From assembly GCA_020631105.1 (NCBI GenBank), contig JAHDHW010000007.1, forward strand, positions 1 through 48,974: a stretch of 48,974 nt of DNA, written 5' to 3'. Shown here in pieces: positions 1 to 48,974 of this stretch (the first letter of the stretch is position 1; each line of letters opens with the position of its first letter). This DNA comes from Saprospiraceae bacterium (GTDB lineage: Bacteria > Bacteroidota > Bacteroidia > Chitinophagales > Saprospiraceae). The notes beneath the pieces were generated by a model, which was not told the origin of the DNA, searched no databases, and saw only the letters and a program-made list of their open reading frames with translations. Both the position numbers and the translations under genes were made by a program.

Positions 1-4
1 AGAG

Positions 5-36
5 TTTGTAAAAACAATGAAATACCCTTATCTTTG
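5..36 (+). promoter_or_regulatory. Bacteroidota-type promoter of rpmH-rnpA
   Basis: TTTG at 5-8 and TATCTTTG at 29-36 fit the Bacteroidota primary sigma factor consensus (TTTG near -33, TAnnTTTG near -7) with a 20-nt spacer. Transcription would start near 41-45, about 30 nt before rpmH. The match is seen in the sequence; promoter activity is inferred. Confidence 0.65.
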
Positions 37-72
37 CCGGGCTTTTGAATAGAGCATTAAAAAACTAAAGTA

Positions 73-228
73 ATGAAACGTACTTATCAACCATCAAGAA
101 GAAAAAGAGCTAACAAACACGGATTTCGTTCTCGAATGAGCAGCAAAAATGGTCGTAAATTATTGGCACGTCGTCGCGCTAAAGGCCGTGCTAAATTGAC
201 TGTTTCTGACGAAAGACGTTTGAAATAA
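73..228 (+). CDS. rpmH: 50S ribosomal protein L34
   Basis: Encodes a 51-residue, very basic protein beginning [19 protein letters not shown], the hallmark of ribosomal protein L34 of the large subunit, and ending in RRLK. The length is typical for Bacteroidota L34. It is the first gene of the classical rpmH-rnpA pair: the RNase P protein follows within about 100 nt. A consensus promoter lies directly upstream, and a hairpin at 255-287 separates it from rnpA, which may keep L34 output higher than that of RNase P. The start ATG gives the exact family N-terminus. Confidence 0.98.
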
Positions 229-254
229 CATAAAGGTTAGTTGATAACCTTATC

Positions 255-287
255 AAAGCCCGGCTTTGCGTCAGCAAGTCGGGCTTT
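255..287 (+). terminator. rpmH-rnpA intergenic hairpin (attenuator-like)
   Basis: AAAGCCCG (255-262) pairs with CGGGCTTT (280-287) around a 17-nt loop. The 3' arm ends in only three T followed by GG, so this is at best a weak terminator. It sits between rpmH and rnpA and would lower read-through into rnpA. Confidence 0.5.
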
Positions 288-313
288 GGTGTATTAACAA
301 AAAACTACTGCCC

Positions 314-706
314 TTGCCTTCGTATACTTTCCACCATTCAGAACGACTAAAGAGTCGAAAGACGATTAGCCGGCTTTTCAAGGAAGGCGAAGCGATGTTA
401 GTATATCCGCTCCGGGTTTCCTGGATTCCTCAGGACAAAGAACAAGCTCCTTTATCTCCTGTTCAATTTGCATTATCTGTTCCAAAACGTCGTTTTCCGA
501 AGGCTGTTGATCGTAATCGACTACGCCGACGAATGCGGGAAGCTTACCGATTGCATAAACATTTACTTTATGAGGGTATGTCCGATAGTGAATTCAATTA
601 TGCAATAATGGCAGTTTACGTCGGCAAGGAAGAACTTCCCTATATTGATATAGAAAAGGCTACTCAAAAGTGGATTAAGCGCTTTTTGAAAACTGTTAAA
701 AAGTAA
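314..706 (+). CDS. rnpA: Ribonuclease P protein component
   Basis: Protein subunit of RNase P, which assists the catalytic RNA in trimming the 5' leader of pre-tRNAs. The N-terminus carries the typical SERLKSRKTISRLFKEG segment, and the RNA-binding signature is present as AVDRNRLRRRMREAYR. The C-terminus is basic. No ATG lies upstream of the conserved core. The reading frame is open back to a TTG at 266, but that TTG is inside the upstream hairpin, so a later non-ATG start is more likely; I use TTG at 314. CTG 308 and ATT 293 are alternatives in the same frame. Function is certain from family motifs; the start is not. Confidence 0.9.
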   Translation: MPSYTFHHSERLKSRKTISRLFKEGEAMLVYPLRVSWIPQDKEQAPLSPVQFALSVPKRRFPKAVDRNRLRRRMREAYRLHKHLLYEGMSDSEFNYAIMAVYVGKEELPYIDIEKATQKWIKRFLKTVKK

Positions 707-762
707 TCGTGAACCAACGCCTGCCATTATATTGGGTACCTTAGATAAGGGAGTCATAAAAA

Positions 763-1272
763 ATGAAAATAATGAAGGTTTGGTTTTTATTCTTATTGGT
801 TACTTTTGGTGTTACGGTATGCTCTGCACAAAAGGTCTTACAGATTGAACGATTTGGAAGTGCAAAAACAAAGAAAATCTTTATCGGCGAAGAGATCAAT
901 TACCGTTTAAAAGGAGATAAAACCTGGTATACAGGCGTTATTCAGGATCTCTTAATTGATGAGGAGATCATCCTGCTACAAGAGCGCTATTTGCGAATCA
1001 ATGACATTGAAATTATTCGAGAGCGTAAGACCTGGTCCAAGCCAATGGGACGGCAGCTGTATAACTTCGCAGGAGGGTGGTTACTATTTTCTGCGGGGGG
1101 GACCCTGGTTGGCTGGGAGTTTGGCTGGGATACTGTTATCGTTGCGGGGTCGGCAGTATTGACTGGATTTTTGATTCAAAAAATATTTAAGTATAAAAAG
1201 TATAAGATTGGTAAGAAACGACGTCTACGGATGCTTGATCTTACTATGATTAATCCTTCTTTCGGACCATGA
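763..1272 (+). CDS. Small secreted/membrane protein of unknown function
   Basis: A 169-residue protein that I do not recognise as a named family. Residues 1-22 form a signal peptide (hydrophobic core, then CSAQ). The middle part (about 23-90) is predicted soluble and looks beta-rich. Two hydrophobic stretches at about 100-118 and 120-140 could be a membrane hairpin rich in Gly and Trp. The C-terminus is strongly basic (KYKKYKIGKKRRLR), which suits a tail on the cytoplasmic side. It starts 56 nt after rnpA on the same strand and may be read from the same transcript. ATG 772 is an alternative start. Confidence 0.7.
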   Translation: MKIMKVWFLFLLVTFGVTVCSAQKVLQIERFGSAKTKKIFIGEEINYRLKGDKTWYTGVIQDLLIDEEIILLQERYLRINDIEIIRERKTWSKPMGRQLYNFAGGWLLFSAGGTLVGWEFGWDTVIVAGSAVLTGFLIQKIFKYKKYKIGKKRRLRMLDLTMINPSFGP

Positions 1273-1301
1273 TCTAGTAGGGTTCGAACAAATAAACCTT
1301 A

Positions 1302-2066
1302 ATGGAGTTTTCTTTTCTTTTTGAGGATCTTGGTCTTTTAAGTATACTGTTTTTTTGTGGTGCAATTGCTTTTGTTATTTCGACCATAGCTGGTGGTGGC
1401 GGAGCACTTATACTTGTTCCTGCTTTAAATGGTTTGTTAGGTGTGAGTAATACGGCACCTGTGCTGAATTTGGGATCATTTCTGGGCAGGCCATCACGAC
1501 TTTTTCTTTTTTGGAGTCATATTAACTGGAGGGTAGTTACTTATTATACTCCTGCGGCGATGATTGGAGCAGCTTTAGGTGCCTGGTTTTTTTCTAGTAT
1601 CAAAATCGGCTGGTTACAGATTTTTGTTGGTTTGTTCTTAGTGAGTACCGTCATCCAGTATCGCTTCGGAAAAAAAGCGAAATCCTTTCAAGTAGAACTT
1701 TGGTACTTCATTCCTTTGGGTTTAATGATATCTATACTTGGTACTTTGGTTGGTGCAATGGGCCCAGTACTCAACCCTTTTTATCTTAATGCAGGATTAG
1801 ATAAAGAAGAGCTCATTGCGACGAAAACTGCTAATTCTTTTCTGATGGGAATCTCTCAGTTGGGGAGCTATACTTTTTTCGGATTGCTGACCCGGGATTT
1901 ATGGATTTACGGAATTGCACTTGGTCTGGGGGCGACTCTGGGTAATGTCATTGGGAAGCGTTTCTTGTCAAATATGAAGAGCAGTACCTTCCGGCAATGG
2001 TTGATTCTCTTTATGTTGATTAGTGGTCTGGGCTTACTCTACAACCAATTGAAAGTGTTTTTTTAG
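1302..2066 (+). CDS. TauE/SafE family sulfite exporter-like permease
   Basis: A 254-residue integral membrane protein with about eight hydrophobic segments. Two inverted halves are visible, each starting with a small-residue motif: IAGGGGALILVPALNGLLG near residue 30 and LVGAMGPVLNPFYL near residue 150, typical of the TauE/SafE (DUF81) family. Members move small organic or sulfur anions across the inner membrane, often linked to sulfonate or sulfite handling. No sulfur-metabolism genes lie nearby, so the substrate cannot be named. It follows the preceding gene by 29 nt. Confidence 0.85.
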   Translation: MEFSFLFEDLGLLSILFFCGAIAFVISTIAGGGGALILVPALNGLLGVSNTAPVLNLGSFLGRPSRLFLFWSHINWRVVTYYTPAAMIGAALGAWFFSSIKIGWLQIFVGLFLVSTVIQYRFGKKAKSFQVELWYFIPLGLMISILGTLVGAMGPVLNPFYLNAGLDKEELIATKTANSFLMGISQLGSYTFFGLLTRDLWIYGIALGLGATLGNVIGKRFLSNMKSSTFRQWLILFMLISGLGLLYNQLKVFF

Positions 2067-2149
2067 CGTAAAAGCTTAATATAAAGACCGCATTTCAGAG
2101 GACGGCCATTGTGAGTGTAATGCGAACAATGTTTAGGATCAGCGAATAA

Positions 2150-2178
2150 AAAAGCCCACGAGTTAAACGCAGGCTTTT
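2150..2178 (-). terminator. Terminator of the caspase-like gene
   Basis: AAAAGCC (2150-2156) pairs with GGCTTTT (2172-2178). Read on the minus strand, the 3' arm runs into a stretch of six T, a good U-tract for the transcript ending at 2203. It lies between two convergent genes and may also serve the TauE gene. Confidence 0.7.
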
Positions 2179-2202
2179 GAAAGTATAGAATGATCTTTCG
2201 TA

Positions 2203-4566
2203 TTATTTCTTCGAACGAATGAAGGCATCTTTATAGCCTAAATTCTTTACTTGTTTTAATACTGTTGTGGCTTTAGGCTTGTTGGTGTAATCACCAAGGT
2301 ATACTCTAATAATATCTTTCTCGGGAACAACATCAATGTATACTTGCCCAAGATGCTCAAGATTAGAGAATTGCCCTTCGATTAATTTTGAGACCGATGC
2401 AATTTGGATACAGAAGTCTGCTTTTACAACGGCAGCATAATTTGTGGGAACAAGTTCACTGCCCGGATTAGTTGATTGCGTGGGGTTTTTATAAACATAA
2501 GCATCTTTATAGCCAGCAGCTTTCACTTTTTTGAGCAATAAATTTGCTTCTTGCTTTTGCTTTGCTGGTATCACCACACGGTACATGCTTTTGCCTTTTA
2601 CTGTTATGGGTAATGCTTCAATATTATCCAGATTGGCAAAATCAGCTTTATTAAACTTCTTGACTGCTGCAATCCGGATTTGATAAGGGCTGGTAGCTGC
2701 CATTTCTTTTTTAAGTTCAGCTTCTTTTTCAATCAGCTTCTTTTCGAAAGTATCATCTTTCTGAGCGACAACTACAAAAGCATCTTTGAAGCCTCGCTGC
2801 TTGACTTTCTTCAAAACAGCATTAGCTTCTTTGTCGGTTTCGAAAGGTCCCATCCATGTATTTATAACATTTTTCTCTGGGTTGTACTCTGGTACTACAG
2901 GAGCGAGGTCTTCGATTTTTTTGAATTGCTCCCGGTGTACTTCGCCTGCGGCGGAAAGTTGAATTCTGAAAACCTGATTTTTAATTGCTACAGCATTTCT
3001 ACTGCCATCGGAGGTATTGATTCTTTTTGGAGAATTATTCGCGTAGCTCCTCGGTCTGTTAGGCTCGAGCTTGTTATTTGCTTTGATGATATTCTTACCC
3101 CAGGTAGGAGAAATACGGGAAGCTTTTTCATAATAGTTTAAAGCTTTTTTGTAATCCCCTCTAGCAAAGTAAATATTACCGATTTCATTAAGTGTGTACG
3201 AAGTGGAAGGCTGAAGCGTAAGCGAAGTCTGGAGTTTATCTAATATTTTAGGATCATTAGGGTAGATTGTCTTTAGTAGCAAAGCTTCTGTGAAGAAATA
3301 CTTTGCTAATACGGTATTATACTGGTAATGATCCTCACCCAGGAGTTTAGCAGATTTTAGATAATACTCTGAGACGGGTTTGTAATAATCTCTTTTCATT
3401 ACAGCACCTTCTTTTTGAAAATAAGAAGTAATGGCTTTGTCAGCACTACTTACCATCAATGCCACTAAATCTCTTTTCATTTTTCGCTTAGTTGCTGCTT
3501 GTCCGGGCGTATTTTGAGGGTAGTTATTGTACACGTTGAATGCTTTCTCGATCTCCGCACTGGAGATACCGTTGTGCTCAATATCTTTAATTAGCTGAGC
3601 TACCTTTGGGTCTGTTTTTAAAGTGCTTCGGTCCACTCCTTTTTTGACGCCTTTATCAGAGGACCCTCCGCTATGTATCCTGTCCAAATCAGCCTCTCCT
3701 TCATAACCTTCTGGTATAAAGCCTAACCAGTGAGAATCTTTTCCTTTAAACTCTGGAGATTGTAGGGTATTGTTTCTCTTTTTTACATAGCGTTTGACAT
3801 TTTTTGAAGAGTAGGATGTCAACTCATCCAAAGTAACGATCTCATCACCATCTTCATCCGCGGCACCTTTCAAACCTTGCATAAGGAAATATGTGAATAC
3901 ACCATTTTGAAGACTTTCATATTCGTAAGAGAGTTGATCGTATTTACAAGAGGTAATGAGGATTTGTTTGTCTGGATCAAATTGACCTACCATCTCCATC
4001 ATGCTTAATATGCCGCCAGATTTCATCCCTATTCCAGAGTGGCAAACATCCATAATCACCCGAACGGTTGCTTTTTTCTTGGAGGCAATCAAGTGAAATT
4101 CTTTCAGGAAGTCTTCCATCTTGAGTGCGGTAGTCTCGTATTTATCCTTTTCGCTTTCGTAAGTAAGTAAGTAGCCAGTTTTTAGGATATCTTGTTGGGC
4201 ATCCATATTTGTAACGTCTCCGTGACCGGAGAAGAAAATGTAGGCTTCATCTCCTGGCCTTAGTTCTTCTGCTAACCAATTGAGGCCTTCGTAGAGGATG
4301 GTAGCTCTGGTCGCTTTTGAGTTGACGTAAAGTTTTACATTTTCCTTTGGAAGATTCATACCTTTCTTATCTGTTAAATAAGAGGCAAAGTCTTTCGCAT
4401 CCTTATCGGCAAACTGGAGTTTTTTAATGTTGGGGTAATCGGATATACCGATTACTAAAGCTAATTTTCGAGGTTTGTCATCAAAAGCATTCGCAAATGA
4501 AGCTTGAGCCAGGAACAAAAAAGCAAGGAAAAAACTGATAACTGGTCTTAATTGTAAAGTATTCAT
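2203..4566 (-). CDS. Secreted caspase-family (C14) protease with TPR and triple SPOR-like repeats
   Basis: A 787-residue protein in four parts. A signal peptide (1-27) is followed by a caspase-like domain (about 32-285) with the catalytic dyad His115 (SGHGD) and Cys175 (DVCHSG), plus an EF-hand-like loop at 237-248 with Asp at positions 1, 3 and 5 and Glu at 12. The region 325-500 is alpha-helical and contains at least one TPR (about 457-490). Three SPOR-like repeats of about 70 residues follow (532-600, 628-692, 717-785), each ending in a G[FY]KDA motif. SPOR domains bind denuded peptidoglycan, so the protease probably acts in the periplasm near septal or remodelled wall. The small secreted gene upstream (4832-5521) is a paralogue of its middle region. 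Proteolytic activity is likely from the intact dyad; the target is unknown. Confidence 0.88.
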   Translation of the reverse strand: MNTLQLRPVISFFLAFLFLAQASFANAFDDKPRKLALVIGISDYPNIKKLQFADKDAKDFASYLTDKKGMNLPKENVKLYVNSKATRATILYEGLNWLAEELRPGDEAYIFFSGHGDVTNMDAQQDILKTGYLLTYESEKDKYETTALKMEDFLKEFHLIASKKKATVRVIMDVCHSGIGMKSGGILSMMEMVGQFDPDKQILITSCKYDQLSYEYESLQNGVFTYFLMQGLKGAADEDGDEIVTLDELTSYSSKNVKRYVKKRNNTLQSPEFKGKDSHWLGFIPEGYEGEADLDRIHSGGSSDKGVKKGVDRSTLKTDPKVAQLIKDIEHNGISSAEIEKAFNVYNNYPQNTPGQAATKRKMKRDLVALMVSSADKAITSYFQKEGAVMKRDYYKPVSEYYLKSAKLLGEDHYQYNTVLAKYFFTEALLLKTIYPNDPKILDKLQTSLTLQPSTSYTLNEIGNIYFARGDYKKALNYYEKASRISPTWGKNIIKANNKLEPNRPRSYANNSPKRINTSDGSRNAVAIKNQVFRIQLSAAGEVHREQFKKIEDLAPVVPEYNPEKNVINTWMGPFETDKEANAVLKKVKQRGFKDAFVVVAQKDDTFEKKLIEKEAELKKEMAATSPYQIRIAAVKKFNKADFANLDNIEALPITVKGKSMYRVVIPAKQKQEANLLLKKVKAAGYKDAYVYKNPTQSTNPGSELVPTNYAAVVKADFCIQIASVSKLIEGQFSNLEHLGQVYIDVVPEKDIIRVYLGDYTNKPKATTVLKQVKNLGYKDAFIRSKK

Positions 4567-4831
4567 TTTGACGGTTTTTTGTCTTGAGGGGTTTATACTT
4601 AAATAGATAAGAATATAGCCTGATGCAATATTAGTGAAAAATTATAGGGCATAGAGCACCGAATAAGCATTACCTTATACGTGGCTTTATACTGTGAGTA
4701 TAATAAGTTGGGGAAGAATAAAAGTCCTTACTCTAACCAAAGAAGAGGTATGAATAGTTTGTGTGTTGCTTGGGGAAAGAATTGCTTTAGACTATTAATC
4801 TTTAAACAGTTATTTAAAAATACTACTTTTT

Positions 4832-5521
4832 TTATCTTTTTATCAAGGCTGCTTCGGCAATTCTTAAGTTTTCTTTCGCAGAATTCCAATTTGGGTTCCA
4901 TTGGATTGCACTTTTGAAGAATTCACATGCCTTTTGATAATCTCCCAATTCGAGATAAGTTTGTCCTATTTCGTTATAAGTATAAGAGGCATATGGATCA
5001 AGAGAAAGGGATTCTTGCAGGATGGTATTTACAGTATTAAGATCCGTGTTTTCGATATATTTAGCACTCAAAGCATCAATAAAATAAGCTTTTGCCATGA
5101 GCCCGGAATGAAGAAAATGATCTTCGCCTACTAGTTGGGCAGCAACCGCATAGTATTGATCTATTGCTTGGGCCTGATTCATGGCTTGGATGAAAGTTCC
5201 TCCCTGATCAAAATAGGCTGTGAGTGCCTCATCAGAAGTGCTTACTAAGGCTGCGATTAAAGATCGCTTGAGTTTTCGATGTATAGTTTCTTCAGTAGGA
5301 TACTCTTCCAGGACTGACTGGTAAGTATCATAAGCGGAATCTCCTATTGGTCTAAGTAAATCCCCATCGTCGATCTGTTCCTGAAAAACTTCTTCAAGGT
5401 TTTGTATGACTGTCTGCTCAATATTTGTTGTTACGTTGGTTTCAAGCTGACTTGTAAGGCCAGAGAATGAAGATAAATACCAAACAGGAAGTAAAAGCGT
5501 AGCAATTATACGAGTAGTCAT
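4832..5521 (-). CDS. Secreted TPR protein, paralogue of the caspase protein's middle domain
   Basis: A 229-residue protein with a signal peptide (about 1-25). From about residue 75 onward it matches residues about 345-500 of the caspase-like protein 265 nt downstream. Shared landmarks are the KRSLIAALVS / KRDLVALMVS helix, LVGEDH / LLGEDH, SYTYNEIGQTYLELGDYQKA / SYTLNEIGNIYFARGDYKKA (a TPR) and a closing W-N-P/P-x-W type segment. It has no caspase and no SPOR part. The two genes are probably a local duplication. A role as partner or regulator of the protease is inferred, not shown. Confidence 0.8.
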   Translation of the reverse strand: MTTRIIATLLLPVWYLSSFSGLTSQLETNVTTNIEQTVIQNLEEVFQEQIDDGDLLRPIGDSAYDTYQSVLEEYPTEETIHRKLKRSLIAALVSTSDEALTAYFDQGGTFIQAMNQAQAIDQYYAVAAQLVGEDHFLHSGLMAKAYFIDALSAKYIENTDLNTVNTILQESLSLDPYASYTYNEIGQTYLELGDYQKACEFFKSAIQWNPNWNSAKENLRIAEAALIKR

Positions 5522-5622
5522 ATTTTAGGGTGTTTTATGGTATTATCGTAACAAAATTCAAACCAAATATTAAAAAAATGTTTAATGTAATTTAAACGAA
5601 TGAGAACTCCACAATATTTTGA

Positions 5623-6051
5623 TTACGCTTTTAGATGATCTATTAATTTTTCAATGGACATGTCATAGCCTTTTAAGCCGTGGCCGGTAAAAAAACCTAC
5701 ACACTTAGGTGTGAAGTAGGAATGCTTGCGGAATTCTTCTCTTGCATGGATATCTGAAATGTGAATTTCTACAGCGGGGGTTGCGATTGCACCCAATGCG
5801 TCAGCGATCGCAATAGAAGTGTGCGTATAAGCGCCTCCATTGATTACAATACCGTCATAGCTAAAACCAATGTCATGTAGCTTGTCAATGATAGCGCCTT
5901 CGTGGTTAGATTGGTAGTATTCGATTTCTATTTGAGGATACCTGGAACGTAGTTCTATCAAATAATCTTCAAAAGTTGTGCTTCCGTAAATCTCTGGTTC
6001 TCTTTTGCCAAGTAGATTGAGATTCGGGCCATTTATAATTATGAATTTCAT
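5623..6051 (-). CDS. aroQ: 3-dehydroquinate dehydratase, type II
   Basis: Type II dehydroquinase of the shikimate pathway: it removes water from 3-dehydroquinate to give 3-dehydroshikimate in the cytoplasm. All family landmarks are present in 142 residues: NGPNLNLLGKREPEIYG at the N-terminus with the catalytic Tyr (EIYG), YQSNHEGAIID, INGGAYTHTSIAI, and EIHISDIHAREEFRKHS with the catalytic His. The length is normal. It lies downstream of recQ, which ends in a clear terminator, so it probably has its own promoter. Confidence 0.97.
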   Translation of the reverse strand: MKFIIINGPNLNLLGKREPEIYGSTTFEDYLIELRSRYPQIEIEYYQSNHEGAIIDKLHDIGFSYDGIVINGGAYTHTSIAIADALGAIATPAVEIHISDIHAREEFRKHSYFTPKCVGFFTGHGLKGYDMSIEKLIDHLKA

Positions 6052-6074
6052 AAAGAGTTTTTCATAAAAATAGA

Positions 6075-6107
6075 AAAGCCGAAAAAGATTTTACCTCTTT
6101 CGGCTTT
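6075..6107 (-). terminator. recQ terminator
   Basis: AAAGCCGAAA (6075-6084) and TTTCGGCTTT (6098-6107) form a perfect 10-bp stem. On the minus strand the 3' arm ends in TTTT followed by CTATTTTTATG, a good U-rich tail, 20 nt after the recQ stop. Confidence 0.85.
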
Positions 6108-6126
6108 AAATATTTAGAAAGAAATT

Positions 6127-8352
6127 TTAGTTAGCCATATCAGATAAAAACTTGATTCTGATCAACTGAATTTCTTCTAAGGTAATATCATCTTCTTTTA
6201 ATTCTGCAAATGCTTCTTCGACAGAATCCGAATCTGCTTCCATAAAATAATCATAAATGTCTTCTCTTGAGTACTCGTCAACATTTTCATCGAGGTAATA
6301 GTTAATGTCAACTTTAGTCCCAGATGCTACAATCATATCAAGCTCGTGTAGGAGCTCTTCTAGACTTAAGTTGTTAGAAGATGCAATATCTCCTAGTGGA
6401 ATTTTACGATCAATTCCCTGAATAATATTAACTTTTACTTTGGACTTGTTGGCTACTTGCTTAACGACGAAATCCGTAGGGCGATCTATATCATTTGCTT
6501 CTACATAATCAGAAATCATCTCACTAAATGGCTTTCCGTAACGTAGAGCTTTGCCTTTACTTACACCAGTAATGTTGCCCATTTCTTCTATAGAAATTGG
6601 GTACATGGTTGCCATGTGTTCGAGTGAAGGATCTTGGAAAACTACAAAAGGTGGTACTTTCTTTTCTTTTGCAATACGTTTACGCAGGTCTTTTAACATC
6701 TGCATTAGCGTTTTGTCGAGCACCGCAGTTTTACCATTTGAAGCAGTATTGTCTTCTAGTGTCTCAATGTCGTAATTATGATTTAGTGGAATCTCCAGAT
6801 TAAAAGGAGTCTGCATAAAATCATTTCCCTTCGGCGTCATTTTTAGCAAACCGTAGTTCTCAATATCTTTATAGACAAGATTATTGAGGAGTGCATGACG
6901 AAAGATAGAATTCCAAAAATTATCATCTTTATCTTTACCTATTCCAAAGTGACTTAGTTTGTTGTGCTGAAAACTGATCATTTCCTGCGTTTCTTCTCCT
7001 CGCATAAAGTCAACTAAAGTCTTGGTAACATAATTTTCATTCAATTGTGTAATAGCCTCTAATGCTTGACGCATCTCTGTAGTGACATTAATTTTTTCCT
7101 TTGGGTGCTTACAGTTGTCACACATTTTATTACAATCCTCTTCGTTGTAAGATTCTCCGAAGTAGTGTAATAAAAATTTACGGCGGCAAGAAGTGGTCTC
7201 AGCGTAAGCCATTATTTCTTGCATGAGCTGCGCACCCATTTCTCTTTCTGCGACGGGTTTGTCCCGAAGGAATTTTTCTAACTTATGGATATCCCGGTGG
7301 GAATAAAAAGTAACACATCGTCCTTCGAGTCCATCACGTCCGGCACGTCCCGTCTCCTGGTAATAATTTTCAATACTCTTTGGTACATCATAGTGAATAA
7401 CGAATCGGACATCTGGTTTGTCAATTCCCATTCCAAAAGCAATAGTTGCTACAATGACATGAACATCTTCCATAAGGAATTGATCCTGTGTGTTGGAACG
7501 GGTCTTTGCATCCAGGCCAGCATGATAAGGAGCGGCAATGATATCGTTTACAACTAATAGCTTAGCAATCTCTTCAGCAGACTTTCTACTTTGGACATAG
7601 ATGATACCTGACTGCCCAGGCATACTCTTGATGATCTTAACAATATTGCGAACGGTCTGTTCTTTTTTACCTTTCGGATGGACTTCGTAAAACAAATTGT
7701 CTCTATTAAATGAAGAAACAAAATGATTAAGATCATCCATGTTTAGGTTCTTCACGATATCAGATTGCACTTTTGGAGTTGCAGTGGCTGTAAGCGCAAT
7801 CACCGGAATATCCTTTCCGATTTCGTCGATCATTGTTCGAATCCGTCTGTACTCTGGCCGGAAGTCATGCCCCCACTCAGAAATACAGTGGGCTTCATCA
7901 ACGGCAACAAAGGAAATATTAACTTGCTTGAAGAAGTCAATGTTCTCTTGTTTGGTTAACGTTTCAGGAGCGATAAAGAGTAATTTAGTATCGCCATTCA
8001 TGATATCCTCTTTGACAATTTTCATTTGTGATTTTGTCAAAGAAGAATTTAAAAAGTGAGCGATATTATTATTTTGGCTGTAGCCTCGTATAGAGTCTAC
8101 TTGATTTTTCATTAGAGCGATAAGAGGGGAAATCACTATAGCAGTGCCTTCCATCATCATTGCAGGAAGCTGGTAACAAAGGGATTTCCCTCCACCAGTC
8201 GGCATAATGACAAAAGTATCCTGTTTGTCGAGCACACTTTGAATAATGGCTTCTTGGTCTCCTTTAAAGCTATCAAATCCAAAGTATGTTTGTAAAGCGT
8301 CTTGTAATCTTTCGTTAGCTGCTACCATTGTCTTTTCAATGAATGTTATCAA
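6127..8352 (-). CDS. recQ: ATP-dependent DNA helicase RecQ
   Basis: A 3'-5' superfamily 2 DNA helicase used in recombination repair and restart of stalled forks. Order of parts in 741 residues: Walker A (PTGGGKSLCYQLP, GGGKS at 53-57), DEAH box (152-155) with the RecQ aromatic loop after it, helicase C domain with ATIAFGMGIDKPDVRFVIHYD and the QETGRAGRDG motif, zinc-binding cysteines (CRRKFLLHYFGE ... CNKMCDNC), winged helix, and an HRDC domain at about 545-620. A C-terminal stretch of about 120 residues is acidic and has a helix-turn-helix look. The first ATG adds MITFIEKT before a second Met at 8328, which is an equally good start. Confidence 0.97.
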   Translation of the reverse strand: MITFIEKTMVAANERLQDALQTYFGFDSFKGDQEAIIQSVLDKQDTFVIMPTGGGKSLCYQLPAMMMEGTAIVISPLIALMKNQVDSIRGYSQNNNIAHFLNSSLTKSQMKIVKEDIMNGDTKLLFIAPETLTKQENIDFFKQVNISFVAVDEAHCISEWGHDFRPEYRRIRTMIDEIGKDIPVIALTATATPKVQSDIVKNLNMDDLNHFVSSFNRDNLFYEVHPKGKKEQTVRNIVKIIKSMPGQSGIIYVQSRKSAEEIAKLLVVNDIIAAPYHAGLDAKTRSNTQDQFLMEDVHVIVATIAFGMGIDKPDVRFVIHYDVPKSIENYYQETGRAGRDGLEGRCVTFYSHRDIHKLEKFLRDKPVAEREMGAQLMQEIMAYAETTSCRRKFLLHYFGESYNEEDCNKMCDNCKHPKEKINVTTEMRQALEAITQLNENYVTKTLVDFMRGEETQEMISFQHNKLSHFGIGKDKDDNFWNSIFRHALLNNLVYKDIENYGLLKMTPKGNDFMQTPFNLEIPLNHNYDIETLEDNTASNGKTAVLDKTLMQMLKDLRKRIAKEKKVPPFVVFQDPSLEHMATMYPISIEEMGNITGVSKGKALRYGKPFSEMISDYVEANDIDRPTDFVVKQVANKSKVKVNIIQGIDRKIPLGDIASSNNLSLEELLHELDMIVASGTKVDINYYLDENVDEYSREDIYDYFMEADSDSVEEAFAELKEDDITLEEIQLIRIKFLSDMAN

Positions 8353-8699
8353 ATTAATTTACGATGTAAATACACGTGTTCTAAAGCAGAAAATACTTCG
8401 ATGTGGCAAAGGTTAGAGAAAGAAGGGAGGCGCAGATGAATACGCAAAAATATGCAGTTTAATTTTCCTTCATGGCTAAAAACTTTACCTTTAAATTTAA
8501 GCAATTTATTGGGTTTTTCGGCCTACTTAACGTTTCTTTTTGAAAAGAAAGTATAAGTGCCGAACGAATTCAGATTTAGTTACGGGGGAATGAATAGTGG
8601 CAGGAATTAAATAGTAGAATTCAAATACATGAATTCAGTAGAAATCCCATAGAAATCGGTGCTTTTCGTTGAAAAGCCCACAAAAATACAAAAAGGATT
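8353..8699. other. Divergent intergenic region recQ / kdsD
   Basis: This 347-bp region should hold the promoters of recQ (minus) and kdsD (plus). I see no gene. Two small perfect hairpins are present: TTTCTTTT/AAAAGAAA (8533-8550) and GCTTTTC/GAAAAGC (8661-8677), the second ending 22 nt before the kdsD start codon, where it could affect translation. Confidence 0.5.
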
Positions 8700-9668
8700 G
8701 TGAATATCGCAACTAAAATTAAGTCAATTGCACGACGCACTTTAGCGATCGAGGCGGATACAATTCGTACCCTTACTGAACACATTGACGCCGGCTTTGT
8801 TGAGGCCGTCGAAGCTATATTTAGACGTAAAGGAAGGCTTATTGTCACAGGTGTTGGCAAAAGTGCAATTATCGCACAAAAAATGGTAGCGACTTTTAAT
8901 TCTACAGGTACGCCCTCGATGTTTATGCATGCGGCGGATGCTATTCATGGGGATTTAGGAATGATACAAGCGGAAGATACAGTTTTGTGTTTGTCGAAGA
9001 GCGGAGCAACTTCAGAGATAAAAGTATTAATACCCTTGCTTAGGAATATCGAAGTTCCAATTATAGGAATGTTTAGTAATATAGATTCGTATTTGGCAAA
9101 GAATGCTGATCATCTTATCTACGTTCCTGTTGCACAGGAAGCCGATCCCAATAATTTGGCCCCGACCGCCAGCACTACTGCACAATTGGCAATGGGTGAT
9201 GCTATGGCAACGTCTTTACTAGCACTACGTGGTTTTTCGCCAAGAGATTTTGCCCAGTTTCACCCGGGAGGGATATTAGGGAAGCAACTCTACTTAAGAG
9301 TGAGAGATATTTATCCAAATAACGCTAGTCCTGCTATTTTACCTGCTGCGACCTTACGCGAGGTGATTCTGGAAATGACGTCTAAGCGATTGGGGATGAC
9401 AGCAGTTGTTGATCAGCAAAAAAACGTTTTAGGGATTATAACAGATGGAGATTTACGAAGAATGCTCGAGAAGAATAAAGATATTTCTAAATTGAGTGCA
9501 ATTGATATTATGACTCCTACTCCCAAAACTATTCCCCCGGACACCTTAGCAGTAAAAGCATTGGAGCAACTTCGCCAGTATAGCATCACACAATTGGTGG
9601 TTGCGGATGAAGGTAAATATTTAGGGGTAATTCATTTACATGACTTGATACGAGAAGGATTGATATGA
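8700..9668 (+). CDS. kdsD: Arabinose-5-phosphate isomerase (KpsF/GutQ family)
   Basis: Converts ribulose 5-phosphate to arabinose 5-phosphate, the first committed step towards Kdo of lipopolysaccharide. The 322-residue protein has an N-terminal SIS domain (about 30-170; GVGKSAIIAQKMVATFNSTGTPS and LSKSGATSE are the sugar-phosphate loops) and two CBS domains (about 200-320; IITDGDLRR and LGVIHLHDL). The start is GTG at 8700, giving the typical N-terminus. It overlaps the next gene by 4 nt (ATGA), so translation of the two is probably coupled. The cytoplasmic location fits the lack of any signal. Confidence 0.95.
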   Translation: MNIATKIKSIARRTLAIEADTIRTLTEHIDAGFVEAVEAIFRRKGRLIVTGVGKSAIIAQKMVATFNSTGTPSMFMHAADAIHGDLGMIQAEDTVLCLSKSGATSEIKVLIPLLRNIEVPIIGMFSNIDSYLAKNADHLIYVPVAQEADPNNLAPTASTTAQLAMGDAMATSLLALRGFSPRDFAQFHPGGILGKQLYLRVRDIYPNNASPAILPAATLREVILEMTSKRLGMTAVVDQQKNVLGIITDGDLRRMLEKNKDISKLSAIDIMTPTPKTIPPDTLAVKALEQLRQYSITQLVVADEGKYLGVIHLHDLIREGLI

Positions 9669-10681
9669 GAATCCTACTATTCGGACTTTGCTTATTTTTA
9701 AGTTGTCAGCAGCAAGATCAAAAGAAAGTATCTCCATCTTTTTACCATTGGCAACAAGAGCTAAGTCTCAATGCATTCGAAATTGATTACCTCCAATCTT
9801 TATCGGTTAAAAGAGTGTATCTCCGTTTTTTTGATGTCGACTGGCAGAATGAAAAAGCAGTGCCTCTTTCAATTTTGAGTGTGCAAAATTCCTTGCCGGA
9901 TTCCATAGAAGTCGTACCGGTCATCTTTATCACTAATCGAACTATACTCAATGCTAATGATAAAGAAATCGGGGTGCTGGCAAATCGAATTGTCAAAAAA
10001 GTAAATGAGCTAAGTGCTGCTTTCGAAATGAAATTTCCAGAAGTGCAAATAGACTGTGACTGGTCCCCAAAATCTCAAGAGAAATATTTCCGGCTACTGG
10101 ATATTTTGAAGGAAGGTTTTTCCGGACAAGGCAAAAACCTAAGTGCAACGATACGTTTACATCAAATTAAGTATTACCAAAAAACGGGTGTTCCAAATGT
10201 TGACCGTGGGGTGCTGATGTTCTATAATACAGAAGCCGTTGATGATCCTTCTGTCCTCAATTCAATTTTGAATTTAGCTACCGCCAAAACTTACTTATAT
10301 CAATTTGATACCTATCCTCTTTCTTTGGATATAGCTCTGCCTGTTTTTCGCTGGGGGGTAGTATTTCAAGGAGATCGATTTGTTCGCTTGATTAATGGAT
10401 TAGATCGTAGTATGCTGAGGGATACTTCAGCGTTTTTAAAATTAGGCAAAAATCAATTCGAGCTTCGCAAAAGTATGTATCTTGAAGGCTATTATTTGTA
10501 CAAAGGAGATCGAATTCGGACAGAAAGTATTAGTGAAGAGGTTTTAATAGAGGCTGCTCAGTTATTAGCGAAGGAACTTTCAAGCGAGGATCGCCACGTC
10601 ATTTTTTATCATCTTGATTCAAGCTTAATTACCAATTATTCGAATGAAGTATTGGAAACTGTTTATCGTACTTTTGATTAG
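9665..10681 (+). CDS. Lipoprotein, possible TIM-barrel glycosidase-like (DUF3142-like)
   Basis: A 338-residue protein with a lipobox ending at Cys14 (LFLSC). The segment FPEVQIDCDWSPKSQEKYFRLL (written here as motif 125-144: core QIDCDWSP with Asp130 and Asp132) resembles the acidic strand end of a TIM-barrel glycoside-hydrolase fold, as in DUF3142-like proteins. Other strand-like pieces are VYLRFFDVDW (51-60), VVPVIFITN and GVLMFYNTEA. It overlaps kdsD by 4 nt and the next gene by 38 nt. The fold is inferred from motif shape; the substrate is unknown. Confidence 0.65.
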   Translation: MRILLFGLCLFLSCQQQDQKKVSPSFYHWQQELSLNAFEIDYLQSLSVKRVYLRFFDVDWQNEKAVPLSILSVQNSLPDSIEVVPVIFITNRTILNANDKEIGVLANRIVKKVNELSAAFEMKFPEVQIDCDWSPKSQEKYFRLLDILKEGFSGQGKNLSATIRLHQIKYYQKTGVPNVDRGVLMFYNTEAVDDPSVLNSILNLATAKTYLYQFDTYPLSLDIALPVFRWGVVFQGDRFVRLINGLDRSMLRDTSAFLKLGKNQFELRKSMYLEGYYLYKGDRIRTESISEEVLIEAAQLLAKELSSEDRHVIFYHLDSSLITNYSNEVLETVYRTFD

Positions 10682-12926
10682 TGGAACATTCCTGCTTACA
10701 CCGGCTCGGACTGCTGAGGGCTGTGGGCCAGAATTGTTTTTTGATGGTTATTCATTTATTCATTCGGATATTATTCAAAAGGATTCCCTTTATAGCCCAT
10801 ACTTCTATGGCTTTGAAGATTATTACGAACATTTTCAGGAAGTAAAACAGATTCAGGTAAATGAGAATTTATTGGAATGGCAACAAATGTTTTGCGAGCA
10901 GGCATCTATTACTCAGATCGGTCAAGTCGTTTATGATGCTTCAGCTGCTGATATCAAGCTGCTGCGCACAGCAATTCAAAATGAGAAATATCCATTGCAG
11001 GGACGATTGACCAGGAATAGTTTTGCGCAACATCTCAAGTCTAATAAATGTGAGTATACCGTTGATTATTTACTCTATGCAAAAGACTGTGAACCTCATG
11101 TTACTTATTATGACGACTGGGATCGGCCTCAAAAAGATACAATCGAAATGCAGTCTCTTATTGAACGAGGACTAAAAGAATTTCGCCAGAGCAAATCGCA
11201 TTATATTAAGCTACGATATGCGTATCAAATTATTCGACTTGCACACTATAAGAAGAATTATGCTCAAACGTTGAGGTTGCATGATTTTCTTTTACCTAAG
11301 ATTAATCAATTTGACAGTATCCTTAACTACTGGATAATGGGGCATCGTGCGGGAGCATTAAGGGCTCAGGGTAAAAATGTCGAGGCATCTTATTTGTATT
11401 CGCTGATCTTCGCCCAATGTCCAAGCAAACGGGAGACGGCTTATCGTAGTTTTAAAATTACAGATCAGGAGCAATGGGATGAGCTACTCTTAATGTGTCA
11501 GGATGACCAGGAGCGCTCTACTTTGTACGCCATACGGGCAAGTCAAAATAGTGCAAGAGCGGCAGAGGAGATGGAAAAAATTTATGCACTTTTTCCGGAG
11601 AGTCCACAACTTGAGCTCCTTTTGGTGAAGGAGATGAAAAAACTGGAAAAGGATTTATTAGGTATTGATTTTAATGATAAGGTCAAGTCAAATCTAAGGT
11701 TCTATGGATACCCGAGAAAAAAAAGAGGGGATTATGTGATTAGTTTGCATAAGTTAGTTCAAAAGGTTGTAGAAGAGGCACAGGTGAAAAACCTGGAGCT
11801 TTGGAAAATTGCAGATGGATACTTAGAATTTTTAGCCGGGGATTATTATGCTGCAGATTTGACTTTTGAAAAAATAGATGAGGAGATTACAACTGAAGCA
11901 CTTAAAGAGCAGTTGGCAGTTTTTCGGTTAGCCTTAAAGATGAATCGTTGGGAGAATTTCGATAGTGAAGATGAAACGGAGATTGCGGACATAATCGAAG
12001 AAAATCCACTTTACAAAAAGTATAAAGACTTTCCTGATTTCATGAATGATCGTTTGAGTTTCGTTTATAAAAACCAAGGTAACCCGGGAAAAGCTTTTAG
12101 AGTAAGACATCCTTTCGCTGCACTCAAACCAAATCCGCAGACAGAGATAGTAGAGGATTTATTAAAAATTTGTCGGGAAGCAGAGCCTACTAAATTTGAG
12201 CGGGCCCTTATAAAAAAGGATGCTGACGTGACTATCGAAAGTGACCTGATGGATATGAAGGGCACCCGCTACATGGCAATGGGAAAAATGGAAGCAGCGC
12301 TGGAGGTGCTGAAACGAATCCCGCGGAATGATTGGGAGTTGTACAAGTTCAATCCTTTCCTGGAGCGCCTGGGACCTTGTGTCCATTGCCCGATACCGGA
12401 TAGTACAGAGTTGTTTACCAAAGTTGAGATTATTCAAAAAATATTTGAGCTGGAGTATAAAGCCAAATCTGATTACGAGAATAGTGCGATTTATCATTAT
12501 CAACTAGGAAATGCTTATTATAACATGTCTTACTTCGGCTATGCCTGGGATGCGATAGACTATTTTCGAAGTGGCGCGAACTGGTCCTTTGATAAAGATC
12601 GGGTGTTTCCTTATGCTTCTAGTCCATTTGGAAATCGCGAAAATCATGATTTATCGATTGCATTGTCGTATTTTGAGCAATCACGAGCTGAGGCAAAAAA
12701 TCCGGAGCTTGCTGCAAGAGCTGCATTTATGGCTGCGAGGTGCGAGCTGAATTCTTTTTTTGTGAGCAGTCAGAGTCGATATAATTCCTACTTGAATACA
12801 ATACCTGTGATCCCTCCGGAGTATCGCAGATATTATCAGTTGCTAAATGAGAATTACCACCAGACCAATTTTTATCAGGATATAATAGAAGAGTGTAAAT
12901 TTTTCGCGGCTTACGCGAATCACTAA
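10644..12926 (+). CDS. Large secreted helical-repeat (TPR-like) protein
   Basis: A 760-residue protein with a signal peptide (about 1-24) and a short Cys-containing start of the mature part (EGCGPELFFDGYSF). The rest is helical: degenerate TPR-like repeats are visible at about 200-330 (HYKKNYAQTLRLHDFL, EASYLYSLIFAQCP), 395-430 and 540-720. It starts 38 nt inside the preceding lipoprotein gene in another frame, so the two are translationally coupled and probably act together at the outer membrane. I do not recognise a named family. The sequence from 680 on (ALSYFEQSRAEAKNPELAARAAFMAARCE) is the clearest TPR. Confidence 0.75.
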   Translation: MKYWKLFIVLLISGTFLLTPARTAEGCGPELFFDGYSFIHSDIIQKDSLYSPYFYGFEDYYEHFQEVKQIQVNENLLEWQQMFCEQASITQIGQVVYDASAADIKLLRTAIQNEKYPLQGRLTRNSFAQHLKSNKCEYTVDYLLYAKDCEPHVTYYDDWDRPQKDTIEMQSLIERGLKEFRQSKSHYIKLRYAYQIIRLAHYKKNYAQTLRLHDFLLPKINQFDSILNYWIMGHRAGALRAQGKNVEASYLYSLIFAQCPSKRETAYRSFKITDQEQWDELLLMCQDDQERSTLYAIRASQNSARAAEEMEKIYALFPESPQLELLLVKEMKKLEKDLLGIDFNDKVKSNLRFYGYPRKKRGDYVISLHKLVQKVVEEAQVKNLELWKIADGYLEFLAGDYYAADLTFEKIDEEITTEALKEQLAVFRLALKMNRWENFDSEDETEIADIIEENPLYKKYKDFPDFMNDRLSFVYKNQGNPGKAFRVRHPFAALKPNPQTEIVEDLLKICREAEPTKFERALIKKDADVTIESDLMDMKGTRYMAMGKMEAALEVLKRIPRNDWELYKFNPFLERLGPCVHCPIPDSTELFTKVEIIQKIFELEYKAKSDYENSAIYHYQLGNAYYNMSYFGYAWDAIDYFRSGANWSFDKDRVFPYASSPFGNRENHDLSIALSYFEQSRAEAKNPELAARAAFMAARCELNSFFVSSQSRYNSYLNTIPVIPPEYRRYYQLLNENYHQTNFYQDIIEECKFFAAYANH

Positions 12927-12937
12927 AAACAAAACGT

Positions 12938-13681
12938 ATGATTTTTCCTATTGGTGATACCCAAGTTAAAGGAGGGGTGTTTCCCTATGTAACTTATGCC
13001 TTCATTGTGTTAAATGTATTGGCATTTATCTATCAGCTTTCAGACCCTAATTTATTGGTTTGTGACTATGGCTCCGTCCCGAATAACATCTTGAGAGGAG
13101 ATGATTACATTACCTTGCTCACGAGTACTTTTATGCATGGAGGATGGATGCACCTTATCGGGAATATGGTTTTTCTCTGGGTATTCGGAGATAATATAGA
13201 AGCGACAGTAGGTAATTTTTCATTCGCAGGTTTTTACATTCTCGGAGCACTGGCAGCTTCTGCCTTGCACATATTTTTGAGTAATGGATCTTCATTTGAT
13301 ATAGTAAATTGTTGTGAGCTTTGTACCGGCTGTACCGAAGGTGCTGCGCTTTGTCCCGGATCTATTCCAAGCGTTGGAGCGAGTGGTGCAATCTCCGCTG
13401 TGCTTGGTGCTTACCTGGTGATGTTTCCGAAGTCGAAGGTGAAGACTTTAGTGTTTTACTTTTTTATAGAAGTACCAGCATTTTTATTCCTGGGATTCTG
13501 GATTGCACAGCAATTGTTTTTTGGAGTAGGATCATTAGGCGCCGATGCGGCATCAAGTGGCGGAACAGCTTGGTGGGCACATATCGGCGGGTTTGTATTT
13601 GGAGTGATTGCCGGTTTCTTTGCTCGGGATACTAAGCCAAAGGAACCACCAAGGTGGAGAACAAAAAATGATTTTGTATAG
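12938..13681 (+). CDS. Rhomboid-family intramembrane serine protease
   Basis: A 247-residue polytopic protein of the rhomboid family, which cuts membrane proteins within or near the bilayer. Catalytic Ser149 sits in VGASGAISAVLGAY and catalytic His215 in WWAHIGGFVFG; the family motif HGGWMHLIGNMVFLWVFGDNIE (His67, His72 and Asn76) is intact. Between TM helices, residues 120-145 hold five cysteines (125, 126, 129, 132, 139) just before the active Ser, an insertion that looks like a metal or disulfide site. It follows the TPR gene by 11 nt and is probably in its operon. Confidence 0.93.
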   Translation: MIFPIGDTQVKGGVFPYVTYAFIVLNVLAFIYQLSDPNLLVCDYGSVPNNILRGDDYITLLTSTFMHGGWMHLIGNMVFLWVFGDNIEATVGNFSFAGFYILGALAASALHIFLSNGSSFDIVNCCELCTGCTEGAALCPGSIPSVGASGAISAVLGAYLVMFPKSKVKTLVFYFFIEVPAFLFLGFWIAQQLFFGVGSLGADAASSGGTAWWAHIGGFVFGVIAGFFARDTKPKEPPRWRTKNDFV

Positions 13682-13716
13682 AGATTTTGACTGACCTAAA
13701 ATAATGCTTGTATCAT

Positions 13717-13750
13717 AACGGAGTAGTTTCAAACTTGGAATTACTCCGTT
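13717..13750 (+). terminator. Terminator after the rhomboid gene
   Basis: AACGGAGTA (13717-13725) pairs with TACTCCGTT (13742-13750), a 9-bp stem with a 16-nt loop followed by GTTATTTTAG. It overlaps the stop codon of the convergent O-antigen ligase gene. The U-tract is weak. Confidence 0.6.
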
Positions 13751-15006
13751 GTTATTTTAGTGGAAGAATTTTTTTGATTTAAACCAACTAAGAGGAATAA
13801 AGCATAGAATGCTACACCTATTGCATTCTCTATCGTATTCTCTACTAAGAAAGAAAAGAAAACAATGACATGTAGTACCAATAGAAAATCATCTCGATAA
13901 TTGTGATGATATTTTAAAGGAAATAAAAAAGCAAATAAGAAAAACGTAAACCCAATGATGCCCGTTCCGGCAAGTACGGAGACAAATTGATTGTGAGGTA
14001 GTTTAGGGTGTGAGATATTTGGATAAAAGGTTTGATAATACCTCTTGACTTCTTTTTTTAGGTCTCCTGCCCCTTTTCCCCAAAGGGGATTTTGACTAGC
14101 TAAAACCAAGCCTGCTTCTATAGAAATTAAGCGCTCAGAATCTGAAAGATTATCAATATTACCTTTGCGATATTGATCGTAATCATAAAGAGTGTACCTT
14201 ATCTTTTGCTGAAGACTTGGAATAGTGTAGAAGGCAATGATTGGTAATGCTGCCAAGCAAAGCATCAAGAATGTTCCCAAGAGGTACCTCCGCGAATAAA
14301 AAATAAAACGTAAGCCAAGGACCAATATAGAAATGTAGAGGACAACTAGCCCACTGCGGACGGAGAGTAAATGTAGAAAAACGAATAAGTATAGGCTAAG
14401 GCAAAGAATTAAAGTACGCTCTCGTTGATTTCGCCAGTGAAATTTCCGCCACCACAAAATGATACCACTCAAGACCGCAAAAGAAAGTAAAAGGCTATAT
14501 CGGATGTGATTGATTGGGGTAGGGATTGCTTTGCCCATGCCGATACTTTGGTTGATGGCTTCAAAGTTGAGGGCATAATTAAGTCCTACTGGTATGGTGC
14601 TAATGCTAACAGTAATGAGAAAGCAGTAGAATAATCCTGCATATTGGCGATAGCTGAAAGCCGGCAAACTGGCGAAGGCAAAAGGCAGTAGTAAAAAGGG
14701 TAGTTTGATGCGGAGCCTTTCGGCCCAGTATTCAAGGTCTGAAGAATAGATACCAGAGCATAATACAATGAAAAAGAAAAACGTGATGACAAGGAAATCT
14801 TTCCTTCTAAGAAAAGTAAACCAACGGTCTTTAAGGGTAGTGGTTGAGGCTAAGCTTAATTTATGGTCTTGCTCATCGAGTATACTTAAAAGCACCAGCC
14901 CGATCATCCCAAGGGTCAAAACAAATTTGGAATAAAGCAGTGCAACGATTAGGGCAACACAAATCCAAAAAGCTAATTTTTGACGGAGTGGTTTGTTTGA
15001 TGGCAT
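13741..15006 (-). CDS. O-antigen ligase / polymerase-like membrane protein
   Basis: A 421-residue protein with about ten to twelve hydrophobic segments and a large periplasmic loop (about 270-340) that ends in the family motif HPKLPHNQFVSVLAGTGIIG, typical of the Wzy/WaaL (O-antigen ligase) family. Such proteins join or polymerise glycans on the periplasmic face using undecaprenyl-linked donors. The GKGAGDLKKEV segment before it is also usual. It starts 8 nt after the upstream TPR gene on the same strand, so the two are co-transcribed. Ligase and polymerase cannot be told apart from sequence. No other glycan genes adjoin it. Confidence 0.85.
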   Translation of the reverse strand: MPSNKPLRQKLAFWICVALIVALLYSKFVLTLGMIGLVLLSILDEQDHKLSLASTTTLKDRWFTFLRRKDFLVITFFFFIVLCSGIYSSDLEYWAERLRIKLPFLLLPFAFASLPAFSYRQYAGLFYCFLITVSISTIPVGLNYALNFEAINQSIGMGKAIPTPINHIRYSLLLSFAVLSGIILWWRKFHWRNQRERTLILCLSLYLFVFLHLLSVRSGLVVLYISILVLGLRFIFYSRRYLLGTFLMLCLAALPIIAFYTIPSLQQKIRYTLYDYDQYRKGNIDNLSDSERLISIEAGLVLASQNPLWGKGAGDLKKEVKRYYQTFYPNISHPKLPHNQFVSVLAGTGIIGFTFFLFAFLFPLKYHHNYRDDFLLVLHVIVFFSFLVENTIENAIGVAFYALFLLVGLNQKNSSTKITTE

Positions 15007-15014
15007 AATGCGGA

Positions 15015-16859
15015 TCAGATATCATCTCCGCGTAATATACGAAATCGTTTACGAGCATCGACAGCAAAAGTACTTGCTGAATATTCTATAAATATTTTTT
15101 CATAAAGCTCTTTGGCGCGATCTATATTGTTGAGATGCGTCTCATTAAGCTGTGCTAATTCGTAGAGGGCATTATCCGTTCGGACACCTTCCGGATACTT
15201 ATCGATTATTGCCTGGAGCATTTCGGCAGAACGCTCGAACTCTCTTTTTTTGTAATAAATTTTTGATTTGGTATAAAAAATATCGTCCTCCAATGAGTGC
15301 TCAGGAAAGAGGGTTTGTAAGGAATCTAATTTGAGAAAAGCTTCATCAAATCGATTTTGGAACACTAGTAAGTCAGCTTCAGAGTAAAGTGTAAGAGCTC
15401 GGGTTGTCGTATCTAGTCCGAGATTGTCCATGATGAATACAGATAAATCCAGGGCATCATTGGAGATTAACTTTGAGGTAGATGCTTTGAGCACGTCAAA
15501 CTGTGCCTGTGCATATTCAAAATCACCGGCGTAATAATAAAGCTTCGCATTACGATAACGAGCTTCATGACCCAGGTAATCCTCCATAAACTCTTTATCT
15601 ACCTGTGAATAGAGTAGGGTTGCTTCCCAGATTTCACCATCCATTAAATAGAAGTCAGCCAGGCTTAGTTTTGCATTAGCGAGAACATACCGATTCAGGC
15701 CAGGGAAATTTATCAATTCATCAAGTAAGGAGATTGCCTTTTTTCGATCATTAAGATAGAAAGCTTCCAGGCTTGCCAGTTCGGCAATAATTGGGGCTGT
15801 AGTTTTATTACGACCAAATTCATCAATAAAAACTTCATACTCTGCTTCTAATGTCCTAAGGTCTTCTTCAGTGTAGTCAAAGCCTTGGACAAGTTTTTTG
15901 CGTTTACAACCCAAAGATGCTTTTTTAGCATCAATGTAAAATCCAGAGGCTAGACCTTTTTCTTCGACAATGTAATCATAAGCACGGATGGCTGTTTCAT
16001 AATCTTTACCTCGTTCGGCAGTTTCACCTAAGTCAAATACTCTGGCTCCGGTTTCATCTAGTGTCCGGTCAAGAGAAGTAACTTGTCGTAGAGCATTTCT
16101 GTAATCTTTCTCTTGAATAAAGACCCAAGCCAAAAGTTCAGGATATTGAACTGCTTCGGGGTGATCGCCAATACGAGTATAGAGCTGCCCTTTTAGCTCA
16201 TCGAATTCTTCTTCGGTCAGATAACGTTGAAAGATAGCTTGAAGAGAATTCATTCTGGCAGCATTAGCATCCAGGCTATTGAGGTAGTTCTCAATCATTT
16301 TAACGCTCTCTCCTTTTCTACGATAAAGATCTCCCAGATTATAAGAGAAAACGGTTTTGTCGTTAAGTAATTTGCCGCCTTTTTCATAGGTGGCAATGGC
16401 GTAATCGTATTTGGTTAGATTTCTAAAGGCGTTAGCTAAGCGAGTAATAATAAATTGATCTGCGTCCAGTTTGTCTATTGCTTTTTGATATTGAGCTTCT
16501 GCCTTATCGTTTTTTAGTTGACGCTCATATAAATTACCGTAAGTAACATAAAGCTGAACATCTTTAGGCTTTTTTTTGATTTGCTTCTTTAGAATACCCT
16601 CTGCGTTTTGGAAATCTTCCAAAGCTATCAGACAGTCCATGTAACGATCAAAGTAATAATCGTTATTGCTATTTTTTTTATGGAGCTTTTCGTACAAAGT
16701 GGCAGCCTTCTCAAACTCTCCGCTATTGAAATATTGCTGAGCGAGTTTGGATTCAGGCTGAGCCATAGCACTTAGTGGCAATAATATTAAAGCTGCCAGA
16801 GCTAAGGTAGATAAGCTAAAACCGGGAAGATTAGTCAATAATCGATTCATGGATAACAT
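15015..16859 (-). CDS. Secreted tetratricopeptide-repeat protein
   Basis: A 614-residue protein: signal peptide (about 1-33, ending SAMAQ) then TPR repeats across the whole length. Clear repeats start at about residue 40 (AQQYFNSGEFEKAATLYEKL), 105 (YVTYGNLYERQLKNDKAEAQYQKAI), 140, 175, and again at 520-600 (YYKKREFERSAEMLQAIIDKYP, YELAQLNETHLNNIDRAKELYEKI). TPR proteins of this kind in Bacteroidota are envelope scaffolds, and this one is co-transcribed with the O-antigen ligase-like gene, 8 nt apart. A second ATG at 16850 is an alternative start. Role not known. Confidence 0.88.
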   Translation of the reverse strand: MLSMNRLLTNLPGFSLSTLALAALILLPLSAMAQPESKLAQQYFNSGEFEKAATLYEKLHKKNSNNDYYFDRYMDCLIALEDFQNAEGILKKQIKKKPKDVQLYVTYGNLYERQLKNDKAEAQYQKAIDKLDADQFIITRLANAFRNLTKYDYAIATYEKGGKLLNDKTVFSYNLGDLYRRKGESVKMIENYLNSLDANAARMNSLQAIFQRYLTEEEFDELKGQLYTRIGDHPEAVQYPELLAWVFIQEKDYRNALRQVTSLDRTLDETGARVFDLGETAERGKDYETAIRAYDYIVEEKGLASGFYIDAKKASLGCKRKKLVQGFDYTEEDLRTLEAEYEVFIDEFGRNKTTAPIIAELASLEAFYLNDRKKAISLLDELINFPGLNRYVLANAKLSLADFYLMDGEIWEATLLYSQVDKEFMEDYLGHEARYRNAKLYYYAGDFEYAQAQFDVLKASTSKLISNDALDLSVFIMDNLGLDTTTRALTLYSEADLLVFQNRFDEAFLKLDSLQTLFPEHSLEDDIFYTKSKIYYKKREFERSAEMLQAIIDKYPEGVRTDNALYELAQLNETHLNNIDRAKELYEKIFIEYSASTFAVDARKRFRILRGDDI

Positions 16860-16936
16860 AGAGCAATTCGTTTAAAGTAAGATTGCGCGAAATACGTATA
16901 AAAAACGCAATATCGGGCCAAAAGTTGCCCAAAACA

Positions 16937-16970
16937 CAAACGGCCACTCTCTGAGGAGAGTAGCCGTTTG
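16937..16970 (-). terminator. tonB terminator
   Basis: CAAACGGC-C-ACTCTC (16937-16951) pairs with GAGAGT-A-GCCGTTTG (16956-16970): 14 bp with one mismatch and a TGAG loop. It is 20 nt after the tonB stop on the minus strand; the U-tract is short (TGTGTTTT). Confidence 0.8.
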
Positions 16971-16989
16971 GTATAATTTGAGATCGATT

Positions 16990-17898
16990 TTACTCGAGTC
17001 TAAATTTAATTGGAAGGTTGAACTGTACCCGTACTGGTTTTCCACGTTGTTTACCTGGAGACCATTTCTGAGACATGTTGTTCATCATTTGTACTACGCG
17101 TAAACCTTCTGAACCACACTGAGCTCCGATATCCCTAAGGATTCTTGCGTCAGTAACGGAACCGTCTTTTTCAACTACGAAAGTTACAACGACTGTACCT
17201 TCAACACCATTTTCACGAGCGATAGGCGGATATTTGATGTTTTTGTAGATAAACTCTAACATCTTTTTATCAGCACAAGCTTTACGCTCCGCTTCAGCTT
17301 TGTTTTCACAACCTGGGAAGCGAGGCATTTCTTCCACCACTTGGAAAATTTCTTCCACTTCTGGTTCTGGTGGTGGTGGTGGCGGTGGAGGGGGCGGTGG
17401 AGCCTCTTCCACTACTGGTTCTGGAGCTTCGATTTCCGTTTCAACATCAATTTCTTGATCTTCGAAAACCGGCTCGTCTTCTTCTTCAATTTCTTCTTCT
17501 GGTACCTCCTCAATCACCGGTGGCGGTGGTGGTGGTGGCGGTGGTGGTGGCTCAGCTGTAGGCGGTGGTGCCTGCAGGATATCCTCCTCCATTTCCAGGG
17601 CATCTTCCGGGATGAACACTTCCTCTTCATAAGACGTCCAGTTGAACGCAAGGATAGTGATCAGGAAGGAACAAACACAACCAAATAAAAGCATTGGGAA
17701 AGAAAACCCAAAAGCATTGACTTGTTCGTATTTGTTTCTGTTCTTAAGAACAGATTTAGAGCTAGTAGCTTCGATATTTTCTGTTCTGCTAAACTTGACC
17801 CGGAAAAAAACGATCAAGGCTACGATCAGCAGAAAAATACCAGCTATGGCTAGCGCTGTTTGTGCACCTGGCAAAGCAATGTTGACTAAAAAAATCAT
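16990..17898 (-). CDS. Energy transducer TonB family protein
   Basis: Passes proton-motive-force energy from ExbBD in the inner membrane to TonB-dependent outer-membrane receptors. The 302-residue protein has two hydrophobic segments (about 8-32 and 66-86), a long periplasmic linker with two runs of 11 prolines (117-127 and 167-177) separated by an acidic stretch, and a TonB C-terminal domain (about 214-302; KYPPIARENGVEGTVVVTFVV). Most TonB proteins have one N-terminal helix, so the two-helix start is the variant seen in Bacteroidota. It lies in the gcvH-VanZ-TonB order that recurs in this phylum. The polyproline runs probably need elongation factor P for smooth translation. Confidence 0.92.
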   Translation of the reverse strand: MIFLVNIALPGAQTALAIAGIFLLIVALIVFFRVKFSRTENIEATSSKSVLKNRNKYEQVNAFGFSFPMLLFGCVCSFLITILAFNWTSYEEEVFIPEDALEMEEDILQAPPPTAEPPPPPPPPPPPVIEEVPEEEIEEEDEPVFEDQEIDVETEIEAPEPVVEEAPPPPPPPPPPPEPEVEEIFQVVEEMPRFPGCENKAEAERKACADKKMLEFIYKNIKYPPIARENGVEGTVVVTFVVEKDGSVTDARILRDIGAQCGSEGLRVVQMMNNMSQKWSPGKQRGKPVRVQFNLPIKFRLE

Positions 17899-17955
17899 GG
17901 TGCCGTAGTTTTATATTAAAAAATAATTCTTTGACAAATCTCGTGCTTTGAGAGC

Positions 17956-18360
17956 TTAAAAGCCGCTTATTTTTGGCGCTTCGCCTTCTTCACGCGACTT
18001 GTCAAACAAAAAGAAAAATTTACATATTAAGTAGGATACAAGAATACCCATAATATTAGCCAAAATATCCAATACTTCAAAATACCGGTTTGGGAAAAAG
18101 GTATATTGGATGATTTCCATTAAAATACCATATCCTGTTGTACCAATTGCGATGTATAGAAACCACTTATTTGTAACTACTCCTATGTTCTTAAACCTGG
18201 CCCAATAATAAAGCCCGGTTAGGGTTCCGTAAGCTATGGCATGTCCTAATTTATCAAAAGAGAACAGGTCCATAAGTGATTCCGGTAAACTGGAGCTCGA
18301 TAATGTCGAAAGCCAGAGTATCGCGATTGTGCAAATGATGGCCGGAAAATAGTATTTCAA
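17956..18360 (-). CDS. VanZ family membrane protein
   Basis: A 134-residue protein with four hydrophobic helices and the VanZ landmarks: SSLPESLMDLFSFDKLGHAIAYGTLTGLYYW near the N-terminus (Asp and His at the membrane edge) and YGILMEIIQYTFFPNRYFEVLDILANIMGILVSYL near the C-terminus. The biochemical role of VanZ proteins outside teicoplanin resistance is not settled. It sits between gcvH (60 nt upstream) and tonB (57 nt downstream), all on one strand, an order common in Bacteroidota. This order does not by itself imply antibiotic resistance. Confidence 0.9.
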   Translation of the reverse strand: MKYYFPAIICTIAILWLSTLSSSSLPESLMDLFSFDKLGHAIAYGTLTGLYYWARFKNIGVVTNKWFLYIAIGTTGYGILMEIIQYTFFPNRYFEVLDILANIMGILVSYLICKFFFLFDKSREEGEAPKISGF

Positions 18361-18420
18361 AGTACGTTATATTAGTAAGATGCGAGGGGTATTATTTTTG
18401 GTGTGCGGCCGACAAAAAAA

Positions 18421-18813
18421 TTAGCTAACTAATTCTTTGTAAGCATCAGCATCCATCAAATCTTCTAGTTCTGATAAGTCAGATACTTCGATTTTGACAA
18501 TCCACCCTTCACCATATGCATCGTCATTTACCAATGTTGGATTATCTCCTTCGTTTTCATCTAAGGCAGGATTGAACGCTTTTACGGTTCCACTAAGGGG
18601 CATAAACAAATCAGATGTAGTTTTTACAGCTTCAACTGTTCCGAATACCTCATCTTTATCGAGTGTTTCACCAACGGTATCAATCTCAACATATACGAGT
18701 TCGCCAAGCTCTCCTTGTGCGAAATCTGTGATGCCTACAACAGCAATATTATCTTTTTCCATACGAACCCATTCGTGCTCTTTGGTGTACTTTAAATCTG
18801 ATGGAAAGCTCAT
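18421..18813 (-). CDS. gcvH: Glycine cleavage system H protein
   Basis: Lipoyl carrier of the glycine cleavage complex; it shuttles the aminomethyl group between the P, T and L proteins. The start at 18813 gives a 130-residue protein of normal length beginning MSFPSDLKYTKEHEWVR; the open frame reaches 14 codons further up but those residues do not fit the family. The lipoylated residue is Lys64 in VEAVKTTSDLF. GELVYVEI and NDDAYGEGWIVKI are further family motifs. The other glycine cleavage genes are not in the window. Confidence 0.97.
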   Translation of the reverse strand: MSFPSDLKYTKEHEWVRMEKDNIAVVGITDFAQGELGELVYVEIDTVGETLDKDEVFGTVEAVKTTSDLFMPLSGTVKAFNPALDENEGDNPTLVNDDAYGEGWIVKIEVSDLSELEDLMDADAYKELVS

Positions 18814-19125
18814 GATGTAATGTTTAGTTAGGTTATGCGTATACACGCTGATCAATTCCGGCCCAAAATAAACGAAATTCCAGTTTTTTTCTAAAAACGA
18901 TATTGATTATTTTAGCACATCGAAAATTGGAAGGGTAAAATTAGGTAGACTAAGAAAAAAATCCTTTTTTTGTAAGAGTCGTAATCCTTCTACAAGCAGT
19001 TTTGGGTAAATGACTAAAATCTAAAAACCAAGCGTACAGCTGAACAAGTGCAAAATAAAAAACCAACGAAAAAGGCGCCACTTCAATGAAGCGGCGCCTT
19101 TTTCAATTTATGTGAACCGTGTCTC
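18814..19125. other. Intergenic region gcvH / citrate synthase
   Basis: This 312-bp stretch holds the citrate synthase terminator (19069-19103) and should hold the gcvH promoter. The 42 nt nearest gcvH are an open but implausible N-terminal extension. I see no other gene or repeat. Confidence 0.5.
19069..19103 (-). terminator. Citrate synthase terminator (bidirectional shape)
   Basis: AAAAAGGCGCC (19069-19079) pairs with GGCGCCTTTTT (19093-19103); after one mismatch four more base pairs close an AAT loop. Both strands end in a T-run, so it could stop transcription in either direction. It is 22 nt past the citrate synthase stop. Confidence 0.9.
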
Positions 19126-20454
19126 CTAGTTGTTGGCAGGGACACTGTTTTCTTCTTTTAAATAATTTAATACCCAATCAGTCGTTACGGACTTTGGTCG
19201 CTCGAGTGGGAAACCAAGTGCACGGGACCAACAAAGCTGAGCCAGAACACCAAGTGCACGACTAACACCAAATAGTACAGTGTAATAACTATACTCCGTT
19301 AAGCCATAATGAACAAGGATTGCTCCTGAGTGAGCATCTACGTTAGGCCATGGGTTTTTAACTTTACCTAAACCTTTAAGGATTGGTGGAATTACTTCGA
19401 AACATTTCCAGACTACATTAATAATGTCAGAGTCATGGATGTAATCCGCAGCAAATCTTTTCTGAGCAATAAAACGAGGGTCCGGTTGTCGAAGAACAGC
19501 GTGACCATATCCAGGTATAACTTGTCCTGAAGCTAAAGTACTGTTTACATAGTCCGCTATTTGCTCTTTAGACGGTCGCTTAGTGCCGAGTGTGTCAAGC
19601 ATTCGGAAAATCCACTTAATGACTTCTTGATTAGCAAGGCCATGTAATGGACCAGCCAAGGCACTCATACCTCCAGCAAGAGAATAATAGGAGTCACTTA
19701 ATGTCGATCCTACTAAATGAGTGGCGTGGGCAGATGCATTTCCTCCTTCATGATCAGCATGGATAGTAAGGTATAAACGCATAAAGCTTTTGAAGTCTTC
19801 CCCCTCAATGCCTAGCATGTGTGCAAAGTTTGCACCCCAATCCAAAGAGAAGTCAGGATTTATGTGTTTGCTTTGATGGTAAGTTCTTCTGTAAATATAA
19901 GCGGCTACTCGGGGTAAACGCGCTATTAAGTTCATGGTATCTTCGTACGTAGCATCAGAGTATTCACTCTTATTTAAACCCTCCGCATAACGGCGAGAGA
20001 AGACACTTGTCGTTTGCATTGATGTGATTGCAATGGACAATTGTGTCATAGGGTGTGTATCAGTTGATAAAGCATCTAACACCTTAAAAGTATGATCAGG
20101 TACATTAGCGCGATTCTTCCACTGCTCTGTCAGCCATTTGACTTCCTCTTCTGTGGGGACTTCTCCTACCAACATTAACCAGAACAGACCTTCAGGAAGA
20201 GGTTCTTTTCCTCCGGGAACTTTAGGCAATGCATCTCTAAGTTCAGGAATAGAATGTCCTCTAAAACGAATACCATCAATCGGATCGAGTTGAGATGTTT
20301 CCCAAATCATACTTTTTACACCACGCATTCCGCCGAATACTTGTTTAAGATTTACTTCGTCTACTTTGCGGGCGCCTTGCTCTTTAAGTATTTCTTTAAT
20401 GTTAGTTTTTAAAGCTGAAGACTTTTCGAGAAATTTTTGTTTAAGAGGATCCAT
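19126..20454 (-). CDS. gltA: Citrate synthase, mitochondrial (eukaryotic) type
   Basis: Condenses oxaloacetate and acetyl-CoA to citrate, entry to the TCA cycle. The 442-residue sequence matches the mitochondrial type of the enzyme closely: GGMRGVKSMIWETSQLDP, GIRFRGHSIPE, EPLPEGLFWLMLVGEVPTEE, DHEGGNASAH, GPLHGLANQEV, PGYGHAVLR, NPWPNVDAHSG and YYTVLFGVSRALGVLAQL all have direct counterparts in animal citrate synthase as I recall it. The catalytic residues His271, His318 and Asp373 are intact. It lacks the NADH-binding zinc N-terminus of the proteobacterial hexameric GltA, so a dimer without NADH inhibition is expected. It is a single gene with its own terminator. Confidence 0.96.
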   Translation of the reverse strand: MDPLKQKFLEKSSALKTNIKEILKEQGARKVDEVNLKQVFGGMRGVKSMIWETSQLDPIDGIRFRGHSIPELRDALPKVPGGKEPLPEGLFWLMLVGEVPTEEEVKWLTEQWKNRANVPDHTFKVLDALSTDTHPMTQLSIAITSMQTTSVFSRRYAEGLNKSEYSDATYEDTMNLIARLPRVAAYIYRRTYHQSKHINPDFSLDWGANFAHMLGIEGEDFKSFMRLYLTIHADHEGGNASAHATHLVGSTLSDSYYSLAGGMSALAGPLHGLANQEVIKWIFRMLDTLGTKRPSKEQIADYVNSTLASGQVIPGYGHAVLRQPDPRFIAQKRFAADYIHDSDIINVVWKCFEVIPPILKGLGKVKNPWPNVDAHSGAILVHYGLTEYSYYTVLFGVSRALGVLAQLCWSRALGFPLERPKSVTTDWVLNYLKEENSVPANN

Positions 20455-20689
20455 TTATTATGTTCAGATTATTTAATTAGATAGCGATTAATGAAAAATG
20501 CTCCATACATAAAAGGAATGAAGAAGCTGCAAAATATAAACGCCTTACTACAATCTTTTGTTGGTGAAAAGGCGCATAAATGTACGAAAATTTGGCGATA
20601 CTCTCTTGTTTTTAATTAGTATTCGCTAGTCCTGACGTATCCTGGAAATTTTAACGAGATGTAAGAGAAATAGTTTTGCCTATAAAGCA

Positions 20690-20725
20690 AAAAGCGGTTT
20701 GAGAATTTTGTCTCAAACCGCTTTT
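20690..20725 (-). terminator. Terminator of the small secreted protein gene
   Basis: AAAAGCGGTTTGAGA (20690-20704) and TCTCAAACCGCTTTT (20711-20725) form a perfect 15-bp stem with a 6-nt loop. On the minus strand the 3' arm is followed by TGCTTTATAGG. It lies 20 nt after the stop at 20746. Confidence 0.9.
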
Positions 20726-20745
20726 GTCTTGGAAAAGATAATTAT

Positions 20746-21153
20746 CTAGTATCCTTCGTCCAGTAAAGTATCTTCAATTTCTTCCATAGTCATACCGCTG
20801 TCTTTCAGCGCTGCAATTTTTTCGGCTCGTTCTTTTCGCCACTCCAATCTTTTTTGTTGATAGATTTTCATTTGCTCTTCATTGAGCACTCGACGGATGG
20901 AAGCATCAGTACCTTGCTTAATAGATCTCTTTTTATGACGATACTTTTTGGTATCACTGTTTTTTAGAGATTCAATCTCAGCCATATTACGCACTTTACG
21001 TTCCTGGATAACAAGCATTTGAGCTGCTTGCTGATTATCAAGGCCGTACTCTTTAATCAATTCGTTAGTTACAGTTTGTGCCTCTGTGTTTGCTTGAGCA
21101 AAAACACTAATAGTCAAGGCTAAAGCAAAGAAGCTTAAAAATATCTTTTTCAT
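20746..21153 (-). CDS. Small secreted charged helical protein, unknown
   Basis: A 135-residue protein with a signal peptide (1-19, ending SVFAQ). The mature part is helical and highly charged, rich in Lys, Arg, Glu and Gln, with the segment VLNEEQMKIYQQKRLEWRKERAEKI (motif around 90-114; EEQMKIYQ is its centre), which recalls the LTxxQ-type helices of Spy/CpxP-like periplasmic proteins. The C-terminus is acidic (MTMEEIEDTLLDEGY). A chaperone or metal-sensing role is only a guess from that resemblance. It has its own strong terminator and is divergent from the DUF3109 gene. Confidence 0.75.
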   Translation of the reverse strand: MKKIFLSFFALALTISVFAQANTEAQTVTNELIKEYGLDNQQAAQMLVIQERKVRNMAEIESLKNSDTKKYRHKKRSIKQGTDASIRRVLNEEQMKIYQQKRLEWRKERAEKIAALKDSGMTMEEIEDTLLDEGY

Positions 21154-21272
21154 ATAAAATTTGATTTTCGTTTAACGAGGAGCTAAAATACAACTTTGTA
21201 TCTTTTATTAATGCCCCTTTTTGATACTATTATTGTTTTGTCGAAATTTAAACAAAAAAGGCTGTAAAACCA

Positions 21273-21290
21273 ATCCTTGTTAATAAGGAT
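21273..21290. promoter_or_regulatory. Palindromic operator-like site
   Basis: The 18-bp sequence ATCCTTGTTAATAAGGAT is a near-perfect palindrome centred on TTAA (one mismatched pair). It lies between the divergent small-secreted-protein and DUF3109 genes, 53 bp before the latter, and could bind a dimeric regulator. Confidence 0.3.
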
Positions 21291-21343
21291 AACTAATATT
21301 TAACGAAAGCGTCTAACAAAGGAAAAAGTTTAACTTTGCCAAC

Positions 21344-21931
21344 ATGTTAATGGTACAAGAAATATTGGTAAGCGATGATGTCATTGAACAACAGTTTATG
21401 TGCAATCTTAAGGCTTGTAAAGGAGCCTGCTGTTGGGAAGGAGATTTTGGTGCTCCTTTGGAGGAGGCAGAGCTGAAGACGCTGAATCGTATCTATGATC
21501 AATTAACTCCTTATCTGACAGAGGAGGGGAAAAAAGTTATAGAAGAGAAAGGGAAATACACCTATTTTGAAGAGCCCCAGGAGTATGGAACCCCGCTATT
21601 AGCGAATGGTGCTTGTGCTTATATGACTTATGATGAGAATGGTGTCGCTCAATGTGGTATTGAAAGAGCATACAAAGAAGGTGTAGTGGATTTCAAAAAA
21701 CCTATCTCCTGTCACTTGTATCCTATCCGGGTAAATAAGGATGAAAATGGTTTTTTTGAAGCATTAAACTATGATCGATGGGATATTTGCTCGGCAGCCT
21801 GTGCTAAAGGAAAAGAGACTCAAATCGCTGTTTATCAATTTGCTAAAGACGCTTTAGTACGCAAATATGGATTAGCGTTTTATGAAGAGCTGGATGCTGC
21901 AGCTGAATTTGTCAAAGGCAAAAAGAGATAA
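21344..21931 (+). CDS. DUF3109 family cysteine-rich protein
   Basis: A 195-residue cytoplasmic protein of the DUF3109 family, whose function is unknown. It carries a cysteine cluster at the N-terminus (Cys20, 25, 29, 30 in MCNLKACKGACCWEGDFGAPL) and further cysteines in GACAYM, AQCGIERAY, ISCHLYPIRV and ICSAAC, a layout suggesting a bound metal or iron-sulfur cluster. A TAACTTTG box ends six nt before the first ATG (21344), so the transcript may have almost no leader; a second ATG at 21350 is then an alternative start. Confidence 0.9.
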   Translation: MLMVQEILVSDDVIEQQFMCNLKACKGACCWEGDFGAPLEEAELKTLNRIYDQLTPYLTEEGKKVIEEKGKYTYFEEPQEYGTPLLANGACAYMTYDENGVAQCGIERAYKEGVVDFKKPISCHLYPIRVNKDENGFFEALNYDRWDICSAACAKGKETQIAVYQFAKDALVRKYGLAFYEELDAAAEFVKGKKR

Positions 21932-21959
21932 ACATAATTTGCTTCAAAAGCGCTATTTT

Positions 21960-21991
21960 TTTGATTTTGATGCTCAAAGCTGTTACCTTTG
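21960..21991 (+). promoter_or_regulatory. Promoter of the PpiD/SurA-like gene
   Basis: TTTG at 21960-21963 and TACCTTTG at 21984-21991 match the Bacteroidota promoter consensus with exactly the same 20-nt spacer as the rpmH promoter. Transcription would start near 21998, leaving a leader of about 145 nt before the ATG at 22145. Confidence 0.6.
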
Positions 21992-22144
21992 CATGGATTT
22001 TCTCGAAAGTAGATTTACTTATTCTGAATCATCTAACAATAATCCCCTTTATATCGTTGGTAAAATATTAAGGATCAGGGATTTATGCTTTTGAGTTAAC
22101 TTTCAATTATTTGTTACGTACACTATAATAAACAATCTAATTAA

Positions 22145-24274
22145 ATGGCTCTAATAGGAACGATTAGAAAAAACAGCTGGTTGTTGATCATCTTCATCGG
22201 TCTTGGTCTGGCATTATTCATCATTACCAGTATGTTTGTGGGGAACCAAATACCTTTCCTAGATTCACAAACGTCGGTTGGAAAAATTAATGGAGAAGAA
22301 GTAGACTGGAGAGATTTTCAATCTGCAGAAGAGGCTTACAGCGGAGGAGATATTTACTCAACCCGTAATTATATCTGGAACTTCTTTGTTGAAGATGCTT
22401 TAGTTAAGAATGAAGCTAAAGAGTTAGGCTTGGCAGTGAGTGACACTGAAAAAGAAGAACTCTTTTTTGGCACTAACCTTCATCCAAAGATTCGTCAGTT
22501 TTTTACTGATCCTAATACAGGACAGGTAGACCGAAGTCAAATTCCACAGGTGAAAGCTGCATTAGAATCTGGAGAGATTAACCCAAAATTTTTAGCTAGC
22601 TGGAACCAGCAAACTCGTGAAGCAGAAAAGGAGCAATTGCAGTCTCGTTTAAGTACCTTAATTAATAAGGCTGTTTATACGCCTACTTGGATGGTAGAGC
22701 AGACGCATGCGGAAAGAAATCAAACTGCCTCTTTCAATTATGTAAAAATACCTTTTGATAACATCCCTAACGGAGATGTCACCGTTGAGGACAGTGATTT
22801 GAAAGCTTACCTTGCTGCGAATAAGGCAAAATACTATCAGACAGAACAAACACGTAAACTGGATTATGTTGTTTTCGAAGTACTGCCTACATCAAGTGAT
22901 ACGCTGGCAATAAGCCAGGATTTACAATTAATCGCGGATAACTTCGCTAAAACTGAACTTAGTGATACTGCATTTGTAGAAACTGAAGGCGGTGTGCTTG
23001 ATCCAAGATTACTTTCAAAAGATGATATCGGTGCCAGTGTTTTGACGCAAGTATTGGCAGATGAATTATTTACTGCGGAGATTGGATCTATCGTAGGTCC
23101 TGTAGTGGATGGAAACCAGATGAAAATTGCCAAATTGATTGATCGTCGTGTTTTACCAGACTCTGCAACTTCTCGACATATCTTAATCAACGCAGCAACT
23201 CCTGCAGAATTTGCAGCTGCTCAAGTTCGGATTGATAGCTTTAAGAGAGTTATCGAATCAGGTTCTGTTCCTTTTGATACCTTAGCAGTTAAGTTTAGCC
23301 AGGATCAAGGAAGTGCAAGTAAAGGAGGACTGTATGAAAACATCACACCTAATACTTTTGTACCAGAATATAATGATGTTATCTTCTTTAGTGGTGATAT
23401 CGGAAAATTGTATTCTGTTCGAAGCCAGTTTGGTATTCACTTAATTGAGCCATTAAGCCGTAAATATGCAGAAGATTCAAATGGTTCAGAGCGAGTTCGT
23501 ATCGCTGTTATAAACAGACCAATTGTACCAAGTGACGATACTCAAGTTGCAGTTAATACTATTGCACAGGATTTTATGGCAAATAACCGCGGACTTAGCT
23601 CGCTTCAAGAAGATGCAGCAGCAAAAGGATACCAAGTCGAAACTTCAGCTCCTTTGAAAGCGAATGATTTCTTGTTTGGAACTTTAGGATCCGGAACTAC
23701 ATCTAGAGACATTATCCGCTGGGGCTTCAAAAGCAGCACTAGTACTGGTGATGTTGCTCCCGAGGTTTTTGTTTACCAAGACCCTGTAGAATATTATGAT
23801 GCTAAATATGTAGTTGTTGGATTGAAAAACATTCAAGAAGCAGGAAATGCTAGCCTGGCTGGTGTAAAAGAAGAAATCGAACCTTTAGTTTATAATCAAA
23901 AGAAAGCAGAACTAATTAAGAGTCAGATTAGCGGAAATCAATTATCTGCAATAGCATCCTCTTTTTCAACAAAAGTGGATACGGTAGTTGCAGCTAACTT
24001 TAGCTCAAGCTTTATCGCTAACCTTGGAAATGAGCCAAGTGTGGTTGGAGCTGCATTCAATCTACAACCAAGCCAAGTCTCTGCACCTGTAGTTGGAAAC
24101 ACTGGAGTTTATGTTGTACAATTAAACTCTAAATCTCCGGCTGGAGTCGTTTCTGATATACCAGGATTACGACGTCAGGAGTCACAAGCAGCGAGAACGC
24201 AAATTACTGGAGCATTGATCCCTGCTATGAAAAAGGGTGCGGATGTGAAAGACGGACGCTCTAAGTTTTATTAA
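22145..24274 (+). CDS. Peptidylprolyl isomerase, PpiD/SurA-like periplasmic chaperone
   Basis: A membrane-anchored folding factor for secreted and outer-membrane proteins. The 709 residues hold one N-terminal helix (about 12-34), a SurA-N-like helical domain (about 45-200), one clear parvulin domain (about 340-440; SRHILINA, AVKFSQDQGSASKGGLY, SRSQFG-like RSQFGIHLIEPL) and a long C-terminal part with a second degenerate parvulin-like region (about 560-680, ending GNTGVYVVQLNSK). The architecture matches PpiD of Gram-negatives. It has its own promoter and is not in an operon with its neighbours. Confidence 0.93.
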   Translation: MALIGTIRKNSWLLIIFIGLGLALFIITSMFVGNQIPFLDSQTSVGKINGEEVDWRDFQSAEEAYSGGDIYSTRNYIWNFFVEDALVKNEAKELGLAVSDTEKEELFFGTNLHPKIRQFFTDPNTGQVDRSQIPQVKAALESGEINPKFLASWNQQTREAEKEQLQSRLSTLINKAVYTPTWMVEQTHAERNQTASFNYVKIPFDNIPNGDVTVEDSDLKAYLAANKAKYYQTEQTRKLDYVVFEVLPTSSDTLAISQDLQLIADNFAKTELSDTAFVETEGGVLDPRLLSKDDIGASVLTQVLADELFTAEIGSIVGPVVDGNQMKIAKLIDRRVLPDSATSRHILINAATPAEFAAAQVRIDSFKRVIESGSVPFDTLAVKFSQDQGSASKGGLYENITPNTFVPEYNDVIFFSGDIGKLYSVRSQFGIHLIEPLSRKYAEDSNGSERVRIAVINRPIVPSDDTQVAVNTIAQDFMANNRGLSSLQEDAAAKGYQVETSAPLKANDFLFGTLGSGTTSRDIIRWGFKSSTSTGDVAPEVFVYQDPVEYYDAKYVVVGLKNIQEAGNASLAGVKEEIEPLVYNQKKAELIKSQISGNQLSAIASSFSTKVDTVVAANFSSSFIANLGNEPSVVGAAFNLQPSQVSAPVVGNTGVYVVQLNSKSPAGVVSDIPGLRRQESQAARTQITGALIPAMKKGADVKDGRSKFY

Positions 24275-24607
24275 TTTTAGGTTTACACCTAATTCGTACA
24301 TACCTACCCAATATCGCATTCAATTATTGTTGAATGTTTCTCCAAACCTTCGTTAAATCATTGACGAAGGTTTGGAGAAAACTATTACTGCCGAATCTCT
24401 ACTTTACCAACAAATTAAAAATTTGTCACTCTTGATGTGACGTTCGTACTTTTTGGTATCCATCTTGCAGAGAGAAAGATAATAAGTAGCCACAATTATA
24501 TTTCCTGTCATTATTAATTACACTCAATTGTAGCTACGTTAAGATAAACTCTATTTAAAAAGCGTTATAAGAACTCTTTCATTAGGTAACTATAAAATTT
24601 TATAAAC
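24275..24607. other. Intergenic region with several inverted repeats upstream of ugd
   Basis: 333 bp without a gene. It contains the 17-bp perfect inverted repeat at 24337-24380 (listed separately), an interrupted repeat GTAGCCACAATT (24486-24497) / AATTGTAGCTAC (24526-24537) with one mismatch, and the palindrome TATAAAATTTTATA (24591-24604) touching the ugd start. Control of ugd is a plausible use for the last two. Confidence 0.45.
24337..24380. repeat. 17-bp perfect inverted repeat, no U-tract
   Basis: TTTCTCCAAACCTTCGT (24337-24353) and ACGAAGGTTTGGAGAAA (24364-24380) are perfectly complementary with a 10-nt loop. It starts 63 nt after the stop of the PpiD-like gene. The 3' arm ends in AAA on both strands, so it lacks the T-run of an intrinsic terminator. 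Confidence 0.85.
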
Positions 24608-25969
24608 ATGAATATTGCAGTAGTCGGTACTGGTTACGTAGGTCTTGTGACCGGAACTTGTTTTGCTGAAACAGGTAATAATGTTATCTGTGTCGACATC
24701 GACGAGAACAAGGTTAACAAAATGCGCCAAGGGGAAGTACCCATTTATGAGCCTGGTCTTGATGTTTTGTTTGAACGAAACACCAAACAAGGTCGATTAA
24801 GTTTTACAACAAATTTGGCAGAAGCAATCGAAGATGCTGAAATTATCTTCTTGGCTTTACCGACTCCTCCGGGAGAAGACGGATCTGCTGATTTATCTTA
24901 TATTCTTGGGGTGGCAGATGACCTTTCAAAAATAATTACAGATTATAAAGTTATTGTTGATAAAAGTACGGTACCTGTAGGTACTGCTGAGCGGGTTCAT
25001 GCGAAATTAGTAGCTAACCTTGATGAGCACCTTTTTGATGTAGTTTCTAATCCTGAATTTTTACGTGAAGGGGTTGCTGTTGATGATTTCTTGAAGCCTG
25101 ACCGTGTGGTTATTGGAACTAATTCTGAGAAAGCACAAAAGGTGATGAAGCAGTTATATGAACCATTTGTACGCCAAGGGAATCCAATCATCTTTATGGA
25201 TGAGCGTTCTGCTGAGATGACTAAGTATGCTGCTAATTCATACTTGGCTGCACGTATTTCGTTTATGAACGAGATCGCAAACCTTTGTGAGCTTGCAGGA
25301 GCTGATGTAGATATGGTCCGTAAAGGAATGGGTAGTGATAATCGAATTGGTAAGAGATTTTTATTCCCAGGTGTTGGATACGGTGGAAGCTGTTTCCCGA
25401 AGGATGTACAAGCATTATACAAAACAGCTAACGAGTTTGACTATGATTTCAAGATTTTGAACTCTGTCATGAATGTTAATACCATTCAAAAGACTGTATT
25501 AGCTAAGAAGATTAAAAATTATTTTGATGGTGATGTAGCTGGAAAGACAATCGCTCTTTGGGGATTAGCTTTCAAGCCGAATACAGATGATATTCGTGAA
25601 GCACCAGCACTATATATTATGGATGAGCTTCTAGAGGCAGGCGCAAACATCAGAGCATTTGACCCTGAAGCAATGGAGCATATCCGATCAATGTATGGAG
25701 ACCGAATCACTTTGGTAGACAACCAGTACGATGCGCTTGATGGTGCAGATGTGTTGGCAATTGTTACGGAGTGGAGTGTATTCCGAACACCTGATTTCAA
25801 TAAGGTAGCTAGTGCTCTTAAAGAAAAAGCAATTTTCGACGGTCGTAACTTATATGATCTAAGTAAAATGGAGGAATTAGGAGTACATTATGAAAGTATT
25901 GGTCGTGCACCGGTAGGTGTTAAAACCAAAATTAATGGATACCACGGAGGAGCGAATGGTGTAAGCTAA
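24608..25969 (+). CDS. ugd: UDP-glucose 6-dehydrogenase
   Basis: Oxidises UDP-glucose twice with NAD to UDP-glucuronate, a donor for polysaccharides. The 453 residues hold the N-terminal Rossmann NAD site (MNIAVVGTGYVGLVTGTCFAETG), a central helical domain (VSNPEFLREGVAVDDFLKPDR), the catalytic Cys in GVGYGGSCFPKDVQAL, and a C-terminal UDP-binding domain (LWGLAFKPNTDDIREAPAL). All match the UDP-glucose/GDP-mannose dehydrogenase family, and the GGSCFPKD form favours the UDP-glucose enzyme. It is monocistronic, with a terminator 27 nt downstream. Its product may feed exopolysaccharide or lipopolysaccharide. Confidence 0.95.
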   Translation: MNIAVVGTGYVGLVTGTCFAETGNNVICVDIDENKVNKMRQGEVPIYEPGLDVLFERNTKQGRLSFTTNLAEAIEDAEIIFLALPTPPGEDGSADLSYILGVADDLSKIITDYKVIVDKSTVPVGTAERVHAKLVANLDEHLFDVVSNPEFLREGVAVDDFLKPDRVVIGTNSEKAQKVMKQLYEPFVRQGNPIIFMDERSAEMTKYAANSYLAARISFMNEIANLCELAGADVDMVRKGMGSDNRIGKRFLFPGVGYGGSCFPKDVQALYKTANEFDYDFKILNSVMNVNTIQKTVLAKKIKNYFDGDVAGKTIALWGLAFKPNTDDIREAPALYIMDELLEAGANIRAFDPEAMEHIRSMYGDRITLVDNQYDALDGADVLAIVTEWSVFRTPDFNKVASALKEKAIFDGRNLYDLSKMEELGVHYESIGRAPVGVKTKINGYHGGANGVS

Positions 25970-25995
25970 TCACTTTTCCTTTAGATAAGATACTT

Positions 25996-26027
25996 AAAAG
26001 CTGCTGGATTATTCCAGTGGCTTTTTT
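25996..26027 (+). terminator. ugd terminator
   Basis: AAAAGCTGCTGG (25996-26007) pairs with CCAGTGGCTTTT (26014-26025) with two G-U pairs and an ATTATT loop, followed by further T (six in all) and TGCTTTT. It lies 27 nt after the ugd stop. Confidence 0.85.
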
Positions 26028-26185
26028 GCTTTTATACCCCAGCTATTCTACTAATAATTAAACTTACCCAGTTTTCGGCTGTTCCAATCAAGTCAATCTC
26101 CCGTCAAAGAATTAATTTTGAATGTTAAAAGATATACCTTAGCGTGATCTCAAACGTTGAATACTAACCGACAAACCTATTTATC

Positions 26186-26812
26186 ATGCGATTCTTAATA
26201 TTAATTATTCCAGTGCTCTTCATTGCCTGTTCAAGTAATCTTGAAACCGTAGAAACTAAAAATGAGTTTGGCTATACAATAAAATACACTCGTAGCAAAA
26301 CCGATTACGCTAAGCAGGGAAAATATGTTTCTCTCTTTCCTAATGGTACCCCTTATGAAGAGGCTAGTTACGAAAATGATGTATTACATGGAGAACGAAA
26401 ATTATATTACGAAAATGGTAATGTCGAAGTAATAGAAAATTACAACATGGGTAACTTTACTTCTCCTTACAAATCATTTTATGAGGATGGAACTTTAAAG
26501 CAGGAAGGAGCCTATGACAATAATGTTGCGACGGGACAATGGAAAAAATACTATGCTAATGGTCAGCTCATGGAAAATGTCACGCTTGTCGAAAATGAAG
26601 AAAACGGCCCCTTTGAAGAATTTTATGAGAATGGGAATAAGAAAGCGGTAGGTACTTATAATGGATTTGATACGGATATGAATCGCCCTCGAGAACATGG
26701 CCTATTGAGCCTTTATAATGAGGAAGGTACCCTAATTAAGAAGATGAATTGCGATATGGGCGTCTGCCGGACGATATGGACCCTTGAAGATGGCGATGTA
26801 AAGCAAGAGTAG
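26186..26812 (+). CDS. YwqK/MORN-repeat lipoprotein
   Basis: A 208-residue lipoprotein (lipobox ending at Cys15, LFIACSS). The body is a row of MORN/YwqK-type repeats of about 23 residues built on G-x-[WY]-x-x-[FY]-[YE]-x-[ND]-G: GKYVSLFPNGTPYEEASY, GERKLYYENGNVEVIENY, SPYKSFYEDGTLKQEGAY, GQWKKYYANGQLMENV and GPFEEFYENGNKKAVGTY. Proteins of this kind are widespread in Bacteroidota at the cell surface. The database label 'toxin-antitoxin system antitoxin' often attached to YwqK proteins is not supported here: there is no toxin gene and the protein is exported. Confidence 0.88.
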   Translation: MRFLILIIPVLFIACSSNLETVETKNEFGYTIKYTRSKTDYAKQGKYVSLFPNGTPYEEASYENDVLHGERKLYYENGNVEVIENYNMGNFTSPYKSFYEDGTLKQEGAYDNNVATGQWKKYYANGQLMENVTLVENEENGPFEEFYENGNKKAVGTYNGFDTDMNRPREHGLLSLYNEEGTLIKKMNCDMGVCRTIWTLEDGDVKQE

Positions 26813-26854
26813 TTATTATCTTTAAGGAATAATTGATTATGCAAAAGTTAAAGC

Positions 26855-27943
26855 ATGCGAATGAATAAATTTACCTGGATAACTATACTGTGCAGTTTTT
26901 GTCTTTCTCTTGTGATATGGGCACCGATCGGTGCTCAGCCAATTGGAGGAGAGGAAGTTTATGAATTCCTTGGCTTATCACCATCTGCTCGTACTACTGC
27001 ACTTGGTGGAACCTTGATTTCTGTTTCGGATGATGATGTAGTATTAGGTCTGATGAATCCTGCTACTTTGAATGAGCGGATGCATAATCAGCTTTCTTTC
27101 AATCATAATTTTTTTGTAGCTGGGATCAATAATGGTTATGCCGCTTATGGTTACCATTCTAAAAAACTAGAAACTACTTTCCACGGTGGATTACAGTATT
27201 TGAGTTATGGAACCTTTGATCGAGCTGATGAGTTTGGGCAATTACAGGGAACCTTTGATGCTTCTGAATATGCGTTTAATGTAGGTGCATCCAGGCAGTT
27301 ATATGATAAGCTATCTGTAGGAGCAAATCTGAAAATGATCACATCTCAATTAGAAGATTATAACTCTTTAGGGGTGGCGGCTGATCTTGGGGCTTACTAT
27401 CAGGATACCTCAGGCTTGCTAACCATTGGGCTAGTTTTAAAAAATATGGGTACTCAGATCACTACGTTCGCTGATCAACGGGAGCCATTACCATTTGACT
27501 TACAGATAGGGATATCTCGTCGACTTAGATATTTACCGTTTCGGGTTTCGATGGTTTACCATAACTTGCATCGCTGGAATATCTTGTACGATGACCCTAA
27601 TGCAGAGCAATCCTCTATTTTCTTCGGGGAGTTGCAGGAAGCATCTGATAATCGCTTTGGTCAGGTTGTGGATAATTTCTTTAGGCATATAATATTCAGC
27701 GGAGAGTTTCTTCTTGGGAAAGCGGAAAATCTACGATTGCGATTTGCTTATAATCATTTTCAACGTAAGGAATTATCCGTTGAAAATCTGCGTAGTTTAG
27801 CAGGGTTTTCAATGGGTATAGGATTTAAAATAAAACGCTTTCGGATAGAATACGGTCGAGCTTTTTATCACCTCGCCGGAGGAATGAATCACTTCAGTAT
27901 ATCCACAAATATCAATGAATTCAAACGCGGAATACGGAATTAA
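26855..27943 (+). CDS. porQ: Type IX secretion system protein PorQ
   Basis: An outer-membrane beta-barrel protein of the type IX secretion system, needed with PorU, PorV and PorZ for surface attachment of exported proteins. The 362-residue protein has a signal peptide (about 1-29) and the PorV/PorQ start: GGEEVYEFLGLSPSARTTALGG, followed by alternating beta strands (GLQYLSYGTFDRADEFG, LSVGANLKMITSQLEDY). The family is typically about 340 residues. Its start may be the second Met at 26861. No other Por genes lie in the window, as is usual since they are scattered. Confidence 0.88.
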   Translation: MRMNKFTWITILCSFCLSLVIWAPIGAQPIGGEEVYEFLGLSPSARTTALGGTLISVSDDDVVLGLMNPATLNERMHNQLSFNHNFFVAGINNGYAAYGYHSKKLETTFHGGLQYLSYGTFDRADEFGQLQGTFDASEYAFNVGASRQLYDKLSVGANLKMITSQLEDYNSLGVAADLGAYYQDTSGLLTIGLVLKNMGTQITTFADQREPLPFDLQIGISRRLRYLPFRVSMVYHNLHRWNILYDDPNAEQSSIFFGELQEASDNRFGQVVDNFFRHIIFSGEFLLGKAENLRLRFAYNHFQRKELSVENLRSLAGFSMGIGFKIKRFRIEYGRAFYHLAGGMNHFSISTNINEFKRGIRN

Positions 27944-28016
27944 AAACCTAAGTCTTGAGCAACTTCAGTGTCAGTTTTACGAAAGTTTATAGACACCACT
28001 TTACTAGTTCACCGTG

Positions 28017-28892
28017 ATGACAATAACTCAACTCTCTAACTTTTCCGTAGCTGAATTAACGGAAACATTTAATGTAGCTTTTTCAGATTACATTGTTCCC
28101 TTCAAAATTACAGAAGATCAACTTGCTGAAAAACTCCGAACGGCTAATATCCAACTGGACTTATCTCCCGGGGCAGTAGTTGATGATAAGTTGGTAGGTT
28201 TTATCTGGCACGGACTGGGGTGGCGCGAAGGAAAGACCGTAATTTGGAATGGAGGGACGGGAGTAGTACCTGATCAACGTGGAAAGGGGATTACCGGTAA
28301 GCTTTATGATTATATCCTGCCGATGTTAAAGGAGCGAGGTTACGAGCGATCTGTTTTAGAAGTGATCATTGGAAATGACCCGGCTATCCATACCTACCAG
28401 AAAAAAGGATTTGAAATTGTTCGCACCCTGGATTGCTTTCGTGCGAAGGCTACGCCATCCACGGGAGGAACGATCAAAGACGTCGCTCGCCCGAAGAAAG
28501 AGCTAGCTCAGCGAATACTAAATAGACCATATGATTGGTCGGCCTTTCATCAATTACGTTCATGGCAGCCTACTTATCAGAATGATGATGCCCGAATGGA
28601 CTTATTAGGCGAACAGGTAAAAGCAGTAGGTGCTTTTTTGAAAAATGAACTTGTAGGATATATACTTTTTGATGCCCGAATAGATCGTGGTGATATCTAT
28701 CAGTTTGGCGTGCATCCAGATTTTCGGCAACAAGGAGTAGGACGTTATTTATTTGAAATTGCTGAATCAGGAAAATCTGTTCCCTTGAAAGTTATTAATG
28801 TAGATGCCGCTCATACGCCGAGCCTTTCATTCTTCCAGCATCTAAACTTCGAACGAACTATCGGGCAGTACGAAATGACTTTAAAGATTTAA
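28017..28892 (+). CDS. Tandem GNAT-family N-acetyltransferase
   Basis: A 291-residue protein with two GNAT acetyltransferase folds. The first (about 1-145) has the acetyl-CoA loop VVPDQRGKGITGKLYDY and the YQKKGFEIVR end; the second (about 160-290) has GVHPDFRQQGVGRYLFE and FFQHLNFERTIG. GNAT enzymes transfer acetyl from acetyl-CoA to an amine; the substrate is not predictable. A GTG directly precedes the ATG at 28017; I use the ATG. The gene stands alone between porQ and the bestrophin gene. Confidence 0.9.
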   Translation: MTITQLSNFSVAELTETFNVAFSDYIVPFKITEDQLAEKLRTANIQLDLSPGAVVDDKLVGFIWHGLGWREGKTVIWNGGTGVVPDQRGKGITGKLYDYILPMLKERGYERSVLEVIIGNDPAIHTYQKKGFEIVRTLDCFRAKATPSTGGTIKDVARPKKELAQRILNRPYDWSAFHQLRSWQPTYQNDDARMDLLGEQVKAVGAFLKNELVGYILFDARIDRGDIYQFGVHPDFRQQGVGRYLFEIAESGKSVPLKVINVDAAHTPSLSFFQHLNFERTIGQYEMTLKI

Positions 28893-28949
28893 TTCCTTTT
28901 TTTATTTTTATCGTTGGATATCCTTCCTTTCTAAATCTAACGATCAATT

Positions 28950-29990
28950 ATGTACGTTAATAAGAATTTTTCTTTTGTTGAGGTAATGCGCTTTACCGGT
29001 GGTCATATTGTCTGGATCACAGCTTGGGCAACTTTGGTTGCTGCTATATTTGAATTTACGCATTGGGAATGGTTGCATATTCCCTGGTTGCCATTAAGTG
29101 TGATTGGTACAGCAGTAGCATTCTATATTGGTTTCAAAAACAATCAAGCTTACGACCGTCTTTGGGAAGCTCGAAAGATATGGGGAGCAATTGTAAACAG
29201 TAGTCGTGCGTGGGGAAGTATGGTGAAGGGCTATATCAGTAATGAGTTTGTTACTTCTACGCCTTATGAGGAAGCGGAACTTCAGTCGATTTATAAAAAA
29301 CTAATGTATCGCCATATTGGCTGGCTGTATGCTTTGCGCAGTCAATTGCTGATCCCAACTTCATGGGAGCATATAACACAAGGCAGACATATAAGAAAGG
29401 CTACGGAGAAAAGGAGAGCACGGTTTGGAGTAGGCTTACTTGATGACGACGTTACGAGTGCGGAGTTACAAAATTTTCTACCACCTGATGAATATGAACG
29501 GCTTATTAATTATAAGAATACGGCGACGCAGATTATTGACCAACAGTCTCAAGATCTAAAGACTTTAAGAGCAAAGAATATTATTGATGATTTTCGACAC
29601 ATCAGTATGCAAGACATGCTAAATGAATTCTACGTCCATCAGGGGAAGTGTGAGCGAATCAAAAAATTCCCGCTGCCTCGACAGTATGGGAGTAGCAGTT
29701 TTATCTTTGTTGGGATATTCATCTTTTTGTTGCCGCTTGGGATGGTTGCGGAGTTTCATAAACTCGGGGACTTTGGAGCATGGTTATCTATTCCGTTTAC
29801 GGTGCTAGTATCCTGGGTCTATATTATGATGGAGCTGGTGGGGGATTACTCCGAAAATCCATTTGAAGGATTAGGTAATGATATTCCTATGCTGGCGCTT
29901 TGCCGAACTATAGAAATAGATCTTAGGGAGATGCTCGGCGAAACGGATCTGCCTCCCGGTATTCAGGCAAAAAATGGCGTACTCATGTAG
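28950..29990 (+). CDS. Bestrophin family anion channel
   Basis: A 346-residue membrane protein of the bestrophin (UPF0187) family, pentameric channels. Family landmarks: N-terminal TM1-TM2 with PWLPLSVIGTAVAFYIGFKNNQAYDRLWEARKIWGAIVNSSRAWG (core FKNNQAYDRLWEARK near 70-85), then a helical cytoplasmic part and two more TM segments near 245-290 ending in the ELVGDYSENPFEGLGNDIPM motif. The ENPFEG motif is the calcium-clasp equivalent in animals. Bacterial members can conduct cations or anions, so ion selectivity is left open. Confidence 0.93.
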   Translation: MYVNKNFSFVEVMRFTGGHIVWITAWATLVAAIFEFTHWEWLHIPWLPLSVIGTAVAFYIGFKNNQAYDRLWEARKIWGAIVNSSRAWGSMVKGYISNEFVTSTPYEEAELQSIYKKLMYRHIGWLYALRSQLLIPTSWEHITQGRHIRKATEKRRARFGVGLLDDDVTSAELQNFLPPDEYERLINYKNTATQIIDQQSQDLKTLRAKNIIDDFRHISMQDMLNEFYVHQGKCERIKKFPLPRQYGSSSFIFVGIFIFLLPLGMVAEFHKLGDFGAWLSIPFTVLVSWVYIMMELVGDYSENPFEGLGNDIPMLALCRTIEIDLREMLGETDLPPGIQAKNGVLM

Positions 29991-29992
29991 GC

Positions 29993-31357
29993 CTAGAATT
30001 TTTTGCGAATTTCTTCCAGTACTTTTTGCATCTCTTCTTTGAATGGGCGGGAACCGCCTTTGTAATTGTTATGCATGAAGCTAAAGATTAAAAATTTTCC
30101 TTTGTCCGTCCGTAAGTAGCCACTTAAACAATGATTGTTACTTAGTGTACCTGTTTTTGCAAAAACGTATGGCTCTGTAGGGCCAGCGTACCAATCCTCT
30201 ATAGTGCCAGATACGCCACCTGCCGGAAAAATATGAAGTAAACGTTCTTGCGGGACTTGCTGAAAAAGTTGATGAAGGAGGTGTACAATCGTTCGGGGGG
30301 TAAATAAATTATATCGTGATAAGCCAGAGCCATCTGCCCATATAGGTTCATCCGGGAACTTTTGCATTAAGCTATCTACTGCGTAATCGATAATTTGATT
30401 GGTGTTGAGATTATTGAATAGCTGGTCATTACAAACTAAGAGTAATTGTTCGGCTACGAAGTTGTCGCTAGCCTGCATCATTTGCCGGTACAAGGTATCG
30501 GCAGAGATAGAGAATACTGTTTTTTTATTGAGCGGAGATTCAATAGGTGAGCTTAATAATCGGATGTTCTTTCCAGTCGTTTCATTGAGTAGAGTGATTA
30601 ATAACTCGTTCGAGGTTAGGAATGGATGCTCATTGTCGTATTTCTTTGACTGAATACCTGGGTTGTATTCGAAGAGGTTATAATCTTGTACTCTTTTGAG
30701 ATACCTGCTTTGGATTTTTTCGTTAGCAGAAAAACTACTGGAGAAGTATCCTGGCTCTACCCGAAAATAAGGATCATCTGCATCTTTTTTTACTTTGATA
30801 ACATTACCGTGATAGGGGAGTGGAGATTTTTCTGGCTGAAAATAATAGTAATAATCATCCCAGGACCAACCAGCGCCATAACGAGTGTCTTCGAAGTTTG
30901 ACGGATCAAAGAATAGTTGTTTATCAGTATTTTTTAAGAAGTTGATTAGGATATTGTTTTCAGAGAGATTTGGGTTGCGGAGCGAAGGGTCTCCAGTCCC
31001 CCAAAAGATGAGAGAATCCCCTTTTTCAATGTAGCGAATTCCGGGAATGGAATCGCCTAGGATTTGTAGTGCGGTATAAAGGGTAAATATTTTGGTGTTT
31101 GATGCTGGTGTAAAGTATCGTTTAGCATTTTTTTCATAAAGCACCTTCCCTTCGTTTGGATCAAAAAGCATAAAACCAGTATAAGCCCGTTCAAAGGTTG
31201 GAGAAGTTTCGATCATCTGATCGTATGAAAGAGGACCAGAGGACTTAGATTTTTTGGTGCCGCTACAGGATCCAAATAAAAAAATACCCGCAAGAAGTAC
31301 CAATTGTAGGAAATGGCTTATTTTTAAATGATTCAGCGGCTGTAAATTATTACGCAT
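29993..31357 (-). CDS. dacB: D-Ala-D-Ala carboxypeptidase/endopeptidase, PBP4 type, lipoprotein
   Basis: A low-molecular-weight penicillin-binding protein of family S13 that trims or cuts peptide bridges in peptidoglycan. The start at 31357 gives 454 residues with a lipobox ending at Cys31 (FLFGSC). Catalytic motifs are SNTK (Ser86, Lys89), SDN in MMQASDNFVAEQ, and KTGT in FAKTGTLSNN. The large insertion of E. coli PBP4 is reduced. It ends 3 nt before the convergent bestrophin stop and starts 12 nt from the divergent serine hydrolase, so the two promoters must overlap with coding sequence. An upstream Met at 31387 would put the lipobox too far in and overlap the divergent gene. Confidence 0.9.
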   Translation of the reverse strand: MRNNLQPLNHLKISHFLQLVLLAGIFLFGSCSGTKKSKSSGPLSYDQMIETSPTFERAYTGFMLFDPNEGKVLYEKNAKRYFTPASNTKIFTLYTALQILGDSIPGIRYIEKGDSLIFWGTGDPSLRNPNLSENNILINFLKNTDKQLFFDPSNFEDTRYGAGWSWDDYYYYFQPEKSPLPYHGNVIKVKKDADDPYFRVEPGYFSSSFSANEKIQSRYLKRVQDYNLFEYNPGIQSKKYDNEHPFLTSNELLITLLNETTGKNIRLLSSPIESPLNKKTVFSISADTLYRQMMQASDNFVAEQLLLVCNDQLFNNLNTNQIIDYAVDSLMQKFPDEPIWADGSGLSRYNLFTPRTIVHLLHQLFQQVPQERLLHIFPAGGVSGTIEDWYAGPTEPYVFAKTGTLSNNHCLSGYLRTDKGKFLIFSFMHNNYKGGSRPFKEEMQKVLEEIRKKF

Positions 31358-31368
31358 AAATATCAGAT

Positions 31369-33192
31369 ATGAAATTTTGGAAAGCATTAGTTCTGTTTTT
31401 GTTGTTTATTAGTATTGCCCCCCGTTTGTCAGGGCAAGACCTTTGGGATGTTAGCCCTGAGCATTATAAAAAAACTTTACAATCGGTTGTAGTACTAAAG
31501 AATGAATCGGTAAAAATTCCATTATCAAATGCTGATGCGCTTGTTGCGGAACATTACCATTGGGGCAATATGACTTCAAACTTAGCAAGAGAAATTGAAC
31601 GATATTATCCTATTCCAAGTACTAAGATACTTGGTCTTTCGCCTAAAGATAAAAAGCTTACGAAGGCTCCAAAAATATTAACACTGGATTTATCCGAAAC
31701 GATAGAAGATGAAGGCTGGGAGTTGCTCATTAGCTCTTGGATAAAAACAGCTGGAACGATAGTTATAGCCTTTGATGCTAAGGCAGGAGGTATTCAAAGT
31801 AGGTTACCGTTAGGGAAATCGGCTCATCTGATCTATGTGAATGGGAAAACGGGCTTAGAACAATCCTTAGCCATGCAAGTGTTATTTGGTGGACAGGAAG
31901 CTAAGGGGCGACTTGCCCAGGATTGGACGAATGGATTTGGAGCAGGGGCTGGATTTGATACAGAAGGTGGAATACGACTTTCGTATGGGCCGCCTGAGTT
32001 AAAAGGAATGAATCGAAAACTGTTGAAAGACAATATTGGACGGCTTGCTCAAACGGCAGTAGATTCTGCTGCTTTTCCGGGGTGTCAGGTGTTAGTTGTG
32101 AAGGAAGGACAAGTGGTTTATCACGAGACCTGGGGATATCACACTTATGATAATGCCCGAGAGGTTAGTCGATCTGATATCTATGATTTTGCCTCCGTTA
32201 CGAAAGTTACTTCGGCTTTGCCTGCTTTAATGAAATTACATGGAGAGGGGGAATTTGACTTGGATGTCCCTTTGAAAACCTATTTTCCAGCTTTTGAAAA
32301 ATCGAATAAAGGGCATCTCCAAATGCGACCTATACTTGCACATCATGCCCGATTAAAACCTTGGATACCTTACTGGAGAAGTACCAAAAAGAAAAATGGG
32401 AAATTCAAATGGCGGACCTTTAAGTCTAAGCAATCCCGTCGATTCCCTGTGCATATCACGGATAATCTGTATTTGCATAAAAAGTACAAAAAACGGATCT
32501 ACAAAGCCATTAAAGATTCACCGCTTAATGAAAAGGAAGGGTATGTTTACTCCGGATTAGTTTTTTATCTCTGGCCAAAAATTGTCGCTGATCTCACGGG
32601 AGCACCTTACGAGTCTTATTTACAAAATTCTTTTTATAAGCCAATTGGAGCGGCAACGATTGGGTACAATCCTATGGATCGATTTTCGTTGGATCGCATT
32701 CCTCCGACAGAGAAGGATACTTTTTTTCGGCAAGTTCAAATCCATGGTAAAGTGCATGATGAGGGAGCGGTAATGATGGGCGGTGTTTCAGCAAATGCTG
32801 GCTTGTTTGGTTCTGCGAATGATTTGGCAAAACTAATGCAACTGTATCTTAATGAAGGGACTTATGGCGGAGAACAATTAATTGATAGTGTTTCTGTGCA
32901 AGAGTTTACGCGTTGTCAGTATTGTGATGAAGGAAACCGAAGGGGACTTGGCTTTGATAAACCATTGATTGAATATCACCCTCAAAAGAGCTCGGTCGCA
33001 AAAGATGCGAGTCCTGCTTCATTTGGTCATTCGGGGTATACAGGTACTTTTACCTGGGTAGATCCGGAGCATGAATTAATTTATATTTTCTTTTCTAATC
33101 GTGTTTACCCGACCCGAGAAAATCGAAAAATTTATCAATTGAATGTACGACCGGATATTCATCAAGTGATTTATGATTCTTTTTTGCGCTAA
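31369..33192 (+). CDS. Serine hydrolase (class C beta-lactamase fold) with GH3 C-terminal-like domain
   Basis: A 607-residue exported protein. After a signal peptide (1-22), residues 28-210 resemble the C-terminal domain of family 3 glycoside hydrolases (LQSVVVLKNESVKIPLS; FGGQEAKGRLAQDW; EGGIRLSYGPPE). Residues 215-600 are a beta-lactamase/DD-peptidase domain: SVTK (Ser276-Lys279), a YSG motif, and HSGYTG near the end. In many Bacteroidota the same two parts follow a NagZ-like GH3 barrel in one protein of about 1000 residues; here the barrel is missing. It diverges from dacB, so a role in wall turnover is likely. Whether it is a hydrolase or an esterase is not known. Confidence 0.85.
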   Translation: MKFWKALVLFLLFISIAPRLSGQDLWDVSPEHYKKTLQSVVVLKNESVKIPLSNADALVAEHYHWGNMTSNLAREIERYYPIPSTKILGLSPKDKKLTKAPKILTLDLSETIEDEGWELLISSWIKTAGTIVIAFDAKAGGIQSRLPLGKSAHLIYVNGKTGLEQSLAMQVLFGGQEAKGRLAQDWTNGFGAGAGFDTEGGIRLSYGPPELKGMNRKLLKDNIGRLAQTAVDSAAFPGCQVLVVKEGQVVYHETWGYHTYDNAREVSRSDIYDFASVTKVTSALPALMKLHGEGEFDLDVPLKTYFPAFEKSNKGHLQMRPILAHHARLKPWIPYWRSTKKKNGKFKWRTFKSKQSRRFPVHITDNLYLHKKYKKRIYKAIKDSPLNEKEGYVYSGLVFYLWPKIVADLTGAPYESYLQNSFYKPIGAATIGYNPMDRFSLDRIPPTEKDTFFRQVQIHGKVHDEGAVMMGGVSANAGLFGSANDLAKLMQLYLNEGTYGGEQLIDSVSVQEFTRCQYCDEGNRRGLGFDKPLIEYHPQKSSVAKDASPASFGHSGYTGTFTWVDPEHELIYIFFSNRVYPTRENRKIYQLNVRPDIHQVIYDSFLR

Positions 33193-33318
33193 GTTATCTA
33201 CTCTTGAGATGTGTACATTTATATAATTGTCCTTTGGGATACCTTGTGATACGAGGGGGCTTAGCTACAAATTCCAACAAACTTGCTACCTTACAGCAGT
33301 AATAAATAAAGAAACAAC

Positions 33319-34431
33319 ATGAAATTTTATTTAAGTATACTACCCCTATTGTTTTGTGTATTGGCCTTTGGTCAAAATGATGAGAATACCGAACCAGAGC
33401 TGAGAATGGACTTTGAGGATTATGATCCACCGTCGACTTTAGTGGTACCGGAACATGAAATCCTTAGCGCTAAGTTTCCTTTTTTGGATGTGCATAGCCA
33501 CCATTGGCGTATGGCTGAACAAGACCTGGATAAATTAATTCGGCAGATGGACAGCATGAATATGCAAGTCATTGTTAATCTCAGTGGTCGGGGTGGAGAG
33601 CGTCTCAAAGCAATGATGGATAATATCAAAAAATATGGTTATGAGGATCGAATTGTCCTTTTTACGAATATCGAATTACGGAGTATTGATGAACCAGACT
33701 GGACAGAGGAAACGCTAAAGCAGATCGAGTACGATTATAAAAACGGAGCAAAGGGGCTTAAGATTTATAAAAGTCAGGGAATGACCAATTTGGATTCAAA
33801 AGGTAACCGGATCAAAATAGATGATCCACGGATTGACCCTATCTGGGCAAGATGCGGTGAACTAGGAATGCCAATTCTTATTCACTCCGCTGATCCAAAA
33901 TCTTTTTGGGCGCCTCATGACGAGAATAACGAACGCTGGCTAGAGCTAAAGACGCGCCCAAATCGGAAGCGAGGTCCGGATAATCCTGCACCTTGGGAAA
34001 CAATAATCGGAGAGCAGCACCATATTATTAAAAAACATCCGAATACGAATTTCATCGCCGCTCATATGGGATGGTTTCCGAATGATTTGAAAAAACTTGG
34101 AGAGTTGTTAGATGAAATGCCTAACATGTATGTAGAAATTGGGGCTGTTATTGCAGAGCTAGGAAGACAGCCAAGAATGGCTAACCGCTTTTTAGAAAAG
34201 TACCAGGATCGGGTTTTATTTGGTAAGGATTCGTATAAGCCTGCAGAGTATCCGACCTACTTTAGAGTGTTGGAATCAGATGATGAGTACTTTCCTTATT
34301 ACAAAAGATATCATGCTTTTTGGAAAATGTATGGTCTGGATTTACCGGATCATATTTTAGAGAAACTCTATTACAAGAATGCATTGAAGCTGATACAAGG
34401 AGTAGATACAGAACAATTCAAGCGAGATTAA
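33319..34431 (+). CDS. Secreted amidohydrolase family protein
   Basis: A 370-residue protein with a signal peptide (about 1-18, ending AFGQ) and an amidohydrolase-2 type TIM barrel. Metal-site candidates: DVHSHH (57-62), ILIHSADP (near residue 195), IAAHMGW (near residue 248) and LFGKDSY (near 300, where most relatives have an Asp in GTD/GSD). The fold fits a metal-dependent hydrolase or decarboxylase acting on a cyclic or carboxylated substrate, which cannot be named here. It follows the serine hydrolase by 126 nt and may have its own promoter. Confidence 0.88.
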   Translation: MKFYLSILPLLFCVLAFGQNDENTEPELRMDFEDYDPPSTLVVPEHEILSAKFPFLDVHSHHWRMAEQDLDKLIRQMDSMNMQVIVNLSGRGGERLKAMMDNIKKYGYEDRIVLFTNIELRSIDEPDWTEETLKQIEYDYKNGAKGLKIYKSQGMTNLDSKGNRIKIDDPRIDPIWARCGELGMPILIHSADPKSFWAPHDENNERWLELKTRPNRKRGPDNPAPWETIIGEQHHIIKKHPNTNFIAAHMGWFPNDLKKLGELLDEMPNMYVEIGAVIAELGRQPRMANRFLEKYQDRVLFGKDSYKPAEYPTYFRVLESDDEYFPYYKRYHAFWKMYGLDLPDHILEKLYYKNALKLIQGVDTEQFKRD

Positions 34432-34546
34432 GAATATTAGCCATTTGTCGAATAAATGACCAGCTATGTATTAATCTTATGTTAATACGCCTGTTTTAAA
34501 TGAACTTTTGACGGTAAAAACGATCTAATAAGAAACGTTATTCGCC

Positions 34547-34729
34547 ATGAAAAAGATTTTTGAAACAAGGTTGGAAGCGATTGACTGGATCGCTGATAAT
34601 GTAGAAAATGAAGGTCAGTTTGAAGCGGTACGTGAAAAACTGTTATTCAATTACATTTACTCCGGAACTTACTTTATCGATACAGATGAAATGAAGGAAG
34701 ACGTCGTGATGCGAGATCAGGAAGATTAA
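34547..34729 (+). CDS. Small acidic protein of unknown function
   Basis: A 60-residue protein (MKKIFETRLEAIDWIADNVE...) with a predicted helix-strand-helix pattern and an acidic C-terminus (DEMKEDVVMRDQED). It has no signal or membrane segment. Its stop codon overlaps the stop of the convergent DUF763 gene by 4 nt (34726-34729). I do not recognise a family. The sequence composition is protein-like and the start ATG is well placed, so I take it as a real gene. Confidence 0.6.
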   Translation: MKKIFETRLEAIDWIADNVENEGQFEAVREKLLFNYIYSGTYFIDTDEMKEDVVMRDQED

Positions 34730-35955
34730 AAAAGTGATAACTGCTTTTTATTCTTTTGTTTTTTTCGCTTTCTACGTTCGTTATCCAGCATACTCTGACT
34801 GTCAAATACTGTGCGCCCACCTAAGGTGTTTGACATTTCCCATTCTTTGTCAATTAATTCCTCATATCGGTCATTCGGAACAAAGTTCTTTTCAATGCGC
34901 TTCGCATTTTCATGTAAACTTTTGATTGCTTTTTGTTTATCGCTATGCCCAATCTTTGCACGATTAACCGCATGTCGAAGGGTAGCGATTGTTTCATCAT
35001 AAACTTTGGTAGGAACAGGGAAGGGGTGTCCATCCTTGCCACCATGTGCGAAGGAGTACCTCGCAGGATCTTTAAATCTCGAAGGTGTACCATGAATAAC
35101 TTCACTTACTAAAGTCAATGATTGTAAGGTTCGCGGACCTAATCCTTCCAGTAAAAGTAGTGACTCAAAGTCACGAAGATCCTGATCATAGGCCATTGCA
35201 ATAATACTTCCCAAGCGTTTAAGATCCACGTCTTTAGCTTTTACATCATGATGCGCAGGCATTTTTATTTTCTGGATTTCCTGAATCATCATTGTAGGGT
35301 GCTGATTTGCAACCTGTATAATTCCATTTTGGGTTATGCCTGCATCTTGATCTGTCAAATTAAGAATCAGACCTTGATTGAGTCCGCAAATTGATGTGTG
35401 CGGATCGCTGATGTAAGAGCTAAAGGTTTCCGAATGCCAATGGTATCGTCGTGCATAACCATTTGTATCATTCATCCCTTGTTGAACGACGGTCCATTCT
35501 CCGTCAGCTGTAACGATAAAGGAGTGAAGATAAATCTGAAAGCCATCCTGAATTGCGGTGTTATCAATCTTAGCGGTTAAGCGACTACTTCGTGCAAGGG
35601 CCTTTCCATCAAGGCCTGTTTTCTCGCCAACTTCATATAATTCTCTTGGGGTTGCCCTGCTGTAGCGACCTCTACCACCACAGATATAAATACCCAGATC
35701 TTTGGCGATAGGATTCAAACCGCGTTTGAGTGCGCCAATCACTGAGGTCGTTATACCAGAAGAATGCCAATCCATCCCAAGAACAGCTCCAAAAGATTGA
35801 AACCATAGTGGATCACTAAGTCTCTGGATTACTTCGCTTCGACCGTATTCCAAAACAATAGATTCGACAATGGCTCGCCCAAGCGTTGTCATTCTTGAGG
35901 CGAGCCATTTAGGAACCCTTCCATAGTGTAGGGGTAAATCAGCGTGATTTGTCAT
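34726..35955 (-). CDS. DUF763 protein with helix-hairpin-helix and clamp-binding C-terminus
   Basis: A 409-residue protein of the DUF763 family (unknown function), recognised by its start LPLHYGRVPKWLASRM, GICGGRGR-type segment (IYICGGRGRYSRATPRELYEVGE; core near 90-100) and IYLHSFIVTADGEWTVVQQGMN. Residues 263-289 form a helix-hairpin-helix (LLLEGLGPRTLQSLTLVSE), a DNA-backbone-binding motif. The last five residues are QLSLF, matching the consensus peptide that docks on the DNA polymerase sliding clamp (DnaN), behind a basic tail (390-404). A role at replicated or damaged DNA is inferred from these two motifs. It is followed 12 nt upstream by the DUF1761 gene. Confidence 0.88.
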   Translation of the reverse strand: MTNHADLPLHYGRVPKWLASRMTTLGRAIVESIVLEYGRSEVIQRLSDPLWFQSFGAVLGMDWHSSGITTSVIGALKRGLNPIAKDLGIYICGGRGRYSRATPRELYEVGEKTGLDGKALARSSRLTAKIDNTAIQDGFQIYLHSFIVTADGEWTVVQQGMNDTNGYARRYHWHSETFSSYISDPHTSICGLNQGLILNLTDQDAGITQNGIIQVANQHPTMMIQEIQKIKMPAHHDVKAKDVDLKRLGSIIAMAYDQDLRDFESLLLLEGLGPRTLQSLTLVSEVIHGTPSRFKDPARYSFAHGGKDGHPFPVPTKVYDETIATLRHAVNRAKIGHSDKQKAIKSLHENAKRIEKNFVPNDRYEELIDKEWEMSNTLGGRTVFDSQSMLDNERRKRKKQKNKKQLSLF

Positions 35956-35967
35956 AAAGTATTAATC

Positions 35968-36471
35968 TTATAAAAAGGCGCAAATTACGCCACCCATCAG
36001 AGCTAGTGTAATTAACCAGTATCCACTATGCACCCAAATGTATTTCCAGCCTCTTCTTTCAAAAAGTGCATTAATAGCGATTATTGGAAAAGCGAAAAAG
36101 ATAGTTGCAAAAATACCATGTGCGAACCCATGCTTAAAGGAACGGTGCAAGGCACCATATTTATCCATAAAATCATTCGTTAAAATTTCTGCATCTGCGG
36201 CACTAATTCCAAATTCTTCGGCCCCCATAAAAAGAGAAGGTATCCCAGATTGATGAATCGAAAGACCTACCATAACAAAGGTGATGAACAGTCCAAATAA
36301 ATAACTAAGCCCAAAAATGACGAGCATATTACCAGATTGTATCTGCTCCTCCGTAACACCGGATGCTTTCATCCAGACGGTTCCAAAAACCTTTGGATTA
36401 TAGTATACCGCACCAACGGCTAAAGGAATTAAAGCTGCTAATAGTAAAATGTAAAAATTAAAGTCTTCCAT
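35968..36471 (-). CDS. DUF1761 membrane protein
   Basis: A 167-residue inner-membrane protein of the DUF1761 family: four hydrophobic helices, with the typical GAVYYNPKVFGTVWMKASGVTEEQI segment after the first (core YYNPKVFG). Function unknown. It ends 12 nt before the DUF763 gene on the same strand, so the two may be co-transcribed, but the pairing is not one I know from other genomes. Confidence 0.88.
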   Translation of the reverse strand: MEDFNFYILLLAALIPLAVGAVYYNPKVFGTVWMKASGVTEEQIQSGNMLVIFGLSYLFGLFITFVMVGLSIHQSGIPSLFMGAEEFGISAADAEILTNDFMDKYGALHRSFKHGFAHGIFATIFFAFPIIAINALFERRGWKYIWVHSGYWLITLALMGGVICAFL

Positions 36472-36505
36472 GTTTGTTTAGTTTGTTATTGAAAAATTGG
36501 TTTTA

Positions 36506-36916
36506 TTATTTCCAGGGAGTATAGGAGCCAAAGTTCCATAAATATCCTTCAGGATCCTTACAACTATAGGCTTTACCGCCATACTCTTGTACTTGTAACT
36601 CGTAAACAATTTCAGCGCCTGCTGCTTTTGCCTTTTCGTAATGTTGGTCGATCTCGCTATCAGAAAGAATGAGGTATGGAGACATAGTATTCATTCCTCC
36701 GTTCCCGGCAGGAGTAGTTACGAGCTTTCCATAATCATTGTCTTTTTCTGAATTAAGCATAATCATTGAATTACCAAAAGTGAGCTGTGCATGTGGCACA
36801 CTACCGTCCTCTTCTTGAGAGACAAGGTGACGAGAAAACCCAAAGGCATTACATAGGAATTCGATCGCTGCAGCAGCATCTTTATAACACATGGTAGGGA
36901 TGATTAATGCACTCAT
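36506..36916 (-). CDS. VOC superfamily protein (glyoxalase/bleomycin-resistance fold)
   Basis: A 136-residue protein with the paired beta-alpha-beta-beta-beta units of the vicinal-oxygen-chelate fold: IPTMCYKDAAAAIEFLCNAFGFS at the N-terminus, PHAQLTFGNSMIML in the first half, and KAYSCKDPEGYLWNFGSYTPW at the C-terminus. His in PHAQL is the likely metal ligand. The family includes glyoxalases, dioxygenases and drug-binding proteins; the substrate is not predictable. It is preceded by a very A-rich 85-nt leader. Confidence 0.9.
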   Translation of the reverse strand: MSALIIPTMCYKDAAAAIEFLCNAFGFSRHLVSQEEDGSVPHAQLTFGNSMIMLNSEKDNDYGKLVTTPAGNGGMNTMSPYLILSDSEIDQHYEKAKAAGAEIVYELQVQEYGGKAYSCKDPEGYLWNFGSYTPWK

Positions 36917-37001
36917 ATTTTCAGAAGTTTGGAGTTACTAACGTAAAAATCCAAACAAGATAAATAAAAAGTTTTAAAATAAAAAAAAATAAACAAAAAG
37001 T

Positions 37002-37445
37002 TTAAATGTGCTTTTTGAAACAAACACTACGACTGAGGTGGGTATAAGGTGGATAATTTGGGATTTTTTGGTAGCCTGTACTAGTGTACAATTGAATAGC
37101 TTTGAACAGGCTGTCACCTGTTTCTAAAATAGCATATTGATAGCCTAGTGTGCTTGCCCACTGCTCTAATTGAGTTAGCACCGTTTTGCTCAGGCCCTTG
37201 CCACGATGATCAGGATGAACAAACATGCGTTTGATCTCAACATGATCCTGAATTTCTTTGAAGGCCCCACAAGCTACTGGTATTTGATCAAGCGAAATTA
37301 CAATGGCTTTAATCGGGCTTTTAAACTTATTATGAGGAGCGTATGCTTCCATTTCTCCCGGAAACTCATCCTGGAGCTCATGATCTAATAATTTTTCAAG
37401 TTCAAGAAAACTTGAATCTACAGTATTAGTCTTGTGGACTTGCAA
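37002..37445 (-). CDS. GNAT family N-acetyltransferase
   Basis: A 147-residue single-domain GNAT protein with the acetyl-CoA loop FVHPDHRGKGLSKTVL and the closing motif LYTSTGYQKIPNYPPY. The target amine is unknown. The frame overlaps the end of the DsbA-like gene by 20 nt, so the two are read from one mRNA with coupled translation. Confidence 0.9.
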   Translation of the reverse strand: MQVHKTNTVDSSFLELEKLLDHELQDEFPGEMEAYAPHNKFKSPIKAIVISLDQIPVACGAFKEIQDHVEIKRMFVHPDHRGKGLSKTVLTQLEQWASTLGYQYAILETGDSLFKAIQLYTSTGYQKIPNYPPYTHLSRSVCFKKHI

Positions 37446-38118
37446 TGTTTTGAAGAGTTTGATTAATACGGCCTAACACTTGTTCAGCTTTCATATACCC
37501 ATTTGATATGAGATAATATTTCTCTCCGTGTTGGAGTACCAAAGTTGGGAAACCGGACACACCTAACTGCCCGGACAGATTAAAGTCCTCTTTAATCAAA
37601 GCTTTCATTTCATCAGATTCGAAAGCAGTTCTGAATGTATTAGGATCAACTCCAAATTCTCCCGCTAAATCAACATAGGTGTCTGTGAGATTAGTGTTTT
37701 TATTTTCCTTATAAAAAGCTTTTTGGATGGCTTTGAAGAAATCGAATGCTTGCTCCTCTTTTATTTTTCTCATGAGTGCTACGGCACGACAAGCGGGCTC
37801 CGTATCATAGACAAAGCTTTCATCCTGTAAAATATCATAGGAGAATGGTTGGCCGCTTCTGCTGTTAACTTCACTCCAGTGTCCTTTTAAGAATTCGCCG
37901 AGCTGCGTCATGGTCTCCGTGTTATACGGTCGAAGACCTCCCATCACCATGGTGAATTCCATATCGTCGCTAAGTTGCTCCTTTACTTTGGTGAGTTCCG
38001 GAGAGAACCCATAGCACCAGGAGCACATCGGATCAGCGAAATAAATTAATTTACTCTTGTCTTGAGCCATGAGTGAATGGAGTGTAAAAAGACAAATTAA
38101 AATAAGTAAGGACCTCAT
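37426..38118 (-). CDS. DsbA family exported thiol-disulfide protein
   Basis: A 230-residue thioredoxin-fold protein with an inserted helical domain, of the DsbA/FrnE kind. A signal peptide (1-19) precedes the redox motif CSWC (Cys32, Cys35) in FADPMCSWCYGFSPE; the cis-Pro is in GFPTLVL. It therefore oxidises or isomerises disulfides outside the cytoplasm. Its start codon shares one base with the stop of the upstream unknown gene (TAATG), and its end overlaps the GNAT gene by 20 nt, making a tight three-gene unit. Confidence 0.9.
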   Translation of the reverse strand: MRSLLILICLFTLHSLMAQDKSKLIYFADPMCSWCYGFSPELTKVKEQLSDDMEFTMVMGGLRPYNTETMTQLGEFLKGHWSEVNSRSGQPFSYDILQDESFVYDTEPACRAVALMRKIKEEQAFDFFKAIQKAFYKENKNTNLTDTYVDLAGEFGVDPNTFRTAFESDEMKALIKEDFNLSGQLGVSGFPTLVLQHGEKYYLISNGYMKAEQVLGRINQTLQNIASPQD

Positions 38119-38681
38119 TATTCTTCAGTGACATTCATGTTGCTAAAGTTAATGTCAAAACCAATTTTCTTACTTGGTTCATCATCATCATAATCTTCCC
38201 AGTTGGTGATGTCATTGATAAACTCTTCCATATGACGAACAAAGAAAGGTTCTTTCATTTCTTCTGGGCGATAGATGCCAATAGTCTTTGGTGGTCGCGG
38301 CTGACCATAATTTTCTATGAACGGGTAATTGATCAACACAATAATTTTTCCGTTGAATAACTGTTGGTAAATCAACGAACCATTATGTTTGATCAAGTGG
38401 CGTTTGATATTACTATTGATCTCTTGCCACATTCCACTTTTGACATCACCGAGGCTAAGAACAATAGCTTCGAGGTTTTCCATTCCTTCCTTTACTTCTA
38501 CAGTTGCATCTAATTCGCAACCTTCAATCATGGTGTTTAATAAGGTGAGAATTTTTTCACGTAAGCTTTCTTTCCAGATATCCCGGTATGCTCGTGTATT
38601 AGCAACTACTTCTTTATAAGTTGCTACTTTACGTTTTAGATTGTTCAGTTCGGTAGAGTCGTTACTTGTGAGATTAATCAT
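38118..38681 (-). CDS. Conserved hypothetical cytoplasmic protein
   Basis: A 187-residue protein without signal or membrane segments. The first third is helical and may form a coiled coil (STELNNLKRKVATYKEVVAN, ESLREKILTLLNTMIEG); the middle is strand-rich (GSLIYQQLFNGKIIVLINYPFIENYG); the end is acidic (NWEDYDDDEPSKK). I do not recognise a family. It is the first gene of the run with DsbA and GNAT and is divergent from the candidate nuclease. Confidence 0.7.
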   Translation of the reverse strand: MINLTSNDSTELNNLKRKVATYKEVVANTRAYRDIWKESLREKILTLLNTMIEGCELDATVEVKEGMENLEAIVLSLGDVKSGMWQEINSNIKRHLIKHNGSLIYQQLFNGKIIVLINYPFIENYGQPRPPKTIGIYRPEEMKEPFFVRHMEEFINDITNWEDYDDDEPSKKIGFDINFSNMNVTEE

Positions 38682-38829
38682 TTCTCTAATTCAGTTGGGT
38701 TAATTAATTAGGACAATATAGTGCGAGCTAAGTTAGGTTTTTTTAACAAAATACCAGACTTATATGTTTTCAATCCTGTAAGGAGAATATTTAAAAGTAC
38801 GGCTCCTTGACATTTTATATCTTAAAGTG

Positions 38830-39426
38830 ATGATAGGTGATTCCGTTTTTACTGAAAGTGGATTGTCATTTCGGTTTCCGGAAGACTGGATCGTCTTTAA
38901 ATATGATGAGCATAGGTTCTATCGCTATGTCAGTGGCTCTGGCCTTAAAGGTGTTGATTTCATCGGGGTAAAGGGGGAGTCGCTTTATTTGATCGAAGTA
39001 AAAAACTATGCGGACCGGGTATCTCTCGATACTTATGACCCGATGGAGTATTTATTAAATACAGTAAAAGAACAGGCCGAACGATACCTCAGAAAGTTAG
39101 AAGACTCTTTGAGTCTGCTAAATATCATCCAGCAATATTATCATCGAAAATGGTGGTATCGAAAGATCTACCTTCCGTTTTTGCGTAAGTCAAAGATTAC
39201 TTCAGACCTGGGATTCTGGACGAAGGCAGTCGAGTTAAAGGATCGCCCCGACTGCGTGACGTTTTTACTTTGGCTGGAACTCCCAGAGCGGGATAATGAT
39301 CAGCGAGCCGCAGGGATCCGCGAATACTTTAAAAACGAACTCAAAGAGCGCATTCCTGAGCGCATAAAATTTGAGATTATTTATTCTACAATAGAATTTG
39401 AAGGGATAAGGTCAACACTTGTATAA
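38830..39426 (+). CDS. Candidate PD-(D/E)XK nuclease-like protein
   Basis: A 198-residue cytoplasmic protein without a name that I know. Residues about 40-60 (LKGVDFIGVKGESLYLIEVKNY) show the pattern of PD-(D/E)XK nucleases: Asp43, then after a short strand turn Glu56-x-Lys58, with hydrophobic strands on each side. This is the usual metal site of restriction and repair nucleases. Helices follow, then a second strand VTFLLWLELPE. A GTG precedes the ATG at 38830. No methyltransferase or defence gene lies beside it. The nuclease call is from pattern only. Confidence 0.6.
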   Translation: MIGDSVFTESGLSFRFPEDWIVFKYDEHRFYRYVSGSGLKGVDFIGVKGESLYLIEVKNYADRVSLDTYDPMEYLLNTVKEQAERYLRKLEDSLSLLNIIQQYYHRKWWYRKIYLPFLRKSKITSDLGFWTKAVELKDRPDCVTFLLWLELPERDNDQRAAGIREYFKNELKERIPERIKFEIIYSTIEFEGIRSTLV

Positions 39427-39452
39427 TGAAATAATCCGTGTTAGAAAGCTGC

Positions 39453-40376
39453 TTAACCAAGCTGCATGTAGTGAATACTCTCCCCAATACTGTTAATCGG
39501 ATCAGGAGATTGATCTTGTTCCACAAAGCAGTATTTAATATCTACCTTTTGTGCCATCGCAATGACTTCCTTTAGGTTAATATTACCATTCCCCAATTCC
39601 TTAAACGCATCCTTCGGAACGGCCCCTTCATCATAAATCGTTGGCGTACCTGCCTGAAGATCCTTGAGGTGAAGTAGGCGAGTCCGATCACCGATTCGTT
39701 CTAGTAGTTGCACAGGATCGTATCCTCCTAAGGCAGCCCAAAAAACATCTAGTTCAAATTGCACTGCAGAAGGATCAAGCCGTTCGATCAATAATTCAAA
39801 AGGTACCTTCCCTTCAATAGGCTCGAATTCAAAGGAGTGATTATGATAACATAATTGAATGCCCGCAGCTTTCGCTTTGGCTCCTGCTTCATTAAGTTTG
39901 TCGCAATGTGATTTATATTGATCAAGTGTATCTCTTTCGCCTTTGTTCAAATACCCAAATACCAGATGATTAATTCCGGCTTTGCTAGCATCCTCTAAAA
40001 CCCGGTCAAAATTATACTGCTGATCTTTTTCATCTGGGACCAAGTGCCAATTACCAGTCAGGCTCGTCCAAAGCATAAAGCTACTGTTTACCTCCATTCC
40101 AAGATCATTCGCGATGGGCTTAAGCGTAGCGAGTTGTCGGGTATCCATCAGCTCAACTTGTTGATAACCAAAATCTGCAATAGCTTTAAGGGTGCCATTA
40201 GGATCTTGTTCTAATTGATCCCGAACGGTATAAACTTGTAAGCCAATAGTATCAAGATAAGGATGATCAGAACCGAGCATACAACGAATGTTTGAAAGTG
40301 ATAATAATGAAAGGCCTGCACCTGCTAGTGCACTTTGTCGCATAAATTGGCGTCGAGGTATACGATGCGATTTCAT
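39453..40376 (-). CDS. Tat-exported sugar phosphate isomerase/epimerase-like protein
   Basis: A TIM-barrel protein of the xylose-isomerase-like family (AP endonuclease 2 superfamily). The start at 40376 gives 307 residues with a twin-arginine signal (IPRRQFMRQSALAGAGLSLL), so it is exported folded, as many Bacteroidota members are. Metal-site elements: CYHNHSFEFEP, FELDVFWAALGG, LHLKDL and FVEQDQSPDP. In the family these bind a divalent metal used in sugar epimerisation or isomerisation; the actual sugar is unknown. It ends 27 nt from the convergent nuclease-like gene. Confidence 0.9.
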   Translation of the reverse strand: MKSHRIPRRQFMRQSALAGAGLSLLSLSNIRCMLGSDHPYLDTIGLQVYTVRDQLEQDPNGTLKAIADFGYQQVELMDTRQLATLKPIANDLGMEVNSSFMLWTSLTGNWHLVPDEKDQQYNFDRVLEDASKAGINHLVFGYLNKGERDTLDQYKSHCDKLNEAGAKAKAAGIQLCYHNHSFEFEPIEGKVPFELLIERLDPSAVQFELDVFWAALGGYDPVQLLERIGDRTRLLHLKDLQAGTPTIYDEGAVPKDAFKELGNGNINLKEVIAMAQKVDIKYCFVEQDQSPDPINSIGESIHYMQLG

Positions 40377-40430
40377 ATTGTAAGTATTTACAAGCAAGAT
40401 AATGAAAAAGGAAGAAATGAGATTACAGTT

Positions 40431-41069
40431 TTACTTTGGGTAATCCGGGATGTTTTTCCCTAATATAATATCGCGGTGTGCAACAAGGAGATCATTTTGA
40501 GGCGCTAATGTAACGATGCCTGAGCCACCCCGATTGGAGAAGGAATGTCGTTCTTCTTTGCTCAGTAAAGGATCATCGTCGAATACCACGTTGTCTATAT
40601 AGTATTCACTTTTGCCAGGCTCCAAAACGGTAAGGTGAATATGCTCAGGTGCGTTTTGATTTGGGTAGGCGCCAGGGCGAAACGTATAGAAAGTATATTG
40701 ACCATCCTCATTCGTTTTTGTCCAGCCACGAATATAACCATGTCGGTTTGCCCATCCTTTTGCACTAGGTTTGCTTTGATAGATCCCTTCTCGATTGGTT
40801 TGGTAAGCGTAAATGATAACATTCGCTGCGGGACTTGTTCCATCGATGTGGTATACCGTACCCGTTAATTTTATTTTAGGAGTATTGATGTCAAAGTCAG
40901 GAAGGGTATCTACGGAGGAGAGTAAATGATCTCCGTATTCATGTATTGCTTCGCATCCTTGACAAGGGCCTCCGACCTGTACAATGGTTTTTTCTTTTGA
41001 TTCTTGTGTCCAACAAGCGCTGACTACTAACACCAGTACGGAAGCTAAAAAGAAGCGAAGGGGGATCAT
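40431..41069 (-). CDS. Intradiol-dioxygenase-like lipoprotein
   Basis: A 212-residue lipoprotein (lipobox ending at Cys19) with a CxxC (36-39) and a beta-sandwich related to protocatechuate 3,4-dioxygenase. Putative iron ligands fit the family: Tyr97 (GIYQSK), Tyr135 (PGAYPN), His143 and His145 (PEHIH). The Arg that usually precedes the HIH in true protocatechuate dioxygenases is replaced here (APEHIH), so substrate or reaction may differ. It overlaps hemJ by 4 nt and is read from the same mRNA. Substrate unknown; no aromatic-degradation genes are nearby. Confidence 0.82.
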   Translation of the reverse strand: MIPLRFFLASVLVLVVSACWTQESKEKTIVQVGGPCQGCEAIHEYGDHLLSSVDTLPDFDINTPKIKLTGTVYHIDGTSPAANVIIYAYQTNREGIYQSKPSAKGWANRHGYIRGWTKTNEDGQYTFYTFRPGAYPNQNAPEHIHLTVLEPGKSEYYIDNVVFDDDPLLSKEERHSFSNRGGSGIVTLAPQNDLLVAHRDIILGKNIPDYPK

Positions 41070-41614
41070 GATTTTTGGGTTTTCTGTTCTCTGTTACGTT
41101 TGTACAGTTTGGTTGCTATGAAAAGCACCACTCCAAAAGCTATAACGCCAGCGAATGCATAGAGTGTATTCAGCCCATTTTTTAACACTGCCAATAGCAC
41201 AATAGAAACGAGAAACAAAGTTGGGACTTCATTCATCAAACGATATTGAAAAGAAGTATAGATTCTTTCGCCACGTTCCAGTTTTTTGATGAGGGATTTG
41301 GAATAAAGGTGGTAAGCCAGGAGTAGAAAAACTAAAGCGAGTTTAAAATGTATCCATCCCATCTGTAAGTAAGCTGGCTGAACATAAAGCATCCCGAAGC
41401 CCCCAATGAAAGTGATCATCATAGCCGGATTACAAATAATCTTGTAAACACGCCATTGCATAATATTATACTGCTTGGATAAGATCGACCGGTCAGGCTC
41501 TCCTTTGTCAAAGGCTTCTTCATGATAGACAAACATACGAACCAGATAAAAAAGTCCGGCAAACCAGGCTACAAAACCAACGATGTGTAGTGCTTTTAAA
41601 TAGGATACGGCCAT
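41066..41614 (-). CDS. hemJ: Protoporphyrinogen IX oxidase HemJ-like membrane protein
   Basis: A 182-residue inner-membrane protein of the HemJ (UPF0093) family, which oxidises protoporphyrinogen IX to protoporphyrin IX in bacteria that lack HemY or HemG. Landmarks: YLKALHIVGFVAWFAGLFYLVRMFVYH at the N-terminus with His10, NPAMMITFIGGFGML, and MGWIHFKLALVFLLLAYH with His89 and Lys91. Four to five TM helices are visible. Its 3' end overlaps the dioxygenase-like lipoprotein gene by 4 nt. Confidence 0.9.
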   Translation of the reverse strand: MAVSYLKALHIVGFVAWFAGLFYLVRMFVYHEEAFDKGEPDRSILSKQYNIMQWRVYKIICNPAMMITFIGGFGMLYVQPAYLQMGWIHFKLALVFLLLAYHLYSKSLIKKLERGERIYTSFQYRLMNEVPTLFLVSIVLLAVLKNGLNTLYAFAGVIAFGVVLFIATKLYKRNREQKTQKS

Positions 41615-41965
41615 GACTATTAAAAATTTGAGTTGAAACCAATAATTATAAATCAGTATCTGAGTGTCTTTTCTTAATACTACAAAGATACTTCTGCAAT
41701 GTACTATTCCCGTAGAAAATACTGAAGTGAGGGTGCAGATATTACATTAATATTACCCTGGATGAGCGACTTCCGACGAACGCACATAATCTTTCGACGA
41801 AGGGGTGCAACGCTGCTGTAACAAAGCAATCTTTATAAGCGTCACCTTTGTGTAGACAGTCAGGGAGATACATTTTGACCTGACCGACTAATCAATTTGA
41901 GTTGTGAGTTATCGCAACTCGAACTAATCAAAAGAAAACATTTTTCGACTTTAAAAAAATCTAGT
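41615..41965. other. Divergent intergenic region hemJ / TonB-dependent receptor
   Basis: 351 bp that should carry both promoters. I see no gene. The open frame just before the receptor start (from a TTG at 41897) has no signal-peptide character. CACCTTTG at 41843-41850 resembles a -7 box but lacks the TA and a -33 TTTG. Confidence 0.4.
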
Positions 41966-44377
41966 ATGAAACGTCACATCGTACTCCTGGCAGCGCTATG
42001 CCTTTATTCAAGTATTTCTTTGTTTGCACAAACTGTGCGTGGTACCGTCCTCGATACTCAATCTGAGCCAGTCGCTTACGCTAATATTGCTTTGTATAAT
42101 GCTACGGATAGTAGCTTAGTCAAAGTAGAATTAAGTGATGATGATGGTAAATTTAAAATTGATCAGCTTCAGCAAGCGAATTATTGGTTGGAAGTAAGTT
42201 ACGTCGGAATGCCTAGTTATACTTCCGAGGTTTTTGATTTACAAGAAGACTATGAGATGGGGGCTTTAAAATTAGAAGCGAGTAATGTGGAACTGGAGGA
42301 AGTCACTGTTGTTGCTAAGCGTCCGTTACTGGAGGTGAAACCTGACAAGATGGTGTTTAATGTAGAAGGGAGTATTAATGCTAGCGGTAATGATGCCCTT
42401 CAACTATTGCGGAAAGCTCCGGGAGTTATTGTAGATAATAATGATCGGATTACCATGCTTGGGAAAAGCGGCGTACGGATCTATATTGATGGTAAGCCTT
42501 CGCCTTTGACTGGAGAAGAATTGGCTTCTTATCTAAAAACTATTCAGGCCTCTGAGATTGATAATATCGAAATCATTACGAACCCTTCTGCAAAGTATGA
42601 TGCGGAAGGAAGCGGCGGTATTATTAATATCAAAATGAAAAAGGACAAGCGTCATGGTACCAATGCAAGTGTAAATATGAGCTATAGCCAGGGAGAGAGG
42701 CATCGGTATAATGGAGGCATTACCTCAAACTATCGCTCTAAACAATTTAATCTCTTTGGTAACTACAGTTATTATGATGGTGCGAATACCAATTTTAATA
42801 AAATATATAGAGAACAGAATAGTTTGTTTTTTGATCAGTATTCTGATTCAGAAGGTGGATGGAGTGGGCATAACTTCAAAGCCGGAGCCGATTACTTTAT
42901 CAATAAAAAACACACTATAGGAGTAATGGTAAATGGTAATGTGGGCGTTGATGACTGGGCAAATGTGAGTCGTACTGAAATCGGGATGATGGAAGATAAT
43001 AAGGTAGACAGTTTGTTGATCGCTGAGAATCGAAGTGATGAAGAAAGTTCGAACTTGAATCTAAATCTCAACTATCAATTTGATAATGGTAAAGGAAGTA
43101 CCGTGAATATTGATTTTGATCATGGCAGATTTAGAAATGATGCAATGGCATTTCAACCTAATACTTACAAAGATGCCAGTGGTTTGGAAGTGTTGAGTGT
43201 TCGAAACTATCGGAATAACACTCCAACAGATATTGATATTTATACTGCTAAGGTAGATGTCGAACAACCATTCCTTGAAGGTAAATTAGGCTATGGTGCT
43301 AAGGTAGCCTTGGTTGAAACGAATAATACTTTTGATTTTTATAATGCTTTTAGCACCGGAGATGTATTGGATATTAACAGGAGTAATACTTTTGCTTATA
43401 CTGAAAATGTCAATGCAGCATATTTGAACTTTAATCGTCAGTTTGAAAAGTTTGGAGTCCAGGCAGGATTACGTATGGAGCAAACGAACTCAGAAGGTAA
43501 CCTTACAAGTTTTGTTACTTCGAATGATAACAATGTTAAAAGAAACTATTTAGACTTTTTTCCATCTGCTGGTTTAACCTATCAGCTAAATGCTAAGAAC
43601 AGCTTTCAGTTGACTTACAGTCGCCGAATCAATCGGCCTTCTTATCAGGATTTGAATCCGTTTGAAGACAAATTAGATGAGTTAACTTTTGAGCGAGGAA
43701 ATCCGTTTTTGAATCCAGAGTATACACAGTCATTCCAGTTGACACATACCTTTAATTACTTTTTGAATACAAGTATTTCTTACAGTCATACCACAGATTT
43801 GATATCTCGAATTACAGATATTGCGGACATAAATGCTACGACCATTACCTGGTTGAATCTTGCTGACCAACGAAGCTATAGCATTAATGTGAGTGGATCG
43901 GTTCCAGTAACGAAATGGTGGAATAGTTATACGAATATTACAGGTTATTACCTAGATAACCGAGCGGACTTCGAAGATGGCAAACGGATTGATATTAGCC
44001 AGCCTTCGATGAATGTTTATAGTCAACATACCTTTACACTACCTTGGGATTTATCTTTTGAAGTATCCGGATGGTTTAATACGGCTTCTGTATGGGAAGG
44101 GAACTTCCGGTCGCGCCCCCAGGGATCAATGGACGTAGGACTAGGGAAAAAAATATTAGATGGCAGAGGGAATCTCAGAGTGGCTTTTAGTGATGTGCTG
44201 AATACGAATAACTGGGATGTTAGGAGTACGTTTGGAGACTTATATATTCGTGCTTCTGGAGGCTGGGACAGCCAGAGAGTGAGTATAAACTTCTCGTATA
44301 GTTTTGGAAATAATCAAGTTAAATCAAGACGTCGAAGTACTGGTTTGGAGGATGAAAAGAAAAGAATTAAAGATTAG
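41966..44377 (+). CDS. TonB-dependent receptor-like outer-membrane beta-barrel protein (OMP_b-brl_3)
   Basis: An 803-residue outer-membrane protein starting at ATG 41966 with a signal peptide (1-22, ending LFAQ). Next comes a carboxypeptidase-regulatory-like beta sandwich (TVRGTVLDTQSEPVAYANI..., about 23-100), a plug domain (EEVTVVAKRPLLEVKPDKMVF; IYIDGKPSPLTGEELASYL; IIINIKM-type SGGIINIKMKK) and a large beta-barrel ending with VSINFSYSFGN. A basic tail of about 20 residues follows the last strand, as is usual in this subfamily. It imports or exports an unknown ligand with TonB energy. No SusD partner adjoins it, so it is not a Sus-type pair. Confidence 0.92.
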   Translation: MKRHIVLLAALCLYSSISLFAQTVRGTVLDTQSEPVAYANIALYNATDSSLVKVELSDDDGKFKIDQLQQANYWLEVSYVGMPSYTSEVFDLQEDYEMGALKLEASNVELEEVTVVAKRPLLEVKPDKMVFNVEGSINASGNDALQLLRKAPGVIVDNNDRITMLGKSGVRIYIDGKPSPLTGEELASYLKTIQASEIDNIEIITNPSAKYDAEGSGGIINIKMKKDKRHGTNASVNMSYSQGERHRYNGGITSNYRSKQFNLFGNYSYYDGANTNFNKIYREQNSLFFDQYSDSEGGWSGHNFKAGADYFINKKHTIGVMVNGNVGVDDWANVSRTEIGMMEDNKVDSLLIAENRSDEESSNLNLNLNYQFDNGKGSTVNIDFDHGRFRNDAMAFQPNTYKDASGLEVLSVRNYRNNTPTDIDIYTAKVDVEQPFLEGKLGYGAKVALVETNNTFDFYNAFSTGDVLDINRSNTFAYTENVNAAYLNFNRQFEKFGVQAGLRMEQTNSEGNLTSFVTSNDNNVKRNYLDFFPSAGLTYQLNAKNSFQLTYSRRINRPSYQDLNPFEDKLDELTFERGNPFLNPEYTQSFQLTHTFNYFLNTSISYSHTTDLISRITDIADINATTITWLNLADQRSYSINVSGSVPVTKWWNSYTNITGYYLDNRADFEDGKRIDISQPSMNVYSQHTFTLPWDLSFEVSGWFNTASVWEGNFRSRPQGSMDVGLGKKILDGRGNLRVAFSDVLNTNNWDVRSTFGDLYIRASGGWDSQRVSINFSYSFGNNQVKSRRRSTGLEDEKKRIKD

Positions 44378-44881
44378 ATTCAATACCAGAATTAAAAATA
44401 ACTATGGGTTGGTTTTAGAAAAATATATATAATTTAATCAGATTTCTAAACCAAGACAGAGAATTGTTGTTAGATTAAAGTTGCTGTTCAGCCCTTGTGT
44501 GCAAGGGCTGAACATTTTTGTTTTCCCCTTCCCGGCTAATCCTTCGTTCCTCAAAGATTTAGACTTGTTAATTATTTACATATAAATAATTTATTTACTT
44601 TGTTTTTGTTTGACATCCAATGATTTATTGTTTTATAAAGGTATAATGATTAACACAGAAGCAAATTTTAAGAGATTGATATTCAGGTGGTTAAGTTGAC
44701 TTTTGCCAAAAATATCCAAAAATATTACACTAAATGGCTTGGTGCTTGTAATAGAATAATCATAGAAATGAGAAACCCATCTTTCAAATCCAAGTAAACT
44801 TTTCTTGTGTTTGAATCAATTAAGTTAAAATATAGCGCTTATACCAAAGAATGTCCTATTTAATGACTAAATAACCAGTAG
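44378..44881. other. Intergenic region receptor / histidine kinase
   Basis: 504 bp without a recognisable gene. It holds the receptor terminator (44486-44517). The part from about 44560 to 44660 is very AT-rich (TATAAATAATTTATTTACTTTG) and is the likely promoter zone of the kinase gene; the last 180 nt before its ATG have no clear structure. Confidence 0.5.
44486..44517 (+). terminator. Terminator of the outer-membrane receptor gene
   Basis: GTTCAGCCCTTG (44486-44497) and CAAGGGCTGAAC (44502-44513) form a perfect 12-bp stem with a TGTG loop, followed by ATTTTTGTTTTCC. A textbook intrinsic terminator 109 nt after the stop. Confidence 0.92.
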
Positions 44882-46798
44882 ATGAAGTCAAGTATCTATA
44901 CTGCTCCAAAAAATATGGTAGATATACCATATGAACAGATGGTAAGGTATAATGAGGCGGGGTTAATTTACTTAGAGAATGACATCATTACCTATGCAAA
45001 TAAGTCTTTTATTGAGTTAATAAACGAAATATCTAATGATGTAATAGGGCATTCGATATATAACTTTATTAAACCGAAGGACAGGAAGAAGCTAGAACAT
45101 GGCTTGGAAGCCATGAAAAAAGGAACACAAAGCAATTTTAGTGATAATCTACAAATGAACCTGACGGATGGGCAGGAAACCTACTTCTCTTTACACATTA
45201 GTATTCATAAGAAAACAGAAGACTCGATATATTTAATCGGAGCATCCCGAAACTCTACTTCGAGGGTCAAGAAAATGGAAGAGCTAACTATAGCCAAATC
45301 CATGTATGACGCTCTTTATGATAATATCGTGGATGGGCTAATGATATATGACTATAATCAGGAAAGAATAATTGATTGTAATACTTCAGCCTTGAAGATT
45401 TTTGGTTACGAAAATAAGGACGATCTTTTAAAGGTCAACCGATTCCAGTTTGTACCACAGTATTCTAAGGTTTTTCCAGATATAGATTTTCACGAAGAGA
45501 CCAAAGATCATGGCCAAAGAGTAATGAAAGGCGAAGCATTCAAGACGCCCGGGATTTTTGTAAAAAATGGAGGAGGTCATATTATCGTTCATGCTAATGT
45601 AATTCCGACCTTTCGCTCGATCGGTGAAGCTTATATAATTTTCCAGGATAGCACGAAGCGAGTATTACAAAAGCAAGCAAAGTTAGCAGCGGAAAAAAGG
45701 TATAAGCAGATCTACCAAAATTCACACGAAGGAATCATTTATACAGATTTGAATACCAAGGAGCGACTCATGTGTAATGACAAAGCATTGCAGTTATTCG
45801 GAGTGGATACCTTTGAAGACTTAAAAAAATTAAAACCGCAGGATTTCATTAAAGATGATATTATTAATGGTTTAGGACCGCAGGAGGTTTTTATTTCCAA
45901 GATAAAGGAAGCAGCGAAACATGGTAAGGCGGAATTATCCTTTTGGTTGAAAAAACAGACTGGGGAAATCATCCGAGCTATTGTGGTTATCATGTTGGAT
46001 GATAGTGACCCTAAATACCCGAAACTCATTTCTTTTGTTAGGGATATTACCAACGAATATAATAGTGAGCTAAAGATCAACGAAAAAAATAAAGAATTAC
46101 AATCTTATATCGAGGCTAATCTGCAATTAGAAAATTTTGCCTACTTCGCATCGCATGATTTACAAACGCCCCTAAGAGGGATTATAAGTTTTACCCAACT
46201 GTTGAGGAGAAGTTTACGTGGAAAACTTTCGGAGTCCGAAGAAGAGTACATGGACTTTATTATCGGCTCTACCAAAAATATGCGAAACCTGGTCATGGAT
46301 ATTCTTTCTTATTCTAAGGTGAACTCCGCTGATATTAACATTGAAGAAGTATGTTTAAAAGACCTACTTACAGAATTGAGTCAGGAGTTAAGAGAGGAGA
46401 TCAATGAAAAGGATGCCGTTGTTAATTTTCCAAATGTTCCGACGATAATTCAGGCTGATGCCATAAAGTTGAAACAGTTACTGCAAAACCTCATTTCAAA
46501 TGCGGTTAAGTTCTCAACAGAAGATACCAAACCTATAGTTGAAATAAATTGTGTGGAGCAAGAAAAACAGTGGCTGCTTTCCGTACAAGATAACGGGATA
46601 GGTATAGATCCTGAGTTTCATGATAAGATCTTTATGATTTTCAAAAGACTTCATACCAAAGAAAAATTTGAAGGAACGGGGATCGGATTGGCAATGGTCA
46701 AAAAAATAGTTGATCAGCATGAAGGCGAAATCTGGGTAGATTCTGTCGCAGGTAAAGGAACAACTTTCTATTTCACGATTAAAAAGCCAAATAGTTAA
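44882..46798 (+). CDS. Soluble triple-PAS sensor histidine kinase
   Basis: A 638-residue sensor kinase without membrane segments, so it senses an internal signal. Three PAS domains lie at about 15-130, 140-260 and 275-395. The kinase core follows: H-box with phospho-acceptor His425 (FASHDLQTPLRGI), N-box NLISNAVKFS, G1 DNGIGID, and G2 GTGIGLAM, ending IWVDSVAGKGTTFYFTI. The ATP-lid region is of the bacteriophytochrome-like (phytochrome-related) HATPase kind. No response regulator lies nearby, so the partner is elsewhere. Confidence 0.93.
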   Translation: MKSSIYTAPKNMVDIPYEQMVRYNEAGLIYLENDIITYANKSFIELINEISNDVIGHSIYNFIKPKDRKKLEHGLEAMKKGTQSNFSDNLQMNLTDGQETYFSLHISIHKKTEDSIYLIGASRNSTSRVKKMEELTIAKSMYDALYDNIVDGLMIYDYNQERIIDCNTSALKIFGYENKDDLLKVNRFQFVPQYSKVFPDIDFHEETKDHGQRVMKGEAFKTPGIFVKNGGGHIIVHANVIPTFRSIGEAYIIFQDSTKRVLQKQAKLAAEKRYKQIYQNSHEGIIYTDLNTKERLMCNDKALQLFGVDTFEDLKKLKPQDFIKDDIINGLGPQEVFISKIKEAAKHGKAELSFWLKKQTGEIIRAIVVIMLDDSDPKYPKLISFVRDITNEYNSELKINEKNKELQSYIEANLQLENFAYFASHDLQTPLRGIISFTQLLRRSLRGKLSESEEEYMDFIIGSTKNMRNLVMDILSYSKVNSADINIEEVCLKDLLTELSQELREEINEKDAVVNFPNVPTIIQADAIKLKQLLQNLISNAVKFSTEDTKPIVEINCVEQEKQWLLSVQDNGIGIDPEFHDKIFMIFKRLHTKEKFEGTGIGLAMVKKIVDQHEGEIWVDSVAGKGTTFYFTIKKPNS

Positions 46799-46805
46799 GC
46801 AAATA

Positions 46806-46831
46806 CTATTTTCTATATCCAGAGAAAATAG
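46806..46831 (+). terminator. Weak hairpin after the histidine kinase gene
   Basis: CTATTTTCT (46806-46814) pairs with AGAAAATAG (46823-46831) around an 8-nt loop, just after the kinase stop. No T-run follows, so its terminator role is uncertain. The remaining stretch to 47093 shows no further gene. Confidence 0.4.
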
Positions 46832-47093
46832 CCCTCATTCTTCACAACTTGAATCACTTGATAGGTATCAGCCCCAATAAGTATAAGTATTGTTAACTTT
46901 AATATTTATGAATTAAACCATGAGCCTAATGTGGTTTATTTCGACTCTCCTCTACTTCAATTTCAATTCCTATATCAATTTTACTAATTTTACGTACTGA
47001 ATCCCTAGCCGAATCTCAGAGCCTACGATGAATACGAATCGTCGATAGGCAAACGTTAAACATTAACTTTACTCAACCTTTTAAAAATTTAAA

Positions 47094-48020
47094 ATGAATA
47101 ACACGGTCAGAAATGTTTTGGCGGTCATTGCAGTTCTTCTCTTATTGCTGTTCTGCTGGTCGCTTTGGAACGGCATGGAAAAGTCAAAAGAGATTCAAAG
47201 TCTCGAGACAAAAAACTCTGCGTTAAATACAGAGCTTTCCGATTTAGAAACGCTCAAGGCTAGCCTTGAAACAGAAATTGATAGCCTGCAGAATGAGTTC
47301 GAAGGATTAACGCTTGTTAATGATTCGCTTGCGAATTCTTTGGCTTCAGCTAATAAAAAAGTGTCTCGTGACAGACGGACGATCTCTAAACTTCGGGCAG
47401 ATATGGAAGCCGGAGATTTGAAAAGCGAAAGCCTTTCGGTTCAGATCTCTCAACTGTTAGAAGAAAAGAATGCGCTACAGTCACAGATTACTTCTTTACA
47501 AGAAGAAAATACCGCATTAAGAGAAAGAGCTGGAGCATTAGAGCAGGATTTAACCAAGGCAAGAGATGATAATGCTGCACTAGCTAATCTCAACCGGTCC
47601 ATGCAGGGAGAGATTGATAACCTGACACTCACTAATTTTAAGGCAACTGCCTTTCAGGTAGAGCTGGAGAAAAAGAATAACAAAGCAACGGCAAAGAGTC
47701 GTCGTGCAAAACGATTAAAAGCAAGCTTTGATCTAACGGATGTACCGGATAAATATCAAGGCGTTCGCCCATTATATTTGGTGGTTACGGATGAGACGTC
47801 CTCTCCAATCAAAATGGAAAACCCGATTAAAGCTCAGGTAATGGTGAACGATCAGGCAACGGATATTCTCGCTATTGCACAAAAAGAAGTAAACATTGGA
47901 GCTAATCAGCGTATTTCTTTTACACATGATTTAGACGAAAAATTAAAGCGTGGATTTTACCGCGTAACTGTATATACTGATATCGGAATACTTGGATCAA
48001 GTAACTTCCGACTTCGCTAG
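47094..48020 (+). CDS. Membrane-anchored coiled-coil protein
   Basis: A 308-residue protein with one N-terminal TM helix (about 7-26), then a long coiled coil (about 30-190) with leucine heptads (SLETKNSALNTELSDLETLKASLETEIDSL and similar), and a C-terminal beta domain (about 210-308; YQGVRPLYLVVTDETSSPI, GFYRVTVYTDIGILGSSNFRL). I do not recognise a named family. It is on the same strand as, and 70 nt upstream of, an OmpA-type lipoprotein. A structural bridge from inner membrane to periplasm fits the shape; the job is unknown. Confidence 0.82.
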   Translation: MNNTVRNVLAVIAVLLLLLFCWSLWNGMEKSKEIQSLETKNSALNTELSDLETLKASLETEIDSLQNEFEGLTLVNDSLANSLASANKKVSRDRRTISKLRADMEAGDLKSESLSVQISQLLEEKNALQSQITSLQEENTALRERAGALEQDLTKARDDNAALANLNRSMQGEIDNLTLTNFKATAFQVELEKKNNKATAKSRRAKRLKASFDLTDVPDKYQGVRPLYLVVTDETSSPIKMENPIKAQVMVNDQATDILAIAQKEVNIGANQRISFTHDLDEKLKRGFYRVTVYTDIGILGSSNFRLR

Positions 48021-48034
48021 TTTAAACCGATATG

Positions 48035-48069
48035 CCGCATGTGTAATAGTTGAGCTATTGCACATGCGG
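48035..48069 (+). repeat. 15-bp inverted repeat between coiled-coil and OmpA genes, no U-tract
   Basis: CCGCATGTGTAATAG (48035-48049) pairs with CTATTGCACATGCGG (48055-48069) with one T-G pair and a 5-nt loop. It starts 14 nt after the coiled-coil stop. No T-run follows; the next bases are ACTTAGC. A processing or stability hairpin is as likely as a terminator. Confidence 0.75.
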
Positions 48070-48090
48070 ACTTAGCAAAACAACCCAAAA

Positions 48091-48974
48091 ATGCGACACT
48101 TTTTCTTTCTTTGTCTCGCCCTGTTTTTTTCTTCCTGTATTAGTAATAAAAAGCACTTAGCAGCTGTTGATATGATCAATGTCAAGCATGCGGAAGAGCT
48201 TGCTCAATTGCAAGAAGCATTAGATACTGCAACCCAAACTATTACTGATCGCAATTTAACTATTGCGGAGCGCATAGGCGAAAATAATATCCTGCTTATG
48301 CTTCGGGAAGAATTAATTTCTAAGGTAGGGGAGCTTGAAACTCAAATCGAGACTTTAAGCAGTAACTCTTCCTCAGCCCAAAAGGCGTTAAGTTCAAATC
48401 TTTCCAATAAAGAAGCGGAAATAAAAAGACTAAAAAATTTACTAGCGGAAGTAGACCAGTCGATCCTTGAGCACGAAGCATTAATAAAAAGCATTACCGG
48501 AGATCTTAATTTTATAGCACAGGATTATCCGGATGACATTGACGTTAGTCTGGGCTTTGATTTTGCAACGATTAATATTCTTGAATCCTTCCTGTTTAGA
48601 AAAGGAAGTGCTACCAGATTAAATGAGAATGGTAATACGATCCTGGAAAAGTTTTCAGGGATTTTTCAAAAGTTCCCAAGTATCAATGTTCAGGTGATTG
48701 GACACACAGATACTGAACCTCCACGAGATAAAAAAAGATATGGTGATAACTGGAATTTTAGTGCTTTACAAGCAGCAACTATTGTAAGAGCTTTGGTGGA
48801 TGAATATGATGTTAGTGCTAATCAATTGACCCTTTCTGCTAAAGGAGAATTCTCACCAAGAGGTTCTAACGCAACTTCGGAAGGTAAATTAAGAAATCGT
48901 CGTATTGAATTATCCGTGACGATCCCGACCGAAGATTTGGCGAAAAAAATCAGAGCAGTGTTGGCAAAAGTTGA
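48091..48974 (+). CDS. OmpA-family peptidoglycan-binding lipoprotein (3' partial)
   Basis: The frame starts at ATG 48091 and stays open to the window end, so the C-terminus is missing. The visible 294 residues hold a lipoprotein signal (lipobox LFFSSC, Cys16), a coiled-coil linker (about 30-150) and an OmpA C-terminal domain (about 170-290; LFRKGSATRLNENGNTIL, VQVIGHTDTEPP, NFSALQAATIVRALVDE, NRRIELSVTIP). The domain binds peptidoglycan diaminopimelate and ties the outer membrane to the wall. The preceding coiled-coil protein is probably its partner. Confidence 0.9.
   Translation, partial: MRHFFFLCLALFFSSCISNKKHLAAVDMINVKHAEELAQLQEALDTATQTITDRNLTIAERIGENNILLMLREELISKVGELETQIETLSSNSSSAQKALSSNLSNKEAEIKRLKNLLAEVDQSILEHEALIKSITGDLNFIAQDYPDDIDVSLGFDFATINILESFLFRKGSATRLNENGNTILEKFSGIFQKFPSINVQVIGHTDTEPPRDKKRYGDNWNFSALQAATIVRALVDEYDVSANQLTLSAKGEFSPRGSNATSEGKLRNRRIELSVTIPTEDLAKKIRAVLAKV

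Follow-up and report, generated by a model that had tools for sequence, protein, structure and literature searches.

DUF763 proteins, a little-studied family with a clamp-type tag that co-occurs with Ku, are probably undescribed DNA repair factors

Results

The window, a stretch of 48,974 nucleotides from a Saprospiraceae bacterium, carries a DUF763 protein gene at 34726..35955 on the reverse strand, with an ATG start and a translation of 409 aa. The family assignment made in the first-pass annotation was confirmed by Pfam, PF05559 matching residues 4-314 with an E-value of 2.4e-133 and 444.7 bits (curated cut-off, 35.5). At Pfam E ≤ 1, nothing was found in the protein beyond DUF763 and one weak unrelated family. 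NCBIfam and PDB sequence searches with the window protein gave no match, and the single match from a PDB search with the family alignment A1 was meaningless. A 60-aa open reading frame without a Pfam match (34547-34729, forward strand) is convergent with DUF763, and this frame and the DUF763 stop have TTAA in common. Ten window genes around DUF763 were searched using Pfam and no typical repair gene was found among them. At 39453-40397 on the reverse strand lies a gene for a TIM-barrel protein of the AP_endonuc_2 Pfam family; proteins of this family are often sugar isomerases and no repair role is claimed here.

The conserved core was delimited at residues 9-200 (35356..35931, reverse strand) using a 65-sequence alignment and the high-pLDDT part of an AlphaFold model. 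This model, built with 53 sequences, had a mean pLDDT of 81 and was confident over most of residues 9-300. Polar residues of the core that were invariant across the 65 sequences are R21, D62, S65, S66, D131, Q136, D137, Y142, H144, Q158, Q159, R169, R170, and H172. Together they look like an active or DNA-handling site, and the core is presumed to be a catalytic or DNA-handling domain, for which there are no activity data. Its fold was not recognised. Foldseek searches with the window model against PDB and BFVD, and with a second model against PDB, gave no match at E ≤ 0.001, and VIA-align of the whole-protein model gave weak matches only (Z up to 4.7, top rows on the C-terminal helix). A missing fold match does not amount to evidence for a new fold. 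In the absence of a fold match there is also no evidence of catalysis, and the chemistry of the core is a guess. A loop at residues 224-231 (35263..35286, reverse strand; alignment A1) precedes the M-P-A-H-H stretch and marks the place where other lineages carry a motif-bearing insert.

A helix-hairpin-helix (HhH) was placed at residues 263-289 (35089..35169, reverse strand), which read FESLLLLEGLGPRTLQSLTLVSEVIHG, using the model and a family profile. The model has a helix-loop-helix here, with helices at 263-267 and 274-288. Pfam HHH models did not match the window protein alone, so the HhH claimed by the first-pass annotation holds on the strength of the model and the family fragments but is not recovered when the protein is searched on its own. 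When 26 family fragments (residues 243-300) were combined into a profile, there were 24 PDB matches up to E 10, headed by RuvA (3.5e-4) and ComEA (7e-4); the third best was 1.1e-3 and most were above 0.01. Twenty-two were RuvA, ComEA, topoisomerase V, endonuclease III, polymerase X, DprA, or RecR, all of which we take to contain HhH motifs, and the other two were a translation factor. At E ≤ 1, Pfam HHH matched 13/26 fragments (best 7e-4) and 22/65 whole proteins (best 0.0026); L129, the only case with a bit score listed, reached 18.7 bits (cut-off, 24). An HhH with a GxG hairpin was thus recognised by profile via the family fragments, and missed with the single window protein.

DUF763 could also be a remote HhH-GPD DNA glycosylase or some other known enzyme in disguise. 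An invariant D296-P-A about 20 residues past the HhH (65-sequence alignment) and the base-repair neighbours of some relatives (MPG, Nei-like proteins, AlkB) would agree with this. However, no HhH-GPD profile matched at Pfam E ≤ 1, the whole protein had no useful PDB sequence match and no Foldseek match, and most residues that are invariant in the 65-sequence alignment belong to the N-terminal core rather than to the surroundings of the HhH. No HhH-GPD structure was among the Foldseek and VIA matches listed either. An HhH-GPD fold is not ruled out by weak or absent matches, and the glycosylase explanation is retained as a very remote one.

The protein ends exactly in QLSLF, as had been noticed before. 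Residues 405-409 (34729..34743, reverse strand) are a predicted clamp-binding motif, assigned from the translation, its conservation, and the published consensus QL[S/D]LF or QxxLF (PMC12309361), without binding data. PolC of B. subtilis likewise ends in QLSLF, which has an affinity of 4 uM for its clamp (PMC12309361). The basic stretch RRKRKKQKNKK, to which the first-pass annotation also drew attention, is present as a linker at residues 394-404 (34744..34776, reverse strand), but it is particular to this protein; it is not conserved in relatives, whose linkers vary. Because pLDDT was under 50 at residues 393-409, the tail is predicted to be disordered.

Conservation of QLxLF was followed in an alignment of relatives, as had been proposed. 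Among 395 genomes of the same phylum, 28 carry DUF763, and in all 28 the protein closes with the motif or a near variant of it (e.g., QLSLWDE, QLGLFE, QLSFF). A genome scan, of which the best 80 of 587 relatives were kept, all Bacteroidota, and which thus samples near relatives, had the motif at the end in 79/80 loci. Both sets were pooled to 108 Bacteroidota homologues (L001-L028 and L038-L117), excluding lineage f59. The pattern Q[LM]x[LMF][FW] followed by 0-2 residues closes 107/108 of these, and the exact QLxLF ending occurs in 91. The single exception, L065, has QGSLF at its end, a sequence covered by the broader published form QxxLF; once the pattern was loosened with this exception known, 108/108 matched, with Q at position 1 in all. 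One or two residues stand beyond the motif in 12 members (e.g., QLSLWDE, QLDLFNQ, QLKLFP). Absence of QLSLF from close relatives would have refuted the first-pass proposal; with the motif kept in 107 of the 108, this did not occur. As to lineage-specificity, Bacteroidota outside f59 keep the tail, but f59 and all 15 readable plasmid copies lack it.

Shuffling of the last 30 residues yielded the motif 2 times in 21,600. Entropy was 0-0.21 bits at motif positions 1, 2, 4, and 5 versus 2.2-3.6 bits in the preceding 25 residues, and the linkers before the motif, 9 to 26 residues long, comprised 97 distinct sequences among 103 measurable ones. Codons of the motif vary (Q as CAG in 62 and CAA in 46; six Leu codons); selection is therefore inferred to act on the peptide, not on the DNA. 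A DNA pattern for QLxLF plus TAA occurred 15 times in the window's genome and a reversed control pattern 18 times; among those 15, only that of DUF763 closed, in frame, an open reading frame of more than 41 aa (TAA only, not TAG or TGA). Judged by these counts, the QLSLF tail exceeds chance. It also has what we required of a clamp client at the sequence level: it fits QL[S/D]LF / QxxLF, lies in a segment predicted to be exposed and flexible, and is kept in relatives.

DUF763 (PF05559) occurs in archaea, Bacteroidota, and rhizobia. It was found in 230 plasmid records, 218 of them from Rhizobium, Sinorhizobium, or Ensifer. Some rhizobial plasmid copies are possibly broken, with matches in 2-3 pieces (L122, L123, H6, H36, H81, H99), L122 being out of frame past the HhH. 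A mobile or phage origin was considered and found unsupported: there was no phage record, no viral contig was confirmed, and PADLOC and PHROGs models gave 0 matches at E ≤ 0.01 against three family members.

Lineage f59, represented by six genomes of the same phylum, has 38-44% identity to the window protein and lacks the C-terminal tail. Its insert carries QGDLF or QIDLF in 6/6 members; in the single model made, pLDDT was under 50 at 240-270, with the motif at 243-247, and the insert is predicted to be disordered. Sixteen of the 230 plasmid records were sampled, L122 being frame-broken, and none of the 15 homologues with a readable C-terminus has the tail. Plasmid-borne homologues hold an insert directly before the conserved MPxHH. 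Proteobacterial plasmid inserts contain Q[LP]x[LI]PHL in 11/12 (e.g., QLSLPHL, QLTLPHL, QLALPHL, QPMLPHL), the Devosia copy being the exception, with E replacing Q. The tight-binding Hda peptide is QLSLPL (PMC12309361). The proteobacterial motif merges into a conserved LPHLxMP stretch, which could be structural. No literature pairing QPLLIP with MutL was found by full-text search.

The archaeal sample consisted of four haloarchaeal plasmids only. In all four, GQRSL[AS]DFG is constant and the rest of the insert divergent, giving the PCNA-box-like QRSL[AS]DF. The PIP consensus is QxxI/L/MxxFF/Y (PMC2737543), and haloarchaeal PCNA partners relax the last aromatic residue (PMC2737543, PMC3504372). 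The pattern Q..[ILM]..[FY] was rejected as stand-alone evidence for a PIP; it is too weak and also occurs in a folded Bacteroidota strand (e.g., QLYLHSF). The haloarchaeal motif is counted because it is constant within an otherwise divergent insert. In a midpoint-rooted tree, f59 and haloarchaea grouped together (100/99); bacterial members with a bacterial-type motif and archaeal members with a PCNA-type motif therefore stand inside one group. The proteobacterial clade fell within Bacteroidota with weak support (88/86), and the ancestral place of the motif is unresolved.

These data also bear on whether the tail concerns the clamp at all. QLxLF might mark the protein for degradation, or be merely structural, and have no part in clamp docking, in which case DUF763 would simply bind DNA through its HhH. 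Hydrophobic residues exposed at a C-terminus can function as a degron, and the tail is predicted to be disordered. Such a role is nevertheless difficult to reconcile with the 12/108 members in which residues follow the motif, with the Q kept at position 1 throughout (under the loosened pattern), and with the recurrence of clamp-like motifs in the internal insert of other lineages; we consider it improbable in the extreme, if slightly less so than the glycosylase.

Co-occurrence with Ku (PF02735) was analysed in the phylum sample of 395 genomes and in a genus sample of 150 genomes (Flavobacterium-like, as inferred from sequence). Within the phylum sample, DUF763 was present in 28 genomes, as a single copy each, and Ku in 50. 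Ku was found in 23/28 carriers versus 27/367 non-carriers (odds ratio 58, Fisher p 7e-19), and within the genus in 22/23 carriers versus 11/127 non-carriers (p 3e-17). Ku positives include two fragmentary matches (G239, G557) and one weak match (G290). As related genomes are not independent, the p-values overstate the association. Five of the 28 carriers lack Ku, among them the window's own genome, in which PF02735 had no match.

DUF763 might instead be a clamp client in replication or restart, the link with Ku reflecting a shared lifestyle of large-genome bacteria. Large genomes are indeed common among carriers, the window's genome has no Ku, and the catalase-peroxidase KatG, taken as control, was also associated phylum-wide (25/28 versus 231/367, odds ratio 4.9, p 0.004), more weakly than Ku, so that part of the phylum signal may be due to lineage or lifestyle. 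Within the genus, however, KatG showed no link (18/23 versus 96/127, p 1). Among genus genomes of at least 5 Mb, Ku was present in 18/18 carriers versus 0/7 non-carriers with a size listed. Where genus genomes have both genes (n = 28), these were on the same contig within 135 kb in 17, far apart in 2, and on another contig in 9. Moreover, DUF763 is accessory, occurring in only 28 of the 395 genomes. Replication combined with a shared lifestyle is therefore held to be unlikely, though it remains the least improbable of the three alternatives considered.

Repair genes occur near DUF763 in some relatives. In the Flavobacterium-like genome G532 (L150, L151), in which LigD and Ku are neighbours of DUF763, the order is ligase-associated exonuclease, ATP-dependent ligase, Lhr-type helicase, PdeM, DUF763, LigD, Ku, TIGR03915, TIGR03916. 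In L071 the order is DUF763, endonuclease V, exonuclease, ligase, helicase. By similarity to seeds, endonuclease V is also close in L063, L068, L072, and L152, and Fpg/Nei-like proteins are near DUF763 in six loci. LigD is present in the L089 locus. Ku and DUF763 are about 5 kb apart in L149, separated by sugar-metabolism genes, and in L153, from the window's own family, DUF763 is followed by a DASH-type photolyase family protein and a second photolyase-like protein (assigned from sequence only). Among plasmids, the Bosea locus has a methylpurine glycosylase, two Ku, and LigD near DUF763; in Shinella, LigD is 2.6 kb away; in Rhodopseudomonas, an AlkB gene lies upstream and overlaps DUF763; and in S. 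meliloti, UdgX is about 3 kb away.

The repair seeds were chosen from DUF763 neighbourhoods, and homologues of these were found in only 11/80 flanking regions. No repair-seed match was obtained in any of the Pedobacter flanks, and a single Flavobacterium flank (L108) gave one. The four haloarchaeal loci had no repair neighbours and no seed match (L118 is unannotated); in one of them, an orc1/cdc6 gene stands beside DUF763.

Some neighbours have clamp-type motifs of their own. The TIGR03916 radical SAM protein (putative DNA modification/repair) at 13806-15071 of L150, reverse strand, ends in QLSLFGT. Near DUF763 in L108, a radical SAM homologue, identified by similarity (11828-13096, reverse strand), ends exactly in QLALF. 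No literature on TIGR03916 or TIGR03915 was found. The AlkB-type dioxygenase overlapping DUF763 on the Rhodopseudomonas plasmid (L033, 4381-4989, forward strand, TTG start) begins with LPDQLALF, a clamp-like motif at residues 4-8. Separately, one gene family lies near DUF763 in 11 Mucilaginibacter loci (L066, L067, L076, L081, L086, L087, L094, L099, L100, L102, L109); its L066 member is a DUF4142 protein.

Discussion

DUF763 proteins are proposed to act as accessory factors in DNA repair and to dock on the replication sliding clamp, a reading to which we assign a probability of roughly 80% in the absence of binding or activity data. A clamp-type tag and occurrence with the break-repair protein Ku make this little-studied family a probable, undescribed repair factor. 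The motif, selection at the peptide level, the HhH, and the association with Ku can be read from the sequences themselves. Binding to DnaN (PCNA in haloarchaea) and a role in break or gap repair are inferred without binding data, the repair role resting on the association with Ku and on the neighbours. The first-pass annotation had left open a repair or a replication factor; this is supported, and repair is favoured over replication by the Ku co-occurrence and by the repair neighbours of some relatives.

In the proposed mechanism, the disordered QLSLF tail would slot into the DnaN pocket, and the tail, or the insert, would tether DUF763 to clamps that remain on the DNA where there are nicks, gaps, or repair patches. 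With the duplex held at its backbone by the HhH, the conserved N-terminal core might then act on or mark the lesion, end, or gap. The core may be an enzyme, a nuclease or end-processing enzyme being the likeliest kind, but this is speculation that we rate somewhat short of an even chance. A wider suggestion is more doubtful still: the family may form an undescribed class of clamp-tethered DNA-processing enzymes with a fold of their own, common to archaea and bacteria, with docking code and place rewired per host clamp, with a part in end-joining and ligase-associated repair when cells are damaged or not growing.

No literature was found in a full-text search for COG1415, presumably the COG number of DUF763, and a search on LigD and the sliding clamp gave no title concerning DUF763. 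For DUF763 or PF05559, the full-text search led to a single paper, PMC554113, where the family stands in domain tables; subscription journals and preprints were mostly outside the search and earlier work may exist. The present data turn a barely documented family into a testable object. If the proposal is right, DUF763 is a new clamp-dependent player in accessory break repair and, after NucS, another case of one protein with different docking codes in archaea and bacteria.

Several known systems invite comparison. PolC, a client with a C-terminal QLxLF, has the identical QLSLF at its exact C-terminus (PMC12309361); DUF763, in contrast, matches no polymerase family in Pfam and is accessory (28/395 phylum genomes). 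Bacterial nonhomologous end joining (NHEJ; Ku, LigD) shares the strong Ku co-occurrence and is a neighbour in Bosea and in the Flavobacterium-like genome, but the DUF763 protein has no Ku or LigD domain and 5/28 carriers have no Ku. The ligase-associated DNA damage response genes (TIGR04120-TIGR04123) are adjacent or close in G532 (L150, L151) and L071; DUF763 is, however, not among these four families and the closeness was observed at those two loci only.

The likeness proposed here is to EndoMS/NucS, a repair protein found in archaea and in some bacteria, which binds the host clamp through its C-terminal peptide (PMC11551767). Archaeal NucS docks through a PIP, as in P. abyssi, and actinobacterial NucS through a clamp-binding xxxLF end, which is ELTLF in C. 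glutamicum and EYRLF in M. smegmatis; in M. smegmatis, NucS no longer complemented once the last five residues had been removed (PMC11551767). DUF763 differs in having an HhH, in bearing the motif in an internal insert in some lineages, and in having no known nuclease activity. It has no NucS Pfam match at E ≤ 1, and a relation at the level of the fold is not excluded. With its chemistry unknown, DUF763 is best read, by analogy, as a protein that would work like EndoMS/NucS while being unrelated to it by sequence.
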